From: Bacteroidota bacterium
GTDB lineage: Bacteria > Bacteroidota > Bacteroidia > Bacteroidales > DTGW01
Assembly: GCA_029550865.1 (NCBI GenBank)
Contig: JAKPGM010000073.1
Coordinates: 1-64,000 of the forward strand
Direction of reading: 5' to 3'
Length of the DNA stretch: 64,000 nt
The position numbers and the translations under genes are program-made. Below are positions 1 through 64,000 of this stretch, one piece after another; the first letter of the stretch is position 1, and each line of letters begins with the position of its first letter. Below the pieces are notes generated by a model. It was not told where the DNA came from. It did not search any database and was given only the letters and a program-made list of their open reading frames with translations.

Positions 1-138
1 GTATAATCAGAGGTTTGCAAAATGCATTGAACGGGGTGAGTGTAAAGGTTCATAAGATCATGTCTATTTTCTTAATGGTTTTTATTATGAAATATCAATA
101 CATAGATAGAATTTTTAACTAAATTATGGGATAATGTC

Positions 139-196
139 AGCTCCCATTCCCTCTCCTTTGTAAGGGGTAGGGTGGCCAATAGGTCGGAGTGAGGAT
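139..196. repeat. degenerate copy of the C/G-rich hairpin repeat (ccctctcctttgtaagggg...ggagtgagg)
   Basis: Shares the CCCTCTCCTTtgtAAGG core and gtgagg end with the strong hairpins at 21.5-22.1 kb. Confidence 0.4.
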
Positions 197-1113
197 TATT
201 GTTGCAAAAGCTGAAAGATGAGATGCATTTTTCCATCAATCGTTTCTTCCCCATCAATCCAGTGAATTTTAATTCCTTGTCGTTCCATTCGTCGAAACCA
301 TGTCATCTGTCGTTTTGAGAATTGGTGAATGGCAATATTGAGTTTTTCCACCATTTCGTCGTATGTTAATTGCCTGGTAAGGTAAAGGGTAACATATTTG
401 TATTCCAGGCCATAATATAACAAAGCCTCGGGACTTAGCCCATTTTTTAGCAGCTGGCTTACTTCATCGATTAGACCTTCCTGTAAGCGTTTATGTAAAC
501 GTTGCGTAATACGTTCTTTGAGTCTGGCTCTTTCGAAATATATTCCAATATTAAGGCTTGTAGGAATTGGAAATTTGGTTAGCTCGTGGGCATGCTCTTG
601 TTCATATACGGCTATTTCGATAGCACGGATTGCGCGGTTTTTGGTGTCAATGTCGGTTTTATTATGCAGTTTTTTGTAGCGTTGTAGTATCTCGGCCAGT
701 TCTTCGAGCGATTTGTTGCGTAGCTGTTCTCTTAATGCAGGGTTGATGGGGACCTCGGGCAACTGGTATCCTTTTAAAATTGCTTCGAGATACAATCCCG
801 AACCACCACAGAGTACCGGGATTTTACCTTGTTGTAAAAATTGCTGAAATACCATGTGAAAATCCCGTTGGTACTCAAATACATTGTATTGGTACCCTGC
901 ATCACAAATGTCGATAAGATAGTATGGAACAGGTTCGCCATTCACCACATAGTCGGCCAGATCTTTGCCGGTGCCAATATCCATTCCTCTATAAATCTGG
1001 CGGGAGTCGGCACTAATTACGCCAGACTTCAGTTGGTGGGCAACATGAACTGCCAACAGTGTTTTTCCACTGGCCGTGGGACCTAAAATGGTAATTAAAT
1101 TGTAACGATTCAT
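196..1113 (-). CDS. miaA: tRNA dimethylallyltransferase
   Basis: N-terminal GPTASGKTLLAVHVA P-loop, SADSRQIYRGMDIGTGK, QMTWFRR motifs. Confidence 0.95.
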   Translation of the reverse strand: MNRYNLITILGPTASGKTLLAVHVAHQLKSGVISADSRQIYRGMDIGTGKDLADYVVNGEPVPYYLIDICDAGYQYNVFEYQRDFHMVFQQFLQQGKIPVLCGGSGLYLEAILKGYQLPEVPINPALREQLRNKSLEELAEILQRYKKLHNKTDIDTKNRAIRAIEIAVYEQEHAHELTKFPIPTSLNIGIYFERARLKERITQRLHKRLQEGLIDEVSQLLKNGLSPEALLYYGLEYKYVTLYLTRQLTYDEMVEKLNIAIHQFSKRQMTWFRRMERQGIKIHWIDGEETIDGKMHLIFQLLQQ

Positions 1114-1348
1114 TCGATTGGAATTTGTTTTTCAAAGTCGGTTTGCTTGACAGGATGATCGAAGTACGAAACTTGCAAATGGTAAATTATTATCCAGCAT
1201 GTGATGCCTGTCAATGCATTGATATGCATGCCGTTCTAATTTTTTAAGATGTACAGGTTCGTTTTTACTTAATTTTTGCAAAAATAAGATAGCGTATATT
1301 TTTATTTACAGGTTGTTCAAGTAATTTTGTGCCATCAAATACAGTGGC

Positions 1349-1966
1349 ATGAAATGGCGTACCTATAGTCGATCCTTGCGTACTATGCAAAAAATGATTC
1401 TGTCGCCGGTAACAGGGTGGGATGATGTATTAACTTCCCCTATTCAGTCTACCGGCTGGCATATGAAGCATTTTGTGCTGCCGGTGGTGTTGCTCATTCT
1501 CGTTGCGCATTTGGTTGGCTATTTGATACTGGCTATTACCATAGGGAACTATTCGATACCCTATGTACTGGTGAAGACCCTGGCTACTTTTTTCGATACT
1601 TTCTTTACTTTTTTTGTCACCATTATCATTGTTACAGAATGGACCAGGAGGCTTGGCTGGTCGATAAGTTATGATCGATTGTTTTTGGTAAACAGCTATT
1701 CGCTTTCGGCATTCTGGTTAGGAAAAATGCTGGCAGGGCTACTGGCTAATTATCCCACCCTGGGTTCTTTTTTTGTTTTTCTGGGCGTTACAGGGATATA
1801 TCCGTTCATTCTGGGGGCAGAGCGATTAAATCTCGTAGAATCTCACCGAATGAATAAGCTTTTAGCCATGAATATAGGTGTGTTTGTATTGCTGTACCTG
1901 CTTATTCGATGGGTGTTTGATTTTCCCTTGAAAATGTTGTACTATTTGCACACTTTTAATCAATAA
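1349..1966 (+). CDS. Yip1-like multi-pass membrane protein
   Basis: 205 aa with several hydrophobic segments; 2 nt upstream of smpB; Yip1-like pattern. Confidence 0.55.
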
Positions 1967-1968
1967 TT

Positions 1969-2427
1969 ATGTCCCGATCGACTGCAAGTGTAGAAATAAA
2001 AAACAAGAAGGCTTCGTTTGAGTATGAGTTTCTGGAGCGGTATACTGCTGGCATTAAGCTCACGGGTACCGAAATTAAATCGATCCGGGCGGGAAAAGCC
2101 AATCTTGTGGATGCCTACTGTTATTTCGAGAAGGGCGAATTATATGTAAAGGGCCTACATATTGCTGAATATGAATGGGGAAACCTGAATAATCACGATC
2201 CACGCAGGGTGCGCAAGCTGTTGCTGACAAAAAAAGAATTGAACAAACTTTATCGGCGTTCGCAGGAAAAAGGGCTCACCATCATCGCTTATCGCCTATG
2301 GATAAACGAACGGGGATGGGCAAAACTCGACATAGCTCTGGCACGGGGTAAGAAGCAGTACGACAAACGTGAGGATATCAAGAAAAAAGACCTCCAGCGA
2401 GAAATGGACCGACACTTTAAAATTTAA
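1969..2427 (+). CDS. smpB: SsrA-binding protein SmpB
   Basis: [38 protein letters not shown] and C-terminal [19 protein letters not shown]. Confidence 0.97.
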
Positions 2428-2455
2428 ACAACTTTCCTTCTGTCTGAGGTCAGCT

Positions 2456-2932
2456 TTAGTGGATACGCAAATTTTTTAAATCCTTACTATTGGGGAGGAA
2501 CTTGCTTGCATCGCCTCCGTGTCGCAATATGTCGCGTACTAACGTAGAAGTAATAGCGGTATGTTCAGGTAGGGTGAGAATAAAAATGGTTTCAATATCG
2601 TCGGCCATGGCACGGTTGACCTGAGCAATAGACCGTTCGTATTCAAAATCAGCGGAAGTCCGGAGACCTCGAATAATAAAACGTGCATTTTGCTTACGGC
2701 AAAAATCGACGGTAAGCCCGGTATAGCTCATTACGCTCACCTTTTCTTCGTACTCAAAAACTTCCTTAATCCACTGCAACCGTTTCTCAAGCGGGAAGAA
2801 GTCTGTTTTATTGGTGTTAATACCAATGGCAATAATTATTCGGTCGAAAAGATTCAATGCTCGCCGAACAATGGACTCGTGTCCAATGGTAAAGGGATCG
2901 AATGAACCTGGAAAAACTGCAATACGTTCCAT
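2456..2932 (-). CDS. coaD: phosphopantetheine adenylyltransferase
   Basis: FPGSFDPFTIGHESIVRRAL, RGLRTSADFEYE, TSTLVRDI motifs. Confidence 0.96.
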   Translation of the reverse strand: MERIAVFPGSFDPFTIGHESIVRRALNLFDRIIIAIGINTNKTDFFPLEKRLQWIKEVFEYEEKVSVMSYTGLTVDFCRKQNARFIIRGLRTSADFEYERSIAQVNRAMADDIETIFILTLPEHTAITSTLVRDILRHGGDASKFLPNSKDLKNLRIH

Positions 2933-3255
2933 GGAAAAATGTTTTTTGCAAAGGTAGTACGAATGTTTGGGATTAATGAAAAAGAGTACAAAGAATAATA
3001 ACCCCGCTATAGAAATTACAGAGAGACTATTTGCCTTTAAAATCCATCCATAGCATATAGTAATAGGTTATTTGTACCCGGGTAACTCATGGGCCTGCTC
3101 AGGTGTTGGTAGTAGATATATTCAATCGATATTACTTCTAAATTAACCACGAATGTAGTCGGACGATGAATGGGCGGCTTATTTTAAAAACTTGAGGGAT
3201 AAGAGCCTAAGTGAAAGGGTCGGGAAAGACGTTGAATAGGGTAAATAACTAATAA

Positions 3256-3273
3256 TACCAATGATCATTGGTA
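3256..3273. promoter_or_regulatory. 18-bp perfect palindrome TACCAATGATCATTGGTA (candidate operator)
   Basis: Exact self-reverse-complement in the long coaD/MBL intergenic region. Confidence 0.4.
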
Positions 3274-3484
3274 ACACTTTCTTCTTATAATTTTTTCCCT
3301 TGATTCCTGAAATTAATTCTTTTACATATAAAACACGGAAAAGCAACAATTGTTGTTAACTTTGAGTTTGTTTTTTTGCAAAATTTGAGCAGAGAAAAAA
3401 TGAAATAAATTCACCGGGGGCATCTTTATATAATGCCAAAAGGCCAATGCTTATTTTTGCATGGATAGAATCTATTAGGCTTTT

Positions 3485-4351
3485 GTGAATGATGAATTTG
3501 AATGTATGCAAGTTGTTGTATTAGTGGATAATATGCCTCATCCCGAGAAAATGCTTGGCGTTGAACACGGTTTAAGCTTGTATTTCGAAGTGGATGGGAG
3601 TAAGTGGTTGATTGACACAGGTGACTCGGGTATTTTTTTTGAAAATGCTCAAAAGCTTGGTATTGAAATAGCCAGCATTGATTATCTTATCCTTTCCCAT
3701 GCGCATCGTGACCATACCGGTGGACTTGAAACCTTCGTAAATATTAATCATAAAGCAAAGATTTATCTTTCGGAAAAGATTCAGAACAGGATGTTTTACT
3801 CGCTGCGACGGGGGAGGGTAAGAAATATAAGTCCCGACCATGTTTTGTTGGAAAAACTTGCCAATCGCTTGGTGTGGATACGTGACAATACATCTGTAAC
3901 GGATAACGTGACAATTGTAAGCCAGATACCGAATAAATATCCTATCCCAAAGGCTAATGCAAAACTTATATACACCATTGCAGGGGCAGAATATCCCGAC
4001 GATTTTGACCACGAACTGGCTCTGGCTGTAAAGCTAAAGCAAGGTATGGTAGTTGTGTCGGGTTGTGCCCACAAGGGAGTGTTGAACATTTTGCATGCCT
4101 GCACTCAACCTTTTGGCAATACAACCGTTTTGGCCTATATAGGAGGTACGCATTTGCTTGATAGTAGTCCCGACGAACCTTTCGAAACCCCTTTCGAAGT
4201 TGAACAGATAGCAAGGGAAATTCAGCACCATTATCCCCATATGCATTTAATAGCCGGTCATTGTACAGGCAATGAGGCAAAAAAGATATTTGCACGTATC
4301 CTGGGCAAAAATTACCAGACCTTTTATACAGGATATGCAACAAATATCTAG
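3485..4351 (+). CDS. MBL-fold metallo-hydrolase (COG1237-like)
   Basis: LSHAHRDHTGG metal-binding motif, VVSGCAHKG, GGTHL, AGHCTG. Confidence 0.85.
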   Translation: MNDEFECMQVVVLVDNMPHPEKMLGVEHGLSLYFEVDGSKWLIDTGDSGIFFENAQKLGIEIASIDYLILSHAHRDHTGGLETFVNINHKAKIYLSEKIQNRMFYSLRRGRVRNISPDHVLLEKLANRLVWIRDNTSVTDNVTIVSQIPNKYPIPKANAKLIYTIAGAEYPDDFDHELALAVKLKQGMVVVSGCAHKGVLNILHACTQPFGNTTVLAYIGGTHLLDSSPDEPFETPFEVEQIAREIQHHYPHMHLIAGHCTGNEAKKIFARILGKNYQTFYTGYATNI

Positions 4352-4431
4352 CAAAATGATATAACGTTGAGAAAACTGGATGATTGGATTTTTAACCTTG
4401 ATTGGCTTATAGTGAAAAATACCCTCACCTG

Positions 4432-4460
4432 TTGCTCGAGCAAAAAAAATGTTATATTTG
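4432..4460 (+). promoter_or_regulatory. Bacteroidetes-type promoter (TTG-N18-TATATTTG) for tRNA-Val
   Basis: TTG at 4432 and TATATTTG at 4453, just before the tRNA. Confidence 0.6.
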
Positions 4461-4471
4461 CACCCACAAAA

Positions 4472-4546
4472 GGGTTGTTAGCTCAGTTGGTTTAGAGCAT
4501 TACCTTGACAGGGTAGGGGTCACTGGTTCGAATCCAGTACAACCCA
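4472..4546 (+). tRNA. tRNA-Val (anticodon GAC)
   Basis: Cloverleaf: acceptor GGGTTGT/ACAACCC, D-loop GTTAGCTCAGTTGGTTTAGAGC, anticodon loop TTGACAG, T-loop GGTTCGAATCC. Confidence 0.95.
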
Positions 4547-4555
4547 CAAACTTCA

Positions 4556-5128
4556 TTAAAGCGTTCGTACGAAAGAGGCTATTACTACAGCCGAACCTTT
4601 TTTCCCATCCAAGAAAGATACTATCAGGTGATACGCCCCCGTCTTCTGGCATTGGAAATTAAACGACTGAAAAGTTTGTCCTGTTTGTGGATTATAGGTG
4701 CTGGCGTATAATTTAGATACGTCGTATAGTTGTAAAATAGCCTTACCCTGGGAACCTTCGGCGTTACAAACGGTAAAGCGGTATTCGGTGTTTTTGCTTA
4801 ATACGATAGTAAAACGCTGTTCAGGAGCTTTGCCTTCCGGTCCTGCTGCGTCGAGTTCTACATAAAAATCTTTTAAATAGGTAGCATCATCGCCTGCAAC
4901 AGAGTTACAAAGTTCTACCAGCTTTGAACCCGATTGAGCTATAGCATGCTGTCCCGAAAAACCCCATACCGCTACAGCTATACCGAATACAAACAAAACT
5001 CGTGTAAATTGCACCGATGATAGTAAAACGTATTTTATCATCCTAACTCTTCCAAACATCCGAAGGACAATATTAATATTTTGTTTGCATTTCTTTGGCA
5101 TCATAGTCAAAAAATTTGTCATCCCCAA
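4556..5128 (-). CDS. exported hypothetical protein
   Basis: 190 aa, N-terminal hydrophobic signal; last gene of the co-directional minus-strand block. Confidence 0.7.
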   Translation of the reverse strand: MGMTNFLTMMPKKCKQNINIVLRMFGRVRMIKYVLLSSVQFTRVLFVFGIAVAVWGFSGQHAIAQSGSKLVELCNSVAGDDATYLKDFYVELDAAGPEGKAPEQRFTIVLSKNTEYRFTVCNAEGSQGKAILQLYDVSKLYASTYNPQTGQTFQSFNFQCQKTGAYHLIVSFLDGKKGSAVVIASFVRTL

Positions 5129-5142
5129 TCAGAGTTTTCCTC

Positions 5143-6060
5143 TTACTGTTTAATCAATTTGTTTCGTGTAAGTTCTACTATCTGGGAAATTTCGTTAAGC
5201 TGTTGGGTAGTAATATGTACTATACTTTTATCTTTTTGCACTACCGTCATCATCCCATTTTCAACAACAGTTACGGGTTCGCCCTGTTCGTACGTGATTT
5301 TAACCTCATCAAATTTTGCTTTAATGTTGTTAAATTCGTTCACATAATTTTTGAAAATAGGGTCTTTGGCATAGGAGGCCAATAGGGTCATAAGGTCGGA
5401 TAGGATTATTTTTTGTTCGCCAATTTTTTCAAGAAGTTTTGGGTCAGGTTTAATTTTGGATACCTGAATGGTAATATAAATACCTTCGAGCCATGCACCT
5501 GCAATAATCAGTGCACTAAGATTGCCCCGCTTGCGTTGGCGCAGATTTTGGTCAATCTGGTTAAAACTATGGACAGATATGTATTTGAGCGAATCAACAT
5601 TAGAGCTGTTGCTTGCCAGACGTTTTAGGGTAGCAAAATCGAAATATTGCCCCACATTAATGCCATCGGCCAGGTTTTTAATGGTCGACAGGTAGTCGAT
5701 AACCGAACCCGTTTTATTGTACATATTAAGATATCCCAAATCGGCACTAAATACGCCAAGGGCAAAAGCTTGCGCATAGTTTGTACTATAGCTCGAAACA
5801 TATTCCGTCGGTGCCAGGTAATCCCTGTTAAAAGGGACGCCCATTTCCTTTATCAGTGCTGCAATCTCGATGGGTGAGGAAATGTTTTCAGTAATACTTT
5901 TAACAGCCTCGACCTCGATATCAATTACCCCTTTGTTAACCTCTTCATAGGGAACATCCAAATTTTCATGAGGTTTTAAGTGGCTATTGATGTAAATCAC
6001 ATAAATGCTCACTCCTATAAGGATAAGGGCAGAGGCAATGAAGATAATTCTCTTTGTCAT
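5143..6060 (-). CDS. membrane-anchored hypothetical protein
   Basis: 305 aa, single N-terminal TM segment, 10 nt from the ABC transporter gene. Confidence 0.75.
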   Translation of the reverse strand: MTKRIIFIASALILIGVSIYVIYINSHLKPHENLDVPYEEVNKGVIDIEVEAVKSITENISSPIEIAALIKEMGVPFNRDYLAPTEYVSSYSTNYAQAFALGVFSADLGYLNMYNKTGSVIDYLSTIKNLADGINVGQYFDFATLKRLASNSSNVDSLKYISVHSFNQIDQNLRQRKRGNLSALIIAGAWLEGIYITIQVSKIKPDPKLLEKIGEQKIILSDLMTLLASYAKDPIFKNYVNEFNNIKAKFDEVKITYEQGEPVTVVENGMMTVVQKDKSIVHITTQQLNEISQIVELTRNKLIKQ

Positions 6061-6070
6061 ACGATTCAGC

Positions 6071-9000
6071 TTAATGAATACTATTTTTTAAGCGTTTAAA
6101 AGTGTCGGGCAACTCAATGAGTCGCTTAAAGAAATCGAAATACAGAGTTATGTATAAAGTTAAGGTAAATATCCAAATTATCAATAGGTTAAACCAGTAG
6201 GTGTCGTAATATCGTCCCATGAAGTGTTTACGGGGAGCATATAGATGTGTTCTAAAATCGTACTTGTTTTTAGGAATGGGATCAAGATAGATGGGATCAA
6301 TCTGTTGAACCAGGTGATGGTTATAAATGAGTAATTTATTTTTTTCCTTCTCAAAAACTTTTTTTACCATATCGGCCAGATGTTCGTTGTAGTAAGTATC
6401 GTAAAATTTTTTATATACATCGGGCTTATTCTCGTTAAGATAAGCCAGCATATTATTTTTACGTTTATCGGCAGCATCGTACACTTTTTCGTAGTATTCA
6501 GTCAATGCACCCAGGTAATCGGCCGTATTAATAGCAGCTTGTAAATTAAATTTTTCAAGGGTAAGCGAAGTGTCAACGGTACAGGGTACGACGGGCACCT
6601 GTTGTTTTTGAATAAGGATTTCGTTTCGCAGGATGAGAAAATCATCGATCGTTTTCTCAATTTTAGATGAATTATTGAGTTCTGTCATTACAGCGTCGAG
6701 ATGCTTGAGGAGCTGGGGAAGATAGTATACAATTTTAAAGTTGGCATTACTTATTTCTTTTTCGTAGTCGTAGAAGTATTTTTCGTACTTGTTGTCTTTG
6801 AACTGGTGTACCATAAGGGCCTCGTAAGCCCATTTAGTAGGCATCAGGTCGGCAATCAGCGGTACTTTATCGACACTGGAAATGTTACGATTGAGTTTGT
6901 CGAAGCTAAACATGGCACCACTGAGCACCATCATTGGAATCATCAGAAAGGGGATGATGATGTAAATGGTTACCACAGAATTAAAGGATGCTGAGATATT
7001 TAGCCCCAGTACATTGGCAAAGGCTGCTACAGAGAAGAGCATGATCCAGTAAGTAAAATACATCGATTTAAGCCCAAGAATAGTATTCCCGATTACGACA
7101 AAGGAATACGTTTGGATAGCCGACAGAGTAAAAAGTATAAGCACTTTGGCAAGCAGATAGCTATTTTTACTCAGGTTGAGGAACTTTTCGCGTTTAAGTA
7201 TTTTTTGGTCGTGAAAAATTTCTTCGGCGCTAACAGTTAGGCCAAAAAAGGCAGCCACAATAATACTCATGAAAATGTATATGGATACATTTTCGTTTTC
7301 CCGGAAGATGTAAACATTCGAGGTGGGGTCGGCGATGTATCGTATGATATAGGATAGAATAAAGGCAAGCAGAGGATATTCCAACAAATTAAGCAGGATA
7401 TATTGCCGATTGCTAATTTTGGCCAGCAGGTCGCGTTTGAAATATATTTTAAGCTGTTTGAGTCGACTGGGAATGTTGAGCGATTTAGGGGGCGCTTCAC
7501 GGGCTGGTTCAATTTTTTCGACGGGAAAGTTATTGTAGTAGTATTCTTCCCATTTTGCAGGGGGTACTTTTCGAACGCCGGTGTAATTTCCATACTCGTC
7601 AACCACCTGGGTTTCCATGATGTTAAAAATGAGTTCGGGGTTGACGGTACCGCAGGTAGGACATTCGCCCACATCGCTATTGATTTGCTGGTCGATGCGT
7701 TTGAAATACATTACCGCTTCGACAGGATTGCCGCTATATACCTGGTAGCCACCGGTATCGAGAATAATCATTTTGTCGAACATCTTGTAAATGTTCGATG
7801 AGGGCTGGTGTATAACGACAAACACCAATTTTCCTTTAAGAGCCAGTTCCCTCAACAGGTCCATCACGTTTTCCGAGTCGCGTGAGGAAAGCCCTGAGGT
7901 GGGTTCGTCGACGAAAAGGATTGAGGGCTCGCGGATGAGTTCGAGGGCTATATTCAAGCGCTTACGTTGACCCCCCGAGATAGTTTTGTTCATTACGTTA
8001 CCCACTTTCAGATGTGCACGGTCGAGTAACCCCAGGTTGTAAAGGGTAGTATTGACCATGTGGGTAAGCTCTTCATCGGTCTTGTCGCGGAAGCAAAGTT
8101 TAGCGCTATAAAATAAATTTTCGAAAACTGTAAGGTCTTCAATCAGCAGGTCATCCTGTGGAATAAGCCCAATGACACCTTCCAGTTCTTTCTTCTGGGT
8201 ATGCAAGTTAATGCCGTTGATGAGTACTTCGCCACTCGAAGGTTTCTCAATTCCACAAAGTACGTTCAACAAGGTGGTTTTACCTGCACCACTGGCACCC
8301 ATAATACCCACCAGTCGGCCATGGGTTTCTGAGAAGTTAATACGCCTCAGCCCATAGTCGCCATTGGGGAAGACATACGAAACATCGTGAACTTCGAAAG
8401 AAATTTTGTGGGCGTGTATGTCGGCCAAAAAGTGTGCCGATACATCTGAATAATAAATAGGTTTACCTTTGGGCAGTTTTACAGTACTACCATTGGCAAA
8501 AAGATAAATGCGTTTATTGTTGATGGCCAGGCCGTTCAGGAAAAGGTCCTGGTTGCCTATATATTTAAGAAAATAAAGGTCGACGCTGGGTATGCGAAGG
8601 ATAAATATATGGCTGTCGAGTTTTTCGGTTCTGATGTGTTTACAGGCATTGTGGTTTTCCCGGTCATTGATAACCAATACCTGTGGGTCATTTATTTCGT
8701 CGGGATCGTTGTGGATAACAAATTTTTCAATGCTTTGAAATTCTTCTTTGGCGATGTTAAACACTTCGGCCACTGTGTTGATAATGGCCATGCGTTGTTC
8801 GGTAAACTTGCGCTCGGAGTTGACTAATTCGAAGAGTCGAACAAGAGCAACGATCTTCTGGTTTTGATTGAGGGTTTTGTTTATTTTTTTACAGATACCA
8901 AGTATACGTACCGAATCGTTGACTTTGGTAAGTCGCTTTTTTTTTACTTCGCCTTCGCTTTCGTCTTCATCGCCCCATTCTGCATGTTTTTCGAAGAGAG

Positions 9001-9145
9001 CGTAATATTCCTTACTTTGCTCTTCCGACAGGTGTTGTGCCAGAAAAGTTTTAACATATTCTCGCTCGTTACTTTCAACGCCTTCGTCTTGCTTGGCAAT
9101 GATGGCAAATAGCTGCATCAATGCTTTTAGAATCTCTTCGCTCAT
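6071..9145 (-). CDS. ABCG-type ABC transporter: TerB-like N-domain + middle domain + ATPase + membrane domain
   Basis: Walker A GIMGASGAGKTTLLN, signature ISGGQRKRLNIALEL, Walker B ILFVDEPTSGLSS, CPTCG insert, C-terminal TM segments; acidic helical N-terminal domain resembling TerB. Confidence 0.85.
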   Translation of the reverse strand: MSEEILKALMQLFAIIAKQDEGVESNEREYVKTFLAQHLSEEQSKEYYALFEKHAEWGDEDESEGEVKKKRLTKVNDSVRILGICKKINKTLNQNQKIVALVRLFELVNSERKFTEQRMAIINTVAEVFNIAKEEFQSIEKFVIHNDPDEINDPQVLVINDRENHNACKHIRTEKLDSHIFILRIPSVDLYFLKYIGNQDLFLNGLAINNKRIYLFANGSTVKLPKGKPIYYSDVSAHFLADIHAHKISFEVHDVSYVFPNGDYGLRRINFSETHGRLVGIMGASGAGKTTLLNVLCGIEKPSSGEVLINGINLHTQKKELEGVIGLIPQDDLLIEDLTVFENLFYSAKLCFRDKTDEELTHMVNTTLYNLGLLDRAHLKVGNVMNKTISGGQRKRLNIALELIREPSILFVDEPTSGLSSRDSENVMDLLRELALKGKLVFVVIHQPSSNIYKMFDKMIILDTGGYQVYSGNPVEAVMYFKRIDQQINSDVGECPTCGTVNPELIFNIMETQVVDEYGNYTGVRKVPPAKWEEYYYNNFPVEKIEPAREAPPKSLNIPSRLKQLKIYFKRDLLAKISNRQYILLNLLEYPLLAFILSYIIRYIADPTSNVYIFRENENVSIYIFMSIIVAAFFGLTVSAEEIFHDQKILKREKFLNLSKNSYLLAKVLILFTLSAIQTYSFVVIGNTILGLKSMYFTYWIMLFSVAAFANVLGLNISASFNSVVTIYIIIPFLMIPMMVLSGAMFSFDKLNRNISSVDKVPLIADLMPTKWAYEALMVHQFKDNKYEKYFYDYEKEISNANFKIVYYLPQLLKHLDAVMTELNNSSKIEKTIDDFLILRNEILIQKQQVPVVPCTVDTSLTLEKFNLQAAINTADYLGALTEYYEKVYDAADKRKNNMLAYLNENKPDVYKKFYDTYYNEHLADMVKKVFEKEKNKLLIYNHHLVQQIDPIYLDPIPKNKYDFRTHLYAPRKHFMGRYYDTYWFNLLIIWIFTLTLYITLYFDFFKRLIELPDTFKRLKNSIH

Positions 9146-9176
9146 AGTTTAAATATTTACCACAGAATATCTGTGA

Positions 9177-9554
9177 TTAGGAATAGGCGACCAATTCAAA
9201 TGGAACCTCTACTATGTCGGCGTATTCGTTACCAGCTTCCTGCATATCTTCGTCATCTTCGGGATAATGCCATTTTACCAGTACTTCGTGTCCAGCCCGG
9301 GAAATTTCTTCGAGTTTCATCAGGACGTCAAGGATGAGTTTTGAGGACGCCGTATTGAAGTACTCCAGCTTAAAATTAAAAACTGTTTTAGGATTGGGTT
9401 GTTTGGCATATTCCGAGAGCCAACTCAGCAATGGACCGTAAAAACTCGTAACGTCTTCGGGCAAAGAACGTCCAGAAATTTCGAAATAGTTTTCAGCAGC
9501 GTCAAAAATCACCGTTGGCGTATCTTCTGTACCTTTTATCTTTATAGCTTCCAT
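9177..9554 (-). CDS. SiaC-family regulatory phosphoprotein (DUF1987)
   Basis: TPTVIFDAAENYFEISGRSLPEDVTSFYGPLLSWL and LEYFNTASSKLILDVLMKLEE. Confidence 0.8.
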   Translation of the reverse strand: MEAIKIKGTEDTPTVIFDAAENYFEISGRSLPEDVTSFYGPLLSWLSEYAKQPNPKTVFNFKLEYFNTASSKLILDVLMKLEEISRAGHEVLVKWHYPEDDEDMQEAGNEYADIVEVPFELVAYS

Positions 9555-9575
9555 ATGTTATCGGCTAATTAATTT

Positions 9576-10145
9576 TTATTCACGGGGTATTGAAGAGGTT
9601 AACAGGAAAAATGAGATATTGTCGTTGATGGGCAGGAAGTGATATTCCAGGGGTCGACCTGTTTTACGTTTAATATCGATAAAGCCAAGGCCCGCTCCGC
9701 CTTTTTCAGAAAGGCGTCCTTCCTTTATTTGTTTTTTGTAAAGTTCATTGAGTTCTTCTTTGCTCATAGCATTGATGCGTTCGAGCATTTCGCGCATTTC
9801 AGGGATTTTTGAGTTATCAATTGCATTACCAGTGGTTACAGTGTACTCCGACTGGTTTTTGCTTACCATAAAAATTCCCCGACCCGAGTAAAGAAAGTCG
9901 TTATCGGTAGCCTCGTCGGCATGCTTACTAATATTTTGTAAGCACTCTACCATCACGTGAAAAACTTTGCGCTGTACGCTTCCCGATTCCTCTTCCTTCG
10001 CCATATTGGATTCGGCCAATGAGGTGAATGCCTTGGTTATTTGATGCGTAATTTCACCCTCATAAACCAGCGATATCTCGTGTGCTTTCATGGTTTTATA
10101 GAATTCATACACGAACTCCAGAAAGCCTTTTGAATCCTTAAACAT
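9576..10145 (-). CDS. SiaB-family protein kinase (GHKL-like)
   Basis: VECLQNISKHADE N-box-like segment, GGAGLGFIDIKRKTGRPLEY; adjacent to SiaC-like gene. Confidence 0.75.
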   Translation of the reverse strand: MFKDSKGFLEFVYEFYKTMKAHEISLVYEGEITHQITKAFTSLAESNMAKEEESGSVQRKVFHVMVECLQNISKHADEATDNDFLYSGRGIFMVSKNQSEYTVTTGNAIDNSKIPEMREMLERINAMSKEELNELYKKQIKEGRLSEKGGAGLGFIDIKRKTGRPLEYHFLPINDNISFFLLTSSIPRE

Positions 10146-10229
10146 ATTTTTATTTTTTATAATTTAACTACTTAGTTTAGTTTCCCAAATTTATAAATAA
10201 TTATTAAATCGTTAAGTCAAAAAAGTACC

Positions 10230-12848
10230 TTAAAATTCAATACCAATAAGCAGTACATCGTCAATTTGCTTACGATTCCCTTTCCATTCTTCAAAATCCT
10301 GGACAAAAACTTCGTAACAAGCACTCATGGTATTATTTGCGTTGTCGAGGATAATTTGTCGGATACGAGCCGGCGAATATTTTTTATTTTCGGGTCCGCC
10401 CAGCTGATCGGGCAAGCCATCGGAGAAGAAGAAAATACGGTCGCCGCTGATGATATTGATGGTGTGATTTGTAAAGGGTTCTTCTGCTTTTTTTCCAATG
10501 GGTATACCGCCAATGGATTTACGATCTCCCTTGAATTCGCTAAGTTCTCCTTTACGGAGCAGATAAAGCGAACGGTGTGCTCCTGCATAGTGCAGCTCAT
10601 GTTTCTTGATGTTGATTTTGCAAAGGGCTATGTCCATGCCATCGCGTCCACTGGCGTCTTCTCGGTCTTGTTTGAGGGTAGTGCGCACGCCATAGTGGAG
10701 TAGGTCGCAAATTTCTCCGGCATTGAGTGCCTTATCGTTATCGACGATGTTGTTGAGCAAAAAGTAACCAATAAAAGATAGCATGGCGCCAGGAACTCCG
10801 TGGCCTGTACAATCGACGGCTGCAATATAGATGTCGTCGCCGTGATGGAAAAACCATGGAAAATCGCCGCTGACTACATCGCGAGGTTTATAGAAGATGA
10901 ACGATTTGGGAAAATATTCACGGATTAGCTTATTGTCGGGCAAAATCGATGATTGGATACGCTGGGCATAATTGATACTGTCTTCGATTTTTTTGTTTTT
11001 TTCTTGAATTTCCAATTCAATTCGTTTGGCTTCGGTGATATCGTGTCCTACAAAAAGAATGGTTTCCAACTCATTTTCATTGTATTCAGGTATTGCGTCG
11101 ATGCTCATGATACGTTCCAGCAGTTTTTCGCCCAGCTGGATGGTTATTTTTATTTCATGGTTGAGCTTTTCGGGTTTGGCTTTGATTTGTTTGATGGTAT
11201 TTTTGAAGTAGGTACGCATTTCTTCGGGCATCGTCAGTTCGTCGATGGTTTTGTTGATAATGTTTCGTGGATCGACGCCAAAATAGTCTTCTACCACAGG
11301 GTTGGCATAAAAGAAATGTCCCTGTAGGCTTACGCGCAGTATGAGGTCAAGCGAATTTTCGGATAGCGACTGCATTTTGCTACGCATGCGCTCTTCTTTT
11401 TCAGCACGCTTGCGTTCGGTGATATCCTGTGAATTAAGCAATATACCTCGAATAGCGGGGTCGTGTAATAGGTTTCGGCCGGTAGTCTCCAGGAATATTT
11501 TTTGACCGTCTTTTTTCATGTAGGTATACTGGATGGTAATCACCTCCAGCGGATTTTCAAACAGTCGTTTGAACATATTTCTAACTTCCATCTCGCCCTT
11601 TCGGGTAAGACGGTCGAAGTACTTGCCATGATCCATTTCCTCGGGCGAGTATCCCAGAATTTTTTTAACCGAAGGACTCTGATAAATGAGGTTGAGATAT
11701 TCGTCGTAAATCATGATAATTTCCGAAGAGTTTTCGAGCAATGAGTTTATGCGTTTCTGGGCATTTTCTACTTCCTGGATTTGTTTTTCGAGCTGTTCGT
11801 TGGAACGGCGGAGTTCTTCCTGGGTTGCCCGCATTTCCTCAGCGTTCTGTCGGAGTTGTTCTTCGTTTTCCTGAAGCTCTTCGGTCATTTTTTGCGACTC
11901 GCGCAATAGGCGTTCGGTACGCTCAGTTACTTTCAGGTTAAAGATGGTACGGGCAATGATTTCGCCCAGCTCGCGCATAAAAGTGATGGTAAGCTCGGGT
12001 ATCTCGTCCTGTAGCGAGGCAAACTCGAGTATGCCCTGGAGTTTTTCATCCGAAATCAGTGGGACAATGAGCAGGCTTTTGGGTTTTTTATCGCCCAAAA
12101 TGCCACTGGTAATGGTGACATAGTCGTCGGGTATTTCGGTGCGGTAAATAATATCCATTTCGAAGGCACATTCGCCAATGAGTCCTTCTCCAATGGAAAA
12201 TTCCTGTTTTAAATATTTTCTGCGGTTATAGGCATAGGTGGCAACATTAATAATCTTGTCCTTTTCGTCATCGTAGATGTAAAATGCCCCCTGGATGGCA
12301 TTGATGTATTGAATCAGTTTTACGATAACTTCATAGGCCAGCTCTTCAATCTTATTGTGTAGACGTAGTATGTTCGATATCTGATCTTTACCTTCGGCAA
12401 TCCAGTTTTGTTCAGCTTCCTTCTGATAGTTTTTCAGAAGGTTATTACGCATAATGAGCAGTGAATTACCCAGAATATCATCGGGGCTTACAACTTTGAA
12501 TTCGCTGTAATAATTTCCCTCCCCGATGGCTTTTGCAAATTGGGCGTTGATATCCATCTGCTCTTTCATCTGTTGCACAGTTTGCATCAGGCTGTTGTTG
12601 ACCTTTCGTTTTTGATTGAGCAGGGCGTATGTGCCAATAAAAACAAACAAGGGCAACACATCGATAAACCAAAGGGCAGGGGATTTGCTATGGATGAAAA
12701 TTATATTTTGCAGGCTAATGTTTGCTTTCCATTGGGTAAGTTCAATAATCCAGAATGCAAGCGGGAAAAAGAGGGTAACCACGCCGGCCAATATGGCCTG
12801 CGATTTTACCTGTGCTTTCGAGATATATTGAAAATTCTGACCGCCCAT
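10230..12848 (-). CDS. GAF/PAS sensor with C-terminal SpoIIE-type PP2C phosphatase
   Basis: TM N-terminus, GAF (IPIGEGLIGECAF-like), two PAS domains, SGDFPWF...AAVDCTGHGVPGAMLSFIG phosphatase motif. Confidence 0.88.
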   Translation of the reverse strand: MGGQNFQYISKAQVKSQAILAGVVTLFFPLAFWIIELTQWKANISLQNIIFIHSKSPALWFIDVLPLFVFIGTYALLNQKRKVNNSLMQTVQQMKEQMDINAQFAKAIGEGNYYSEFKVVSPDDILGNSLLIMRNNLLKNYQKEAEQNWIAEGKDQISNILRLHNKIEELAYEVIVKLIQYINAIQGAFYIYDDEKDKIINVATYAYNRRKYLKQEFSIGEGLIGECAFEMDIIYRTEIPDDYVTITSGILGDKKPKSLLIVPLISDEKLQGILEFASLQDEIPELTITFMRELGEIIARTIFNLKVTERTERLLRESQKMTEELQENEEQLRQNAEEMRATQEELRRSNEQLEKQIQEVENAQKRINSLLENSSEIIMIYDEYLNLIYQSPSVKKILGYSPEEMDHGKYFDRLTRKGEMEVRNMFKRLFENPLEVITIQYTYMKKDGQKIFLETTGRNLLHDPAIRGILLNSQDITERKRAEKEERMRSKMQSLSENSLDLILRVSLQGHFFYANPVVEDYFGVDPRNIINKTIDELTMPEEMRTYFKNTIKQIKAKPEKLNHEIKITIQLGEKLLERIMSIDAIPEYNENELETILFVGHDITEAKRIELEIQEKNKKIEDSINYAQRIQSSILPDNKLIREYFPKSFIFYKPRDVVSGDFPWFFHHGDDIYIAAVDCTGHGVPGAMLSFIGYFLLNNIVDNDKALNAGEICDLLHYGVRTTLKQDREDASGRDGMDIALCKINIKKHELHYAGAHRSLYLLRKGELSEFKGDRKSIGGIPIGKKAEEPFTNHTINIISGDRIFFFSDGLPDQLGGPENKKYSPARIRQIILDNANNTMSACYEVFVQDFEEWKGNRKQIDDVLLIGIEF

Positions 12849-12858
12849 TGAACAACGT

Positions 12859-13638
12859 TTATTGCTTTAACTTTAAAATAATTTTCCCTACCAGATTGGC
12901 AAGTTGTTCTAAAACCTGTTGCTGATTTTCATCAAAAGGAGTGAAAGCCGCTAATTCGACAGCCGCTACCACTTCCTCCTTGTTAAGTATAGGGAAAATA
13001 TATAGATATCGGGGCGAACCCTGTCCAAGACCGGATACCACCCGTAAGTAGTTTGCCGGTACCTGGTTTATCGCTATCGGTTTTTTATCTTTTATTACCT
13101 GTCCTACTATGCCCTCGCCTTCCACTACGGCTTCTATAGGTTCCGATGAGTAGTAGGCGTACTTGGCAGCGGGCATAAAGGTATTGGTAGTGGGATTTTT
13201 TACATAAAATATCCCCGTAACTATTTGACAGGTATTGGCAATGCCTGTCAGTATTTTCTCACAAAAGTCTTTGATTGATAAATTTTGGGGACTGGGTGGG
13301 AAGATGGCCTGGGCTATTTCTCCGGGATTAAACGTATTGACTTCGGTAACTTCCTCTTCCTGCTGAGGGGTTTTAAGCCGATTCACTTCCTCAGTAAGTT
13401 GTTCAATGAGTTTGTCTTTATCGGAAAGGTTTTGCAATAGATGAAAAAGTAGGTAGAACATGAAAAAGTTAATCGCCAGGTTGATAATAACAACGAAAAT
13501 GGTGCCCACCGTAATAGCATTGGTTGAAAAAAGACTGATGAGCACATTGGCAAGGAAAAAAGAGGCAAGGATGACTATTCCCAGTGCTATATAAAGGATA
13601 TATTTGTAAGAAGTATATTGCATATTTTTTTCTGCCAT
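12859..13638 (-). CDS. membrane-anchored GAF-domain protein
   Basis: Two TM helices then GAF domain (VVEGEGIVGQVIKDKKPIAINQVPANYLRVVSGLG). Confidence 0.8.
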   Translation of the reverse strand: MAEKNMQYTSYKYILYIALGIVILASFFLANVLISLFSTNAITVGTIFVVIINLAINFFMFYLLFHLLQNLSDKDKLIEQLTEEVNRLKTPQQEEEVTEVNTFNPGEIAQAIFPPSPQNLSIKDFCEKILTGIANTCQIVTGIFYVKNPTTNTFMPAAKYAYYSSEPIEAVVEGEGIVGQVIKDKKPIAINQVPANYLRVVSGLGQGSPRYLYIFPILNKEEVVAAVELAAFTPFDENQQQVLEQLANLVGKIILKLKQ

Positions 13639-13663
13639 TCAAATGATTACAAATCTATGTTAT

Positions 13664-14242
13664 TCATTTCAAATTTATAAGAAAATTAGTGATTTTTTCG
13701 ATAGTCCAAACATTATGTTTAGGAAAAAGGTTAATAGCGGCATCCGTCATGGTTGGCATTTCGCATTGATTGGGGTCTTGAACAATAGTAAATCCTCCCA
13801 TTTCGGCGATAACCTTAAGACCGTAGGCGCCATCTTTGTTGGCACCAGAAAGGATTATTCCTATCAGTTTGTTTTGAAAGGCGTGTGCTGCTGTTATAAA
13901 CGAAAGGTCGATGCTGGGACGTGAATGATTTACTGTTTCTTCAGTCGAAAGAGCAAAGCGATTGCCCAGTTCAATATACATGTGGTAATTGGCAGGAGCC
14001 AGGTAAACCTTGCCCGGTTTAATGGCATCCTTATCAAATGGCTCGATGACGGGCAATTTTGATTTGAGTGAGAGTGCCTCGACAAACCCCGATCGTACAT
14101 GTTTGAGTCGGTGCAAGCACAACAGCAATGGCAGTGGAAAATCCGCAGGAAGGGATTGTAAAATATTAGTAACCACCTGAAAGCTTCCCGCCGATCCTCC
14201 TATGATTACCGCTTTGTATCCTATGTTTTCAGTTTTTGCCAT
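13664..14242 (-). CDS. stand-alone CheB methylesterase domain protein (ORF track start 14260)
   Basis: IIGGSAGS, CLHRLKHVRSGF, LSGANKDGAYGLK consistent with the CheB Ser-His-Asp triad; no receiver domain. Confidence 0.85.
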   Translation of the reverse strand: MAKTENIGYKAVIIGGSAGSFQVVTNILQSLPADFPLPLLLCLHRLKHVRSGFVEALSLKSKLPVIEPFDKDAIKPGKVYLAPANYHMYIELGNRFALSTEETVNHSRPSIDLSFITAAHAFQNKLIGIILSGANKDGAYGLKVIAEMGGFTIVQDPNQCEMPTMTDAAINLFPKHNVWTIEKITNFLINLK

Positions 14243-15059
14243 AAATCCTTTCACTTTCATTGATTACCCTGTACAGCTGCTGGCTGATAATACCCAGTTG
14301 TTCGCGTATTCCAATGGCTAAACATCCATTTTTACTTAGTTTTTCGTAAAATGTTTTCAAAACCTTGTCCTGTAAGGTTTGGGTGTAATATAGCATCTGA
14401 TTTCGAAAGATAATGAGCTGGATATTATTGGGCAAGAAACTAAAAGTATCGTCTTTTTTAAGAAAATGAACATGTTGTATAAGTGAGGTGTCGCGTATTG
14501 CAGCATCTTCCTTCAGTTGACAATATTTGCTAAACTCATATTTACCCTGATAACGAAGGTAATTATCGGCACTTACTTCGTATTTGTAGGTAGCAAAATT
14601 TCCATTTTTGATGTTTTTTTCGAAATGGGGACTTGCGGTACCCGCATACACTTCGGTAAAATAGGTCCATCCATTTTCGGCAAGCAGAATACACAGGCTG
14701 TACAATTCATCGCCCGAAACGCAATGGGGCAATGCTATTCGAACAGTTTTATTTTCATTGATAAGGCGTGGAAGGACAAAGTCGCGTAAATATCGCCAGA
14801 AAGAAGGGTCGCGGAACATTTCTGTAGATTCTACCAACATCTCCCGTAAAAACAGATGAATAAATTCATCATCGCGTGAAATATGGTTGATAAGACTTTC
14901 GGCGGTGGGATAACGGTGGGCCGACATAAAACTTTCTAAGCGACGTTTAAGAAATACAAGGGTGTATTCGTTGAAATCGATATCGAATCTTTCCTTGATA
15001 GCTTTCAAAATACTACGGAACTCGGTTATGGTAATGCTTGTGTATTGCAGCAAATCCAT
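14229..15059 (-). CDS. CheR-like protein with degenerate methyltransferase motifs
   Basis: CheR N-domain and TEMFRDPSFWRYLRDFVLPRL; SAM motif reads ALPHCVSGDELYSL, later motif LIIFRNQMLYY. Confidence 0.8.
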   Translation of the reverse strand: MDLLQYTSITITEFRSILKAIKERFDIDFNEYTLVFLKRRLESFMSAHRYPTAESLINHISRDDEFIHLFLREMLVESTEMFRDPSFWRYLRDFVLPRLINENKTVRIALPHCVSGDELYSLCILLAENGWTYFTEVYAGTASPHFEKNIKNGNFATYKYEVSADNYLRYQGKYEFSKYCQLKEDAAIRDTSLIQHVHFLKKDDTFSFLPNNIQLIIFRNQMLYYTQTLQDKVLKTFYEKLSKNGCLAIGIREQLGIISQQLYRVINESERIYGKN

Positions 15060-15064
15060 AGTCG

Positions 15065-17734
15065 CTATTTTTCAGATTTTCTTTCTTTTTTTAGTCGCTC
15101 AATTTCTTTGTTGGCTTCTTCAAGTAGCTGGTATTTCAGTTTACGCTCGGTGACGTCCTGGGCCAGGAGTACAATTTTTTCCAGCTGATTTTTATCGTTC
15201 ATTTGGGGTACCATAGAGGTCATAATCCAAAGGGTGTCGCCGGTGGGTCGTGTACGCTTTAATACTCCCGAAAATGGTTTACCTTTTAGAACCTCTTTCC
15301 AGATTACCTCAAATTGTTCTTTTTCATCGGGTCGCAGATATTCGGTATAGTCTTTTTCAAGCAATTCTTCGGGTAAGAGTCCAACTGCCTGGCAATAATT
15401 GGCGTTGACCGATAGGTATTTTCCCTCGGGGGAGAATTCGCAACGCATAAAGGCAGTGTCGACAAGGCTAAGATACTGATTAAGTTGTTGTTGTAGTCGG
15501 TTGTTCTCGGAATTGCGAATCTCGAGCATCTTATCAACTTCGGCTTTTTCGGTAATGTCGATAAATTGTAAAAGGACTTTTATCATATTGGCCGACTTAT
15601 CGAATACAGGGGCAAAAATTTGACGGACTTTCAGCTCGGTGCCGTTTGCAATACGAATGTTGGAATCGATGGTTTTAATTTTACCCAGCGGTAGCTGTTC
15701 CCATAGAAGGTCAAAGGTTTCTTTGGACATGTTAACAAAGTCGAGGATAGGACGGCCGATAAGGTCATCGGGTTTAGCTTGCAGGAAAGCAGCAACTCGA
15801 TTATTTATTTCCATGATTTTGCCGGTAGCATCGAGTATAAGGATCATGGATGATAAATGGATGGCATTGAGAAAGCCCTGTAGTTCAGCTTCGCGTCGGG
15901 TAAAGTCTTCCTGAGTAGTGCGAAGTTCTTCCATGTTCTGGCGCATTTCTTCTTCCTGCTCGGCCATTTCTTCAGCCTGACGTTGTGATTTTTCAAGCAA
16001 CCTGGCGGTTTGTAGGTTGATTTTTACGCTGGTAATCGTCGATGCAATGGTAGCCCCAATTTTTTCAACGAATTCAATTTCGTGGGGTTCAAACTTATTG
16101 AATGAGGCCAGTTCTACTACCCCCAGAACGCTGTCTTCGGTTTTGAGTGGTACAATAAGTATGCAGGCTGGTGGGGCATCGCCCAAACCCGAAGTGATGG
16201 TCAGGTAATTTTCGGGGATGTCGGTAATAAAAATTTTTTCCTTTTCGAGAACGGCCGTGCCAATAAGGCCTTCGCCAATAGGAATCTGTTGTTTGATGTA
16301 TTTTTTGCGATCGTATGCGTAGGCCGAATAAAGCTCGAGGAAGCGATTGTCTTTGTCTTCGTCGTTGATGAAGTAAAGGGCGCCCTGAATGGCTTGCAAG
16401 TATTTAACCAGGTTTTGTATAATTTGGTCGGCCAGTACATTCAGATCGTTGTTGTGCATGCGGAGTATTTCGCCGAAACGTGCCAGCCCCTCATTGGTCC
16501 ATATTCGCTTTTTCTCTTCATTTTTGTATTTGGTGTCCTCCATTTCGGCTTTCTGAAGACTTTTTTGCATATCAATGAGCGCATTGCCAAGGATGTCGTC
16601 TTCACTGAGTGGTTGATAATGTGAGGATAGCTTGTTGTGTCCGATATCAGTAGCAAAACGAGCTTTTTCTTTTAATCCATCTACCAGCCTGTTGAGGTAG
16701 CCTGCCATTTGGGCTATTTCGTCGTTTCGCTTGAACTCGAGTTTTTCAGGTAATTTTCCCCTTACCATCTGCGACAAAAAGTCCGAAAGAATGGCTAATG
16801 GTCGGTGAATATGTTTGTTAATATGATAATACAGCAGCAAAAGATATATTAAAGTTACCAAAAACAAAGCCAGTAACCATAGGTATCCTTGATGAACCGC
16901 TTTTTTAAGTTCAGAATCGATAAGCGATCGAAGCTCCTCATTCGAAAGCGCAATGGCTGTGAGCGAACTTTTCATTTTCCCCATAAGTCCGTCCTGGGGA
17001 GTAAAACCAATGGCACGATCAAAATCGTATAGAGAAAAAATTAATTGATGAAATTTTTGTAAATCACTCAGAAAGGCAATTTTGTCGGTTTTGATAGATA
17101 AAATGGCATTGGTTTCAGTCTCTTCAAAGAGAATTTTTATTTTGTTAAGTGTTGCAACATCTCTATTCAGAAGATATTGATCTTTTAGCAATAGGATTTC
17201 GTCTATCTGTCGAAGCAAAGTCTGACTTTTTTCATTCCTTGCTGCAACTTTCAATTTATCGGCAAGAATGGATATCTGCCCATTTACTCCATAATTGTCA
17301 TATCCCTTCTGATTTACCAGTTCCAGATATTTCGCAAGATTTTGCCTGTAGTCTCGCCATATTCGGCCTATTTCATAAGTTTTTAAGCGAATGTCCTTGT
17401 TGTGATGAAGGTAATAACTGTTTCCAATTGCTGTTACTTCGTTCGAATAGCTATCGATGTATTTGCTAATCTTATCCGCAATCGTACTTTTTTGGGATTG
17501 GAAGAAATTTATATCGTAAGGAAGGCGGGCAAAAAGGACTTTTTGCAAACTATCGAGGGTGTTTATTTGCTCGGATAGGGCTATTGTTTTCCCCGAAAGC
17601 TCGTTATACGCTTTAATTTTTTTTAGTTGATTTACTGCTGTGGCCATGAAGGCAAGCAGTAGGATGCCCATGGTGAAAATGATAACAGTAAATCGTTGCT
17701 TAAGCGTAAAATCATTAGACCTCATTAGCGGCAT
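15065..17734 (-). CDS. transmembrane HAMP/GAF/PAS sensor protein
   Basis: Two TM segments, HAMP-like region, GAF (IPIGEGLIGTAVLEKEKIFITDIPENYLTITSGLG), two PAS, coiled coil C-terminus, no kinase domain seen. Confidence 0.85.
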   Translation of the reverse strand: MPLMRSNDFTLKQRFTVIIFTMGILLLAFMATAVNQLKKIKAYNELSGKTIALSEQINTLDSLQKVLFARLPYDINFFQSQKSTIADKISKYIDSYSNEVTAIGNSYYLHHNKDIRLKTYEIGRIWRDYRQNLAKYLELVNQKGYDNYGVNGQISILADKLKVAARNEKSQTLLRQIDEILLLKDQYLLNRDVATLNKIKILFEETETNAILSIKTDKIAFLSDLQKFHQLIFSLYDFDRAIGFTPQDGLMGKMKSSLTAIALSNEELRSLIDSELKKAVHQGYLWLLALFLVTLIYLLLLYYHINKHIHRPLAILSDFLSQMVRGKLPEKLEFKRNDEIAQMAGYLNRLVDGLKEKARFATDIGHNKLSSHYQPLSEDDILGNALIDMQKSLQKAEMEDTKYKNEEKKRIWTNEGLARFGEILRMHNNDLNVLADQIIQNLVKYLQAIQGALYFINDEDKDNRFLELYSAYAYDRKKYIKQQIPIGEGLIGTAVLEKEKIFITDIPENYLTITSGLGDAPPACILIVPLKTEDSVLGVVELASFNKFEPHEIEFVEKIGATIASTITSVKINLQTARLLEKSQRQAEEMAEQEEEMRQNMEELRTTQEDFTRREAELQGFLNAIHLSSMILILDATGKIMEINNRVAAFLQAKPDDLIGRPILDFVNMSKETFDLLWEQLPLGKIKTIDSNIRIANGTELKVRQIFAPVFDKSANMIKVLLQFIDITEKAEVDKMLEIRNSENNRLQQQLNQYLSLVDTAFMRCEFSPEGKYLSVNANYCQAVGLLPEELLEKDYTEYLRPDEKEQFEVIWKEVLKGKPFSGVLKRTRPTGDTLWIMTSMVPQMNDKNQLEKIVLLAQDVTERKLKYQLLEEANKEIERLKKERKSEK

Positions 17735-17750
17735 ATTTTTAAGAATTATG

Positions 17751-18596
17751 CTACGTTGTCTTTTTTACGTAAAATTGTTCCTTTTTTTCAAAAAAAGAGG
17801 AATAGGGTCCCAAAATGGTTTCGTGCATACCAAGTATAAGATAGCCTCCTGGATAAAGGCTTTCATGAAAAAGTTGAAATACGCGATTCTGTAAGTTGTA
17901 ATTGAAATATATGATTACATTTCTGCACATGATAATGTCAAATTTACAGGGGAAAATATTATCGTCCTGTACCAAATCGTGTTTTTTGAAAACGGCCTTT
18001 TCTGTCAAAAATTTGTTCATCGTTATCAGGTCCTTGTTTTTGTCGATTTCGAAATATTTCGAATAGGGGACGTCGTAAAATATTTCGTAATTATAAGGAT
18101 TTTCTTTGATAACTTTATCAAAATTATCGAGATAACCGATGTTGAAGCGGTATTTGTAAACTCCCTTACGGGCGACTTCGAGGACATCGCTATTGAGATC
18201 GGTGCCGAACACTCTTGCTTTATCGAGCATTCCTACCTCATTTAATAAAATTAACATCGAATACACCTCCTGACCAGTAGAGCAGCCTGCATGCCAGATA
18301 TTGATAACTTTATGTTCTTTAAAATAAGGAAGAATACGATATCGAATGGCTTGCCACACCGCAGGGTCGCGAAATAATTCGGTTGTATTTACCGTGATTT
18401 CTTTAACAATTTTTTCGGCAAACTGACCATTTTTACGAATTTCGGCCACTAGCGTTTTTAAATCCATTTTGTTATCCATCAATACTTTTGCCAATCGCCG
18501 ACGCAACGATTTTTCAGAGTAGTTGCTAAAATCGTATCCAGATGCCTGCTTTATTGCCGTTGTGAATAGCTGTATGTCGAGTTCTTCTGCTGTCAT
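17751..18596 (-). CDS. CheR-type protein-glutamate methyltransferase
   Basis: NTTELFRDPAVW, HAGCSTGQEVYS, FDIIMCRNVIIYFN motifs. Confidence 0.9.
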   Translation of the reverse strand: MTAEELDIQLFTTAIKQASGYDFSNYSEKSLRRRLAKVLMDNKMDLKTLVAEIRKNGQFAEKIVKEITVNTTELFRDPAVWQAIRYRILPYFKEHKVINIWHAGCSTGQEVYSMLILLNEVGMLDKARVFGTDLNSDVLEVARKGVYKYRFNIGYLDNFDKVIKENPYNYEIFYDVPYSKYFEIDKNKDLITMNKFLTEKAVFKKHDLVQDDNIFPCKFDIIMCRNVIIYFNYNLQNRVFQLFHESLYPGGYLILGMHETILGPYSSFFEKKEQFYVKKTT

Positions 18597-18799
18597 TCCT
18601 AAATAATACCAGATATTTTCCCGCCTCTTTCTTTCAATTTAAGAATCGTACTAAGTTAAGCATTATTCTGAAATTAACAATCCTGCCTGGTGGTTGGAAA
18701 TATTTCTTTTAAGCAAGTTGTTAATTGTCTAATAATCAATTTTTTGCACTTTTTCTCAATAATCCCTCACGCCGTTTATAGCACTCTCTCTTTTGTCAT

Positions 18800-18855
18800 C
18801 CTCACCCTGGCCAGTCGGCTACCCCGCTGCTTTGCATGGAGGGAAGGGGGTGAGG
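18800..18855. repeat. diverged copy of C/G-rich hairpin repeat (CCTCACCC...GGGGGTGAGG)
   Basis: Outer arms CCTCACCC and GGGGGTGAGG as in the 21.5-22.1 kb array. Confidence 0.5.
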
Positions 18856-18911
18856 TTGAAAAGGAGAAGAAGGAGGGCGAGTTAGTGTAGTGCTAAATAG
18901 ATCATAATTTA

Positions 18912-18995
18912 AAACCGCAAAGGACGCTAAGTTTACGCTATGACCGCAAAGAAAAATATCTGCGAACTTTGCGACTACTTCGCGGTCCTGGCGAT
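18912..18995. repeat. intergenic 'ACCGCAAAGGACGC...CTTTGCG...GCGGTCC' inverted-repeat-type element
   Basis: CGCAAAG/CTTTGCG arms within a region of repeated GCAAAG/GGACGC words. Confidence 0.5.
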
Positions 18996-19017
18996 TAAAT
19001 ATTTTTAAAATTATTCT

Positions 19018-19162
19018 GGCTGAAACGAGCATGTATGGCAGAATTCACAAACGAGGATGAAAATATTTATCTGTTTCGTACTTGCCTATGTGTAGAAAGT
19101 TTATCACATGCGAGTTCCATCCTGCCGATTTAAAAAAAGTTTAAAATTATTTTTGGATAAAA
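19018..19162 (+). repeat. dispersed GGATGAAA-bounded element, copy A
   Basis: GGCTGAAACGAGCATGTAT...CACATGCGAGTTCCATCC, ending GGATAAAA at 19155. Confidence 0.85.
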
Positions 19163-19281
19163 CCTTCATTATTGTGCTCAAGCACAAACACACAATGAAT
19201 AAAATGGGGAATATTATCCATACAACGAAATGGAAAAACGGTTTAAATAATTAATATTCAACATATTAAATAATTTTATTC

Positions 19282-19388
19282 GGATGAAAATATTTATCAG
19301 TTTCATGCTTGCCTATGTGTAGAAAGTTCATCACATGCGAGTTCCATCCTGCCGATTTAAAAAAGTTTAAAATTATTTTTGGATAAAA
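19282..19388 (+). repeat. dispersed element, copy B (internally deleted)
   Basis: Starts CGGATGAAAATATTTATCAG; right half and tail match copy A; left about 37 bp missing. Confidence 0.85.
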
Positions 19389-19538
19389 TAAGTACTTAGG
19401 AATCAGCCTAATTTATTTATAAAAGGTTGTCAAAACATGGAAATATTGGCATAGAATCATCAGTTCAGGGCTACTTTAGCTTGTTTTTTTTTTTAAGCAA
19501 AAAACGTATTTTTGTTTCATAATTTAAAACAAAAAAAG

Positions 19539-20150
19539 ATGAAAAAAACTGCACTTTTTTTAATGGTGGTTGTTTTTTCAACAACCCTATACAGCCAGGT
19601 ATTTGTTGGAGGTTCTGTTGGATTTTCAGTTTCGGGTTCATCCACAACTTTGGGCAATACTACGGTTGATGGTCCTACTTATTCAAATTTTAGTGTTGTG
19701 CCGATGGTTGGTTACTATCTCAACAGCCAGATGGCCATTGGAGCTGAATTTGGATTAGGTTTGAGCAGTTCCAATAACAACGCTACCCCAACGGCTACCA
19801 AGACTACCACAACGAGCTTTGGTATTAGTCCATTTTTGCGTTATCATCTGATTGAGATGGGGCCTATCTCATTATTTGGACAGGGATCAGTAGGGATAGG
19901 TTTTGGTAAGACAAAGATAAAATCGGGAAATGTATCGTCCGATGGAGCAAAAACTACCTCTTTTGAAATAGCAGTTCGTCCGGGAATTTCGTACAAACTA
20001 ACCGATCAGATTGCTATTGAAGCTTTTCTGGGTGGATTGTCGTATGACCTGACAACTGAAAAGCAGCCAAATGGCGACAAAGGCAAAGACTATACCCTCG
20101 GCTTAAATCTTTCAACTGCCCTTAATCTGGGTTTTGTTTATAAGTTTTAA
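19539..20150 (+). CDS. outer membrane beta-barrel protein
   Basis: MKKTALFLMVVVFSTTLYSQ signal peptide, alternating beta pattern, C-terminal GFVYKF; ORF-track start 19512 is upstream of the likely ATG. Confidence 0.8.
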   Translation: MKKTALFLMVVVFSTTLYSQVFVGGSVGFSVSGSSTTLGNTTVDGPTYSNFSVVPMVGYYLNSQMAIGAEFGLGLSSSNNNATPTATKTTTTSFGISPFLRYHLIEMGPISLFGQGSVGIGFGKTKIKSGNVSSDGAKTTSFEIAVRPGISYKLTDQIAIEAFLGGLSYDLTTEKQPNGDKGKDYTLGLNLSTALNLGFVYKF

Positions 20151-20173
20151 GCAGCAGTCAAAACGTTGAAGAA

Positions 20174-20211
20174 TAAAAAAGCCAGCTTCGTAAATGGAGC
20201 TGGCTTTTTTT
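20174..20211. terminator. bidirectional intrinsic terminator
   Basis: AAAAAAGCCAGCT...AGCTGGCTTTTTTT between convergent genes. Confidence 0.9.
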
Positions 20212-20225
20212 ATGAATTAAGAAAC

Positions 20226-20672
20226 TTACTCCGAAACTACTTCAAAAGGAATTTCTACATATACTTCCTTGTGGAGTTTAACTTTAGCTGTATAATTACC
20301 GACTTCTTTGATGACTTCTTCCTTGATGTAGATATTCTTGCGATCGATATCAAATCCCTGTGCATTAAGAGCTTCAGAAATTTGAATGGTATTTACCGAA
20401 CCAAAAATTTTCCCTTTCGAACTTGTTTTAGCTCCGATAGTAAGCTTTAGACCTTTCATTTTTTCAGCCAGCTGTAGGGCTTCCTGGCGTAGTTTTTCTT
20501 CCTTATGGGCACGTTGACGGATAATTTCGGCATGCATTTTTTTTGCTGAGGGTGTTGCAACAATGGCTAACCCTTTTGGTATAAGGAAATTGCGTGCATA
20601 TCCATCCTTTACGGTTACAATATCATCTTTGCTACCCAGGTTTTTAACGTCCTGTTTAAGTATGATTTCCAT
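20226..20672 (-). CDS. rplI: 50S ribosomal protein L9
   Basis: MEIILKQDVKNLGSKDDIVTVKDGYARNFLIPKGLA. Confidence 0.97.
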   Translation of the reverse strand: MEIILKQDVKNLGSKDDIVTVKDGYARNFLIPKGLAIVATPSAKKMHAEIIRQRAHKEEKLRQEALQLAEKMKGLKLTIGAKTSSKGKIFGSVNTIQISEALNAQGFDIDRKNIYIKEEVIKEVGNYTAKVKLHKEVYVEIPFEVVSE

Positions 20673-20691
20673 ACGCTGTCCTCCTCTCGGT

Positions 20692-20961
20692 TTACTTTAA
20701 CAAATCGGTTACATAGGGCAACAACGCCAGGTGACGTGCACGCTTTATGGCCGTTGCTACTTTTCGCTGATACTTTAATGAGGTACCCGTAATGCGACGG
20801 GGAAGAATTTTTCCCTGCTCGTTAAGAAATTTCTTCAAAAATTCTGGGTCCTTGTAATCGACGTACGTGATACGGTTCTTCTTAAACCGACAATACTTTT
20901 TCTTTTTAATTTCAACCGCAGGGGGCGTTAAGTATCTAATTTCCGACTGATTGTTTGCCAT
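20692..20961 (-). CDS. rpsR: 30S ribosomal protein S18
   Basis: [33 protein letters not shown]. Confidence 0.97.
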
Positions 20962-20964
20962 AGC

Positions 20965-21318
20965 CTAATCCTCCATTTTTTTAGCCGATTCTTTTTGCAT
21001 TCTTTTCTTTTGTGCGTATTCGATGGCATGTTTGTCCATCTTGAAGGTAAGGAAACGTATAATCCGTTCATCACGACGGTATTCGGTTTCCAACTTGTCA
21101 ACCAGCGAAGGCTCTGCCTTGAATTCTATCAGGTTGTAAAAGCCTGTGGTTTTCTTCTGAATAGGATAGGCTAGCTTACGAAGCCCCCAATTCTCGGTGT
21201 GCACAATCTCTGCTCCGTGCTCGGTTAAAAAACTTACAAATTTGTTAACCGCTTCCTTCATCTGAGCCTCAGACAAAACGGGAGTTACAATGAAAACGGT
21301 TTCATACTGTCTTTGCAT
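20965..21318 (-). CDS. rpsF: 30S ribosomal protein S6 (ORF track start 21336)
   Basis: [49 protein letters not shown]. Confidence 0.95.
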
Positions 21319-21350
21319 ACATTTACTTTTTATCAAAAATTATTGGAGCG

Positions 21351-21381
21351 CAAAAGTAAAAACTTTTTGTTGAAAATCAAA
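21351..21381 (-). promoter_or_regulatory. promoter for rpsF-rpsR-rplI (TTTG-N19-TACTTTTG on minus strand)
   Basis: Reverse complement TTTG...TACTTTTG upstream of rpsF. Confidence 0.6.
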
Positions 21382-21556
21382 TAAGTACCCTTTTTATTTT
21401 TTAGTGTCAACGTTTTTGCTAAACGAACATGTATATTTTTTCGGCATAAAACATATTCCAATGCGCTTTTACCGACCTTGCAAAAAAAATTAAAATTATT
21501 TACGTGTGATAAATATTTCCTCCTGCCGCTCTTATGAGTACCTTCAACTTAGTCAT

Positions 21557-21615
21557 CCTCACCCCGTCCTGTCGTCCTCCCCTCTCCTTTGTAAGGAGAG
21601 GGGAAGGGGGTGAGG
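21557..21615. repeat. G/C-rich nested hairpin, copy 1
   Basis: Inner CCCCTCTCCTT-TGT-AAGGAGAGGGG (21579-21603) inside CCTCACCCC...GGGGGTGAGG. Confidence 0.85.
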
Positions 21616-21796
21616 TGATACCCTATTGCTACCATAATATCACCCCTACGGGGTTGAAAGAGTTTGGTAAATTTAAGGTTCGTGCTCGTCAATGTACAGA
21701 AAGATTTGATGCATGCGAGTTTTATCCAAAGGGATTTATATTATAGGTAGGTGCCAAAGTCTCAGCGTGTCATACGGTATTTTACAACTTAGCCAA

Positions 21797-21855
21797 CCTC
21801 ACCCCGTCTTGTCGTCCACCCCTCTCCTTTGTAAGGAGAGGGGAAGGGGGTGAGG
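21797..21855. repeat. G/C-rich nested hairpin, copy 2
   Basis: Same arms as copy 1, offset 240 bp. Confidence 0.85.
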
Positions 21856-22038
21856 TGATATCCTATTGCTACCATAACATCACCCCTACGGGGTTGAAAG
21901 AGTTTGGTAAATTTAAGGTTCGTGCCCGTCAATGTAGAGAAAGATTTGATGCATGCGAGTTTTGTCCAAGGAATTTATAATTTTATAGGTAGGTACCAAA
22001 GTCTCAGCGTGTCATACGGTATCCTACAACTTAGTCAT

Positions 22039-22097
22039 CCTCACCCCGTCTTGTCGTCCACCCCTCTCCTTTGTAAGGAGAGGGGAAGGGGGTGAGG
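22039..22097. repeat. G/C-rich nested hairpin, copy 3
   Basis: Same arms as copy 1, offset 242 bp from copy 2. Confidence 0.85.
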
Positions 22098-22230
22098 TGA
22101 TATCCTATTGCTACCAAAGTTTTCACCCCTACTGGGTTCAATAAGGTTTGGTAATATTTAATGGTTGTTTAAAGGAGTTGTGGGGGAGAGATGATATAAG
22201 GTTTCGTCTTGGGGCGTAATACCTGAACTT

Positions 22231-22647
22231 TTAAGAAATAGAATTTTGCTTGTCGGGTAGCGAAGCTGATATGATAGTATTGTCGATGGGTGAAGCTTCC
22301 ACTTGCTTTGTTTTTCTGGTCTTAAGCATGTGATTTATTCGTGCTATTGACCATACCAAAAAACGTCCGAGGTTCCAAACAATAACTATTGAAAAATATA
22401 TGAGGGCTAATGCTAACAATGCCAGTAAAAATATTAAGGCACCGTCCTGTTGCTTGCTGCGGCTGAATGTCTTACGATACGAAAGTCCTGGGATACCCGT
22501 ACGTATGGAAAATCCTTTTGATCCAAATGTGCCGAATTTTGTTCGAATGCTTGAGGATACCCCTGATTTACTAAAATTCAGCCCAAGACCATTTCCCAGG
22601 TTCATCCGACGATAATACCGAAAGCCCATTTTTCTTTTTTTGTTCAC
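22231..22647 (-). CDS. DUF4236 domain-containing protein
   Basis: MGFRYYRRMNLGNGLGLNFSKSGVSSSIRTKFGTFGSKGFSIRTGIPGLSYRK. Confidence 0.85.
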   Translation of the reverse strand: MNKKRKMGFRYYRRMNLGNGLGLNFSKSGVSSSIRTKFGTFGSKGFSIRTGIPGLSYRKTFSRSKQQDGALIFLLALLALALIYFSIVIVWNLGRFLVWSIARINHMLKTRKTKQVEASPIDNTIISASLPDKQNSIS

Positions 22648-22783
22648 TCAAAGTTAGTATTAAGTCGAAATACTTAACACAAAATTCTATAATTATTTTG
22701 TGTATATTAGTAGGTAATTACCATGCAACAAAAGGTGACCTGTACGTGTTTTTTATAAAAATGTACGTTAAGATTATTGATTT

Positions 22784-25165
22784 ATGAAAGCGTTTTTTCT
22801 AAGCATAATGTTGTTTTTTACTTTAATTCTTCAGGCACAGAAAGGTAGAATTGAAGGGGTTATCCGTGATGCTAGTACCAATGAACCTATTCCCTTTGCC
22901 TATGTAATTATAGCAGGCACTACTGTGGGAACGACCTCCGATCTCGATGGTAAATATGTATTAGCGAATCTTGATCCGGGATTTTACCAGCTACAAATAA
23001 GTTCGGTGGGCTATAAAACTTATCTAACGGAAGATGTTCAGGTAGTTGTAAACAAAGTAATGAATTTAGATTTTGCGCTTGAACCCCAGCAATTACAATT
23101 GGACCAAGTGGTGGTAAAGGCTGAGCGGTTTATAAAAAAGCCAGAAACCCCAGTTTCGATTCGTAGCATTGGTATTTCAGAAATAGAAAACAGTGCTGGG
23201 GCTAATCGGGACATAGCGCGTATTATTCAGAATTATCCGGGAGTGGCGTCGTTTCCTGGGGCAAATCGAAATGATATCATTGTGCGAGGTGGGGCAACCA
23301 ACGAGAGTCGCTATTTTGTTGACGACATTGAAATTCCCAATATCAATCACTTTGCCACGCAGGGAGCCTCGGGCGGAACTAATGGTATTTTGAATGCCGA
23401 CCTGATACGTTCGGCCGAGTTTCTGGCTGGTGCTTTTCCTGCTAATCGATACAATGCCCTGAGCGCAGTGTTTGATTTTAAAACGATTGACGGTAACTCT
23501 GATAAAAATAGGTATCGGGCTGCTATTGGTGCTTCTGAACTTTCTTTTACGATTGATGGGCCAATCAGCGAACGGACTACTTATATTGCCACAGCTCGAC
23601 GGTCGTACCTGCAGTTTTTATTTAAAGCTTTAGGACTTCCTTTCCTGCCTACTTTTAACGATTATCAGGTGAAGGTAAAAAGTAAGCTCGATTCGAAAAA
23701 TGAGCTTACGTTTATCAGTGTGGGGGCACTAGACCAAATGCGCCTGGATACCAGCCTTAAGAATCCTACTGAAGATCAGCTATATATTCTCAATTATCTG
23801 CCAATCTTCGAACAATGGAGTTATGCTACAGGGGTTAGTTACAAACATTTTAAAGACGACGGTAATTGGACTTTTGTGTTAAGCCGAAATATGCTTAACA
23901 ATCGTCAGTATAAATACAAGGATAATCGGGAAATTATTGCCAATCGTCTTATCGACTATACGAGTACCGAACAGGAAAATAAATTTCGTGCCGAACGGCT
24001 TTACCGTAATGGCCCATATCGTTTGCAGTATGGGATGTCTTTTGAGTATGCAAAATACACTAACGAAACTTTTCAAAAGATTTTTCGAGGCACCGTCGTC
24101 GATACTTTCGATTTTAGTTCTACCCTAAATCTGGTTAAGTATGGTATTTTTACCCAGTTAAGTCGTACTTTTCTGGAAGAAAGGCTAACGCTTTCGTTTG
24201 GGATACGAGCCGATGGTAGCAGCTACAACCCCGAAATGCGCAATTTATTTAATCAACTATCACCGCGGTTGGCTGCCTCGTACCAGCTTACCTCGCAGTG
24301 GAGCTTAAATGGAAGTGTGGCTCAATATCAACAGTTGCCCGCATACACCATACTGGGGTATCGCGACAATCAGTACGTATTAGCCAATAAAAGCCGTTTG
24401 CGTTATATCCAGAGTACCCATTATATTGCTGGAGTAGCATACCAGCCCAGTCGTACCACACGATTGAGCCTTGAAGGATTCTGGAAAACATATAGACGCT
24501 ATCCCTTTTCACTGCTCGATTCCATCAGCTATGCTTTTAAACCTATTGATTATGGTTTTGTAGGCAACGAACCTACCACTTCAACTTCGAAGGGTCGAGC
24601 TTATGGGATTGAGTTTTTGGTTCAAACAGCATTACCTAATGACGTTAATGCTGTACTTGCTTATACCTATGCCATCAGTGAATTTGAGGATAGAAATGCA
24701 CAGTATCGACCCACCTCATGGGATAATCGCCATATTTTGAACTTTACCCTCAACAAGCAGTTTAAAAATTTCTGGCGAGGTGCCCTTAAATGGCGCTATG
24801 CTGGAGGCTTGCCTTATACACCATACGATTTACAACAATCGAGCTTAATTGCTGCCTGGGATGTTCGGAATCGACCATATCTGGATTATAATGCTATTAA
24901 CTCTAAGCGATTTAAAGCTTTTCATCAACTCGATGTACGTGTAGAGAAGTGGTTTGTATACAATAAGGCTACCTTGAGAATCTATATTGATGTGCAAAAT
25001 CTATATAACTTTAAGTCGGAAACACAGGCGCGATTAACAAATCTCGATACTCAGGGAAATAAAGTGATAGATGCTCAGGATCCATCGCGTTATGTGCTAA
25101 GGGAGATTCCCTCGGAAGGACAGGGGACGGTGCTGCCCACTTTTGGTATAATGCTTGATTTTTAA
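22784..25165 (+). CDS. TonB-dependent receptor with carboxypeptidase-like N-domain
   Basis: GRIEGVIRDASTNEPIPFAYVIIAGTTVGTTSDLDGKYVL, plug VRGGATNESRYFVDDIEIPNINHF, C-terminal barrel. Confidence 0.92.
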   Translation: MKAFFLSIMLFFTLILQAQKGRIEGVIRDASTNEPIPFAYVIIAGTTVGTTSDLDGKYVLANLDPGFYQLQISSVGYKTYLTEDVQVVVNKVMNLDFALEPQQLQLDQVVVKAERFIKKPETPVSIRSIGISEIENSAGANRDIARIIQNYPGVASFPGANRNDIIVRGGATNESRYFVDDIEIPNINHFATQGASGGTNGILNADLIRSAEFLAGAFPANRYNALSAVFDFKTIDGNSDKNRYRAAIGASELSFTIDGPISERTTYIATARRSYLQFLFKALGLPFLPTFNDYQVKVKSKLDSKNELTFISVGALDQMRLDTSLKNPTEDQLYILNYLPIFEQWSYATGVSYKHFKDDGNWTFVLSRNMLNNRQYKYKDNREIIANRLIDYTSTEQENKFRAERLYRNGPYRLQYGMSFEYAKYTNETFQKIFRGTVVDTFDFSSTLNLVKYGIFTQLSRTFLEERLTLSFGIRADGSSYNPEMRNLFNQLSPRLAASYQLTSQWSLNGSVAQYQQLPAYTILGYRDNQYVLANKSRLRYIQSTHYIAGVAYQPSRTTRLSLEGFWKTYRRYPFSLLDSISYAFKPIDYGFVGNEPTTSTSKGRAYGIEFLVQTALPNDVNAVLAYTYAISEFEDRNAQYRPTSWDNRHILNFTLNKQFKNFWRGALKWRYAGGLPYTPYDLQQSSLIAAWDVRNRPYLDYNAINSKRFKAFHQLDVRVEKWFVYNKATLRIYIDVQNLYNFKSETQARLTNLDTQGNKVIDAQDPSRYVLREIPSEGQGTVLPTFGIMLDF

Positions 25166-25185
25166 TAAATTATAAATTTAACAAT

Positions 25186-25941
25186 ATGATCGGGACAAAA
25201 ATTTTTAACAAATATTTTTTGCTGAGTTGGTTATTCATTGGAAGTGCTTGTTTCAGCAGCATGCTTTCTGCGCAAACAATGCCTCAGCGCTACATCTTAA
25301 ATGAACAGGGGAAAGGGCAAAGCATCCGTATTACTTTTGATATAGGCAAAGAATATGGACACCCTGTACTGGCAATCTGGTTAACTACCACTGACGGAAA
25401 ATACATACAAACATTATTTGTCTCGCAAACGGTAGCCAAAGGGGTATATCCCCATGGGAAGGCTTCGGAGGGCAAGTGGCAAGCTGCTGAACGTAGAAAT
25501 CCTTCTACCTTGCCTTTTTGGGCGCATAGTAGAGGGGTGGTGGCGCCCGATGGACTTTATTTACCTACGCCCGAGCAGCCCGTTCCGGATGCATATTCTG
25601 GAGCAACCCCATCCAATAGTTTTGTACTTGAAACTCGACTCGATACGCTTGTAAAAGGGAAAGCCATGTTATTATTGGAAATTAATAAGCCATTCGATTT
25701 TAATCAATATTGGCACAATATGCTTTTCCCCGATAATACGGCTTACAAAAGTACAGGGCAACCCAGCCTGGTGTATGCTGTAATTGTCGACTTTGATCGG
25801 CCCGAAAATCCCTACTACCTTAATCCAATAGGCCATGGTGATCCCTGTGGTTTGTCGGGGAAGTTATATACCGATTTATCTACGATGACCACGGCATTAA
25901 AGATAGTCGATAAGGTCAAAGTGGAAGTGATTGGGCAATAG
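25186..25941 (+). CDS. DUF2271-like exported protein
   Basis: Signal peptide; LAIWLTTTDGKYIQTLFVS...RNPSTLPFWAHSRG pattern. Confidence 0.6.
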   Translation: MIGTKIFNKYFLLSWLFIGSACFSSMLSAQTMPQRYILNEQGKGQSIRITFDIGKEYGHPVLAIWLTTTDGKYIQTLFVSQTVAKGVYPHGKASEGKWQAAERRNPSTLPFWAHSRGVVAPDGLYLPTPEQPVPDAYSGATPSNSFVLETRLDTLVKGKAMLLLEINKPFDFNQYWHNMLFPDNTAYKSTGQPSLVYAVIVDFDRPENPYYLNPIGHGDPCGLSGKLYTDLSTMTTALKIVDKVKVEVIGQ

Positions 25942-25952
25942 TTTAAGCAAGT

Positions 25953-27380
25953 TTAGCGTAGCACTTCTAAGCGACTTGCATCGAGGCGTAAAAATATAAA
26001 AAGCAGTAAGGTAAAAGCCCAGAGCGATGAGCCACCATAGCTAAAAAACGGTAAGGGGATGCCTATAACGGGCAGTAACCCCAGGGTCATCCCTACATTA
26101 ATAGCTATGTGCATAAATAAAATGGAAGCAACACCGTAGCCGTATATGCGGCTAAAGGCCGATCGTTGTAATTCGCTCAGATGTAAAATACGCAGGAGGA
26201 GTATTACAAAAAGTCCAAGAACCACTGTAGAACCAATAAAGCCCCACTCTTCACCTACGGTGCAAAAAATGAAATCGGTGCTTTGTTCGGGAACAAAATT
26301 AAATTTTGTCTGCGTACCCTGTAAAAAACCTTTGCCCAAAAGTCCCCCCGAACCAATGGCTATCTTACTCTGCGCTACATTGTACTCGGCCCCTTTGGGG
26401 TCCGATTCTTTGCCCAGCAGGATATTGATACGCTGTTGTTGATGAGGTTGCAAGAAGTTATCGAATAGGTAATCGACCGAATAAGTGAACCCAATGGCCA
26501 TAAAAGTGAATACAATAATCCAGGGGATATGGGGTATTTTTTTAAAGGCTGAATTAATGAGGGGAAATATGCCAACAATACCTGTGGTGATGAGTAGAAA
26601 GAAATATGGATTATTGGGTCGATGAAATAGATGAAGGGCGATTAACTTAACAACAAAATAACCAATAGTCAGGCTCGTGACAGCGAGTATTAGTTCTGAA
26701 ATGCGCAATCTAACGATAAAAAGCGCGGTAACTGCCATAATAAGAATAATTATCAGCACGGTTATCGGGGGAGCGATAAGTGCGATCAATGAGAGGAAGA
26801 TGAGTAAGAACCCGAATAGCAGGATAATGCCAGGGAATCCTTCGCGATAGAATGCCAATGTAAAAGCAGCAAATACCACTACTGAACCTACATCGGGTTG
26901 TAATGCGATGAGCATGGCAGGGATGGCAATGAATATACACGCTATTATCCAGGTTTTAATTTTATCGGTACGGACGTTGTAAGAGCTCAGGTATTTAGCC
27001 ACTACCAGGCAGGTTGCTACTTTAGCGAATTCAGTGGGTTGAAGTCGAAGCTGACCAATTTCAAACCATGCACGGGCACCATTCACTTCTTTCCCCAGCA
27101 CAAGAACCAGCAATAGGCTTATAAGGGAAAATGCATAGACGGCATAGGCAAAAAATGAAAAAGCTCGGGTGTCGATCGAAAGCGTTATGAGAGCAATCAA
27201 GATGGCTGCACCAATCCATACTAACTGCTTGCCATACCGCATGTTCCAGTCGAAAATACTACGATGTTCCTCGGAATATACTGCAGCGTAAATATTTATC
27301 CATCCCATCAATACGAGGATTAGATACAGGATGACGGTAAACCAGTCAATTCGCGCCCAAACATTGACATTTCTTCGCAT
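25953..27380 (-). CDS. rodA: rod shape-determining protein RodA
   Basis: FtsW/RodA/SpoVE family: QPDVGSVVVF, STDFIFCTVGEEWGF, PFFSYGGSS. Confidence 0.94.
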   Translation of the reverse strand: MRRNVNVWARIDWFTVILYLILVLMGWINIYAAVYSEEHRSIFDWNMRYGKQLVWIGAAILIALITLSIDTRAFSFFAYAVYAFSLISLLLVLVLGKEVNGARAWFEIGQLRLQPTEFAKVATCLVVAKYLSSYNVRTDKIKTWIIACIFIAIPAMLIALQPDVGSVVVFAAFTLAFYREGFPGIILLFGFLLIFLSLIALIAPPITVLIIILIMAVTALFIVRLRISELILAVTSLTIGYFVVKLIALHLFHRPNNPYFFLLITTGIVGIFPLINSAFKKIPHIPWIIVFTFMAIGFTYSVDYLFDNFLQPHQQQRINILLGKESDPKGAEYNVAQSKIAIGSGGLLGKGFLQGTQTKFNFVPEQSTDFIFCTVGEEWGFIGSTVVLGLFVILLLRILHLSELQRSAFSRIYGYGVASILFMHIAINVGMTLGLLPVIGIPLPFFSYGGSSLWAFTLLLFIFLRLDASRLEVLR

Positions 27381-27385
27381 GCCGT

Positions 27386-29212
27386 TTATTTTTTAGGATA
27401 AATAATAGTTTTGGTGCGTAGGTATTCCTCATACCATGGTCGGGTAATGGTATCGGTAAGGTACTTTTCTATCATCAAGCTGGCAATGGGTACTGCAATG
27501 GTAGCACCAAAACCGCCATTTTCGATATAAACAGCAATGGCAATTTTAGGATTGTTACGGGGAGCAAAGGCAATAAAAATGGAATGGTCATCACCATGTG
27601 GATTTTGTGCGGTACCGGTTTTTCCACAAATGTCAAGCCCTTTAACAGCACCATTGAGGGCTGTTCCTCCGCCAGGTCCATTCACCGCTCGGTACATTCC
27701 TTCAATAACGATATTGAATAAAGAGCTGTCGAAGGCTGTGTATTGCTTTTGCTTGAAGCGACTGTCGATAGAATCTTTACCATTGATCTGACGTACTGAA
27801 TGAGGTATGTAGTAATATCCATGATTTGCAATCGTAGCAGCCATATTAGCCAGTTGAAGGGGAGTAATGCCAATTTCGCCCTGACCGATAGCAAGCGAGA
27901 TGATAGTTACCGAGTTCCAGGACTTGCGGTATATACGATTATAGTACTCGAGGCTGGGAATGTTTCCCCCCAGCTCATGGGGCAGGTCGGTCTGGATTTT
28001 TTTTCCAAGCCCAAAGCTCATTACCAGGTCGCGCCAATGCTGGTAGGCCGAGAAACGATCCTTTTCGTTGGGATTGTCAATAATCCTTCTAAACACATTG
28101 CAAAAATATGCGTTACAGGAATATTGGATGCCGCCAATAAGATCCAGTGGAGTGGGATGAATGTGACAGCCAACATGGACGGGACCTACTGTGTAACCCT
28201 GAGCACAACTAAAAGTACTTTGTGGGGTAATGGTCCCTGTTTGAAGACCAACTAGCGCATTCAATAATTTAAATGTTGATCCTGGAGGATTTTTCGACTG
28301 TAACGCTCGATTGAAAAGGGGATTGGAAGGGTCATCCCGCAAGCTTACAAAGTTGGTGGCACGAGCCCTTCCTATTAGCATTTGCGGATCGTACGATGGA
28401 TTTGAAATGAGTACCAATATTTCGCCTGTTGCCGGTTCTATGGCTACAATACCCCCACGAAAATTTTTGATGAGCTTTTCCCCGTATGCCTGTAATTCGG
28501 CATCGATGGTGGCCGTAATGTTTTTCCCTTGTACGGCAGGTTTATCGAATCGACCATTGGCCAGCGACCCCTTTATGCGATTATGCACATCAACCAGGTA
28601 AATTTTTACCCCTTTGACCCCACGAAGTTCTTTTTCATACGCCCTTTCGAGCCCACTCATCCCGATATAATCCCCCATTTGATAGTAGGGATCATTCTTA
28701 ATGTGCGATGAGTCCACTTCGCCTACGTAACCCAAAAAATGTGCTGCAATTTTTCGTTCGTAATGGCGCAAGGTTCGCGGCTGAACATAAAATCCAGGGA
28801 ATTTGTACATTTGTTCCTGAAAGGCAGCATATACCGAATCGGGTATTTGATAAAGAAAAGGTGAGGATTTGTAACGCGAATAGTTGCGGGCTTTACGGAT
28901 AGTCTGTCGCACATATTCGGGCGTAATGCCTAAAATTGAACAGAAGGTACTGGTATCGAAGGCTCTAAGTTCCTGTGGGTTTACCATCAAATCGTAAGCT
29001 GCCTGATTACTTACAATAAGCCGACCTTTACGATCAAAAATGAGCCCTCGTGCTGGATATAGGGTTACGTAACGTTGCGAATTATTTTCCGCTGAAAACT
29101 TATAGGAGTTATCGATGATTTGCATGTAAAATAGTCGGATGAGGTATATGAAAACTACCAGAACAAATATCCCCGAAATGATATAATACCGGTTTGCGTA
29201 TTGATTGTTCAT
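27386..29212 (-). CDS. mrdA: penicillin-binding protein 2
   Basis: PARGLIFDRKG, NPPGSTFKLLNAL (SxxK), SCN, KTGTAQNPHG. Confidence 0.94.
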   Translation of the reverse strand: MNNQYANRYYIISGIFVLVVFIYLIRLFYMQIIDNSYKFSAENNSQRYVTLYPARGLIFDRKGRLIVSNQAAYDLMVNPQELRAFDTSTFCSILGITPEYVRQTIRKARNYSRYKSSPFLYQIPDSVYAAFQEQMYKFPGFYVQPRTLRHYERKIAAHFLGYVGEVDSSHIKNDPYYQMGDYIGMSGLERAYEKELRGVKGVKIYLVDVHNRIKGSLANGRFDKPAVQGKNITATIDAELQAYGEKLIKNFRGGIVAIEPATGEILVLISNPSYDPQMLIGRARATNFVSLRDDPSNPLFNRALQSKNPPGSTFKLLNALVGLQTGTITPQSTFSCAQGYTVGPVHVGCHIHPTPLDLIGGIQYSCNAYFCNVFRRIIDNPNEKDRFSAYQHWRDLVMSFGLGKKIQTDLPHELGGNIPSLEYYNRIYRKSWNSVTIISLAIGQGEIGITPLQLANMAATIANHGYYYIPHSVRQINGKDSIDSRFKQKQYTAFDSSLFNIVIEGMYRAVNGPGGGTALNGAVKGLDICGKTGTAQNPHGDDHSIFIAFAPRNNPKIAIAVYIENGGFGATIAVPIASLMIEKYLTDTITRPWYEEYLRTKTIIYPKK

Positions 29213-29237
29213 GGCAGTCTTTATTTTTCTACCTTAT

Positions 29238-29741
29238 CTACTTTCTAAAGAAAAAGAATTGACTAACAACAATGAGAAAACTAGTAAAGAGGGTACTGAG
29301 AAACACCCTTGCTAAGGTTGCAAAGAAGTCCGACCAACGGAACATCTCAATGAAAAACAGGGCAAAATGATGAAGAAAAACCATGACCAGGGTATATCCG
29401 ACAAACCACCGTAGGCCGTAATAATGAACAGTAGGTAAAGTGTCGGCCTCATAATCTTCGCGAGGGGAAATCCATTTAAGTACAGCAGGACGAGTAAAGG
29501 CCATCCATGTACAGGCGGCTGCATGCATTCCCAGTGTGTTGGAAAAAAGGTCAATGGTTAAGCCTAAAAAAAATGCCATAAGTAACATGGCCGAACGAGG
29601 CATGTCGAAGGGTAGTAACAATACGAAAAGTACGTAAAAATAGGGATTGATTAAATTGCTAAATTGAATCTGGCTGAAAATGAAAATTTGCAACAAAACC
29701 AGGATGATAAATCGAAAAATATATATTGGCAACCTATTCAT
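29238..29741 (-). CDS. mreD: rod shape-determining protein MreD
   Basis: Small multi-TM protein in conserved mreBCD-mrdA-rodA order. Confidence 0.85.
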   Translation of the reverse strand: MNRLPIYIFRFIILVLLQIFIFSQIQFSNLINPYFYVLFVLLLPFDMPRSAMLLMAFFLGLTIDLFSNTLGMHAAACTWMAFTRPAVLKWISPREDYEADTLPTVHYYGLRWFVGYTLVMVFLHHFALFFIEMFRWSDFFATLARVFLSTLFTSFLIVVSQFFFFRK

Positions 29742-30555
29742 TGATAACAGAATTTTCCAGCGTCGTTTGTTCTAAAAGTTTCTTGTTACTTATCAGGTAT
29801 ACATAATATAAATTCTTGAAATCGGTCGATAAGCGTACATTGATGCTGTAAAATGTCCCCATTGAAATAGAGTAATCCTCAACCACCCCAATCATGATGC
29901 CTTCGGGGAAAATGTTTGAGTATCCGCTGGTTACAATGGTATCACCATGTTTAATGGGCACGTGTAAAGGTATATCATTTAAAGTTCCAAAACGATAATT
30001 GGAACCAGGCCACTCAAACGAACCAAAGTAATTGTTCTTTTTAAACTTTGCGCTTACCTTAAATTTTTTGTTTAATACCGGCATAACGATAGCAAAATGC
30101 TTGCTGGTAGCAATAACAACACCTACTATTCCCTGATCGCTAATGACTGCCATATTAGGCTGAATACCCGAGTCGGATCCCTTGTCAAGCGTAAGATAAT
30201 TGTAAGGAAGATGAACCGTGCAATTAATAACACGGGCTGTCAGGTAGCTTATATCGGAACTGTCGTGGACTGCTTTTTGGGGATATTGCGTGTATTTTTT
30301 TTGGTAGTATGCCAGTTCGTTTCGTAGTCTTTCGTTTTCTATTAATAATCTATCGTTTAAGGTCTTTAACTTGAGGTATTGCCTGGCATGTTCTTTTTTT
30401 AGCGATAAGCTGGCGTACCACTTTTGGGCAGAATTGAGATAGGAAATTTGATGATAATAATTATATCTGATAACCAGAGATATAGCAATCGTTTCGAGAA
30501 GAAGAAACAACAGGAGAAATTGATACTTTATCAGAAATTGAAGTATATTTCTCAT
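29734..30555 (-). CDS. mreC: rod shape-determining protein MreC
   Basis: TM + coiled coil + LDKGSDSGIQPNMAVISDQGIVGVV. Confidence 0.92.
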   Translation of the reverse strand: MRNILQFLIKYQFLLLFLLLETIAISLVIRYNYYHQISYLNSAQKWYASLSLKKEHARQYLKLKTLNDRLLIENERLRNELAYYQKKYTQYPQKAVHDSSDISYLTARVINCTVHLPYNYLTLDKGSDSGIQPNMAVISDQGIVGVVIATSKHFAIVMPVLNKKFKVSAKFKKNNYFGSFEWPGSNYRFGTLNDIPLHVPIKHGDTIVTSGYSNIFPEGIMIGVVEDYSISMGTFYSINVRLSTDFKNLYYVYLISNKKLLEQTTLENSVINE

Positions 30556-30586
30556 ATTTCTTCTTCCGAATTATTCATTATTCAGT

Positions 30587-31609
30587 TTATCTCATCAGGA
30601 AAGTGAAACGATCGATGTTTTTTAAAGCAATGCCTGTACCACGGGCTACAGCATGCAAGGGATCGTCAGCTACATGAAAGGGTATTTGTATTTTGTCGGT
30701 AAGTCGCTTATCGAGTCCTCGCAACAGAGCACCACCACCTGTGAGGAAAATACCTTTTTGAACAATATCGGCATATAATTCAGGAGGGGTTTGTTCAAGC
30801 ACAGCTACGATGGCCGATTCAATTTTAGAGATCGACTTATCGAGACAGTGAGCTATTTCCTGATAAGAGATAGGGATTTCGATGGGCATGGCCGTCATCA
30901 GGTTGGGGCCTCTCACAATGTAGTCGGGTGGAGGATTGTCCAGATCGGGTAAGGCAGAACCTACTTTGATTTTTATTTCCTCAGCCGTGCGTTCCCCTAT
31001 TTTAATGTTGTGTTGATGGCGCATGTACGACTGAATGTCGGCGGTGAAGCCGTCGCCTGCCACACGAATACTCTGGTTGCATACAATGCCGCCCAGTGCA
31101 ATCACAGCTATTTCGGTAGTACCTCCCCCTATATCCACTACCATGCTTCCTTCGGGGGCTTCGACATCGAGTCCGATACCCAGTGCAGCAGCCATGGGCT
31201 CATAAATCATGTACACCTCTCGGCCATTGGCATGCTCGGTCGAGTCGCGTACAGCCCTTATTTCTACGTCGGTACTTCCCGAGGGTATACTAACTATCAT
31301 TTTCAACGTAGGATTAAAAAGCTGATTTTTTTTGTTAACCAGCTTGATCATCCCTCTTATCATCTGCTCGGCTGCATTAAAGTCGGCTATCACCCCATCT
31401 TTAAGAGGGCGGATGGTTTTTATATTTTCATGCGTCTTGCCATGCATCTGTTGTGCGGCATGACCTATCGCTATCAATTTGCCTGTTTTGGTGTCGATCG
31501 CTACAATCGATGGCTCGTCGACTACAATCTTGTCGTTATGAATGATAATGGTGTTGGCCGTACCCAAATCCATTGCTATCTCCTGCGTCAGGAACGAAAA
31601 TAGACCCAT
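30587..31609 (-). CDS. mreB: rod shape-determining protein MreB
   Basis: AMDLGTANTIIIHNDKIVVDEPSIVA, VDIGGGTTEIAVIALGG, LTGGGALLRGLD. Confidence 0.97.
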   Translation of the reverse strand: MGLFSFLTQEIAMDLGTANTIIIHNDKIVVDEPSIVAIDTKTGKLIAIGHAAQQMHGKTHENIKTIRPLKDGVIADFNAAEQMIRGMIKLVNKKNQLFNPTLKMIVSIPSGSTDVEIRAVRDSTEHANGREVYMIYEPMAAALGIGLDVEAPEGSMVVDIGGGTTEIAVIALGGIVCNQSIRVAGDGFTADIQSYMRHQHNIKIGERTAEEIKIKVGSALPDLDNPPPDYIVRGPNLMTAMPIEIPISYQEIAHCLDKSISKIESAIVAVLEQTPPELYADIVQKGIFLTGGGALLRGLDKRLTDKIQIPFHVADDPLHAVARGTGIALKNIDRFTFLMR

Positions 31610-31940
31610 ATATAAAGATGTTTTTTTAGATAAAAATGTATTTTTCCCGGTTGCTAAATTATAAAATTGTCAATTCATTCCTGCATTTTTATTATTTTTT
31701 TTTGAATGCTTTCTTTCTATCCGAAATATTTATGTCGCAACAGATGTAAGTCGCATGAATAATGCTTTGTATACAATTGGTAATTAAAAATTGTACGCAC
31801 AAACAGTTCGTTTTTATGAATATCTAACATATTTAGAACACCCATAAGGAACTTGCTTTTCATATCAGGCATTTACCAAATGCAATATTTTAGGCTATAT
31901 TTGCATAATTTTCGCTTTGCAAAGACAACAAATCTTGAAT

Positions 31941-32777
31941 ATGGAGATTTTCAATACAAAAAAATCGTTGCGCAATTTTTTGGATAGTAAGTCCGAAAAT
32001 GTTAAAGTTGGTTTTGTGCCTACCATGGGGGCCTTGCACGAAGGGCATCTGTCGCTGGTTCGCTGTTGTAGGAACCAGAACGAGGTGGTCGTGGTGAGTA
32101 TATTTGTCAATCCTACCCAGTTTAACGATAAAGAGGATTTAGCAAACTATCCTCGGACGCTGGACAAGGATCTGGAATTGTTGCGTCAGGAGCATGTGGA
32201 TGTGGTGTTTTGTCCTTCTGTTGAGGAAATGTATCCTGAGCCTGATACACGAACCTTTGATCTGGGAGGGCTTGATACTACCATGGAGGGCGCTTTTCGT
32301 CCCGGGCATTTTAATGGTGTGGTGCAAATTGTTACCAAGTTATTCGAGGTAGTTCTGCCTCACCGGGCTTATTTTGGTGAGAAAGATTTTCAACAGCTCA
32401 CCATTATCCGATACATTGTCAATCAGTTAAACATTCCTGTACAGATTGTACCCTGTCCTATTGTACGTGAACCAGATGGTTTGGCAATGAGTTCGCGTAA
32501 TATGTTACTTGGTGCCAACGAACGACAAGCAGCACCCTTAATTTCACAGGTATTATTTAAAGCAAAAGATTTGAAAAATAGTCTTTCGGTTTCAGAACTA
32601 AAAAAATGGGTTGTTGATCAAATCGATGCCAACCCTTATCTTCAAACCGAATACTTTGAGATTGTAGACGATGTAAAACTTCAACCCGTGAATAGCTGGG
32701 AAGATCCTGTCGCTAAAGTAGGTTGTATAGCCGTAAGGGCGGGTAAGATTCGTTTAATAGATAATATCCGATTTTGA
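31941..32777 (+). CDS. panC: pantothenate synthetase (ORF track start 31917)
   Basis: VGFVPTMGALHEGHLSLV, FVNPTQFNDKEDLANYPRT, YFGEKDFQQL. Confidence 0.96.
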   Translation: MEIFNTKKSLRNFLDSKSENVKVGFVPTMGALHEGHLSLVRCCRNQNEVVVVSIFVNPTQFNDKEDLANYPRTLDKDLELLRQEHVDVVFCPSVEEMYPEPDTRTFDLGGLDTTMEGAFRPGHFNGVVQIVTKLFEVVLPHRAYFGEKDFQQLTIIRYIVNQLNIPVQIVPCPIVREPDGLAMSSRNMLLGANERQAAPLISQVLFKAKDLKNSLSVSELKKWVVDQIDANPYLQTEYFEIVDDVKLQPVNSWEDPVAKVGCIAVRAGKIRLIDNIRF

Positions 32778-32792
32778 TAAAAAAACAGGAAC

Positions 32793-33911
32793 CTAGATGT
32801 AATCTTCCCCAAAATTTAATTTCACATCGTTTACGTATTGTCTAATCATTTGCTCATTTTTAAGGCTGCAAATGAGTAATACATTGTTGGTGTCGACCAC
32901 TATGTAATCGTCGAGTCCTTCCACTACTACACATTTGTTGGGTTCCGATCGAATGATGTTGTGCGATGCGTTGTAAGCAAGTATTTTCGGATGGCTCAGA
33001 TGATTGCCATTTTCATCTTTTTGCAAGTGTTCGAAAATAGAACCCCAGGTACCCAGGTCGGACCAGCCAAAGTCGCCACAACGTACAAACACGTTATCGG
33101 CCATTTCCATGATTCCATAGTCGATGGAGATGTTCTTACAACGGGGATATATTTCGTTGATAAAGTTCGGTTCCTGTGGCGTGTTCAGTATGGTTTTTCC
33201 TTCCTCAAAAAGCGTGAAAATGTCGGGGAGATATTTTTGAAAAGCCTCAGAAATGCTTTCAACCGACCAGAAGAAAAGCCCTGAATTCCAGAAAAATTCA
33301 CCACTTTCAACGAATACCTTAGCCATCTCATAATCGGGTTTTTCGGTGAAAGTTTTGACTTTTTTAAGATTTGGATTGGCTTCGAGAAAGGCTTTTATAT
33401 CTTCTCTTTTGTGGTTTTTTTCTGTGTCAATCTGAATGTATCCATAGCCTGTTTCAGGGCGGCTGGGACGGATGCCAACCGTGAAAAGCCCATTAATTTT
33501 TGTAGTAGCTTCAAGAATTTCTTGAGCAATGCTTAAAAAGGCATCTTCATCCACAATACGATGATCGGATGGTGCTACGACCATCGATGCGGAAGGATTT
33601 TGCAACGAAATTTTAGATAAGGCGTAAGCAATGCATGGAGCAGTGTTGCGTCGAAAGGGCTCAAGCAATAAATTTTCGGGCAATAGCTGAGGTAGTTGTT
33701 CCTTTACCAGCAATTCGTATTGGGCATTGGTGACCACGAGAATATTTTCGGTGGGGATAATACGGGCAAAACGATTGAAGGTTTGCTGAAGTAAGGTTTG
33801 GCCAGTGTTAAGAATGTCGAGAAATTGTTTGGGACGCGATTCCCTGCTGAAAGGCCAGAAACGACTACCAACCCCTCCGGCCATGATTACGCAGTAATGA
33901 TTTTTGTTCAT
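32793..33911 (-). CDS. manC: mannose-1-phosphate guanylyltransferase
   Basis: VIMAGGVGSRFWPFSRESRPKQFLDI, FTEKPDYEMAKVFVESGEFFWNSGLFFW. Confidence 0.92.
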   Translation of the reverse strand: MNKNHYCVIMAGGVGSRFWPFSRESRPKQFLDILNTGQTLLQQTFNRFARIIPTENILVVTNAQYELLVKEQLPQLLPENLLLEPFRRNTAPCIAYALSKISLQNPSASMVVAPSDHRIVDEDAFLSIAQEILEATTKINGLFTVGIRPSRPETGYGYIQIDTEKNHKREDIKAFLEANPNLKKVKTFTEKPDYEMAKVFVESGEFFWNSGLFFWSVESISEAFQKYLPDIFTLFEEGKTILNTPQEPNFINEIYPRCKNISIDYGIMEMADNVFVRCGDFGWSDLGTWGSIFEHLQKDENGNHLSHPKILAYNASHNIIRSEPNKCVVVEGLDDYIVVDTNNVLLICSLKNEQMIRQYVNDVKLNFGEDYI

Positions 33912-34019
33912 AGCTCTTTTTCAATCGGTTTAATCAACAAGATGTTATTTTCGACTGGCGAAATTAGCAAATATTTATTCAAAACGGCAATGCTTTTGGA
34001 AATATTGAAAATCTCTTTT

Positions 34020-34619
34020 CTATGCCTTTATCAGACCCTGAGCAATAGCGTAAATGGTGAGTCCCGAAACAGTTTTTATACCCGTTTTCTGTGAAATATT
34101 TTTCCGATGTGTGATTACCGTGTTAATACTAATGTTGAGTATGTCGGCAATTTCTTTATTTGTTTTTCCTGAAGCCAGATGGAGCAGTACTTCTGTCTCT
34201 CGTTCGCTTAGCGTGTTTGGTTGTTCTTTCATTTGCTTGTCGTCGAGGTATGCATCCATTCTTTTCAACTTACTGGCAATGGTTTCTGGTGTATCGTATA
34301 AGGTGATTACTTCATTGAAAATTTCCATAATTTGACGCTCGAAATATATGTATTGAAGACCAATCCATGCGGTATTGGGATATGTTGCTTTCAGATTCAT
34401 AAATTTTCGCGTCTGGTTTACTACTAGGATTGGATCAACAATGACCAAAGTACGTGATTTTCTGGAACAAAATTGAGCAAGTTCATCAAGGTCATCCACC
34501 ATAGCTTTTTCGTACCGTAGATATGTTCTGTCAAGTAAAATGGCCAGGCCTTCACGCAACATTTCGGAAGGTTCAGCAATGGCAATATGTAGTACTTTAT
34601 TGAATCTTTCCCTTAACAT
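34020..34619 (-). CDS. LuxR/NarL-type response regulator-like transcription factor (ORF track start 34700)
   Basis: C-terminal LSERETEVLLHLASGKTNKEIADILNISINTVITHRKNISQKTGIKTVSGL; receiver-like N-domain. Confidence 0.85.
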   Translation of the reverse strand: MLRERFNKVLHIAIAEPSEMLREGLAILLDRTYLRYEKAMVDDLDELAQFCSRKSRTLVIVDPILVVNQTRKFMNLKATYPNTAWIGLQYIYFERQIMEIFNEVITLYDTPETIASKLKRMDAYLDDKQMKEQPNTLSERETEVLLHLASGKTNKEIADILNISINTVITHRKNISQKTGIKTVSGLTIYAIAQGLIKA

Positions 34620-35337
34620 GCTTTTCCAGTTGTGCCACCAGTGGAACAAGAACCCGATCCTCAATTTGTGAGTGAATAGCCAAATCCGATTCCAACTCAA
34701 AAAGATGGGTGAGTAACCTTCGCCGTGATGCCTGATCGTCCTTTGCAGGTAAATATTTTATGAGTAGATTTTTTAAATCTGAAAGTTTTTCCTCAATGTC
34801 GTCGTGATGTTCGCGATATTCTTCCACAGAATACTCACTGTCGGATAGAGCGTTAAGATTATCTTTTTCATGAAGCGATTGATACAAACGGCTAACGTAT
34901 GGAAACACTACTTCATTTTCGTAGTTGAGGTGCTCGATGACTTCGCTAAAGTACTCATTGAAAAATTTTTCTACAAGGACAATTTCTTCCTGATTGGCCA
35001 CCCCTTTCATTTGACGTATCAACTGAAGGATTTGTGGATAAATTTCTTCGGTAAAATATTGGTGGTCATTTTTAAGATATTGTAAAATAACAGGAACATC
35101 CTCGAATGTGAGATTGCAACTTACCTCATGAGTGATTCCACAATAAAGTTTTGCCAGGGAAACAAATAGTTCGATATTGATATTGTTGTCGGCACAAAGC
35201 TGGGCTACTGTTTTTTCTTTGAGGGGGAAATTAACCCCAAAATGTTCGAGCATCAGCGACAGGTATGGATTTTCCAGCACCAGTTCCGCCACCCTGGTTT
35301 CCGGTAAAATTTTTATATGACAGAAATAAAACATCGT
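34597..35337 (-). CDS. hemerythrin (HHE) domain protein with ScdA-like N-domain (ORF track start 35367)
   Basis: YLKNDHQYF, HLNYENEVVFPY, YREHHDDIEEKL, HSQIEDRVLVP; N-terminal VAELVLENPYLSLMLEHFGVNF. Confidence 0.8.
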   Translation of the reverse strand, partial: TMFYFCHIKILPETRVAELVLENPYLSLMLEHFGVNFPLKEKTVAQLCADNNINIELFVSLAKLYCGITHEVSCNLTFEDVPVILQYLKNDHQYFTEEIYPQILQLIRQMKGVANQEEIVLVEKFFNEYFSEVIEHLNYENEVVFPYVSRLYQSLHEKDNLNALSDSEYSVEEYREHHDDIEEKLSDLKNLLIKYLPAKDDQASRRRLLTHLFELESDLAIHSQIEDRVLVPLVAQLEKHVKGKIQ

Positions 35338-35577
35338 AAGATTTTTTGTAAACAACAGTAATGGCATAAAAAAGTTTAATGCTGGTTTTGGCTTTTTTAT
35401 CTAACAATTGGCTCATCATCAGTTGGTTTGTAAAACTAACATTAGCATCCTATACAATATATTTTTTTTCAAAATAGTAAAAAAAATATCTATTTTTGTT
35501 TAATAATCAAAAGGCTGTTTTTGAGTGTAATATACAGCTTTTTAAGAATGTTAGATGTTCAGTATAATTTCAGTCGT

Positions 35578-36456
35578 ATGAAACCTTTGGAAAAAAGAAA
35601 AGTCACGGTTAAACATTATCTAAATTATCGTGCAAAAGAGCGTATTTTTCAGCGCGATAAGTTTTTCCCATTATATATTCAAATTATCGTAAATGGGAAA
35701 AAAGCCCAGATAAAAAGCCGTATTCAAGAGTATCTTAAAATATATCGCAGCGATATTGAACGTCTTACCCAGAATAATGCTGAATACTACAATCTTATAC
35801 TTGAGGGTTATTTTTCAGAGCGATTGCTCGATGCCATTGAGAAGAAACAGATATTTCCATTGTATCAATTGCTCAATGATGAAATTGCCGTACTCAAACG
35901 CATCATCATGAGTATGCGTCCTTTTGATAATAAGGATTTTACGCTTTTTAATTTTGGTTGGGAATATCAAATGCATACTACAGAAATAACAAAAATTTTC
36001 GATAATAGCATTAAAGATCAGTTTAAAAAGGAGTTGCATCAATTATTTTTGCGAACTATCGACCAGGATGATAATCGACAGATTTTTAAGATTGCTAATT
36101 TTTTTATCAACTATCTTAATTGGAATAATTCCTTCAGCAGTATTTATGAATCTGCCGCCGAAATCATGGTTGAAGAAATGCGGTTGCTGGAGAATCTTAT
36201 ATCGAAGGAACTTTATACCTCTATAAAAGCATATATGGCCTATCTGGGTAAGGTAAATATCGTCAACCGTTTGTTTGAAAGGCGTCAGGAGGGGCGCATC
36301 ACCACGTTATCTTACCTCGATTGGCAGACTGAGGTGAAAGACCAGGTTTATAAAGAGTTTATTGCCCATGTTGGTGAACAAAAAGCACTTGAATATATAC
36401 TCAGTCTGGATGGTATTTTACAACGTACCATAAAGCCTGGCGCAGTTGTTTCATAA
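35578..36456 (+). CDS. hypothetical protein (N-terminus loosely integrase-arm-like)
   Basis: Long ORF with [20 protein letters not shown]...[20 protein letters not shown]; no catalytic tyrosine-recombinase motif. Confidence 0.65.
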
Positions 36457-36510
36457 GGATGTTTTTTTGTATGAGGGGAAAAAACTAACTTTGCGCCAAT
36501 TTTCTAAACA

Positions 36511-37990
36511 AATGGCAAGGGAATTATACCTCTACAACACGCTTTCTCGACGTAAGGAAAAATTTGATCCGTTGAATCCCCCCCATGTAGGGATGTATGT
36601 TTGTGGCCCTACGGTGTATGGCGACCCTCATCTGGGGCATGCAAGGCCAGCAATTACCTTTGATGTGTTGTTTCGTTTACTGACCCACCTTGGTTACAAA
36701 GTTCGTTATGTGCGTAATATTACCGATGTGGGGCATCTGGAAAACGATGCAGATGAAGGGGAGGATAAAATTGAAAAAAAAGCTCGTGTAGAACAGCTCG
36801 AACCCATGGAGGTGGCTCAGCATTATACAAACCGTTACCGAAAATTCATGGAGGCCATGAATGTTTTGCCACCCAGCATTGAACCTCAGGCCTCGGGGCA
36901 TATCATTGAACAGCAACAGCTGGTTGAGGCTATTCTCAAAAATGGATATGCCTATGAAAATCAGGGTTCGATATATTTCGATGTAGAAAAATATCATCAA
37001 AAATATCATTACGGTAAGCTTTCGGGTCGGGTATTGGAGGAACTGCAAAATCAAACTCGTGCACTCGAGGGACAGGAATACAAAAGAAATCCTGTCGATT
37101 TTGCACTGTGGAAAAAGGCAACGCCTACCCATATCATGCGTTGGCCATCGAAATGGAGCGATGGGTATCCCGGTTGGCACCTGGAGTGTTCGGCCATGAG
37201 CCATAAATACCTTGGCGAAAAATTTGATATCCATGGTGGAGGCATGGACCTTATCTTTCCTCATCACGAATGCGAAATAGCCCAGAATGTGGCTGCCTTT
37301 GGCCATGATTCGGTGAAATACTGGGTACATAATAACCTTATTACCATCAATGGCCAGAAAATGGGTAAGTCGTTGGGTAATTTTATTACCCTTGAGGAGC
37401 TTTTTACGGGTGCTCATCCTTTATTGGAACAAGCCTACAGCCCAATGACCATAAGGTTTTTCATTCTAACGGCGCATTATCGCAGTACGCTCGATTTTTC
37501 TAATCCAGCGCTTCAGGCTGCCGAGAAGGCGATCAGACGGATATGGTCGGCTCAAAAAATTCTTGCTTCCCTTTCGGTTGGCAATAATTCCTCTTTTTCT
37601 CTGGAAGAATGGGAGAACAAATGTTACGAGGCTATCTGCGATGATCTGAATACCGCTTTGCTTATCTCTCATATCATGGAAGCTACTCACTTTATCCATG
37701 CAGTATATGATCGAAAAGCTACTATCACGGCAGGGGATAAAGATAGGTTACAAAGCTTGTTTAAACTTTTTGTAGAAGACATTTTAGGTTTACGACAGGA
37801 AGTAGCTACGGACAACCGCACGATGGAAATCATCTCACGGCTGGTGGAAATGATTCAACAAATGCGGATGGCTGCCAAAGCAAATAAGGATTATGCCACC
37901 TCGGATCGATTAAGGGACGAACTCAATAAAATTGGAATTGAACTGCGTGACCGAAAGGATGGCTACGATTGGTCGTTTAAAGAAGAATAA
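36511..37990 (+). CDS. cysS: cysteinyl-tRNA synthetase (ORF track start 36446)
   Basis: [63 protein letters not shown]. Confidence 0.97.
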
Positions 37991-38016
37991 TTTTTGTCGT
38001 TAGTTTTGTGTAATTT

Positions 38017-38565
38017 ATGAGAAATAATATAGCCTCTCATCCTGCAAATGTATTTAAATTTTGTCCCCGATGCGGTTCCAATGCATTTATTTTTGACAGT
38101 GAAAAACGTTTTAACTGTTCCACCTGTGGTTTTGTATACTATCTCAATGCGGCTACTGCTGTGGCTGTTATTATTCGCCTTTCCGATGGACGTATAGTGC
38201 TAACCCAGCGTCGTTTTGACCCTGCAGCCGGAAAATATGATTTGCCAGGCGGATTCGTCGATATGGGGGAACGTGTTGAGGTTGCTGCTGTTCGCGAAGT
38301 GGCAGAAGAAATTGGAATTACGCTTAACACCGATCAACTCGAATTTCTGGCCTCGTTCCCTAATACTTACGAATATAAAGGCGTATGTTATTTTACGTGC
38401 GATGTTGCTTTTGTGGCTCATTACAACGGTACCGAAAATTTTGAAGCCAATGATGATGTCCAACACGTAATTACAGTGTTGCCCGAAGCCATTGACTACG
38501 ATACTATCTCTTTCGATTCTATTCGCAATATTTTGAAGCTATATTGTGAAAAATATGCTGGTTGA
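38017..38565 (+). CDS. NUDIX hydrolase with N-terminal zinc ribbon
   Basis: CPRCG...CSTCGF ribbon; GGFVDMGERVEVAAVREVAEEIGI Nudix box. Confidence 0.93.
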   Translation: MRNNIASHPANVFKFCPRCGSNAFIFDSEKRFNCSTCGFVYYLNAATAVAVIIRLSDGRIVLTQRRFDPAAGKYDLPGGFVDMGERVEVAAVREVAEEIGITLNTDQLEFLASFPNTYEYKGVCYFTCDVAFVAHYNGTENFEANDDVQHVITVLPEAIDYDTISFDSIRNILKLYCEKYAG

Positions 38566-38590
38566 ACGGATTAAAGATGTAATTATTCTT

Positions 38591-38622
38591 TTTGGATGGT
38601 TGCAAAAAAAATATTACATTTG
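38591..38622 (+). promoter_or_regulatory. promoter (TTTG-N20-TACATTTG) for tRNA-His
   Basis: TTTG about 38591-38594 and TACATTTG 38615-38622. Confidence 0.55.
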
Positions 38623-38638
38623 CGCCGCTAAAATACAT

Positions 38639-38713
38639 GGTGGATGTAGCTCAGTTGGTTAGAGTACCGGATTGTGGTTCCGAGGGTCGTGGGTTCGAGT
38701 CCCATCTTCCACC
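38639..38713 (+). tRNA. tRNA-His (anticodon GTG)
   Basis: Cloverleaf with G-1 opposite C73, anticodon loop TTGTGGT, T-loop GGGTTCGAGTCCC. Confidence 0.94.
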
Positions 38714-38715
38714 CA

Positions 38716-38748
38716 GATAAGGCTGTTGTTTCAACAGCCTTATTTTTT
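38716..38748 (+). terminator. intrinsic terminator after tRNA-His
   Basis: ATAAGGCTGTTGTTTCAACAGCCTTATTTTTTT. Confidence 0.88.
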
Positions 38749-38885
38749 TATCCCGATTTCTTCCATTTTGCGTGTGCCCATCAACGAGAGCAGAAATATA
38801 TTCTGTGGCGTTACAACTTGCCCGACAAATTATTACATTTGTGGGTGTATGCTTTTGCTTCTTGTTAAACCTTAACCTTATTATT

Positions 38886-39683
38886 ATGCCAATAAAACGG
38901 AAAATATTATTGCTGACTACTTTTCTTTTTACTGTCTCTGTTGCCGGGAGTCAGGAGTCCAAGCAAGGAAATGATCAACGTCTGGTCATTGAGGGCGGGA
39001 TTTTTTTACCCAATGCAACGCTTTATGACGATATTGCAATTCGTCAAAATCCGATGGGCGATAGCTGGACGTCGAGTGATAACGGTACAGTTTCGTTCTC
39101 TTCGGCTGGATTGATGTTAGGAGCACGCTGGAAATGGCAGAATAGTGCTACAGGCTGGGGTGTTTCTATTGGTATGCGGACAAAAGCAATTTACAACGAA
39201 ATTGCTGGCAATTATGCCCAGAATACCGATTATTTTTACCTGCGCTACTATTCCAGCGATGTCGATCGGAGTACGAAATTTGCTCGTATTAAAGACATTG
39301 GAGAAGTGTTGTTGATTCTGTCGGTTCCTATTGAGGGGCATTATACATTCCTGCATCGCAATGTTTTCGACGCATTTATCACTCTGGGGGCGGATATAGG
39401 GTATGTGTTCCTGCGCGATATGGATATTAACTTTCGTAATGCGGAGATGCAACAATACGAAAGTATGGTCCGAAAGGCGCTTGAACATAAAACCGATGAT
39501 TTCTATGGTTCCACTTATGGGGCTTTGGGAGTGGCTGTGGGGGCATCCCGCAATCTGGTGTTTGAATTATGCCTACCAGGATTTTTGCTAAGTAAAAAGT
39601 ATTTTGAACTGGGAACGGCCAGTTACTTTACTACCGTCAGATTTTCTTTGCAAATACCCATTGTTAAATCGCAACAACCATGA
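38886..39683 (+). CDS. exported outer-membrane-like hypothetical protein (ORF track start 38772)
   Basis: MPIKRKILLLTTFLFTVSVAGSQ signal; beta-barrel-like alternation. Confidence 0.65.
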   Translation: MPIKRKILLLTTFLFTVSVAGSQESKQGNDQRLVIEGGIFLPNATLYDDIAIRQNPMGDSWTSSDNGTVSFSSAGLMLGARWKWQNSATGWGVSIGMRTKAIYNEIAGNYAQNTDYFYLRYYSSDVDRSTKFARIKDIGEVLLILSVPIEGHYTFLHRNVFDAFITLGADIGYVFLRDMDINFRNAEMQQYESMVRKALEHKTDDFYGSTYGALGVAVGASRNLVFELCLPGFLLSKKYFELGTASYFTTVRFSLQIPIVKSQQP

Positions 39684-40279
39684 GAACCAACATATTCTTT
39701 GCTTCTATTATACTTGCAAGCTTTATTGCTTGCTCAAAAATGGATGAGTATAATATGATGACCTCCATCTTTGTAGAGGATCCCGACTATCCAGGCTTGC
39801 CTCAATATTCCGAATGGGGCTACAATACCTTTGGAGCTTACATCGATCGGGTGGCATTTGTCTCGACCAATCAGCAAATTCCGGGTAAGGTAGTAGTTCG
39901 GAATGATACCCTACAGCTAATTTTAAAGGGAAACTATAATGGGGAACTAACAACCATGATTTTTATGTTGGGGGGACATAACCCTCGGACATACTCCGAC
40001 CTTATCGACTTGAATGGCGATACCATTGATTTGAAACGTGACCCCTGTGCTGTTCAGTTTATTACCAGTAGAGATACTTTCAATTTCCAAATAATCGAGG
40101 GCGAGATATTTTTCAAAAAAGTACAAAGGCTGTATGTTGATGAGGAAGAAATTAAATGCATCGTTTCGGGGTATTTTCACCTTAAAACCTTTATGAAAAA
40201 GGAGCCTATTGCTATATCCCAGGGGCGTTTCGATTTAGGGATTGGATATGATAATTTTTTTAATTTGTCGTTGAAATAA
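39680..40279 (+). CDS. putative lipoprotein
   Basis: Lipobox LASFIAC; overlaps preceding ORF by 4 nt. Confidence 0.7.
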   Translation: MRTNIFFASIILASFIACSKMDEYNMMTSIFVEDPDYPGLPQYSEWGYNTFGAYIDRVAFVSTNQQIPGKVVVRNDTLQLILKGNYNGELTTMIFMLGGHNPRTYSDLIDLNGDTIDLKRDPCAVQFITSRDTFNFQIIEGEIFFKKVQRLYVDEEEIKCIVSGYFHLKTFMKKEPIAISQGRFDLGIGYDNFFNLSLK

Positions 40280-40298
40280 CCTTTTTTGTACAACCCCT

Positions 40299-41408
40299 AT
40301 GCACGAGGTTGTTCATAAAAAGCGTATTTGTTCGTTGATATTGTTGCTTAACGTGTATCTATTTGTTAGCGCCGACACTATCGAGTATAACCCTTTTTAC
40401 CTGGGTGTACGTACGTATTATGGTTTTATTATCCCTCATTCCGAATCAATTCGAAGTATATCCTATTCACGTCCCAGGGGTGTGGGGATTGAAGCAGGCT
40501 GGATTGCCCTGGGGCAAAGGGTATGGGACCATTGCTTTTGTTATCCGAGGGTAGGATTTAATTTTTATTTTACCGATTTTAATAACCACGATATTCTGGG
40601 TCGAGCCTATGCTATGCTTTTCTATGTTGAACCTTCTTTTACCGTGTTACGTCGTATGTATCTATCGTATAGGTTTGGCATGGGCATAGCGTTTATGGAT
40701 ACCCCTTATGATTCCATTCGAAATCCTCGCAATTTATTTTATAGCACCTATTTAAGCTTCCCTTTACAGGCAGCTATTTCCTTGAATGTTCGTGTGACCG
40801 ATCGGTTTGTTTTTCGGCTTGGCTTTCACTATGAGCATATTTCTAATGGAGGACTGAAACAGCCCAATAAGGGCATCAATTATCCTACAGCAGGCATTGG
40901 GGTAAATTATCTTGTGGATAAGCTAATGGTGCCAACGCGTGATAAAATTAGCCATACGTTGTATCCCGATTTTTTTCAAATGAACCTTGTACTATCGGGG
41001 ACTGCAAAAACAATTGCCAACAATGAAAGTTCCCGATACTTCATTTATGGTTTATTGCTGGAGGTACAGAAAAAAATTGCCCGCATCAATGCTTTGAGTG
41101 TGGGTACCGATGTCACCATTGATTATTCCTTAAAGGAAACGCTAAGGCGTGCCAACCTGAATGACGATTATAAACGAGTAGGGATTCTTACCGGGCATAA
41201 TTTGCTTATAGGTCGGATTGTTTTTTATCAAAAGCTTGGTGTATATGTTTATTCACCGTATAAAGCTAAGGACCCTGTATATCAGCGTTATGGACTCTTA
41301 TACAGAACAACAAAAAACACGTCGATAGGCATTGATTTGAAAGCCCATCGACATGTAGCCGATTTTCTGGATGTACGTTTAGCCTATCATTTTGCGCTAA
41401 CAAAGTAG
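40299..41408 (+). CDS. acyloxyacyl hydrolase / PagL-like lipid A 3-O-deacylase
   Basis: RLGFHYEHISNGGLKQPNKGINYPTAGIGVNYLV, PagL-type H-S-N..PN.G motif. Confidence 0.7.
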   Translation: MHEVVHKKRICSLILLLNVYLFVSADTIEYNPFYLGVRTYYGFIIPHSESIRSISYSRPRGVGIEAGWIALGQRVWDHCFCYPRVGFNFYFTDFNNHDILGRAYAMLFYVEPSFTVLRRMYLSYRFGMGIAFMDTPYDSIRNPRNLFYSTYLSFPLQAAISLNVRVTDRFVFRLGFHYEHISNGGLKQPNKGINYPTAGIGVNYLVDKLMVPTRDKISHTLYPDFFQMNLVLSGTAKTIANNESSRYFIYGLLLEVQKKIARINALSVGTDVTIDYSLKETLRRANLNDDYKRVGILTGHNLLIGRIVFYQKLGVYVYSPYKAKDPVYQRYGLLYRTTKNTSIGIDLKAHRHVADFLDVRLAYHFALTK

Positions 41409-41459
41409 GGAGGTAGCTTCTTGTAGAAATAGCTGACCCGTTTCTGCATTTTTCAGCCA

Positions 41460-42284
41460 TCAGCTAAGGGCCACGTCAAGAAACATCATGATAGCAAAAC
41501 CGATAAGTGCCCCAATGGTTGAAAGGTCGGTTTCCTGGCCACTTTGCGATTCGGGGATAAGCTCTTCAATCACTACAAATATCATGGCGCCGGCGGCAAA
41601 AGCAAGTGCAAAGGGGAGAATTGCGGTAATAGCTACCACTAGATAGGCCCCTATAACAGCAGCGATGGGTTCGACAAAACCCGATAGCTGTCCGATAAAG
41701 AAGGCTTTTCCACGGGAGAAACCTTCGCGGCGTAGCGGAACACTTACTGCTGCACCTTCGGGAAAATCCTGAATGCCAATACCCATTGCTACTGCTATTG
41801 CTGCTGCCAACGTTGCAGGATCGGGATTACTACCCAAAGCGCCAAAAGCAACGCCAACCGCCAACCCTTCGGGAATATTGTGGATAGTAATAGCCAGAAT
41901 GAGCAATACACTACGTTGCCACGAGGTTTTAATACCTTCGGCTTTATCGGTAGATAATCCCATGTGCAAATGGGGCAATAACTTGTCGATAAGCAGCAAA
42001 AAAGCCCCCCCACTTAAAAATCCTACAACAGCTGGTAGCCAGGGAATCATACCACGAGACTCGGCAATTTCTATCGACGGCTTTAGCAATGACCAGAAAC
42101 TGGCAGCAATCATTACGCCCGCTGCAAAACCCAGCATGGCATTGAGCAAATTGCGATTAAATGTTTTAAAGAAAAATACCAATGCTGCACCAGCGCTGGT
42201 TACCAACCAGGTAAAAAGTCCTCCCAATAATGCGAGTAATATCGGACTTAACCCCAATAAATTTTCCATCGTCATAGGATTCAT
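41460..42284 (-). CDS. ZIP family metal transporter
   Basis: AITIHNIPEGLAVGVAFGA, GIQDFPEGAAVSVPLRREG, ZIP motifs. Confidence 0.9.
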   Translation of the reverse strand: MNPMTMENLLGLSPILLALLGGLFTWLVTSAGAALVFFFKTFNRNLLNAMLGFAAGVMIAASFWSLLKPSIEIAESRGMIPWLPAVVGFLSGGAFLLLIDKLLPHLHMGLSTDKAEGIKTSWQRSVLLILAITIHNIPEGLAVGVAFGALGSNPDPATLAAAIAVAMGIGIQDFPEGAAVSVPLRREGFSRGKAFFIGQLSGFVEPIAAVIGAYLVVAITAILPFALAFAAGAMIFVVIEELIPESQSGQETDLSTIGALIGFAIMMFLDVALS

Positions 42285-42324
42285 TTTTTATTAACAAAAA
42301 TAACGTAGCTGGACGAAATATTGT

Positions 42325-42657
42325 TTATCTTGACAACTCTTTTTCTGGATCCCAGAATATTTCCTTAAAATTCAGGATAACATCATTTTCGATGATTGCC
42401 CCTTCCTGTTCAAGAAGTTGTCGCATGAGATGTTCGCTACCAAAATAGTGTTTCCCCGTAAGTCGACCCTGGCGGTTAACTACGCGATGGGCTGGCACGG
42501 GAAAGTTGGCCGTATGGCATTTGTTTAAAGCCCAGCCTACCATTCGTGCCGACTGTCCTGTACCCAGATAGCGGGCAATGGCTCCATAGGTAGTTACTCT
42601 ACCTGGTGGAATACAGGCTACAACCTGGTATACCCTATCAAAGAATTGTCCGCTCAT
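42325..42657 (-). CDS. MGMT/ATL-family DNA-binding protein
   Basis: FFDRVYQVVACIPPGRVTTYGAIARYLG, short Ada C-domain-like; PAHRVVNRQG. Confidence 0.88.
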   Translation of the reverse strand: MSGQFFDRVYQVVACIPPGRVTTYGAIARYLGTGQSARMVGWALNKCHTANFPVPAHRVVNRQGRLTGKHYFGSEHLMRQLLEQEGAIIENDVILNFKEIFWDPEKELSR

Positions 42658-42675
42658 TGCAATAGGTACAGGCTT

Positions 42676-43365
42676 TTAAACTATCGAATCCACACCATCG
42701 AGCGTGAAGCGAAGATAATGAATTCGTTTTCCTGCTGACAAAAAAATATTCTCATAGTAGGTTTGTACCTGGCCTGCAAGTTCGTCGCGATACACCGACT
42801 GATACAAGTTGTCTGTTGATGCCAGCAAAGGAAGATGGTTATTTTCAATAATCTCGAGGGTATATGAATATAATAGCTCGTTATCGGTTTTTAAGTGGAT
42901 GATGCCCCCTCGTTTAAGGAATTTTTTGTATCGATTCAAAAACAAGGGGGAAGTAAGCCGTTTCCGTTTTCGGTTGCTCTGGGGTTGAGGGTCGGGAAAG
43001 GTAATCCATATTTCCTCTACCTCGTCGGGGCCAAAAAACGATTCAATGAAGTCGATACGCGTGCGTAAAAAACAGACATTGATAAGTTTATTGGACAATG
43101 CCTTATGAGCACCTACCCATATACGATTCCCTTTTATGTCTATTCCTATAAAATTCTTGTTCGGAAAATTTTCGGCCATGGCCAGGGTATATTCCCCTTT
43201 TCCACATCCGAGTTCAAGGACTATAGGATTGTTGTTTTTAAAGTGTTGTTCGTGCCAATTGCCTTTTAAGGGATGCGCTTTCCCAAATACTTCATTAAAT
43301 TCGGTTTCTATAACATTAGGGAAAGTGTGTAATTCTGCAAATCGCTGAATCTTATTTTTTCCCAT
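42676..43365 (-). CDS. trmB: tRNA (guanine-N7-)-methyltransferase
   Basis: VLELGCGKGEYTLAMAENFPNKNFIGIDIKGNRIW, ITFPDPQPQSNRKRKRLTSP. Confidence 0.95.
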   Translation of the reverse strand: MGKNKIQRFAELHTFPNVIETEFNEVFGKAHPLKGNWHEQHFKNNNPIVLELGCGKGEYTLAMAENFPNKNFIGIDIKGNRIWVGAHKALSNKLINVCFLRTRIDFIESFFGPDEVEEIWITFPDPQPQSNRKRKRLTSPLFLNRYKKFLKRGGIIHLKTDNELLYSYTLEIIENNHLPLLASTDNLYQSVYRDELAGQVQTYYENIFLSAGKRIHYLRFTLDGVDSIV

Positions 43366-43368
43366 GAA

Positions 43369-43887
43369 TCAGTCGTTCTTAATTTCGCTATTTTTTATCA
43401 TTACTCCGAGATCGGTAACCCCTTTTAATTGTTTTTCGCGCATGCCATGCTGAATATAAAAGATATAACGACCGACTTGTCCAAATCGAATATTTCGCTT
43501 GAAAATTAATTGTAACGAATGTACGTCGCCAATACCTCGGCCAAACCATTTTCCTCTATTATCGGCGAGCATGAACTCCACCGTGTCTTTTTGGGAATTG
43601 CCATTGGGGGCAAGGGTTGTAACAAAAAGAAAAATATTGCTGTATGGATATTGTCCGGTATGGCGGAGCGAAAAAAGTATATCCTTATAGTTTAGGGTAT
43701 CGTTACAATAGTATTCGAAACGTAATTTGTTGTCTACTTCCCAATTTGCCTCTGGAATGTTCTGGTTTTCGGCCATGTCGACAGAAGGTTTACAGGACCA
43801 TAACACAAGCAAACCCAATAACAGGATAGCTAAAAGGCTGTGGAAAAACATTTTTTTATTGCTATAGCATTTCAATGTCATGTCCAA
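43369..43887 (-). CDS. gldH: GldH-like gliding motility lipoprotein
   Basis: Lipoprotein signal ...LLVLWSC; FEYYCNDTLNYKDILFSLRHTGQYPYSNIFLFV; next to ricT/holB. Confidence 0.85.
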   Translation of the reverse strand: MDMTLKCYSNKKMFFHSLLAILLLGLLVLWSCKPSVDMAENQNIPEANWEVDNKLRFEYYCNDTLNYKDILFSLRHTGQYPYSNIFLFVTTLAPNGNSQKDTVEFMLADNRGKWFGRGIGDVHSLQLIFKRNIRFGQVGRYIFYIQHGMREKQLKGVTDLGVMIKNSEIKND

Positions 43888-43917
43888 TCAATTGTTGTGT
43901 TGCATGAATGCGAGATG

Positions 43918-45075
43918 TTATTTTTGATTATTTCGGTTTTTATTGTGGTTGTGAGTATAGTTGTGATGATTTTTTGCTTTATGATCCTGTGTCTTTTTTT
44001 GGTCGAATCGAGTAAGGCTATCGTCGCCAATAACATCGTGGTAATCAAGTTCCTGAGGTACTCCTGTCATGTAGGTAATAGGTTCCTGTTCCACCTTTGC
44101 CGTTTGTCCTTGTTTATTGAGGTCAATAATTTGAGCAACTTTTTCGACCGAAAGGGGAATAAATTGCAAAGTTCCATTCTCAGTGGGACAGGCATACCAC
44201 ATGATACGGCGAAAGAAGTCGCTTTTCTGGTAGCGAAGGGTACCTTTATCGGTTTCAAGGGCAATAGAGGTATCGGGAAAATCTTTCTGTGCATCAAGGT
44301 ATACGTCGAGTTCGTAGTTAAGACAACATTTCAGCTTGCCACATTGACCGGCAAGTTTTTGGGGATTAAGCGATATCTCTTGATAACGTGCGGCAGCAGT
44401 GGATACCGAAACAAATTGGCTTATCCAGGTGCTACAACACAACTCGCGTCCGCAGGTACCTATGCCACCAGTGCGCCCAGCTTCCTGTCGGGCACCAATC
44501 TGTCGCATCTCTATTCTTACCCTAAATTCTTCGGCCAATACTTTAATAAGCTCTCGAAAATCGACTCGTTCGTCGGCAATGTAGTAGAAAATTGCTTTGG
44601 TACCGTCGCCCTGAAATTCCACGTCCCCAATTTTCATTTCGAGTCGTAGCTGTTCGCTTATTTTTCTGGCACGCAACATGGTGTCGTGTTCACGGGCAAT
44701 GGCCGCTTGCCATTTTTCGATATCTACACTTCGGGCTTTACGGTATACCTTTTTTAATTCTTCGTTGGTAGCTTTTGCCTTTGAATGAGCATATTGCCGT
44801 AAGGCCAGATTCCCCGTGAGCGATACTATCCCAATATCATGACCCGGTGAGGCTTCTACAGCCACAATATCACCACTGCGCAGTTCAAGGTCATTAACAT
44901 TGAGGTAAAAACCTTTACGTGTATTTTTAAAACGTACTTCAACTATATTAGAGGGTAACAGGGATTCGATATCTTCTGCCCAATTGTAAGTACTTAACTT
45001 GGCACAAATATGTGTATTGCATCGATAACAATCGCTGGTATCGGTCTCCAATGAAGTGCATCCACGATATATCAT
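43918..45075 (-). CDS. ricT: PSP1-domain regulatory protein RicT
   Basis: GGIGTCGRELCCSTWISQF, LAGQCGKLKCCLNYELDVY. Confidence 0.88.
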   Translation of the reverse strand: MIYRGCTSLETDTSDCYRCNTHICAKLSTYNWAEDIESLLPSNIVEVRFKNTRKGFYLNVNDLELRSGDIVAVEASPGHDIGIVSLTGNLALRQYAHSKAKATNEELKKVYRKARSVDIEKWQAAIAREHDTMLRARKISEQLRLEMKIGDVEFQGDGTKAIFYYIADERVDFRELIKVLAEEFRVRIEMRQIGARQEAGRTGGIGTCGRELCCSTWISQFVSVSTAAARYQEISLNPQKLAGQCGKLKCCLNYELDVYLDAQKDFPDTSIALETDKGTLRYQKSDFFRRIMWYACPTENGTLQFIPLSVEKVAQIIDLNKQGQTAKVEQEPITYMTGVPQELDYHDVIGDDSLTRFDQKKTQDHKAKNHHNYTHNHNKNRNNQK

Positions 45076-45095
45076 AGTACTGGGTCTTTTTCAGG

Positions 45096-46223
45096 TTATT
45101 GAATTCTTATGGCTTTGCTCACCTGCAAAGCTACATCTAAAAAAATAATTTTTGCATTCCCGTTGTGTTCGATTTGAAAAATTGCACTTTCAAATTGCTC
45201 GGCAAGCAGCTCAATATTTTTGTCGTTAACGTAAGGATGAAAATTTTTAGAAAAACCAAAAGCATTTTCAGTAAGATAGGTTACTTCGTTTCCGGCAGTG
45301 GTAAGTGCATAATTTTCACGAATTAAGTGTAGGGCATAGGTAAGGAATTGTTTTTGTTTTTCACGTCCCACCGAAGCCATTTCTGATGCCCAATCCATAA
45401 GTCCCGTAATCTGAGCCTTGTAGGCCATGCGCATAAGATTAACGAAAGGCTCGAACCAGCGTTCCTCTTCCTCATTTTTTTCGAATAGTTGCTGGGCTCG
45501 CAGATAACTTCCCTTTGCTATTCTTACAATATTGTTGAGCCGACTTTCATCAATATGTCCACGGAAAATGAGCGCTTCGCGTAACGATTCGGCATCGATA
45601 GGTGGAAGATATATTTGTTGGCAACGCGAAAGGATGGTTGGCAAAATAGCATCTGTATCTTCGGCAACAAGTAAAAATAACGTATCCTGGGGCGGTTCTT
45701 CAATAATTTTAAGCAACTTGTTGGCACAGTGTACATTCATCTTTTCGGCCAGCCATATAATCAGAATTTTGTAAGATGATTCAAAGGGCTTGTACATTAC
45801 TTTTTCAAGTATGCGACTGCTTTCGGCCTCAAAAATGCTGGCCTGTTTGTTTTCCGACCCAATGGTTTCTACCCACTGGTTGAGCGTTAGGTAGGGATTT
45901 GATGTTAAGGCGGTACGCCATTGCACCATATAATGATCACTTACCGGCGCCTTTCCATCGCCAGGATTGATGATGGGAAATACAAAATGTAAATCGGGGT
46001 GTACCAGTTTCTCGGTCTTTTTGCATGCAGGGCAACTTCCACACGAATCGGTTTCGGTACGATGAAAGCACATTACATATTGGGCAAATGCCCAGGCCAT
46101 GGGTAAACCTCCCGTACCCTCACTACCCGTAAACAACAGCGCATGGGGTATCCGATTTTCTTTAACCATTTGCCTTAATCGGTTTTTTATCGCCGATTGA
46201 CCAACTACATCACTGAATTTCAC
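45096..46223 (-). CDS. holB: DNA polymerase III subunit delta'
   Basis: VVGQSAIKNRLRQMVKENRIPHALLFTGSEGTGG, KLLKIIEEPPQDTLFLLVAEDTDAILPTILSRCQ. Confidence 0.92.
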   Translation of the reverse strand: MKFSDVVGQSAIKNRLRQMVKENRIPHALLFTGSEGTGGLPMAWAFAQYVMCFHRTETDSCGSCPACKKTEKLVHPDLHFVFPIINPGDGKAPVSDHYMVQWRTALTSNPYLTLNQWVETIGSENKQASIFEAESSRILEKVMYKPFESSYKILIIWLAEKMNVHCANKLLKIIEEPPQDTLFLLVAEDTDAILPTILSRCQQIYLPPIDAESLREALIFRGHIDESRLNNIVRIAKGSYLRAQQLFEKNEEEERWFEPFVNLMRMAYKAQITGLMDWASEMASVGREKQKQFLTYALHLIRENYALTTAGNEVTYLTENAFGFSKNFHPYVNDKNIELLAEQFESAIFQIEHNGNAKIIFLDVALQVSKAIRIQ

Positions 46224-46318
46224 CTGTGTACGGTTTAATGGTTGCTGATAGTTGTCATGTATAGAAACTGGCCTAAGCAGGTTTCAATGACAGTGAAAAA
46301 TTTATGCAAAATTAGGAA

Positions 46319-46822
46319 TTATTTATGTTCGTTGGGTGAAGTAATGGTTTTAAGATAAACAAATACGGCAGGTGCTATCGATTCGATGGGTTGATATAGC
46401 CTTGACTTTTGTCGCGTCTCTTCCGATGGCCAGTTCCATTTTATTATCGAAAGGTGCAGGATAACCATCAGAAGACTGAGAATGAAAGCGCTTTTACATA
46501 CAGATAAGGCGGCTCCCCCTATGCGCATGAGCAATCCCAAATCGAGGTCCTCAAAAAACGCCTGAAGAAATCGACCAATAATTGTAACTACCACCACAAC
46601 CCCCATAAAAAATACCGCAAACATGATAATCTTGGCTACGGTAGGTGAGTGGATGATTGAGGGCGTAAGCAAGGGTGAAAACATCTGTGTAAGCTTGACG
46701 GCCAGAAAAATGCCTAAAATCCATGCCGCTAATGAAGTCAATTCCCGAATAAGACCATTCTTAAACCCACTCAGTGCAGCAAATAGCAACAGAATTATGA
46801 GTATGATATCTATAAATGTCAT
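46319..46822 (-). CDS. CvpA family protein
   Basis: FIDIILIILLLFAALSGFKNGLIRELTSLAAWILGIFLA. Confidence 0.9.
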   Translation of the reverse strand: MTFIDIILIILLLFAALSGFKNGLIRELTSLAAWILGIFLAVKLTQMFSPLLTPSIIHSPTVAKIIMFAVFFMGVVVVVTIIGRFLQAFFEDLDLGLLMRIGGAALSVCKSAFILSLLMVILHLSIIKWNWPSEETRQKSRLYQPIESIAPAVFVYLKTITSPNEHK

Positions 46823-47186
46823 CGGATTAGGTTAAATGATTGAATTTAAAAACAGTTCGAATATAGGATAAAAATGGAAATATTGGCTGGAAACTGAAAT
46901 ATTTTTTATGGAATTGGCTCACGTTTGTTTTGTTTAAATTATCATTTGCTCAACCTGAATAGAGATGGTTTCGACAAATTTTTAAAACTCAAATACTGGC
47001 GGTAACCCTCCCGTATTTTTTTGGTAATGCTTGACTATTCCAACTGATACAAGCCCGTATTTTATGTTCTATTGTAACAGCCGAAACTATTTTGTGAAAT
47101 AAGAATACCCATTCCTTATGAAAAGCTTATTATTCGGAAGGATAGGGTCTTATAAAGATTATGCATAGCGGAATACGGAATCGAGT

Positions 47187-48770
47187 TTATAGTTTTTTTA
47201 TCACAAACAGATAAACATCGTTTTCGTGTAAAGGCACCTCTCGCCGGTATTGTCCTTGTGGATTGATTTCGATTATTTCCCTGGCAGTGGGTTGTCCACT
47301 GCTTTGATTTTTCAAAAACTCTACCTGTAGCGGGGTTAGCTGATCGGGGCGATTGAGTTGAATATAACTTGAATAGGGATCGTTGTGCTGGTAACCAATT
47401 CGGTAGGTTTCTAAAATATACTTTCCCTGTGGAATGCCGTTGACATCGAGTGCTAAGGTACCTTTGGGGCGAGCAGGTAGGTCGCGGATGTAATAATCCT
47501 GGTTATTGATGCTATCGGGGAGGGTGAAGGTAAAGTCCCAGCAGAGAATCTGTAAGTCGCCGTTTTCGTTTTTGCATGCCCAGGATCGGGTGTCGTTGTT
47601 GGCTAATTCGATTTCGCCCATTTTGTTAAGGAAAGCAAAGGCATGGTAAGCAGGTTTTTTAATACCCTGGTAATTGAGCAACCCAAATCCTCCATGAAAC
47701 GGGGTGAAACGTGGCCCGGCTTCTTCGAAAATATCGGTAAATACCCAATAGGACATGGATTGGGCGGCATCGCCAACCTGTTTTATTTTTTCAAGGATGT
47801 AGGCAGCCTGATGATAGCTATCGTGGATGGGATCGGCAGGGGTGTAGGATGAACTCCATTCGGTGTAATGTAGCTCGAGATGAGGCATTGGCGAAGCGGC
47901 GATTTCTCGGCGCGATTCGATAACATCCTTGCTTACACTCCAGGGGTCTTTGCTTAAAATAGTACCTGTTTCACCGTATTGATCGAGGTATCCTGCTTCT
48001 ACTCCGTACGAGTGGGTACTGATAAAGTCAATGGGAACGTTGTTTTTATGGCAGAATTCGATCAGTTCCGATTCCCATGCAGCACCTGCTGTAGCGGGTC
48101 CTCCTACCCGATAGGCTGGGTTAACCCTTTTTATAGCCTGAGCTGCATGTTTGTATAGCTTGAAATAATCATCCTGTGTACCCGTCCAGAAATAAGGGGT
48201 GAGATTGGGTTCGTTCCATACCTCAAAATACCAACTTTTCACCTCTTCTGGACCATAACGGTCGGTAAAGTGCCGAACCAGATGCTCGATAAGTTTTTCC
48301 CAGCGTTGATAGTCTTTTGGCGGAGTTACATTGCCTTTCCACCAAAAGATGGTTCGGTCGCCGCTGGCAAGCGCTGAGGGCATAAAACCAAGCTCAACAA
48401 AAGGTTTCATGCCAATGCTTAAGATAAAATCGTACAGTACGTCGATATACTGGTAATTATATTGCGGATTTCCGGTGCGATCTTCGCGATAAACTCCCAT
48501 GTCGTCGCACAATAATCCGTGCATGCGAATGTATCGGAAGCCACATTCCTCTCTTACTAACCTGAGTTGTTGCTGCCAGTCGGCTCGCAATCCTTCGTTT
48601 GCTCGTCCTGCTCCTACGCATTCCTTAAAAAAGGTGTTGAATTTCCCTTTCTCCTGCCTATAATCGATTGTGATTACTCGGCGGGTTTCCTGTTTTGTTT
48701 TGGGTGCTGCCCAGGTGGGTGTTCCAAATAATACCAGCAGCAAACTAATGACAATAGATTTTGCTTTCAT
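47187..48770 (-). CDS. GH39-family glycoside hydrolase (beta-xylosidase-like)
   Basis: YGPEEVKSWYFEVWNEPNLTPYFW, LHYTEWSSSY; signal peptide. Confidence 0.85.
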   Translation of the reverse strand: MKAKSIVISLLLVLFGTPTWAAPKTKQETRRVITIDYRQEKGKFNTFFKECVGAGRANEGLRADWQQQLRLVREECGFRYIRMHGLLCDDMGVYREDRTGNPQYNYQYIDVLYDFILSIGMKPFVELGFMPSALASGDRTIFWWKGNVTPPKDYQRWEKLIEHLVRHFTDRYGPEEVKSWYFEVWNEPNLTPYFWTGTQDDYFKLYKHAAQAIKRVNPAYRVGGPATAGAAWESELIEFCHKNNVPIDFISTHSYGVEAGYLDQYGETGTILSKDPWSVSKDVIESRREIAASPMPHLELHYTEWSSSYTPADPIHDSYHQAAYILEKIKQVGDAAQSMSYWVFTDIFEEAGPRFTPFHGGFGLLNYQGIKKPAYHAFAFLNKMGEIELANNDTRSWACKNENGDLQILCWDFTFTLPDSINNQDYYIRDLPARPKGTLALDVNGIPQGKYILETYRIGYQHNDPYSSYIQLNRPDQLTPLQVEFLKNQSSGQPTAREIIEINPQGQYRREVPLHENDVYLFVIKKL

Positions 48771-48909
48771 CCGAAAATATTTTTAAATGTTTTTTAAATC
48801 GGTCGGATGGAACTCGCATGTGATGAATTTTCTATACATAGGCAAGTACGAAACTGATAAATATTTTCATCCTCGTTTGTGAATACTGCTATACATGCTC
48901 GTTTCATCC
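48765..48909 (-). repeat. dispersed element, copy C1 (core 48805-48909)
   Basis: Minus-strand GGATGAAACGAGCATGTAT...CACATGCGAGTTCCATCC; next GGATGAAA (48772-48765) is the GH39 start. Confidence 0.9.
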
Positions 48910-48939
48910 GAAAATATTTTTTAATTTTTGATAGTGGTC

Positions 48940-49044
48940 GGATGGAACTCGCATGTGATGAACTTTCTACACATAGGCAAGTACGAAACTGATAAATATT
49001 TTCATCCTCGTTTGTGAATACTGCTATACATGCTCGTTTCATCC
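48940..49044 (-). repeat. dispersed element, copy C2
   Basis: 105-bp core nearly identical to C1, in tandem at 135 bp. Confidence 0.9.
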
Positions 49045-49077
49045 GAAAATAATTTTAAAAATTTTTCTTAAAAGGTC

Positions 49078-49178
49078 GGATCGAACTCGCATGGATGAGT
49101 TATCAACCATAGGTAAGTGCTAAGATAATATTATTTTCATACTCTTTGTAATTACTGGCATACAAGCTCGTTCATACC
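49078..49178 (-). repeat. dispersed element, degenerate copy C3
   Basis: GGATCGAACTCGCATGGATGA...GCATACAAGCTCGTTCATACC, recognisable but diverged. Confidence 0.75.
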
Positions 49179-49187
49179 TTTTTGTTT

Positions 49188-50936
49188 TTATTGATTAGCG
49201 CCTTCCATGATGGCGTCGAGGGCTTGCTGGTCAAAAACTTTGAGGTTGGGACGGTCAAATATACCACTGGCAAAAGCCCCCAATCCTCCATTGTCCCAGT
49301 AAAAGGGCAGTATGCCATTTTCTCTGGCCTTCTGGGTTACATATTTTAGATAGTATGCCCGTGAAGCAAGATGCAACTGCAAAGCATCGCCTGTAAGATT
49401 TGAACGACGAGTTGGGGCATACTCACCCAATACTACCGGGATTCCCTTGTCGACAAACTGCGTCTTCATCAGCCCAAATAGTCGATCAACCGTTTCTTCT
49501 TCGCCCCAGGTGGCATTGCGTTCTGTATCGGTAGTGGAATGGTAATCTTTTCCCCAGTAGTAAAACATCTTGCCCCAGCTTTCGTCTTTTTCCATTCCGC
49601 AAAAGTTCCACGGGGTGTAGTAGTGTATTTCTACCATCATGCGATTGGGTGTCTTATCCCTGGGTAATTTTTTCATCAGGTTGTAAGTTTTTTCAATATC
49701 GGTCGAGGGACCCTGGATGACCAGCACACGATAGCTATTTCGGCCACCGGTAGCTCGCACTGCGTTAATAAAGGTTTGATGATACGAGAGCAGTACATTC
49801 ATTTGTTCGGCATTGTCGACATTGGGTTCGTTAGCGCTGGCAAATAGGAGGTGTTCGTCGAAATCGCGAAGGTGGGTAGCAATCTGCTCCCAGAAGGCTT
49901 TTTGTTTTGCATTATTTTCTTTTTGTTTTTGAACGGTACAGTTATTTTCGAGCCATCCACCGTCCCAGTGAATGTTGAGAATGACGTATAGGTTTGCATC
50001 AACACAGTACTGTACCACCTCTTTCACACGATCGAGCCAGTCGGGGTTGAGTTCGGCAGTTTCCTGGTCAATGACGTATTGGTTCCATGAGCAGGGGATG
50101 CGTATAGCATTAAAACCACTTGCCTTGACAAGATCGATAAGGGCTTTCGAAACTTTGGGATTTCCCCAGGCGGTTTCGCCGCCAATAGCCTCGAGCGTGT
50201 TGCCAATATTCCAACCTACTTTAATGGCCGATGCAATTTGTTGGGCGGTGCTCCCCATTCCCGATGCATCGGGTGCCAGCGGCGATGTATTATAGCTGGG
50301 ATACAGGCTGGCCTCCTGAGTAATTTTTATAACTACAGTCGGGGCATTTTCTGCAGTAATTACCAGGTCGCCGTTTCGGTTTTGGGTTAGCGGATTATCG
50401 CTCACGTAAACTTTTATCTCGGTGCTACCCGATGTCCCCTGTAACTGGCTACAATTAATCCATTCGGCCTGAGATGTAATGATCCATTGCGAAGCATTGG
50501 TGGTTATTACGATCGTTGACGAATCTTCGGCATTGGAAAAATTTAACTGCGATACATTGCTGGTTAACGTGTAATCGAGCTGTGTGGCACCCTGAGTAAT
50601 AATAACTTCAACCGGTGTTGCATCGCCCGCAGTGAAGATTAAGGTATCGCTGCGGTTTGTCGTGGTTTGCGTGTTAACGGTGACTGTAACCACATCTTTT
50701 GGCCCTTTCCCAAAATTATGGGATAGCTGAATCCATGAGGCTATCTTACTGCTTATCTTCCAATTACTGGCATTGGTTTCAACTACCAGACTATCGGTTC
50801 CTCCACCAGCTGGTATTTCAATTCTCGACGGAGATACCGTTAGCGTATTATGTTCATTGTTTTTTTCACAACCTGCCAGCCATGTTGGAAAGGTAGCCAG
50901 TGCCAACCATAACCATTTTCTCCCTTTCGATTTCAT
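49188..50936 (-). CDS. BACON-domain GH5 endoglucanase-type glycoside hydrolase
   Basis: Two BACON-like repeats (WKISSKIASWIQLS, WIITSQAEWINCS), GH5 VGWNIGNTLEAIGGETAWGNP, FASANEPNV, VVLGEYAP. Confidence 0.9.
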   Translation of the reverse strand: MKSKGRKWLWLALATFPTWLAGCEKNNEHNTLTVSPSRIEIPAGGGTDSLVVETNASNWKISSKIASWIQLSHNFGKGPKDVVTVTVNTQTTTNRSDTLIFTAGDATPVEVIITQGATQLDYTLTSNVSQLNFSNAEDSSTIVITTNASQWIITSQAEWINCSQLQGTSGSTEIKVYVSDNPLTQNRNGDLVITAENAPTVVIKITQEASLYPSYNTSPLAPDASGMGSTAQQIASAIKVGWNIGNTLEAIGGETAWGNPKVSKALIDLVKASGFNAIRIPCSWNQYVIDQETAELNPDWLDRVKEVVQYCVDANLYVILNIHWDGGWLENNCTVQKQKENNAKQKAFWEQIATHLRDFDEHLLFASANEPNVDNAEQMNVLLSYHQTFINAVRATGGRNSYRVLVIQGPSTDIEKTYNLMKKLPRDKTPNRMMVEIHYYTPWNFCGMEKDESWGKMFYYWGKDYHSTTDTERNATWGEEETVDRLFGLMKTQFVDKGIPVVLGEYAPTRRSNLTGDALQLHLASRAYYLKYVTQKARENGILPFYWDNGGLGAFASGIFDRPNLKVFDQQALDAIMEGANQ

Positions 50937-51219
50937 GATATTTGTTTTTTAGTTTACCTTATCAACGAATGCAAATCTACTTGAAGATTCACAGTGGGAA
51001 TGGATGGTTTTGATAATAAAAAGCGGGGAATTTGTTAAGTAGCACAGGTTGAAGTATTGTAAAGTGGAAATGGATTATTTCTAAAACGCCTTTTCTGCTT
51101 TATCGCGAAAAACAAAGTAAATGAAAATAAGGCATAGCCGTATGATAAACTATTTTGGCATTCAGTTGCTTTTTGTCATAGAGATTTACCAACTGTAAAA
51201 ACCAAAGCAATGCCATTTA

Positions 51220-52479
51220 TCAGCTGTGTTGTAGTATTGGCTGTATCTTTTGCACAATTTTTTGTGTCGATCCCAGATTGTCCTGGACGTAGTTTTTACA
51301 AACCTGGCAGGCTTGCTGATAGACTTTTTCATCGTTCAGGAGCAGGTCAAGGGTTTGTGCAAAATGTTTGTAATCCTTTATGGCAAAGGCGCCTTTTCGT
51401 TCGGTCAGGTCAACAGCTTCCTGGAATTTCTGAAAGCGCGGACCAAAAATCACGGGTATTCCATAGGTAGCAGCTTCGAGAATGTTGTGAATACCTTTTC
51501 CAAAGCCTCCTCCAATATATGCCAGATAGCCATATCGGTATACCGACGAAAGTATCCCTATAACATCCACGATAAGTACACGGTAACTACTTAGATTATG
51601 CTCGGGGGTTATCCGCGAGTAACGAATAGCACTGCTCGAAAATGCTCCAGCCAGTTCGTTCATGTGTTTTTCGTCATCCACCTCATGGGGCACAATGATA
51701 TATTTGATGGAAGGATTTTCTGTGAGTTTTTCATTAAAGTATTTTATCAGTAAGGACTCATCGGCAGGCCACGAACTACCAGCAATGATTACCCTCGATT
51801 GTCTGGCAAAGGTATCAATGGCTGGTAAGTGTTTGCTTGCAGCAGCAATTTGAGCTACCCTATCGAAACGCGTGTCACCACATACCTCTACCTGTTGAAG
51901 CCCGATCTGCTTTAAAAGGTTTTCGGATGATTTATTTTGTACAAAAATAAAGTTGAACCGAAACAACAGCTTACGATACCACCCACCATACCAGCGAAAG
52001 AAAAACTGGTTTGGACGAAATATGGCAGAAAAACAGTAAATAGGGATATTTGCCTGAGAGGCCTGATGGATAAAATTGTACCAAAATTCGTACTTTATAA
52101 AAAATACAGCCCTGGGTTTTACGATTTGGTAAAAACGCCTGACATTCCAGCTAAAATCGAACGGCATGTAAAAAATATAGTCGGCGCCTGCATAGTTCTT
52201 TTTAGCTTCATAGCCCGATGGCGAAAAGAAAGTGAGTAAAATTTTATAATGAGGGTATAACTTGCGAATTTCTTCCATCACAGGACGTCCCTGCTCAAAT
52301 TCTCCTGTCGAGGCAGCATGAAACCACAGAATAGGGGCGTCGTCGCGGATAGCCTGTCGTAATTGATAAAATAAACGACGATGTCCCTTGAGTAGTTTTC
52401 TTGCTTTTCGGTTGAAAGGGGCAGCCATGGCTATACCTGCATACAACAGGGCAATGGCTAAATTGTATAAAAAAATCAT
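51220..52479 (-). CDS. waaA: 3-deoxy-D-manno-octulosonic acid transferase
   Basis: ILWFHAASTGEFEQGRPVMEEIR, AYIGGGFGKGIHNILEAATYGIPVIFGP. Confidence 0.93.
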   Translation of the reverse strand: MIFLYNLAIALLYAGIAMAAPFNRKARKLLKGHRRLFYQLRQAIRDDAPILWFHAASTGEFEQGRPVMEEIRKLYPHYKILLTFFSPSGYEAKKNYAGADYIFYMPFDFSWNVRRFYQIVKPRAVFFIKYEFWYNFIHQASQANIPIYCFSAIFRPNQFFFRWYGGWYRKLLFRFNFIFVQNKSSENLLKQIGLQQVEVCGDTRFDRVAQIAAASKHLPAIDTFARQSRVIIAGSSWPADESLLIKYFNEKLTENPSIKYIIVPHEVDDEKHMNELAGAFSSSAIRYSRITPEHNLSSYRVLIVDVIGILSSVYRYGYLAYIGGGFGKGIHNILEAATYGIPVIFGPRFQKFQEAVDLTERKGAFAIKDYKHFAQTLDLLLNDEKVYQQACQVCKNYVQDNLGSTQKIVQKIQPILQHS

Positions 52480-52536
52480 AGATAATTCTTTTGCAGAAGT
52501 GCTGCAAACGTATAAATTTTTTGTATCGAAACAAAA

Positions 52537-53292
52537 TCAGTAAAACACTCCCTGTAGATACATTTTTGTTTTTTCTTCTTTAGGATTATTGAGTATTTCC
52601 TGGGCAGGGCCATGTTCTATTATTTCGCCCATGTGCATAAAAATAAGGTAGTCGGCTATTTGACGTGCTTGACGCAGGATATGGGTTACCATTACGATGG
52701 TGTAGTTTTTTTTCAGCTCTGCAAATTTTTGTTCAATGGCCTGGGTTGAAATGGGGTCGAGTGCAGAGGTGGGTTCATCGGCCAGGATAATTTTAGGGTC
52801 AACTGCCAGCCCTCGGGCTAAACAAAGCCTTTGTTGCTGCCCAATGGATAGCCGAGAGGCCGGTTGATGTAATCGATCCTTGACTTCTTCCCATAAATTC
52901 ACCTCTCGAAGATAATATTCCACACGTTTAGCAAGAATATTTTTGTTTTTACGTCCCCCGATTTTTAAACCAAAAGCAACGTTGTTGAAGATACTCATGG
53001 GAAGAGGGAATGGTCGCTGGGCAAGCAACCCCATTTGTTTTCGAATTTCGGTAATATCGCGCGAGGTGTGCAGAATGTCCTCTTCGCCAATAAAAATTTG
53101 TCCCGAAATATCTATGTCGGACGATAGGTCAGTCAATCGGTTGAGGGTTTTCAATAGGGTAGTTTTACCACATCCCGAAGGTCCAATGATCACCGTAAGC
53201 TTATTGGCAGGAATATCCACGTTAATGTTTTTCAGGATATGATGCTTGTGAATGTGCAGATTAAGGTTGCGTATGCGAATGGCTGGTTTCAT
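52537..53292 (-). CDS. pstB: phosphate ABC transporter ATP-binding protein
   Basis: IIGPSGCGKTTLLKTLNRL, LSIGQQQRLCLARGLAVDPKIILADEPTSALDP. Confidence 0.9.
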   Translation of the reverse strand: MKPAIRIRNLNLHIHKHHILKNINVDIPANKLTVIIGPSGCGKTTLLKTLNRLTDLSSDIDISGQIFIGEEDILHTSRDITEIRKQMGLLAQRPFPLPMSIFNNVAFGLKIGGRKNKNILAKRVEYYLREVNLWEEVKDRLHQPASRLSIGQQQRLCLARGLAVDPKIILADEPTSALDPISTQAIEQKFAELKKNYTIVMVTHILRQARQIADYLIFMHMGEIIEHGPAQEILNNPKEEKTKMYLQGVFY

Positions 53293-53295
53293 GAC

Positions 53296-54138
53296 TCAAT
53301 GATTTTTGAGTTTTTGGGAAAAATATCGCGAAAGTGTACTGATGATGAGTATAATCAATGTTAGTACCACGGCTGACGCGTAGGCTCTGTTTTTCACCTC
53401 TTCGATGGGGGAATTGAGCTGGAAAAATATAGCCAGAGGAAGGGTAGCCGCGGGTTGAGAGATCGAGGTAGGGATTCGGTCCGAGAATCCTGCCGTGAAA
53501 ATAACGGCAGCGGCGTCTCCAATTGCACGCCCCAGCGAAAGCAGGATGGCAGTAACCAAACCCGTACTACACTGGCGTACAAATATTTTAAAGGCTACTT
53601 CGGTTCGGTTTGCGCCCAGCGATAACCCTGCTTCAAGCAAACCTTCTGGAACCCCCTTAATTACCTCGTCCATCGAGCGTATCATGATGGGTAATATAAA
53701 AAGGGCTACTGTGATTATTCCTGCCAGCAAGGATGCCTTCATGCCTAAGTAGATCATCACCATAAAAGCAAAAGCCCCATACACGATACTGGGAATGCCC
53801 CATAGGGTATCCATCAAAAATCGTATAATATGCACCCAACGCTCATGATTCTTCATGTGTATATTGAGAAACAGGGCAACGGGCAGTGCTATGACCAGTG
53901 CACACAACACAGCCCCCAGCGAAAGATATATCGAACCGAGAATGGCATTGGCTATACCGCCTTCCCTTCCAAAATAATATCCACCTTTGGGGGGTTGGGT
54001 GAGCATTTCCCATGTCAAGGCTGGTAAACCATTCTTAAAAATGGCTATGAGTATTAAAATCAATACTCCTCCCATGAGCATGGTTGCTAAAAACATCAGG
54101 ACACGAAATAAATTCTCTTCTATCTTTCGCCACTTCAT
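53296..54138 (-). CDS. pstA: phosphate ABC transporter permease
   Basis: GGIANAILGSIYLSLGAVLCALVIALPVA, LLEAGLSLGANRTEVAFKI; order pstC-pstA-pstB. Confidence 0.88.
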   Translation of the reverse strand: MKWRKIEENLFRVLMFLATMLMGGVLILILIAIFKNGLPALTWEMLTQPPKGGYYFGREGGIANAILGSIYLSLGAVLCALVIALPVALFLNIHMKNHERWVHIIRFLMDTLWGIPSIVYGAFAFMVMIYLGMKASLLAGIITVALFILPIMIRSMDEVIKGVPEGLLEAGLSLGANRTEVAFKIFVRQCSTGLVTAILLSLGRAIGDAAAVIFTAGFSDRIPTSISQPAATLPLAIFFQLNSPIEEVKNRAYASAVVLTLIILIISTLSRYFSQKLKNH

Positions 54139-54141
54139 CGA

Positions 54142-55077
54142 TTACATACTTTTTTCGAAACGAACAATGGTGTATCTTCCTAAGATATTGAAAAATAATA
54201 CAATCAAAAGTAATATGAAAGCAGCCAGCATCAATGCCGAATCGTACAGAGGAATCGATAACATTTCGCCATAGTTGTTGATTAGCAAGGCTGGCAATGG
54301 ATAACCCGGCTGAAAAATGCCGGTTGGAATCTTTACAACATTCCCTGCTACCATCAACACAGCAATGGTTTCGCCAAATGCTCTTGAAATACCTAAGCCG
54401 GTGGCCGAAATAATACCCGGCATAGCTTTCCGAAGTATTACCTTTTTTACCGTTTGCCATCGGGTAGCGCCCAACGAAAGAGTAACTTCGGTGAGTTCAA
54501 TGGGTATGCTCTTGAAAATCTCTATGAGAATATTCAAGATAAATGGAAGAATCATGATGGCCAATACAATTCCTCCTGCCAGAATGCTATAGCCCGATAC
54601 TTTAATGCCGAATGATAAAGCAAGCGACTGAACCGCAGGTACTACCGCTATAACACCCCAAATCCCATAAATTACCGACGGTAAACCTGCTAAGATGTCG
54701 ATCAGCGGATGCACCCATTTCAATACCCATGCCTTGGCATAGGTGGTCAGATGTATAGCCGATAGCAGCGCTACCGGCAGTGCTATGACTATGGCTATGA
54801 GGGTAATCCACAGTGAACTTAATATAAATGGGTATAACCCAAATTTCCCGCTCAGGGGCTTCCATTCCGTCGATCCAATCAATTCCCAGAAATTATATTG
54901 GGTAAATATGTGATGTGACTTTAAATATAAGCCAAGCCCAATGACAAAGGGCAAGAGAATTACAACAACCAAACCTGCCAGCATCCAACCCTGGGTAAGA
55001 ATATCTTTAGTTTTTCGATAGATATGTTTTAGCTGCTGGATTTTCATGTCAAAAAGTTTTGCTGACAAAGCTAACAA
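54142..55077 (-). CDS. pstC: phosphate ABC transporter permease
   Basis: GLPSVIYGIWGVIAVVPAVQ, EVTLSLGATRWQTVKKVILRKAMPGI. Confidence 0.88.
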   Translation of the reverse strand: MLALSAKLFDMKIQQLKHIYRKTKDILTQGWMLAGLVVVILLPFVIGLGLYLKSHHIFTQYNFWELIGSTEWKPLSGKFGLYPFILSSLWITLIAIVIALPVALLSAIHLTTYAKAWVLKWVHPLIDILAGLPSVIYGIWGVIAVVPAVQSLALSFGIKVSGYSILAGGIVLAIMILPFILNILIEIFKSIPIELTEVTLSLGATRWQTVKKVILRKAMPGIISATGLGISRAFGETIAVLMVAGNVVKIPTGIFQPGYPLPALLINNYGEMLSIPLYDSALMLAAFILLLIVLFFNILGRYTIVRFEKSM

Positions 55078-55163
55078 AAGAATATTAATCTCTTAATTTT
55101 ATAGATTATATTTTACAATATGTTTAGCGCATTGCTGTAATAAAAAAACTAATTGTCTTTTCT

Positions 55164-55194
55164 TTTGTAAATTGCGCAAATCATCTTATATTTG
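55164..55194 (+). promoter_or_regulatory. promoter (TTTG-N19-TATATTTG), probably for aroK
   Basis: TTTG 55164-55167, TATATTTG 55187-55194. Confidence 0.6.
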
Positions 55195-55255
55195 ATCGCA
55201 AAAATACAAAATTTCATATAGGATAAATAGAAAATATGATGATTTTTCCTTTACA

Positions 55256-55395
55256 GGTGAAACGAGCATGTATAGCAGTATTCACAAACGAGGATGAAAA
55301 TATTTATCAGTGTCGTACTTGCCTATGTGAAGAAAGCTCATCACATGCGAGTTCCATCCGACCACTATAAAAAATTAAAAATATTTCGGATGAAA
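55256..55395 (+). repeat. dispersed element, copy D
   Basis: GGTGAAACGAGCATGTATAGCAG...GTTCCATCC then GGATGAAA at 55388. Confidence 0.9.
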
Positions 55396-55435
55396 ATTTA
55401 TGACTATTTTTGTTTTTCAAAGCTTAGGTAGCAAA

Positions 55436-55966
55436 ATGAAGCTTTTTGTGTTGGGATTTATGGGCAATGGTAAAACCACGGTGGGTCGTCGGTTAGCCGA
55501 TCGGTTGCATTACGCATTTGTCGATCTGGATGATGAAATTGCAAACGAGGAGGGTCTTACGATAGAAGAAATTTTCTTTCAGCATGGTGAACAGTATTTT
55601 CGACAGAAAGAGCATGAACATTTGCTTAAAGTTTGCCAGACAGACAATGTAGTAATTGCAGTAGGAGGGGGTACACCTTGCTTTTTCGACAATATGGCGA
55701 TCATGAATCGTGAGGGGATAACCATTTACCTAAAGCTTTCGGAAGAACATATTTTGCAGCGTATCCTTGCTATGCCCAACGAAGCCATACAGGCACGTCC
55801 ATTAATTGCTAATAAAAGTGAGGAGGAACTAAAGTCGTTTATTCATGAGGTTTTACAAAAAAGAGAGCCTTTCTATAATCAGGCAAAAATCATTGTTGAC
55901 AATCATCAACCCCACGTAGATCAAACAGTCGAACTTATTGTATCGCAAATACCTCTGCTTAAATGA
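55436..55966 (+). CDS. aroK: shikimate kinase (ORF track start 55400)
   Basis: MKLFVLGFMGNGKTTVGRRLADRLHYAFVDLDDEI, VVIAVGGGTPCF. Confidence 0.92.
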   Translation: MKLFVLGFMGNGKTTVGRRLADRLHYAFVDLDDEIANEEGLTIEEIFFQHGEQYFRQKEHEHLLKVCQTDNVVIAVGGGTPCFFDNMAIMNREGITIYLKLSEEHILQRILAMPNEAIQARPLIANKSEEELKSFIHEVLQKREPFYNQAKIIVDNHQPHVDQTVELIVSQIPLLK

Positions 55967-55980
55967 TAAAGTTTATAATA

Positions 55981-56411
55981 TGATCAAAATTACCAATAAA
56001 ACCCACTATGCCCTGCGTTTTTTGATTCACGTTGCTGAGATTTATCCAACTGGGCATCTGTCTATTGCTGAGGTAGCTTCGAAAGAGAATATTTCGGAGA
56101 AATTTCTGGAAAGTATTGTATCACAGCTTAAGGCAAAAGGTATAGTAAGAGCTAAACGGGGTGCTGGAGGCGGGTATTATCTTTCCGTACAGCCTTCCGC
56201 AATTACACTAATGCAGGTCATAGAGGCAGTGGAATCGGAAATGCCTGGGATAGCTGAAACGGACGATAGCGATACACATACCAGCTATGTTATTCGTCAA
56301 CAATTGCTTGAACTCGACAAAATAATCACACAATTCTTAAAAGCTCGTACAATTGCAGATTTGCAGCAGGCCTACGATCAATTGCAGGCAGGGCAGATGT
56401 TTTACATATAA
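55981..56411 (+). CDS. Rrf2-family transcriptional regulator without cysteines (ORF track start 55938)
   Basis: MIKITNKTHYALRFLIHVAEI...ISEKFLESIVSQLKAKGIVRAKRGAGGGYYL. Confidence 0.9.
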
Positions 56412-56417
56412 TTTAAG

Positions 56418-57656
56418 ATGGTCATGGCACGTGGATTTAATACAAAACTATTGCACGCTACTTCGCAAAAAAAAGATGCGCATAGCGCAATACAATTTCC
56501 CATTTATGCTACCTCGGCCTATGGGTTTGATACTGCTGAAGATATAGCAGGGGCGTTTCAAAATACCCGTCCCGCTTTTGCTTATTCTCGCTCAGGAAAT
56601 CCTACAGTCGATTTTTTTGAGACTCGTGTAAAAAGCATTACAGGCGCTAATCAGGTAGTAGCATTTTCCTCGGGTATGGCTGCTATTACTGCTACCGTTT
56701 TTACCCTATGTCAGGCCGGCGATAACGTCATCATTTCGCCTAAAATGTTTGGTAATTCAGTGCTGCTTTTTACCGATACTTTAAAGTCGCTGGGACTGGA
56801 AGTTCGACTGGCCGACTTTACCCAACTCGATAGGGTAGCTGCAAAAATTGACGCTCGTACCCGTATGCTCTTTTTTGAGGTACTCAATAATCCTTTTCTC
56901 GAGATCGTTGATCTGGAAAAGCTGAAATCATTAGCTGCCGAAAAGCAGGTTATGCTTTGTGCGGATACTACCCTTACCCCACCCAATATCTTCGATGCAG
57001 CCCAATGGGGTATACACATTAGCATAGTTTCTTCGACCAAATATTTTTCCGATGGGGGAGTCTCTGTGGGTGGTCTGGTCATCGACCACGGGACTTTCGA
57101 TTGGACAGCTATTCCACATTTACAGGCATTGGCTACCCAGTATGGGAAAAATGCCTTTGCTTTTAAACTTCGAAAGGAAATTCTCAGAAATACAGGTGCG
57201 TGTTTGTCGCCTTTTAACGCATTTTTGCAGTCGATCGGTCTCGAAACCATGAGTCTGCGGTTTGATCGTATGAACGACAATGCTTTTCAACTTGCACAAT
57301 GGTTACAGAAGCATCCAGCAGTCAAAAAGGTTAGTTACCCCATGCTGCCAGATTCGCCGTATTACGAAAGCTGTCAAAGATATTTGCAGGGAAAAGCAGG
57401 CGGATTGCTTACTTTTGAGCTCGAAAGCCAAAGTCGGTGCTTTGCTGTGATGAACCGACTAAAAGTTATTAAACGTGCTACCAACTTAAGCGATAATCGG
57501 TCGCTTATCATTCATCCACTTTCAACCATCTATGCCGACTTCCCAACAGAGTTGCTCAAGGAAATCAACCTGAGTGAAAGATTAATTCGTTTGTCGGTAG
57601 GTATCGAGGAAATAGAAGATTTAATCGATGACCTTGCACAGGCTTTGCAGGGATAA
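56418..57656 (+). CDS. PLP-dependent Cys/Met metabolism enzyme (O-acetylhomoserine sulfhydrylase / methionine gamma-lyase type)
   Basis: FAYSRSGNPTVDFFETRVKSITGA, SSTKYFSDGGVSVGG PLP lysine region, LSVGIEEIEDLIDDL. Confidence 0.9.
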   Translation: MVMARGFNTKLLHATSQKKDAHSAIQFPIYATSAYGFDTAEDIAGAFQNTRPAFAYSRSGNPTVDFFETRVKSITGANQVVAFSSGMAAITATVFTLCQAGDNVIISPKMFGNSVLLFTDTLKSLGLEVRLADFTQLDRVAAKIDARTRMLFFEVLNNPFLEIVDLEKLKSLAAEKQVMLCADTTLTPPNIFDAAQWGIHISIVSSTKYFSDGGVSVGGLVIDHGTFDWTAIPHLQALATQYGKNAFAFKLRKEILRNTGACLSPFNAFLQSIGLETMSLRFDRMNDNAFQLAQWLQKHPAVKKVSYPMLPDSPYYESCQRYLQGKAGGLLTFELESQSRCFAVMNRLKVIKRATNLSDNRSLIIHPLSTIYADFPTELLKEINLSERLIRLSVGIEEIEDLIDDLAQALQG

Positions 57657-57684
57657 ATTTATCAGGAAGCACCTAAAATTTTAG

Positions 57685-57772
57685 CGGTGAGGGGGGGATT
57701 CGAACCCCCGGTACCCTAATCGAGTACGACAGTTTAGCAAACTGTTGGTTTAAGCCACTCACCCACCTCACC
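57685..57772 (-). tRNA. tRNA-Ser (anticodon GCT)
   Basis: Minus-strand acceptor GGTGAGG/CCTCACC, anticodon arm ACAGT-TTGCTAA-ACTGT, long variable arm, GGGGGTTCGAATCCCCC. Confidence 0.94.
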
Positions 57773-57844
57773 GGAGGCAGCTTAAAAAACGCTGCACAAA
57801 AGTATAAAAAAAGCTCAATTATAAAAACTGGTTATCAAAAAAAC

Positions 57845-58834
57845 TTATTTTTTGGTAGTATCGCCTGAGGGATTGTTACCAGTTTTACTGATAGATTCGC
57901 GCATGTTGGTATCGGCTTCGATATTTTTAATGCGGTAATAATCCATGATACCCAGATTACCCTGACGGAAGGCTTCGGCAATAGCCAGCGGAATTTGTAC
58001 CTCGGCTTCAATAACTTTGGCACGGGCTTCCTGTGCTTTTGCCTTCATTTCCTGTTCTAGGGCTACAGCCATGGCTCTTCGCTCTTCTGCTTTTGCCTGT
58101 GCTATGTTTTTGTCGGCATTGGCCTGATCCATCTGCAATACAGCACCGATGTTCTTACCGATATCGATATCTGCTATATCAATCGAGAGAATTTCGAAGG
58201 CAGTTCCTGCATCTAATCCTTTGGCCAGTACCAACTTGGAAATACGGTCGGGATTCTCAAGCACTTCCTTATGCGATGCCGAAGAACCAATGGACGATAC
58301 TATACCTTCGCCAACTCTGGCCAGTACAGTTTCCTCGCCTGCTCCACCAACCAAACGCTTGATGTTGGCGCGTACCGTTACACGAGCTTTGGTGATGAGC
58401 TGTATCCCATCCTTAGCAACCGACGTTACCGGGGGAGTATCTATCACTTTGGGATTTACCGACATTTGAACGGCTTCAAAAACATCGCGCCCAGCAAGGT
58501 CAATAGCGGTTGCTGCTTTAAAATCAAGTGGAATGTTGGCTTTGTCGGCCGAAATCAAAGCATTGACCACTTTTTGTACATGTCCACCGGCCAGATAATG
58601 TGCCTCCAATTGGTCAGGACTCAGATCAAGTCCAGCCTTCTTGGAGTTAATCATTGCATTGACTATGATGGAAGGGGGTACCTTACGCCAGCGCATTAAA
58701 ATTAACTGAATAAGCGACACGCGGACACCCGTCAGTATACATTGGAACCACAAACCAAGGGGTACCAAATAAAAAAAGACCCATAGCACAACCAGCGCTA
58801 AGGCCGCCAATATCAAATATATTCCTATCTCCAT
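57845..58834 (-). CDS. floA: flotillin-like protein FloA
   Basis: [31 protein letters not shown]..., [28 protein letters not shown]. Confidence 0.93.
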
Positions 58835-58837
58835 AAT

Positions 58838-59332
58838 TTACGAGGTTAATGGTTTGACATATATTTTCTGATGTTCAATTTTTACGATTTCAACTTCCTG
58901 CCCAGCTTCTATATATGTTCCAATCGATTCGGCTTCAACTACATGCTCGCCTATCAGAATCTCGCCAATGGGCGACATCTTGCTTTTTGCAACTGCCCGA
59001 TCGCCTGGACGAAGCGTGGATACAAAATCTTCACCCACCTTGCTGTCGATGGTCGTATGCAAAGATAATCTTTTCCACGTGGCAGGTTTAAGCGCTATGG
59101 CTACGGTTACAATAATGCTTAATATAGTAAGCAATAGCGTAATGTTGCCTACTGTTCCTCCAAAATATTTATACGACAGAATGATGCCTGCTGAAAAAAA
59201 TACCAGAGAAGCTATACCTGCTACGCTCACGCCCGGTACTATAAGCAATTCAATAACCAAAAGCAAAAGTCCTACCAGGATGAGCGCAATAATGAGGGTT
59301 ACCGACATTGAATCAAGAGTTGATGGTAACAA
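58838..59332 (-). CDS. NfeD-like membrane protein
   Basis: LVIELLIVPGVSVAGIASLVFFSAGI; LRPGDRAVAKSKMSPIGEILIGEHVVEAES; adjacent to floA. Confidence 0.85.
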   Translation of the reverse strand: MLPSTLDSMSVTLIIALILVGLLLLVIELLIVPGVSVAGIASLVFFSAGIILSYKYFGGTVGNITLLLTILSIIVTVAIALKPATWKRLSLHTTIDSKVGEDFVSTLRPGDRAVAKSKMSPIGEILIGEHVVEAESIGTYIEAGQEVEIVKIEHQKIYVKPLTS

Positions 59333-59603
59333 TCAAACCCCTGCGTGACAAGCCTTTTTTGTAGGGAAGTAAATAATCGTACGAACCACGCTTGATGTCG
59401 CATTTGCCCTTGTAATGCACCAGATAGGTACATTGCTCGGCCTGCTCGGTATCGTGGTTGCATACCTCTATGAGCGATTCAATGACATATTCAAAGGTGT
59501 GAATATCGTCATTGTGTAATACAAGTGAATATACCTCCCCTGTACCGCTATCTTGCAAATTCTTGCTTTCAGGTTTTTCGTGAACCTTACCGAAATTTTT
59601 CAT
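59313..59603 (-). CDS. clpS: ATP-dependent Clp protease adaptor ClpS
   Basis: YSLVLHNDDIHTFEYVIESLIEVCNHDTEQAEQCTYLVHYKGKCDIKRG. Confidence 0.93.
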   Translation of the reverse strand: MKNFGKVHEKPESKNLQDSGTGEVYSLVLHNDDIHTFEYVIESLIEVCNHDTEQAEQCTYLVHYKGKCDIKRGSYDYLLPYKKGLSRRGLIVTINS

Positions 59604-59737
59604 AGGAATTCTATTTTCTGCAGATTAAAATTAAATGATTAATTTTCAATCTGTATTCAAATTTACACTTTTTTATTAAAAAATTATCAACAATTAGCGG
59701 TGATTCTCCTTACCATAAAGCGTAAATTTAACATTTT

Positions 59738-61501
59738 TTATGGAATTCCAGCTTTTTCAAGCTCTTGCGCTCGGGTTAGCGGTATTTTCTTATTATCGTA
59801 ATAGGATACAATAAACGCTTCTTTAAAACCGGCTTTTTTAACAATTTGAAGCGAACTATCGGCCGCTTTATAGTCTGAGAACACGCCAGCATAATATTTT
59901 ATTAATTTTTTATCGTTCAAAAACTCTGCCACAATGGGTTGAATGCCCCCAAAAAATGTCGGGTCTACTTTTTTACTAAAAACACCTAGCTGGATCGTAT
60001 AAATAACGCCGGCTGGAAAATTTAATTGTTCGGGAATGGGATTTTCAGCCGAATAAACTGGTTGGTCGCTAATAACGAATTGATTGATGCGGCTTTGCAT
60101 GGAAACGGTATCGTTGTTTGTAGCTTTCTGATTATTGCTGGAGATAAGTTTTGCATAAATGCCATTTACCTCATTTTGTCGGTTTTTGATTTCATTGTCA
60201 TTTTTTTTCCATTGAGCATAAAGCGCTTTGCGGTTATCATCGTTGGGCATAACGTCGAGTTTTTCGCGCAACATAAGGTTATGGATTTGCAAAGAGTCTA
60301 TGGTTCTTTGTAATACTAATGCATTTTTAATTTGTATCATACGTTCATCGACATTCGATCCCATTGCTATATCTTTTCTTGTAATTTTTGTGGCAGTTGT
60401 AACGGAAGCAATGGTTGGGGCAGCAAACTTGTTTCTAAAGAAACAGCAGTCAAGAAGGTCGTCCCTATTTGTGGAAACTGGTAGTGAGGTATTGTAAGTT
60501 AGCTGATAAAGCGTTACAACTGAAAACCGAGAAGCTCGGTCGGAAACCAGGAAGGCGGCTGTGCTGTCGCCGGGAATAAATACATAGTCGTTCCAGGGTG
60601 TGTTCATGGGGAATGATAGGGGCTGTGCTGTACCAACAGGTCGTCCAGAATTATCCAGTTTACAACGGTATAGGTCATAGCCTCCTAATCCTGTTGGTCG
60701 GTTTGAGGCAAAATAGAGTAGTTGTTGAACCGGGTCGTACACAGGCAAAATTTCATCATTTTCTGTATTTATTTTCGCATCGAGTTCTTCAATTCGTATA
60801 CGCCTGGTTTTAATGTCCATTACTTGCCTGAATATATTAAAGTTGCCCTGCTTCCCGGGTGCTGAAAAATAAACCATCTTGATTGAATCGTTGGATTTTT
60901 GATTGACGACAATTCCTGTGTAAATTTGTTGATTGTACTGAACAGGGTATATCTGAAGCTGTGAGAACTTTTGCAGATGGTACATCATGCTGTCGTAGGG
61001 GAAGGAAGCGTTTACTTTTCCTAACAAGGGTTCAGGTTTTTTAATACGCTCAATGCGGCTATCGAATTGAGATTCAGCAAGCACGATATCATTACTTTTT
61101 CGAGTTCTTGAGTTCATGCTGCTACGTGCTGCGGTAAAAGCCATTCGTGCGTCATCCCATCGGAACTGCCTGAAATAGGATAGTCCAAGATAGTAGTATC
61201 CTTCGGCCATAGGATATTGATTAAGTGAACTTTTGAGCAATTCTATGGCTACATCGATTTCCTGGTTGAGCTCTATTAAACAGGCTGCGTAATAATAACG
61301 GAAAAGTGGATCCTCGGGGAAGCGAGCCATAAGCCTTCGAAATTGTTCGGCCGATATATCATATTGCATATTTTCAAATAGCTCGATAGCTTTTATTGCC
61401 TGCTGGGAGAGTGTACGCTGGCATTTGCCACTCAGCGCCAGTGCGGCAAATCCAATTACAAAAATTATGTAAATCCACTTCGTTCTTAGCAAAAAAAACA
61501 T
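59738..61501 (-). CDS. TPR / PD40-repeat protein with C-terminal SPOR-like region
   Basis: N-terminal TPRs, LLYFASNRPTGLGGYDLYRCKLD PD40 motif, C-terminal YTIQLGVFSKKVDP...YYAGVFSDYKAADSSL. Confidence 0.75.
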   Translation of the reverse strand: MFFLLRTKWIYIIFVIGFAALALSGKCQRTLSQQAIKAIELFENMQYDISAEQFRRLMARFPEDPLFRYYYAACLIELNQEIDVAIELLKSSLNQYPMAEGYYYLGLSYFRQFRWDDARMAFTAARSSMNSRTRKSNDIVLAESQFDSRIERIKKPEPLLGKVNASFPYDSMMYHLQKFSQLQIYPVQYNQQIYTGIVVNQKSNDSIKMVYFSAPGKQGNFNIFRQVMDIKTRRIRIEELDAKINTENDEILPVYDPVQQLLYFASNRPTGLGGYDLYRCKLDNSGRPVGTAQPLSFPMNTPWNDYVFIPGDSTAAFLVSDRASRFSVVTLYQLTYNTSLPVSTNRDDLLDCCFFRNKFAAPTIASVTTATKITRKDIAMGSNVDERMIQIKNALVLQRTIDSLQIHNLMLREKLDVMPNDDNRKALYAQWKKNDNEIKNRQNEVNGIYAKLISSNNQKATNNDTVSMQSRINQFVISDQPVYSAENPIPEQLNFPAGVIYTIQLGVFSKKVDPTFFGGIQPIVAEFLNDKKLIKYYAGVFSDYKAADSSLQIVKKAGFKEAFIVSYYDNKKIPLTRAQELEKAGIP

Positions 61502-61592
61502 CTGAATGTATATTCTTCAACAATTATTGTCCAATACTGTTTATATTAGTAAAGTAAGTGCAAATATAAACTAAACTCTAAATCATAAAGTT

Positions 61593-62051
61593 ATGGTACA
61601 GGTTGGAAATATGGCTCCCGATATCCTGCTGCCCGATCAGCATGGGAAAACAGTTAGCCTGAAGGATTATGCAGGTAAAAAAATAGTTTTATACTTTTAT
61701 CCAAAAGACGATACCCCTGGATGCACAGCCGAAGCATGCAGCTTCCGGGATAATTATCAAACATTGTTGGATAAGGGATTTGCTATTATTGGTGTAAGTG
61801 CCGATGATATTGAATCGCACCAGAAATTTGCAGAAAAGTATCAGCTGCCCTTCCCCTTGGTGGCCGATACCGAAAAAAAAGTGATAAAAGCCTATGGGGC
61901 ATGGGGCGAAAAAGTGATGTATGGGAAACGTTCAGAGGGTATTCTGCGAAAAACTTTTGTCATTGATGAACAGGGAAAGATAAGCCACATCATTGAGAAG
62001 GTGGATACCCAAAATGCTACCGAACAAATCCTTAAACTTTTTTCTGCTTAA
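61593..62051 (+). CDS. bcp: thioredoxin-dependent thiol peroxidase (Bcp/PrxQ)
   Basis: YFYPKDDTPGCTAEACSFRDNY. Confidence 0.95.
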   Translation: MVQVGNMAPDILLPDQHGKTVSLKDYAGKKIVLYFYPKDDTPGCTAEACSFRDNYQTLLDKGFAIIGVSADDIESHQKFAEKYQLPFPLVADTEKKVIKAYGAWGEKVMYGKRSEGILRKTFVIDEQGKISHIIEKVDTQNATEQILKLFSA

Positions 62052-62071
62052 ATGTTATTTTATTACAGTGG

Positions 62072-62122
62072 GTCCCTTTTGCCTATGAGAGCCTGAGGAG
62101 GTGTCCATTAGGTAAAAGGGAC
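62072..62122. other. long intergenic hairpin (14-bp stem, 23-nt loop)
   Basis: GTCCCTTTTGCCTA...TAGGTAAAAGGGAC, complementary except one G-T. Confidence 0.6.
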
Positions 62123-62185
62123 TTGTTGTTGATAAAAACAAAAGTGAGGTTTATTCCAATTCGATAAAAATACCTTAACTTCGTT

Positions 62186-62330
62186 GGTTGAAACGAGCAT
62201 GTATGGCAGTATTCACAAACGAGTATGAAAATATTTATCAGTTTCGTACTTCCTATGTGTTGAAGGCTCATCACATGCGAGTTCCATCCGACCTTTTAAG
62301 AAAATTTTTTAAAATTATTTTCGGATGAAA
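62186..62330 (+). repeat. dispersed element, copy E
   Basis: GGTTGAAACGAGCATGTATGGCAG...GTTCCATCC then GGATGAAA at 62323. Confidence 0.9.
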
Positions 62331-62383
62331 AATATTACAATCTGGCATAATTGCTGAAGAACAGCTTTAAAGAGAATAAAAAA

Positions 62384-63427
62384 ATGGAAAAAGAACAGGC
62401 TGCTAAAAAAGAGGTTAATAAGGAAAAGCTAAAAGCGTTACAACTTACCATTGATAAAATAGATAAGGATTATGGTAAGGGTACCATCATGTGGATGGGG
62501 GAAAAACCAACCAACGATGTGCCGGTCATTTCATCGGGGAGTATTGGTTTAAATGTGGCATTAGGCATAGGGGGGTATCCACGGGGTAGAGTAATCGAAA
62601 TTTTTGGTCCAGAGTCATCGGGGAAGACCACGTTGGCGATTCATGCGATGGCCGAGGCGCAAAAAGCAGGGGGTATTGCTGCTTTTATTGATGCCGAACA
62701 TGCTTTTGATCGCTCTTATGCTGAAAAATTGGGGGTTGACCTCGAAAACCTGCTCATTTCACAGCCCGACAATGGGGAACAAGCTCTTGAAATTGCCGAT
62801 GCGCTCATTCGTTCAGGTGCAATTGATATCATTGTCATCGACTCGGTTGCTGCACTTACCCCTAAAGCAGAAATTGAGGGCGACATGGGCGATTCAAAGC
62901 TGGGGCTGCAGGCACGCCTGATGTCGCAAGCTCTTCGTAAACTCACTGCCAATATCAACAAAACCAACACCTGCTGCATCTTTATCAACCAACTTCGCGA
63001 AAAAATTGGAGTGATGTTTGGTAACCCCGAAACCACCACCGGTGGAAATGCCCTTAAATTTTATGCTTCGATCCGTCTCGATATTCGAAAAATTCAACAG
63101 ATAAAAGAAGGGGAAGAAATATTGGGTAGCCGTACGCGAGTGAAAATTGTAAAGAACAAGCTGGCACCTCCCTTCAAAAAAGCCGATTTCGATATCATGT
63201 ATGGAGAAGGTATCAGCAAAACAGGGGAAATTGTGGATCTCGGTGTTGAACTCGACATCATCAAAAAGAGTGGATCATGGTTTAGCTATGGCGATACCAA
63301 GCTGGGACAGGGACGCGATGCAGTAAAGGCACTGCTTAAAGATAATCCCGAATTGATGCAAGAGCTGGAAGATAAAATCATGAAGGCACTTCAAACCTCC
63401 GGAAAAAGTATTCTGGTCGATAAATAA
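62384..63427 (+). CDS. recA: recombinase RecA (ORF track start 62351)
   Basis: [50 protein letters not shown]. Confidence 0.98.
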
Positions 63428-63434
63428 AAAATTT

Positions 63435-63464
63435 TTTGTTGTTGAAAAAAGTTCATTACATTTG
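63435..63464 (+). promoter_or_regulatory. promoter (TTTG-N18-TACATTTG) for rpsT
   Basis: TTTG 63435-63438, TACATTTG 63457-63464. Confidence 0.6.
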
Positions 63465-63512
63465 CAACCTCAAAAAATGAACTTAGTAAGTTTTTGAAAA
63501 ACATTTTAACAC

Positions 63513-63764
63513 ATGGCAAATCATAAATCGGCTGAAAAGAGAATACGTCAAACCGAACGTCGCCGTCTGGCTAATCGTTACCATGCAAAAACAGCCCGAA
63601 ACGCTGTAAAACGTTTGCGTAATACTACTAACAAAGAAGAAGCTTTGGCATTATTGCCCAAAGTTACTTCGTTGCTCGACAAGCTTGCTAAACGCAACAT
63701 CATTCATGCTAACAAAGCAGCAAATCTTAAAAGTAGTTTGGCAAAACATGTGAATAGCCTATAA
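63513..63764 (+). CDS. rpsT: 30S ribosomal protein S20
   Basis: [35 protein letters not shown]. Confidence 0.97.
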
Positions 63765-63783
63765 AGAAAAAAAAGCAATATGC

Positions 63784-63810
63784 AAAAGCCTTCGTACTGA
63801 AGGCTTTTTT
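63784..63810 (+). terminator. intrinsic terminator after rpsT
   Basis: AAAAGCCTTC-GTACT-GAAGGCTTTTTT. Confidence 0.9.
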
Positions 63811-64000
63811 GTTTTAAATACATGCATGTTTCCTAAGAAAATCTCCCGCGGTGTTGAAAAGGGGGAAGGGGATTGCGCTAAACCATTTTTTTAGCATGTC
63901 CAGAAAATAGGGGGGTGAACTACTTACTTGTCCGGGTAACATTATTAATCTGACTCTGGTTTAGAACTGGGAGGCACAAGTAACCTTGTGAACGAGAGTG

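What the first reader, a model, noticed from the sequence alone, without database searches (positions are those of the whole stretch)
48765..49178. Tandem array of a 105-bp TIR element family between two glycoside hydrolase genes
Seen: the core begins GGATGAAACGAGCATGT and ends with the reverse complement of GGATGGAACTCGCATGT, i.e. imperfect terminal inverted repeats. Two nearly identical 105-bp copies and one degraded copy lie head-to-tail at about 135 bp. Related copies are at 19018, 19282, 55256 and 62186. Inference: a MITE/REP-like non-autonomous element.
Basis: partly seen in the sequence, partly recalled or inferred. Interest (0 to 1): 0.65.

Follow-up and report, generated by a model that had tools for sequence, protein, structure and literature searches.

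The report
Start-codon-inserting mobile elements in Bacteroidota
The tandem repeat is three copies of a small mobile DNA element that occurs, with its fold preserved, in many Bacteroidota and very often inserts exactly at the start codon of a gene, putting back an ATG and a new AT-rich leader each time; the enzyme that moves it is not known.

Summary
The array is real: three head-to-tail copies (period 135) between a GH5 gene and a GH39 gene. Empty sites in relatives show that the insert runs from GAAACGAGC... to ...CGGAT, about 30 bp past the supposed right TIR, with GAAA at both ends. At least 53 copies lie in this genome; covariance-model relatives occur in 67 of 247 genomes of the order and a few others of the phylum. 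Same-genus G001 lacks the array although the two genes are syntenic there. The preferred target is ATGAAA: 84 of 160 single right ends lie exactly at the ATG of an ORF of 60 aa or more, including the GH39 gene. The element supplies "...CGG-AT" before the target's GAAA, rebuilding a start codon with an AT-rich leader. Two adjacent hairpins are supported by strong covariation; the second pairs an internal foot (CATNNG) with the element's own end plus the start codon (NNGATG). This resembles IS200/IS605 guide/cleavage-site logic, but no mobiliser was found: Y1 and Y2 transposases do not track the element, and a genome with about 35 copies has no stand-alone Y1. It is a mobile non-autonomous element, but neither a TIR MITE nor a GTAG/CGTC REP.

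The parts
48769..48905 (-). Element copy A (137 bp, GAAACGAGC...CGGAT). Its right end abuts GAAA of the GH39 gene, so ATG (48770-48768) is element AT + target G.
   Evidence: end rule from the empty sites
48906..49040 (-). Element copy B (135 bp); tail ...ACCACTATCAAAAATTAAAAAATATTTTCGGAT
   Evidence: 98% identical to G000:C18:16212 but 94% to copy A
49041..49173 (-). Element copy C (133 bp, degraded); tail of a third type, ...ACCTTTTAAGAAAAATTTTTAAAATTATTTTCGGAT
47187..48770 (-). GH39 gene (527 aa) whose ATGAAA start is the array's insertion point
   Evidence: PF01229, E 7.5e-128
49188..50936 (-). GH5 gene (582 aa) upstream of the array; syntenic in G001 without the array
   Evidence: (PF00150)
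19022..19158 (+). Element copy D (full length)
19159..19285 (+). Copy of a second repeat family (AAACCTTCAT...TTTTATTCGGAT) with the same kind of right end, between copies D and E
   Evidence: sequence comparison; six other right ends in G000 are followed by it
19286..19384 (+). Element copy E, left part missing (begins at the internal GAAAATATTT)
55259..55391 (+). Element copy F, in the leader of a shikimate kinase gene; site empty in G001
62190..62326 (+). Element copy G, upstream of recA; site empty in G001 (weaker alignment)

Best explanation
This is a family of short (about 90-140 bp) non-autonomous mobile elements. Shown: they insert at GAAA, mostly within ATGAAA, leave GAAA at both ends, and often land exactly at a start codon, where the element's own terminal AT plus the target's G rebuild ATG behind an element-borne AT-rich leader. 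Shown by covariation: one strand folds into two side-by-side hairpins. Hairpin 1 joins the left end to an inner arm (AAC-GA-GCATG / CATGC-GA-GTT); hairpin 2 joins an inner foot (CATNNG) to the right end and the start codon (NNGATG). Inferred: the fold is the recognition signal for a single-strand transposase working in trans by IS200/IS605-like logic (on the opposite strand, guide GGAA 5' of the hairpin foot pairs with target TTTC at one end and with the terminal TTTC at the other). The fixed ATGAAA specificity makes start codons the main sites where insertion does no harm. Arrays would grow because each insertion recreates the target. The mobilising enzyme is not identified.
For: Copies: at least 53 of 99 bp or more in G000, a lower bound. 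Empty sites: window copies 55259 and 62190, and two other G000 copies, are empty in same-genus G001; an Anaerophaga DSM 12881 site is empty in strain Valhall; a Marinilabilia MSL42 site is empty in JCM 21150. In the last case the target reads AAC-GAAATA, so the AT before GAAA is element-borne. Array absent in G001 with GH5-GH39 synteny kept. Target: AT precedes GAAA at 71 of 77 gene-start and 62 of 84 non-start isolated left ends. Start codons: 84 of 160 single right ends are the ATG of an ORF of 60 aa or more, 43 of 53 in Prolixibacteraceae-like MAGs. Fold: 41 double-sided changes vs 10.9 shuffled, covariation score 0.290 vs 0.109, slid controls at most 0.093; foot/right-end complementarity in 26 of 43 non-CCG feet vs at most 14 in 2000 within-genome shuffles. 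Recent spread: about 35 copies in G046, at least 11 at 98% or more. Array copies have three different tails and copy B is closer to a distant copy than to its neighbour, as expected of independent insertions. The IS200/IS605 guide/target rule is as described in PMC6006769.
Against: No transposase lies in or beside any copy. No Y1 subclass is shared by all element-bearing genomes, and G046, with many near-identical copies, has no stand-alone Y1. A 4-bp duplication made by another enzyme would leave the same junctions. ATGAAA targeting plus removal of insertions in coding DNA may by itself explain much of the start-codon location (in Anaerophaga the excess over non-coding ATGAAA is not significant).
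Confidence: 0.6

Rival explanations
1. Element moved by one of the resident Y1 transposases (RAYT or Quentin subclass 1.2 / 2.6), i.e. an oversized REP or a true IS200/IS605 deletion derivative with its helper still in the genome.
For: All genomes searched have some Y1 match; architecture fits the guide/target rule; three Y1 genes in G000.
Against: No Y1 locus is bounded by the element; the RAYTs inspected have other REP-like repeats beside them; no shared subclass; G046 has only a Y1 domain inside a large methyltransferase-like ORF.
Confidence: 0.15
2. Classical MITE: deletion derivative of a DDE insertion sequence with terminal inverted repeats and a 4-bp target duplication (GAAA).
For: GAAA is present at both ends; imperfect inverted repeat; non-coding and high copy.
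Against: The inverted repeat does not lie at the termini; true ends (GAAACGAGC / ATCCG...) are unrelated; target is a fixed non-palindromic hexamer; the termini covary with an internal foot.
Confidence: 0.08
3. Vertically inherited cis-regulatory leader RNA that hides the start codon, not a mobile element.
For: Predicted RNA folds put the AUG in hairpin 2 for the three single gene-start copies folded (P unpaired 0.00-0.08), with release in the tandem window copy (0.74-0.76); phylum-wide covariation.
Against: Precise empty sites in close relatives, absence in G001, many near-identical copies, unrelated downstream genes, and copies at non-gene sites. Regulation may be a side effect or a later use.
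Confidence: 0.05
4. Spread by an RNA-guided or RNA-templated route (for example an IS110-type recombinase reading the foot as a bridge, or reverse transcription of a leader RNA).
For: One internal segment matches both the donor end and the target; no Y1 or Y2 tracks the element.
Against: IS110 and reverse-transcriptase families were not tested; pairing is only about 6-8 nt, shorter than known bridge RNA loops (from general knowledge).
Confidence: 0.12

Closest known systems
IS200/IS605 ends and derivatives (PATE-like, LE/RE-only)
   Same: Insertion next to a fixed tetranucleotide retained at one end; the other end finishes in that tetranucleotide; guide just 5' of a hairpin foot pairs with both (rule as in PMC6006769)
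   Different: No tnpA found; a single hairpin and guide would have to serve both ends; pairing extends 2-4 bases beyond the target and covaries; target is a start-codon hexamer
REP / BIME elements with RAYTs
   Same: High-copy, extragenic, folded, non-autonomous repeats
   Different: 90-140 bp instead of 20-40 bp; no GTAG/CGTC tag (PMC3733652); precise insertion at ATGAAA; no cognate RAYT found
MITEs (Correia, BrickBuilt of Porphyromonas gingivalis)
   Same: Short, non-coding, mobile, intergenic, apparently trans-mobilised
   Different: No terminal inverted repeats; lands on start codons instead of mainly upstream of them (PMC10969869 does not mention start codons)
Integron attC sites
   Same: Folded single-strand recombination sites with imperfect inverted repeats, sometimes in arrays
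   Different: No RYYYAAC/GTTRRRY core read at the ends; no cassettes; insertion at GAAA

Membership tests
MITE with terminal inverted repeats | Inverted repeats at the true termini | tested here: not met
   Empty sites place the right end about 30 bp beyond the right arm; termini GAAACGAGC and ATCCG (reverse strand) do not match
MITE with terminal inverted repeats | Target site duplication | tested here: inconclusive
   GAAA at both ends; cannot be told from a retained IS605-type target
MITE with terminal inverted repeats | Parental transposase with the same ends | tested here: inconclusive
   None seen in copies or flanks; no search by DDE family was made
REP/RAYT | 20-40 bp palindrome tagged GTAG or CGTC | tested here: not met
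   Unit 90-140 bp with no such tag at the foot
REP/RAYT | RAYT gene flanked by the repeat | tested here: not met
   45 Y1 loci scanned for element ends: one (L206) has element copies about 0.5 kb from the gene in a copy-rich genome; none is bounded by the element. The loci were not scanned
IS200/IS605 | Fixed target tetranucleotide kept at one end, matching tetranucleotide at the other | tested here: met
   GAAA (TTTC) at both ends and in empty sites
IS200/IS605 | Guide 5' of the hairpin foot complementary to target and terminal tetranucleotide | tested here: met
   Foot/right-end covariation; GGAA/TTTC includes one G-T pair
IS200/IS605 | Separate left and right hairpins | tested here: inconclusive
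   Two adjacent hairpins, but the second contains the target itself
IS200/IS605 | Cognate Y1 TnpA | tested here: not met
   No shared Y1 subclass; none stand-alone in G046
IS91/Helitron-like | Y2 transposase in element-bearing genomes | tested here: not met
   PF04986 absent in 11 of 15 genomes
Known RNA families (Rfam 15) | Match to a curated model | tested here: not met
   Only tRNAs in the window; no match at the elements in six loci

The most novel reading that the evidence does not exclude
A phylum-wide class of mobile elements that uses a folded, guide-like segment to target translation start codons (ATGAAA), replaces the leader while rebuilding the ATG, hides that ATG in its own hairpin and so puts the invaded gene under a transferable translational switch, and is moved by an enzyme type not yet described.
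Probability: 0.25. Interest if true: 0.88.

Novelty: new variant of a known kind. Interest (0 to 1): 0.7.

Why it matters
A mobile element whose target hexamer coincides with the common ATGAAA gene start, and which puts back a start codon and leader, is a clear case of a parasite choosing a site that does little damage; it can also rewire 5' leaders of many unrelated genes at once. It breaks assemblies and may confuse start-codon calling. It predicts an unidentified helper enzyme common in Bacteroidota, and gives ready-made substrates (near-identical copies, empty sites, covarying fold) with which to find it.

Tried and rejected
Tandem duplication of one unit: rejected for the array, because its three copies have three tail types and copy B is closer to a distant copy. 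Short coding gene (M-K-R-A... frame): rejected because copies carry 1-nt indels and other subfamilies stop after 2-4 codons. Resident Y1 transposases as helper: no association found. IS91-type Y2: absent in most. Elements with a transposase between the two ends: none; the only long spacer (529 bp, L187) holds unrelated repeats. Carriage on phages or plasmids: no match in 50,697 phage and 72,556 plasmid records at the sensitivity used; one IMG/VR contig. Rfam: no match.

Full report
Observation. The window is G000:C50:1-64000 of an 84% complete draft genome of 2.5 Mb in 79 contigs. The array is real: TRF gives period 135, 3.0 copies, 48765-49172. Copies in window coordinates are A 48769-48905(-), B 48906-49040(-), C 49041-49173(-), D 19022-19158(+), E 19286-19384(+, left part missing), F 55259-55391(+) and G 62190-62326(+).

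Copy number. BLAST of the 135-bp unit against its own genome gives at least 53 matches of 99 bp or more, up to 98% identity. This is a lower bound, because only 40 of 172 candidate regions were scored and the covariance model later found further places. At least seven contigs begin or end within an element.

True ends. Flanks of isolated copies share sequence from GAAACGAGC on the left to ...CGGAT on the right, followed by GAAA. Joined flanks were searched in relatives. Empty sites were found for window copies F and G (G weaker), for L036 (a signal peptidase II-like gene) and for L010 in same-genus G001; for L144 in Anaerophaga strain Valhall; and for L079 in Marinilabilia JCM 21150. In L144 the empty site is the native start...CAAAT|GAAACC. 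In L079 the empty target reads ...GAATGAAC|GAAATA while the occupied right end reads CGGAT|GAAATA, so AT is supplied by the element. The insert is therefore GAAAC...CGGAT with GAAA at both junctions.

The array locus itself. The right end of copy A abuts GAAA of the GH39 gene (47187-48770, PF01229); upstream lies a GH5 gene (49188-50936, PF00150). In G001 the same GH5-GH39 order is kept, with about 130 bp of ordinary sequence and no element in between. The three copies have three different AT-rich tails, and copy B is closer to G000:C18:16212 (98%) than to copy A (94%). This fits repeated insertion into the ATGAAA that each insertion recreates, not slippage.

Start codons. After removing right ends followed by another element, by the second repeat family or by a contig end, 84 of 160 are the ATG of an ORF of at least 60 aa; the numbers are 15 of 27 in G000, 14 of 51 in Anaerophaga and 43 of 53 in Prolixibacteraceae-like MAGs, and 14 of 20 readable ends in G046. 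AT precedes GAAA at 71 of 77 gene-start and 62 of 84 non-start isolated left ends, so the preferred target is ATGAAA. In a comparison with ATGAAA sites in the same loci, starts are over-represented relative to all ATGAAA sites. The excess over non-coding ATGAAA is large in MAGs and G046 but not significant in Anaerophaga, and the intergenic class is inflated by the elements' own ATGAAA. So ATGAAA targeting plus loss of insertions in coding DNA may be enough; a separate preference for starts is not proven.

Fold. RNAalifold and explicit pair counts give two adjacent hairpins: AAC(GA)GCATG/CATGC(GA)GTT and CATNNG/NNGATG. Alignment A1 (42 sequences): 9 double-sided changes vs 1.0 shuffled, but much of hairpin 1 was fixed by the search pattern. 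Alignment A2 (30 sequences, mostly diverse, found with the covariance model): 41 double-sided changes vs 10.9 +/- 2.6, score 0.290 vs 0.109 +/- 0.011, slid versions at most 0.093; both hairpins covary. The model used to collect A2 includes the structure, which biases in its favour, but many pair types in A2 were rare or absent in the training set. An independent count without the model gives complete complementarity in 26 of 43 non-CCG feet, against at most 14 in 2000 within-genome shuffles. The tandem GA/GA in hairpin 1 is kept in 28 of 30 sequences and is CC/GG in G046.

Spread. The covariance model R1 finds the element in 67 of 247 genomes of the order at E <= 1e-3 (rough E-values; at least one hit, L295, looks false) and in six further genomes elsewhere in the phylum at E <= 1e-6; five of these six show the same kind of ends, mostly at start codons, while the copy reported for G269 was not confirmed by eye. 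G046 carries about 35 copies of one subfamily, at least 11 at 98% or more.

Mechanism. Shown: precise insertion, target, rebuilt start, folded structure. Inferred: on the strand opposite to the gene, TTTC|AT flanks the element, guide GGAA lies 5' of the hairpin foot, and the other end finishes in TTTC. This matches the rule described for IS200/IS605 ends (PMC6006769), with extended pairing. Not shown: the enzyme. Y1 families differ between element-bearing genomes and none bounds the element; G046 has a Y1 domain only inside a large methyltransferase-like ORF. Y2 is absent in 11 of 15. Missing contigs or horizontally supplied helpers remain possible.

Possible effect on the gene. Predicted folds hide the AUG in hairpin 2 in the three single gene-start copies folded (P unpaired 0.00-0.08); in G046 the AUG is also mostly paired (0.00-0.19), in a different fold; in the tandem window copy it is mostly free (0.74-0.76), because the inner foot pairs with the upstream copy's end. 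This is a prediction only.

Verdict. Real, mobile, non-autonomous, widespread in Bacteroidota, start-codon associated, apparently undescribed in the open literature searched. Filed as a new variant of a known kind (short trans-mobilised repeats), not as a MITE, REP or IS200/IS605 member.

Noticed in passing
window 19159-19285; L003, L004, L020, L032, L034, L043: A second repeat family (GAAACCTTCATGATTGTGCTCAAGCACAAAC...TTAAATAATTTTATTCGGAT) often follows the element's right end and has the same kind of ends, without the same foot; possibly another user of the same machinery.
   Followed up: partly
L011, L020, L042 left flanks: A third repeat (AACGCTAAGAAAAATCTCTGCGAACTTTGCG...TTTGCGTGAGGA) also runs into an AT-rich stretch ending near (G)GATGAAA next to the element.
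   Followed up: no
L065 (G000:C65), about 1960-2890: A RAYT gene followed by an array of GGTAGTCCCGTTAGGGACGACC-type palindromes: a classical RAYT/REP pair unrelated to the element.
   Followed up: no
window 21541-22166: 240-bp tandem repeat, 2.6 copies, 91% matches, with C-rich inverted segments.
   Followed up: no
L218 (Anaerophaga) and L312 (G046): An apparently intact Y1 transposase-like domain (NHVH ... Y-I-x-x-N-P) sits in frame inside a large methyltransferase-like ORF.
   Followed up: partly
L075 1-200 (G069): Tandem copies of a different ATGAAAC-bounded repeat (ATGAAACAACCATGAGAACCTTAAAGTTCTC...AAATTATTTACAC).
   Followed up: no
L122 (labelled Desulfobulbaceae CROMO_A_116) and L167/L175 (labelled Chitinophaga pinensis MAG): Element-bearing contigs in unexpected taxa; likely mis-binned or mislabelled, not checked.
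   Followed up: no
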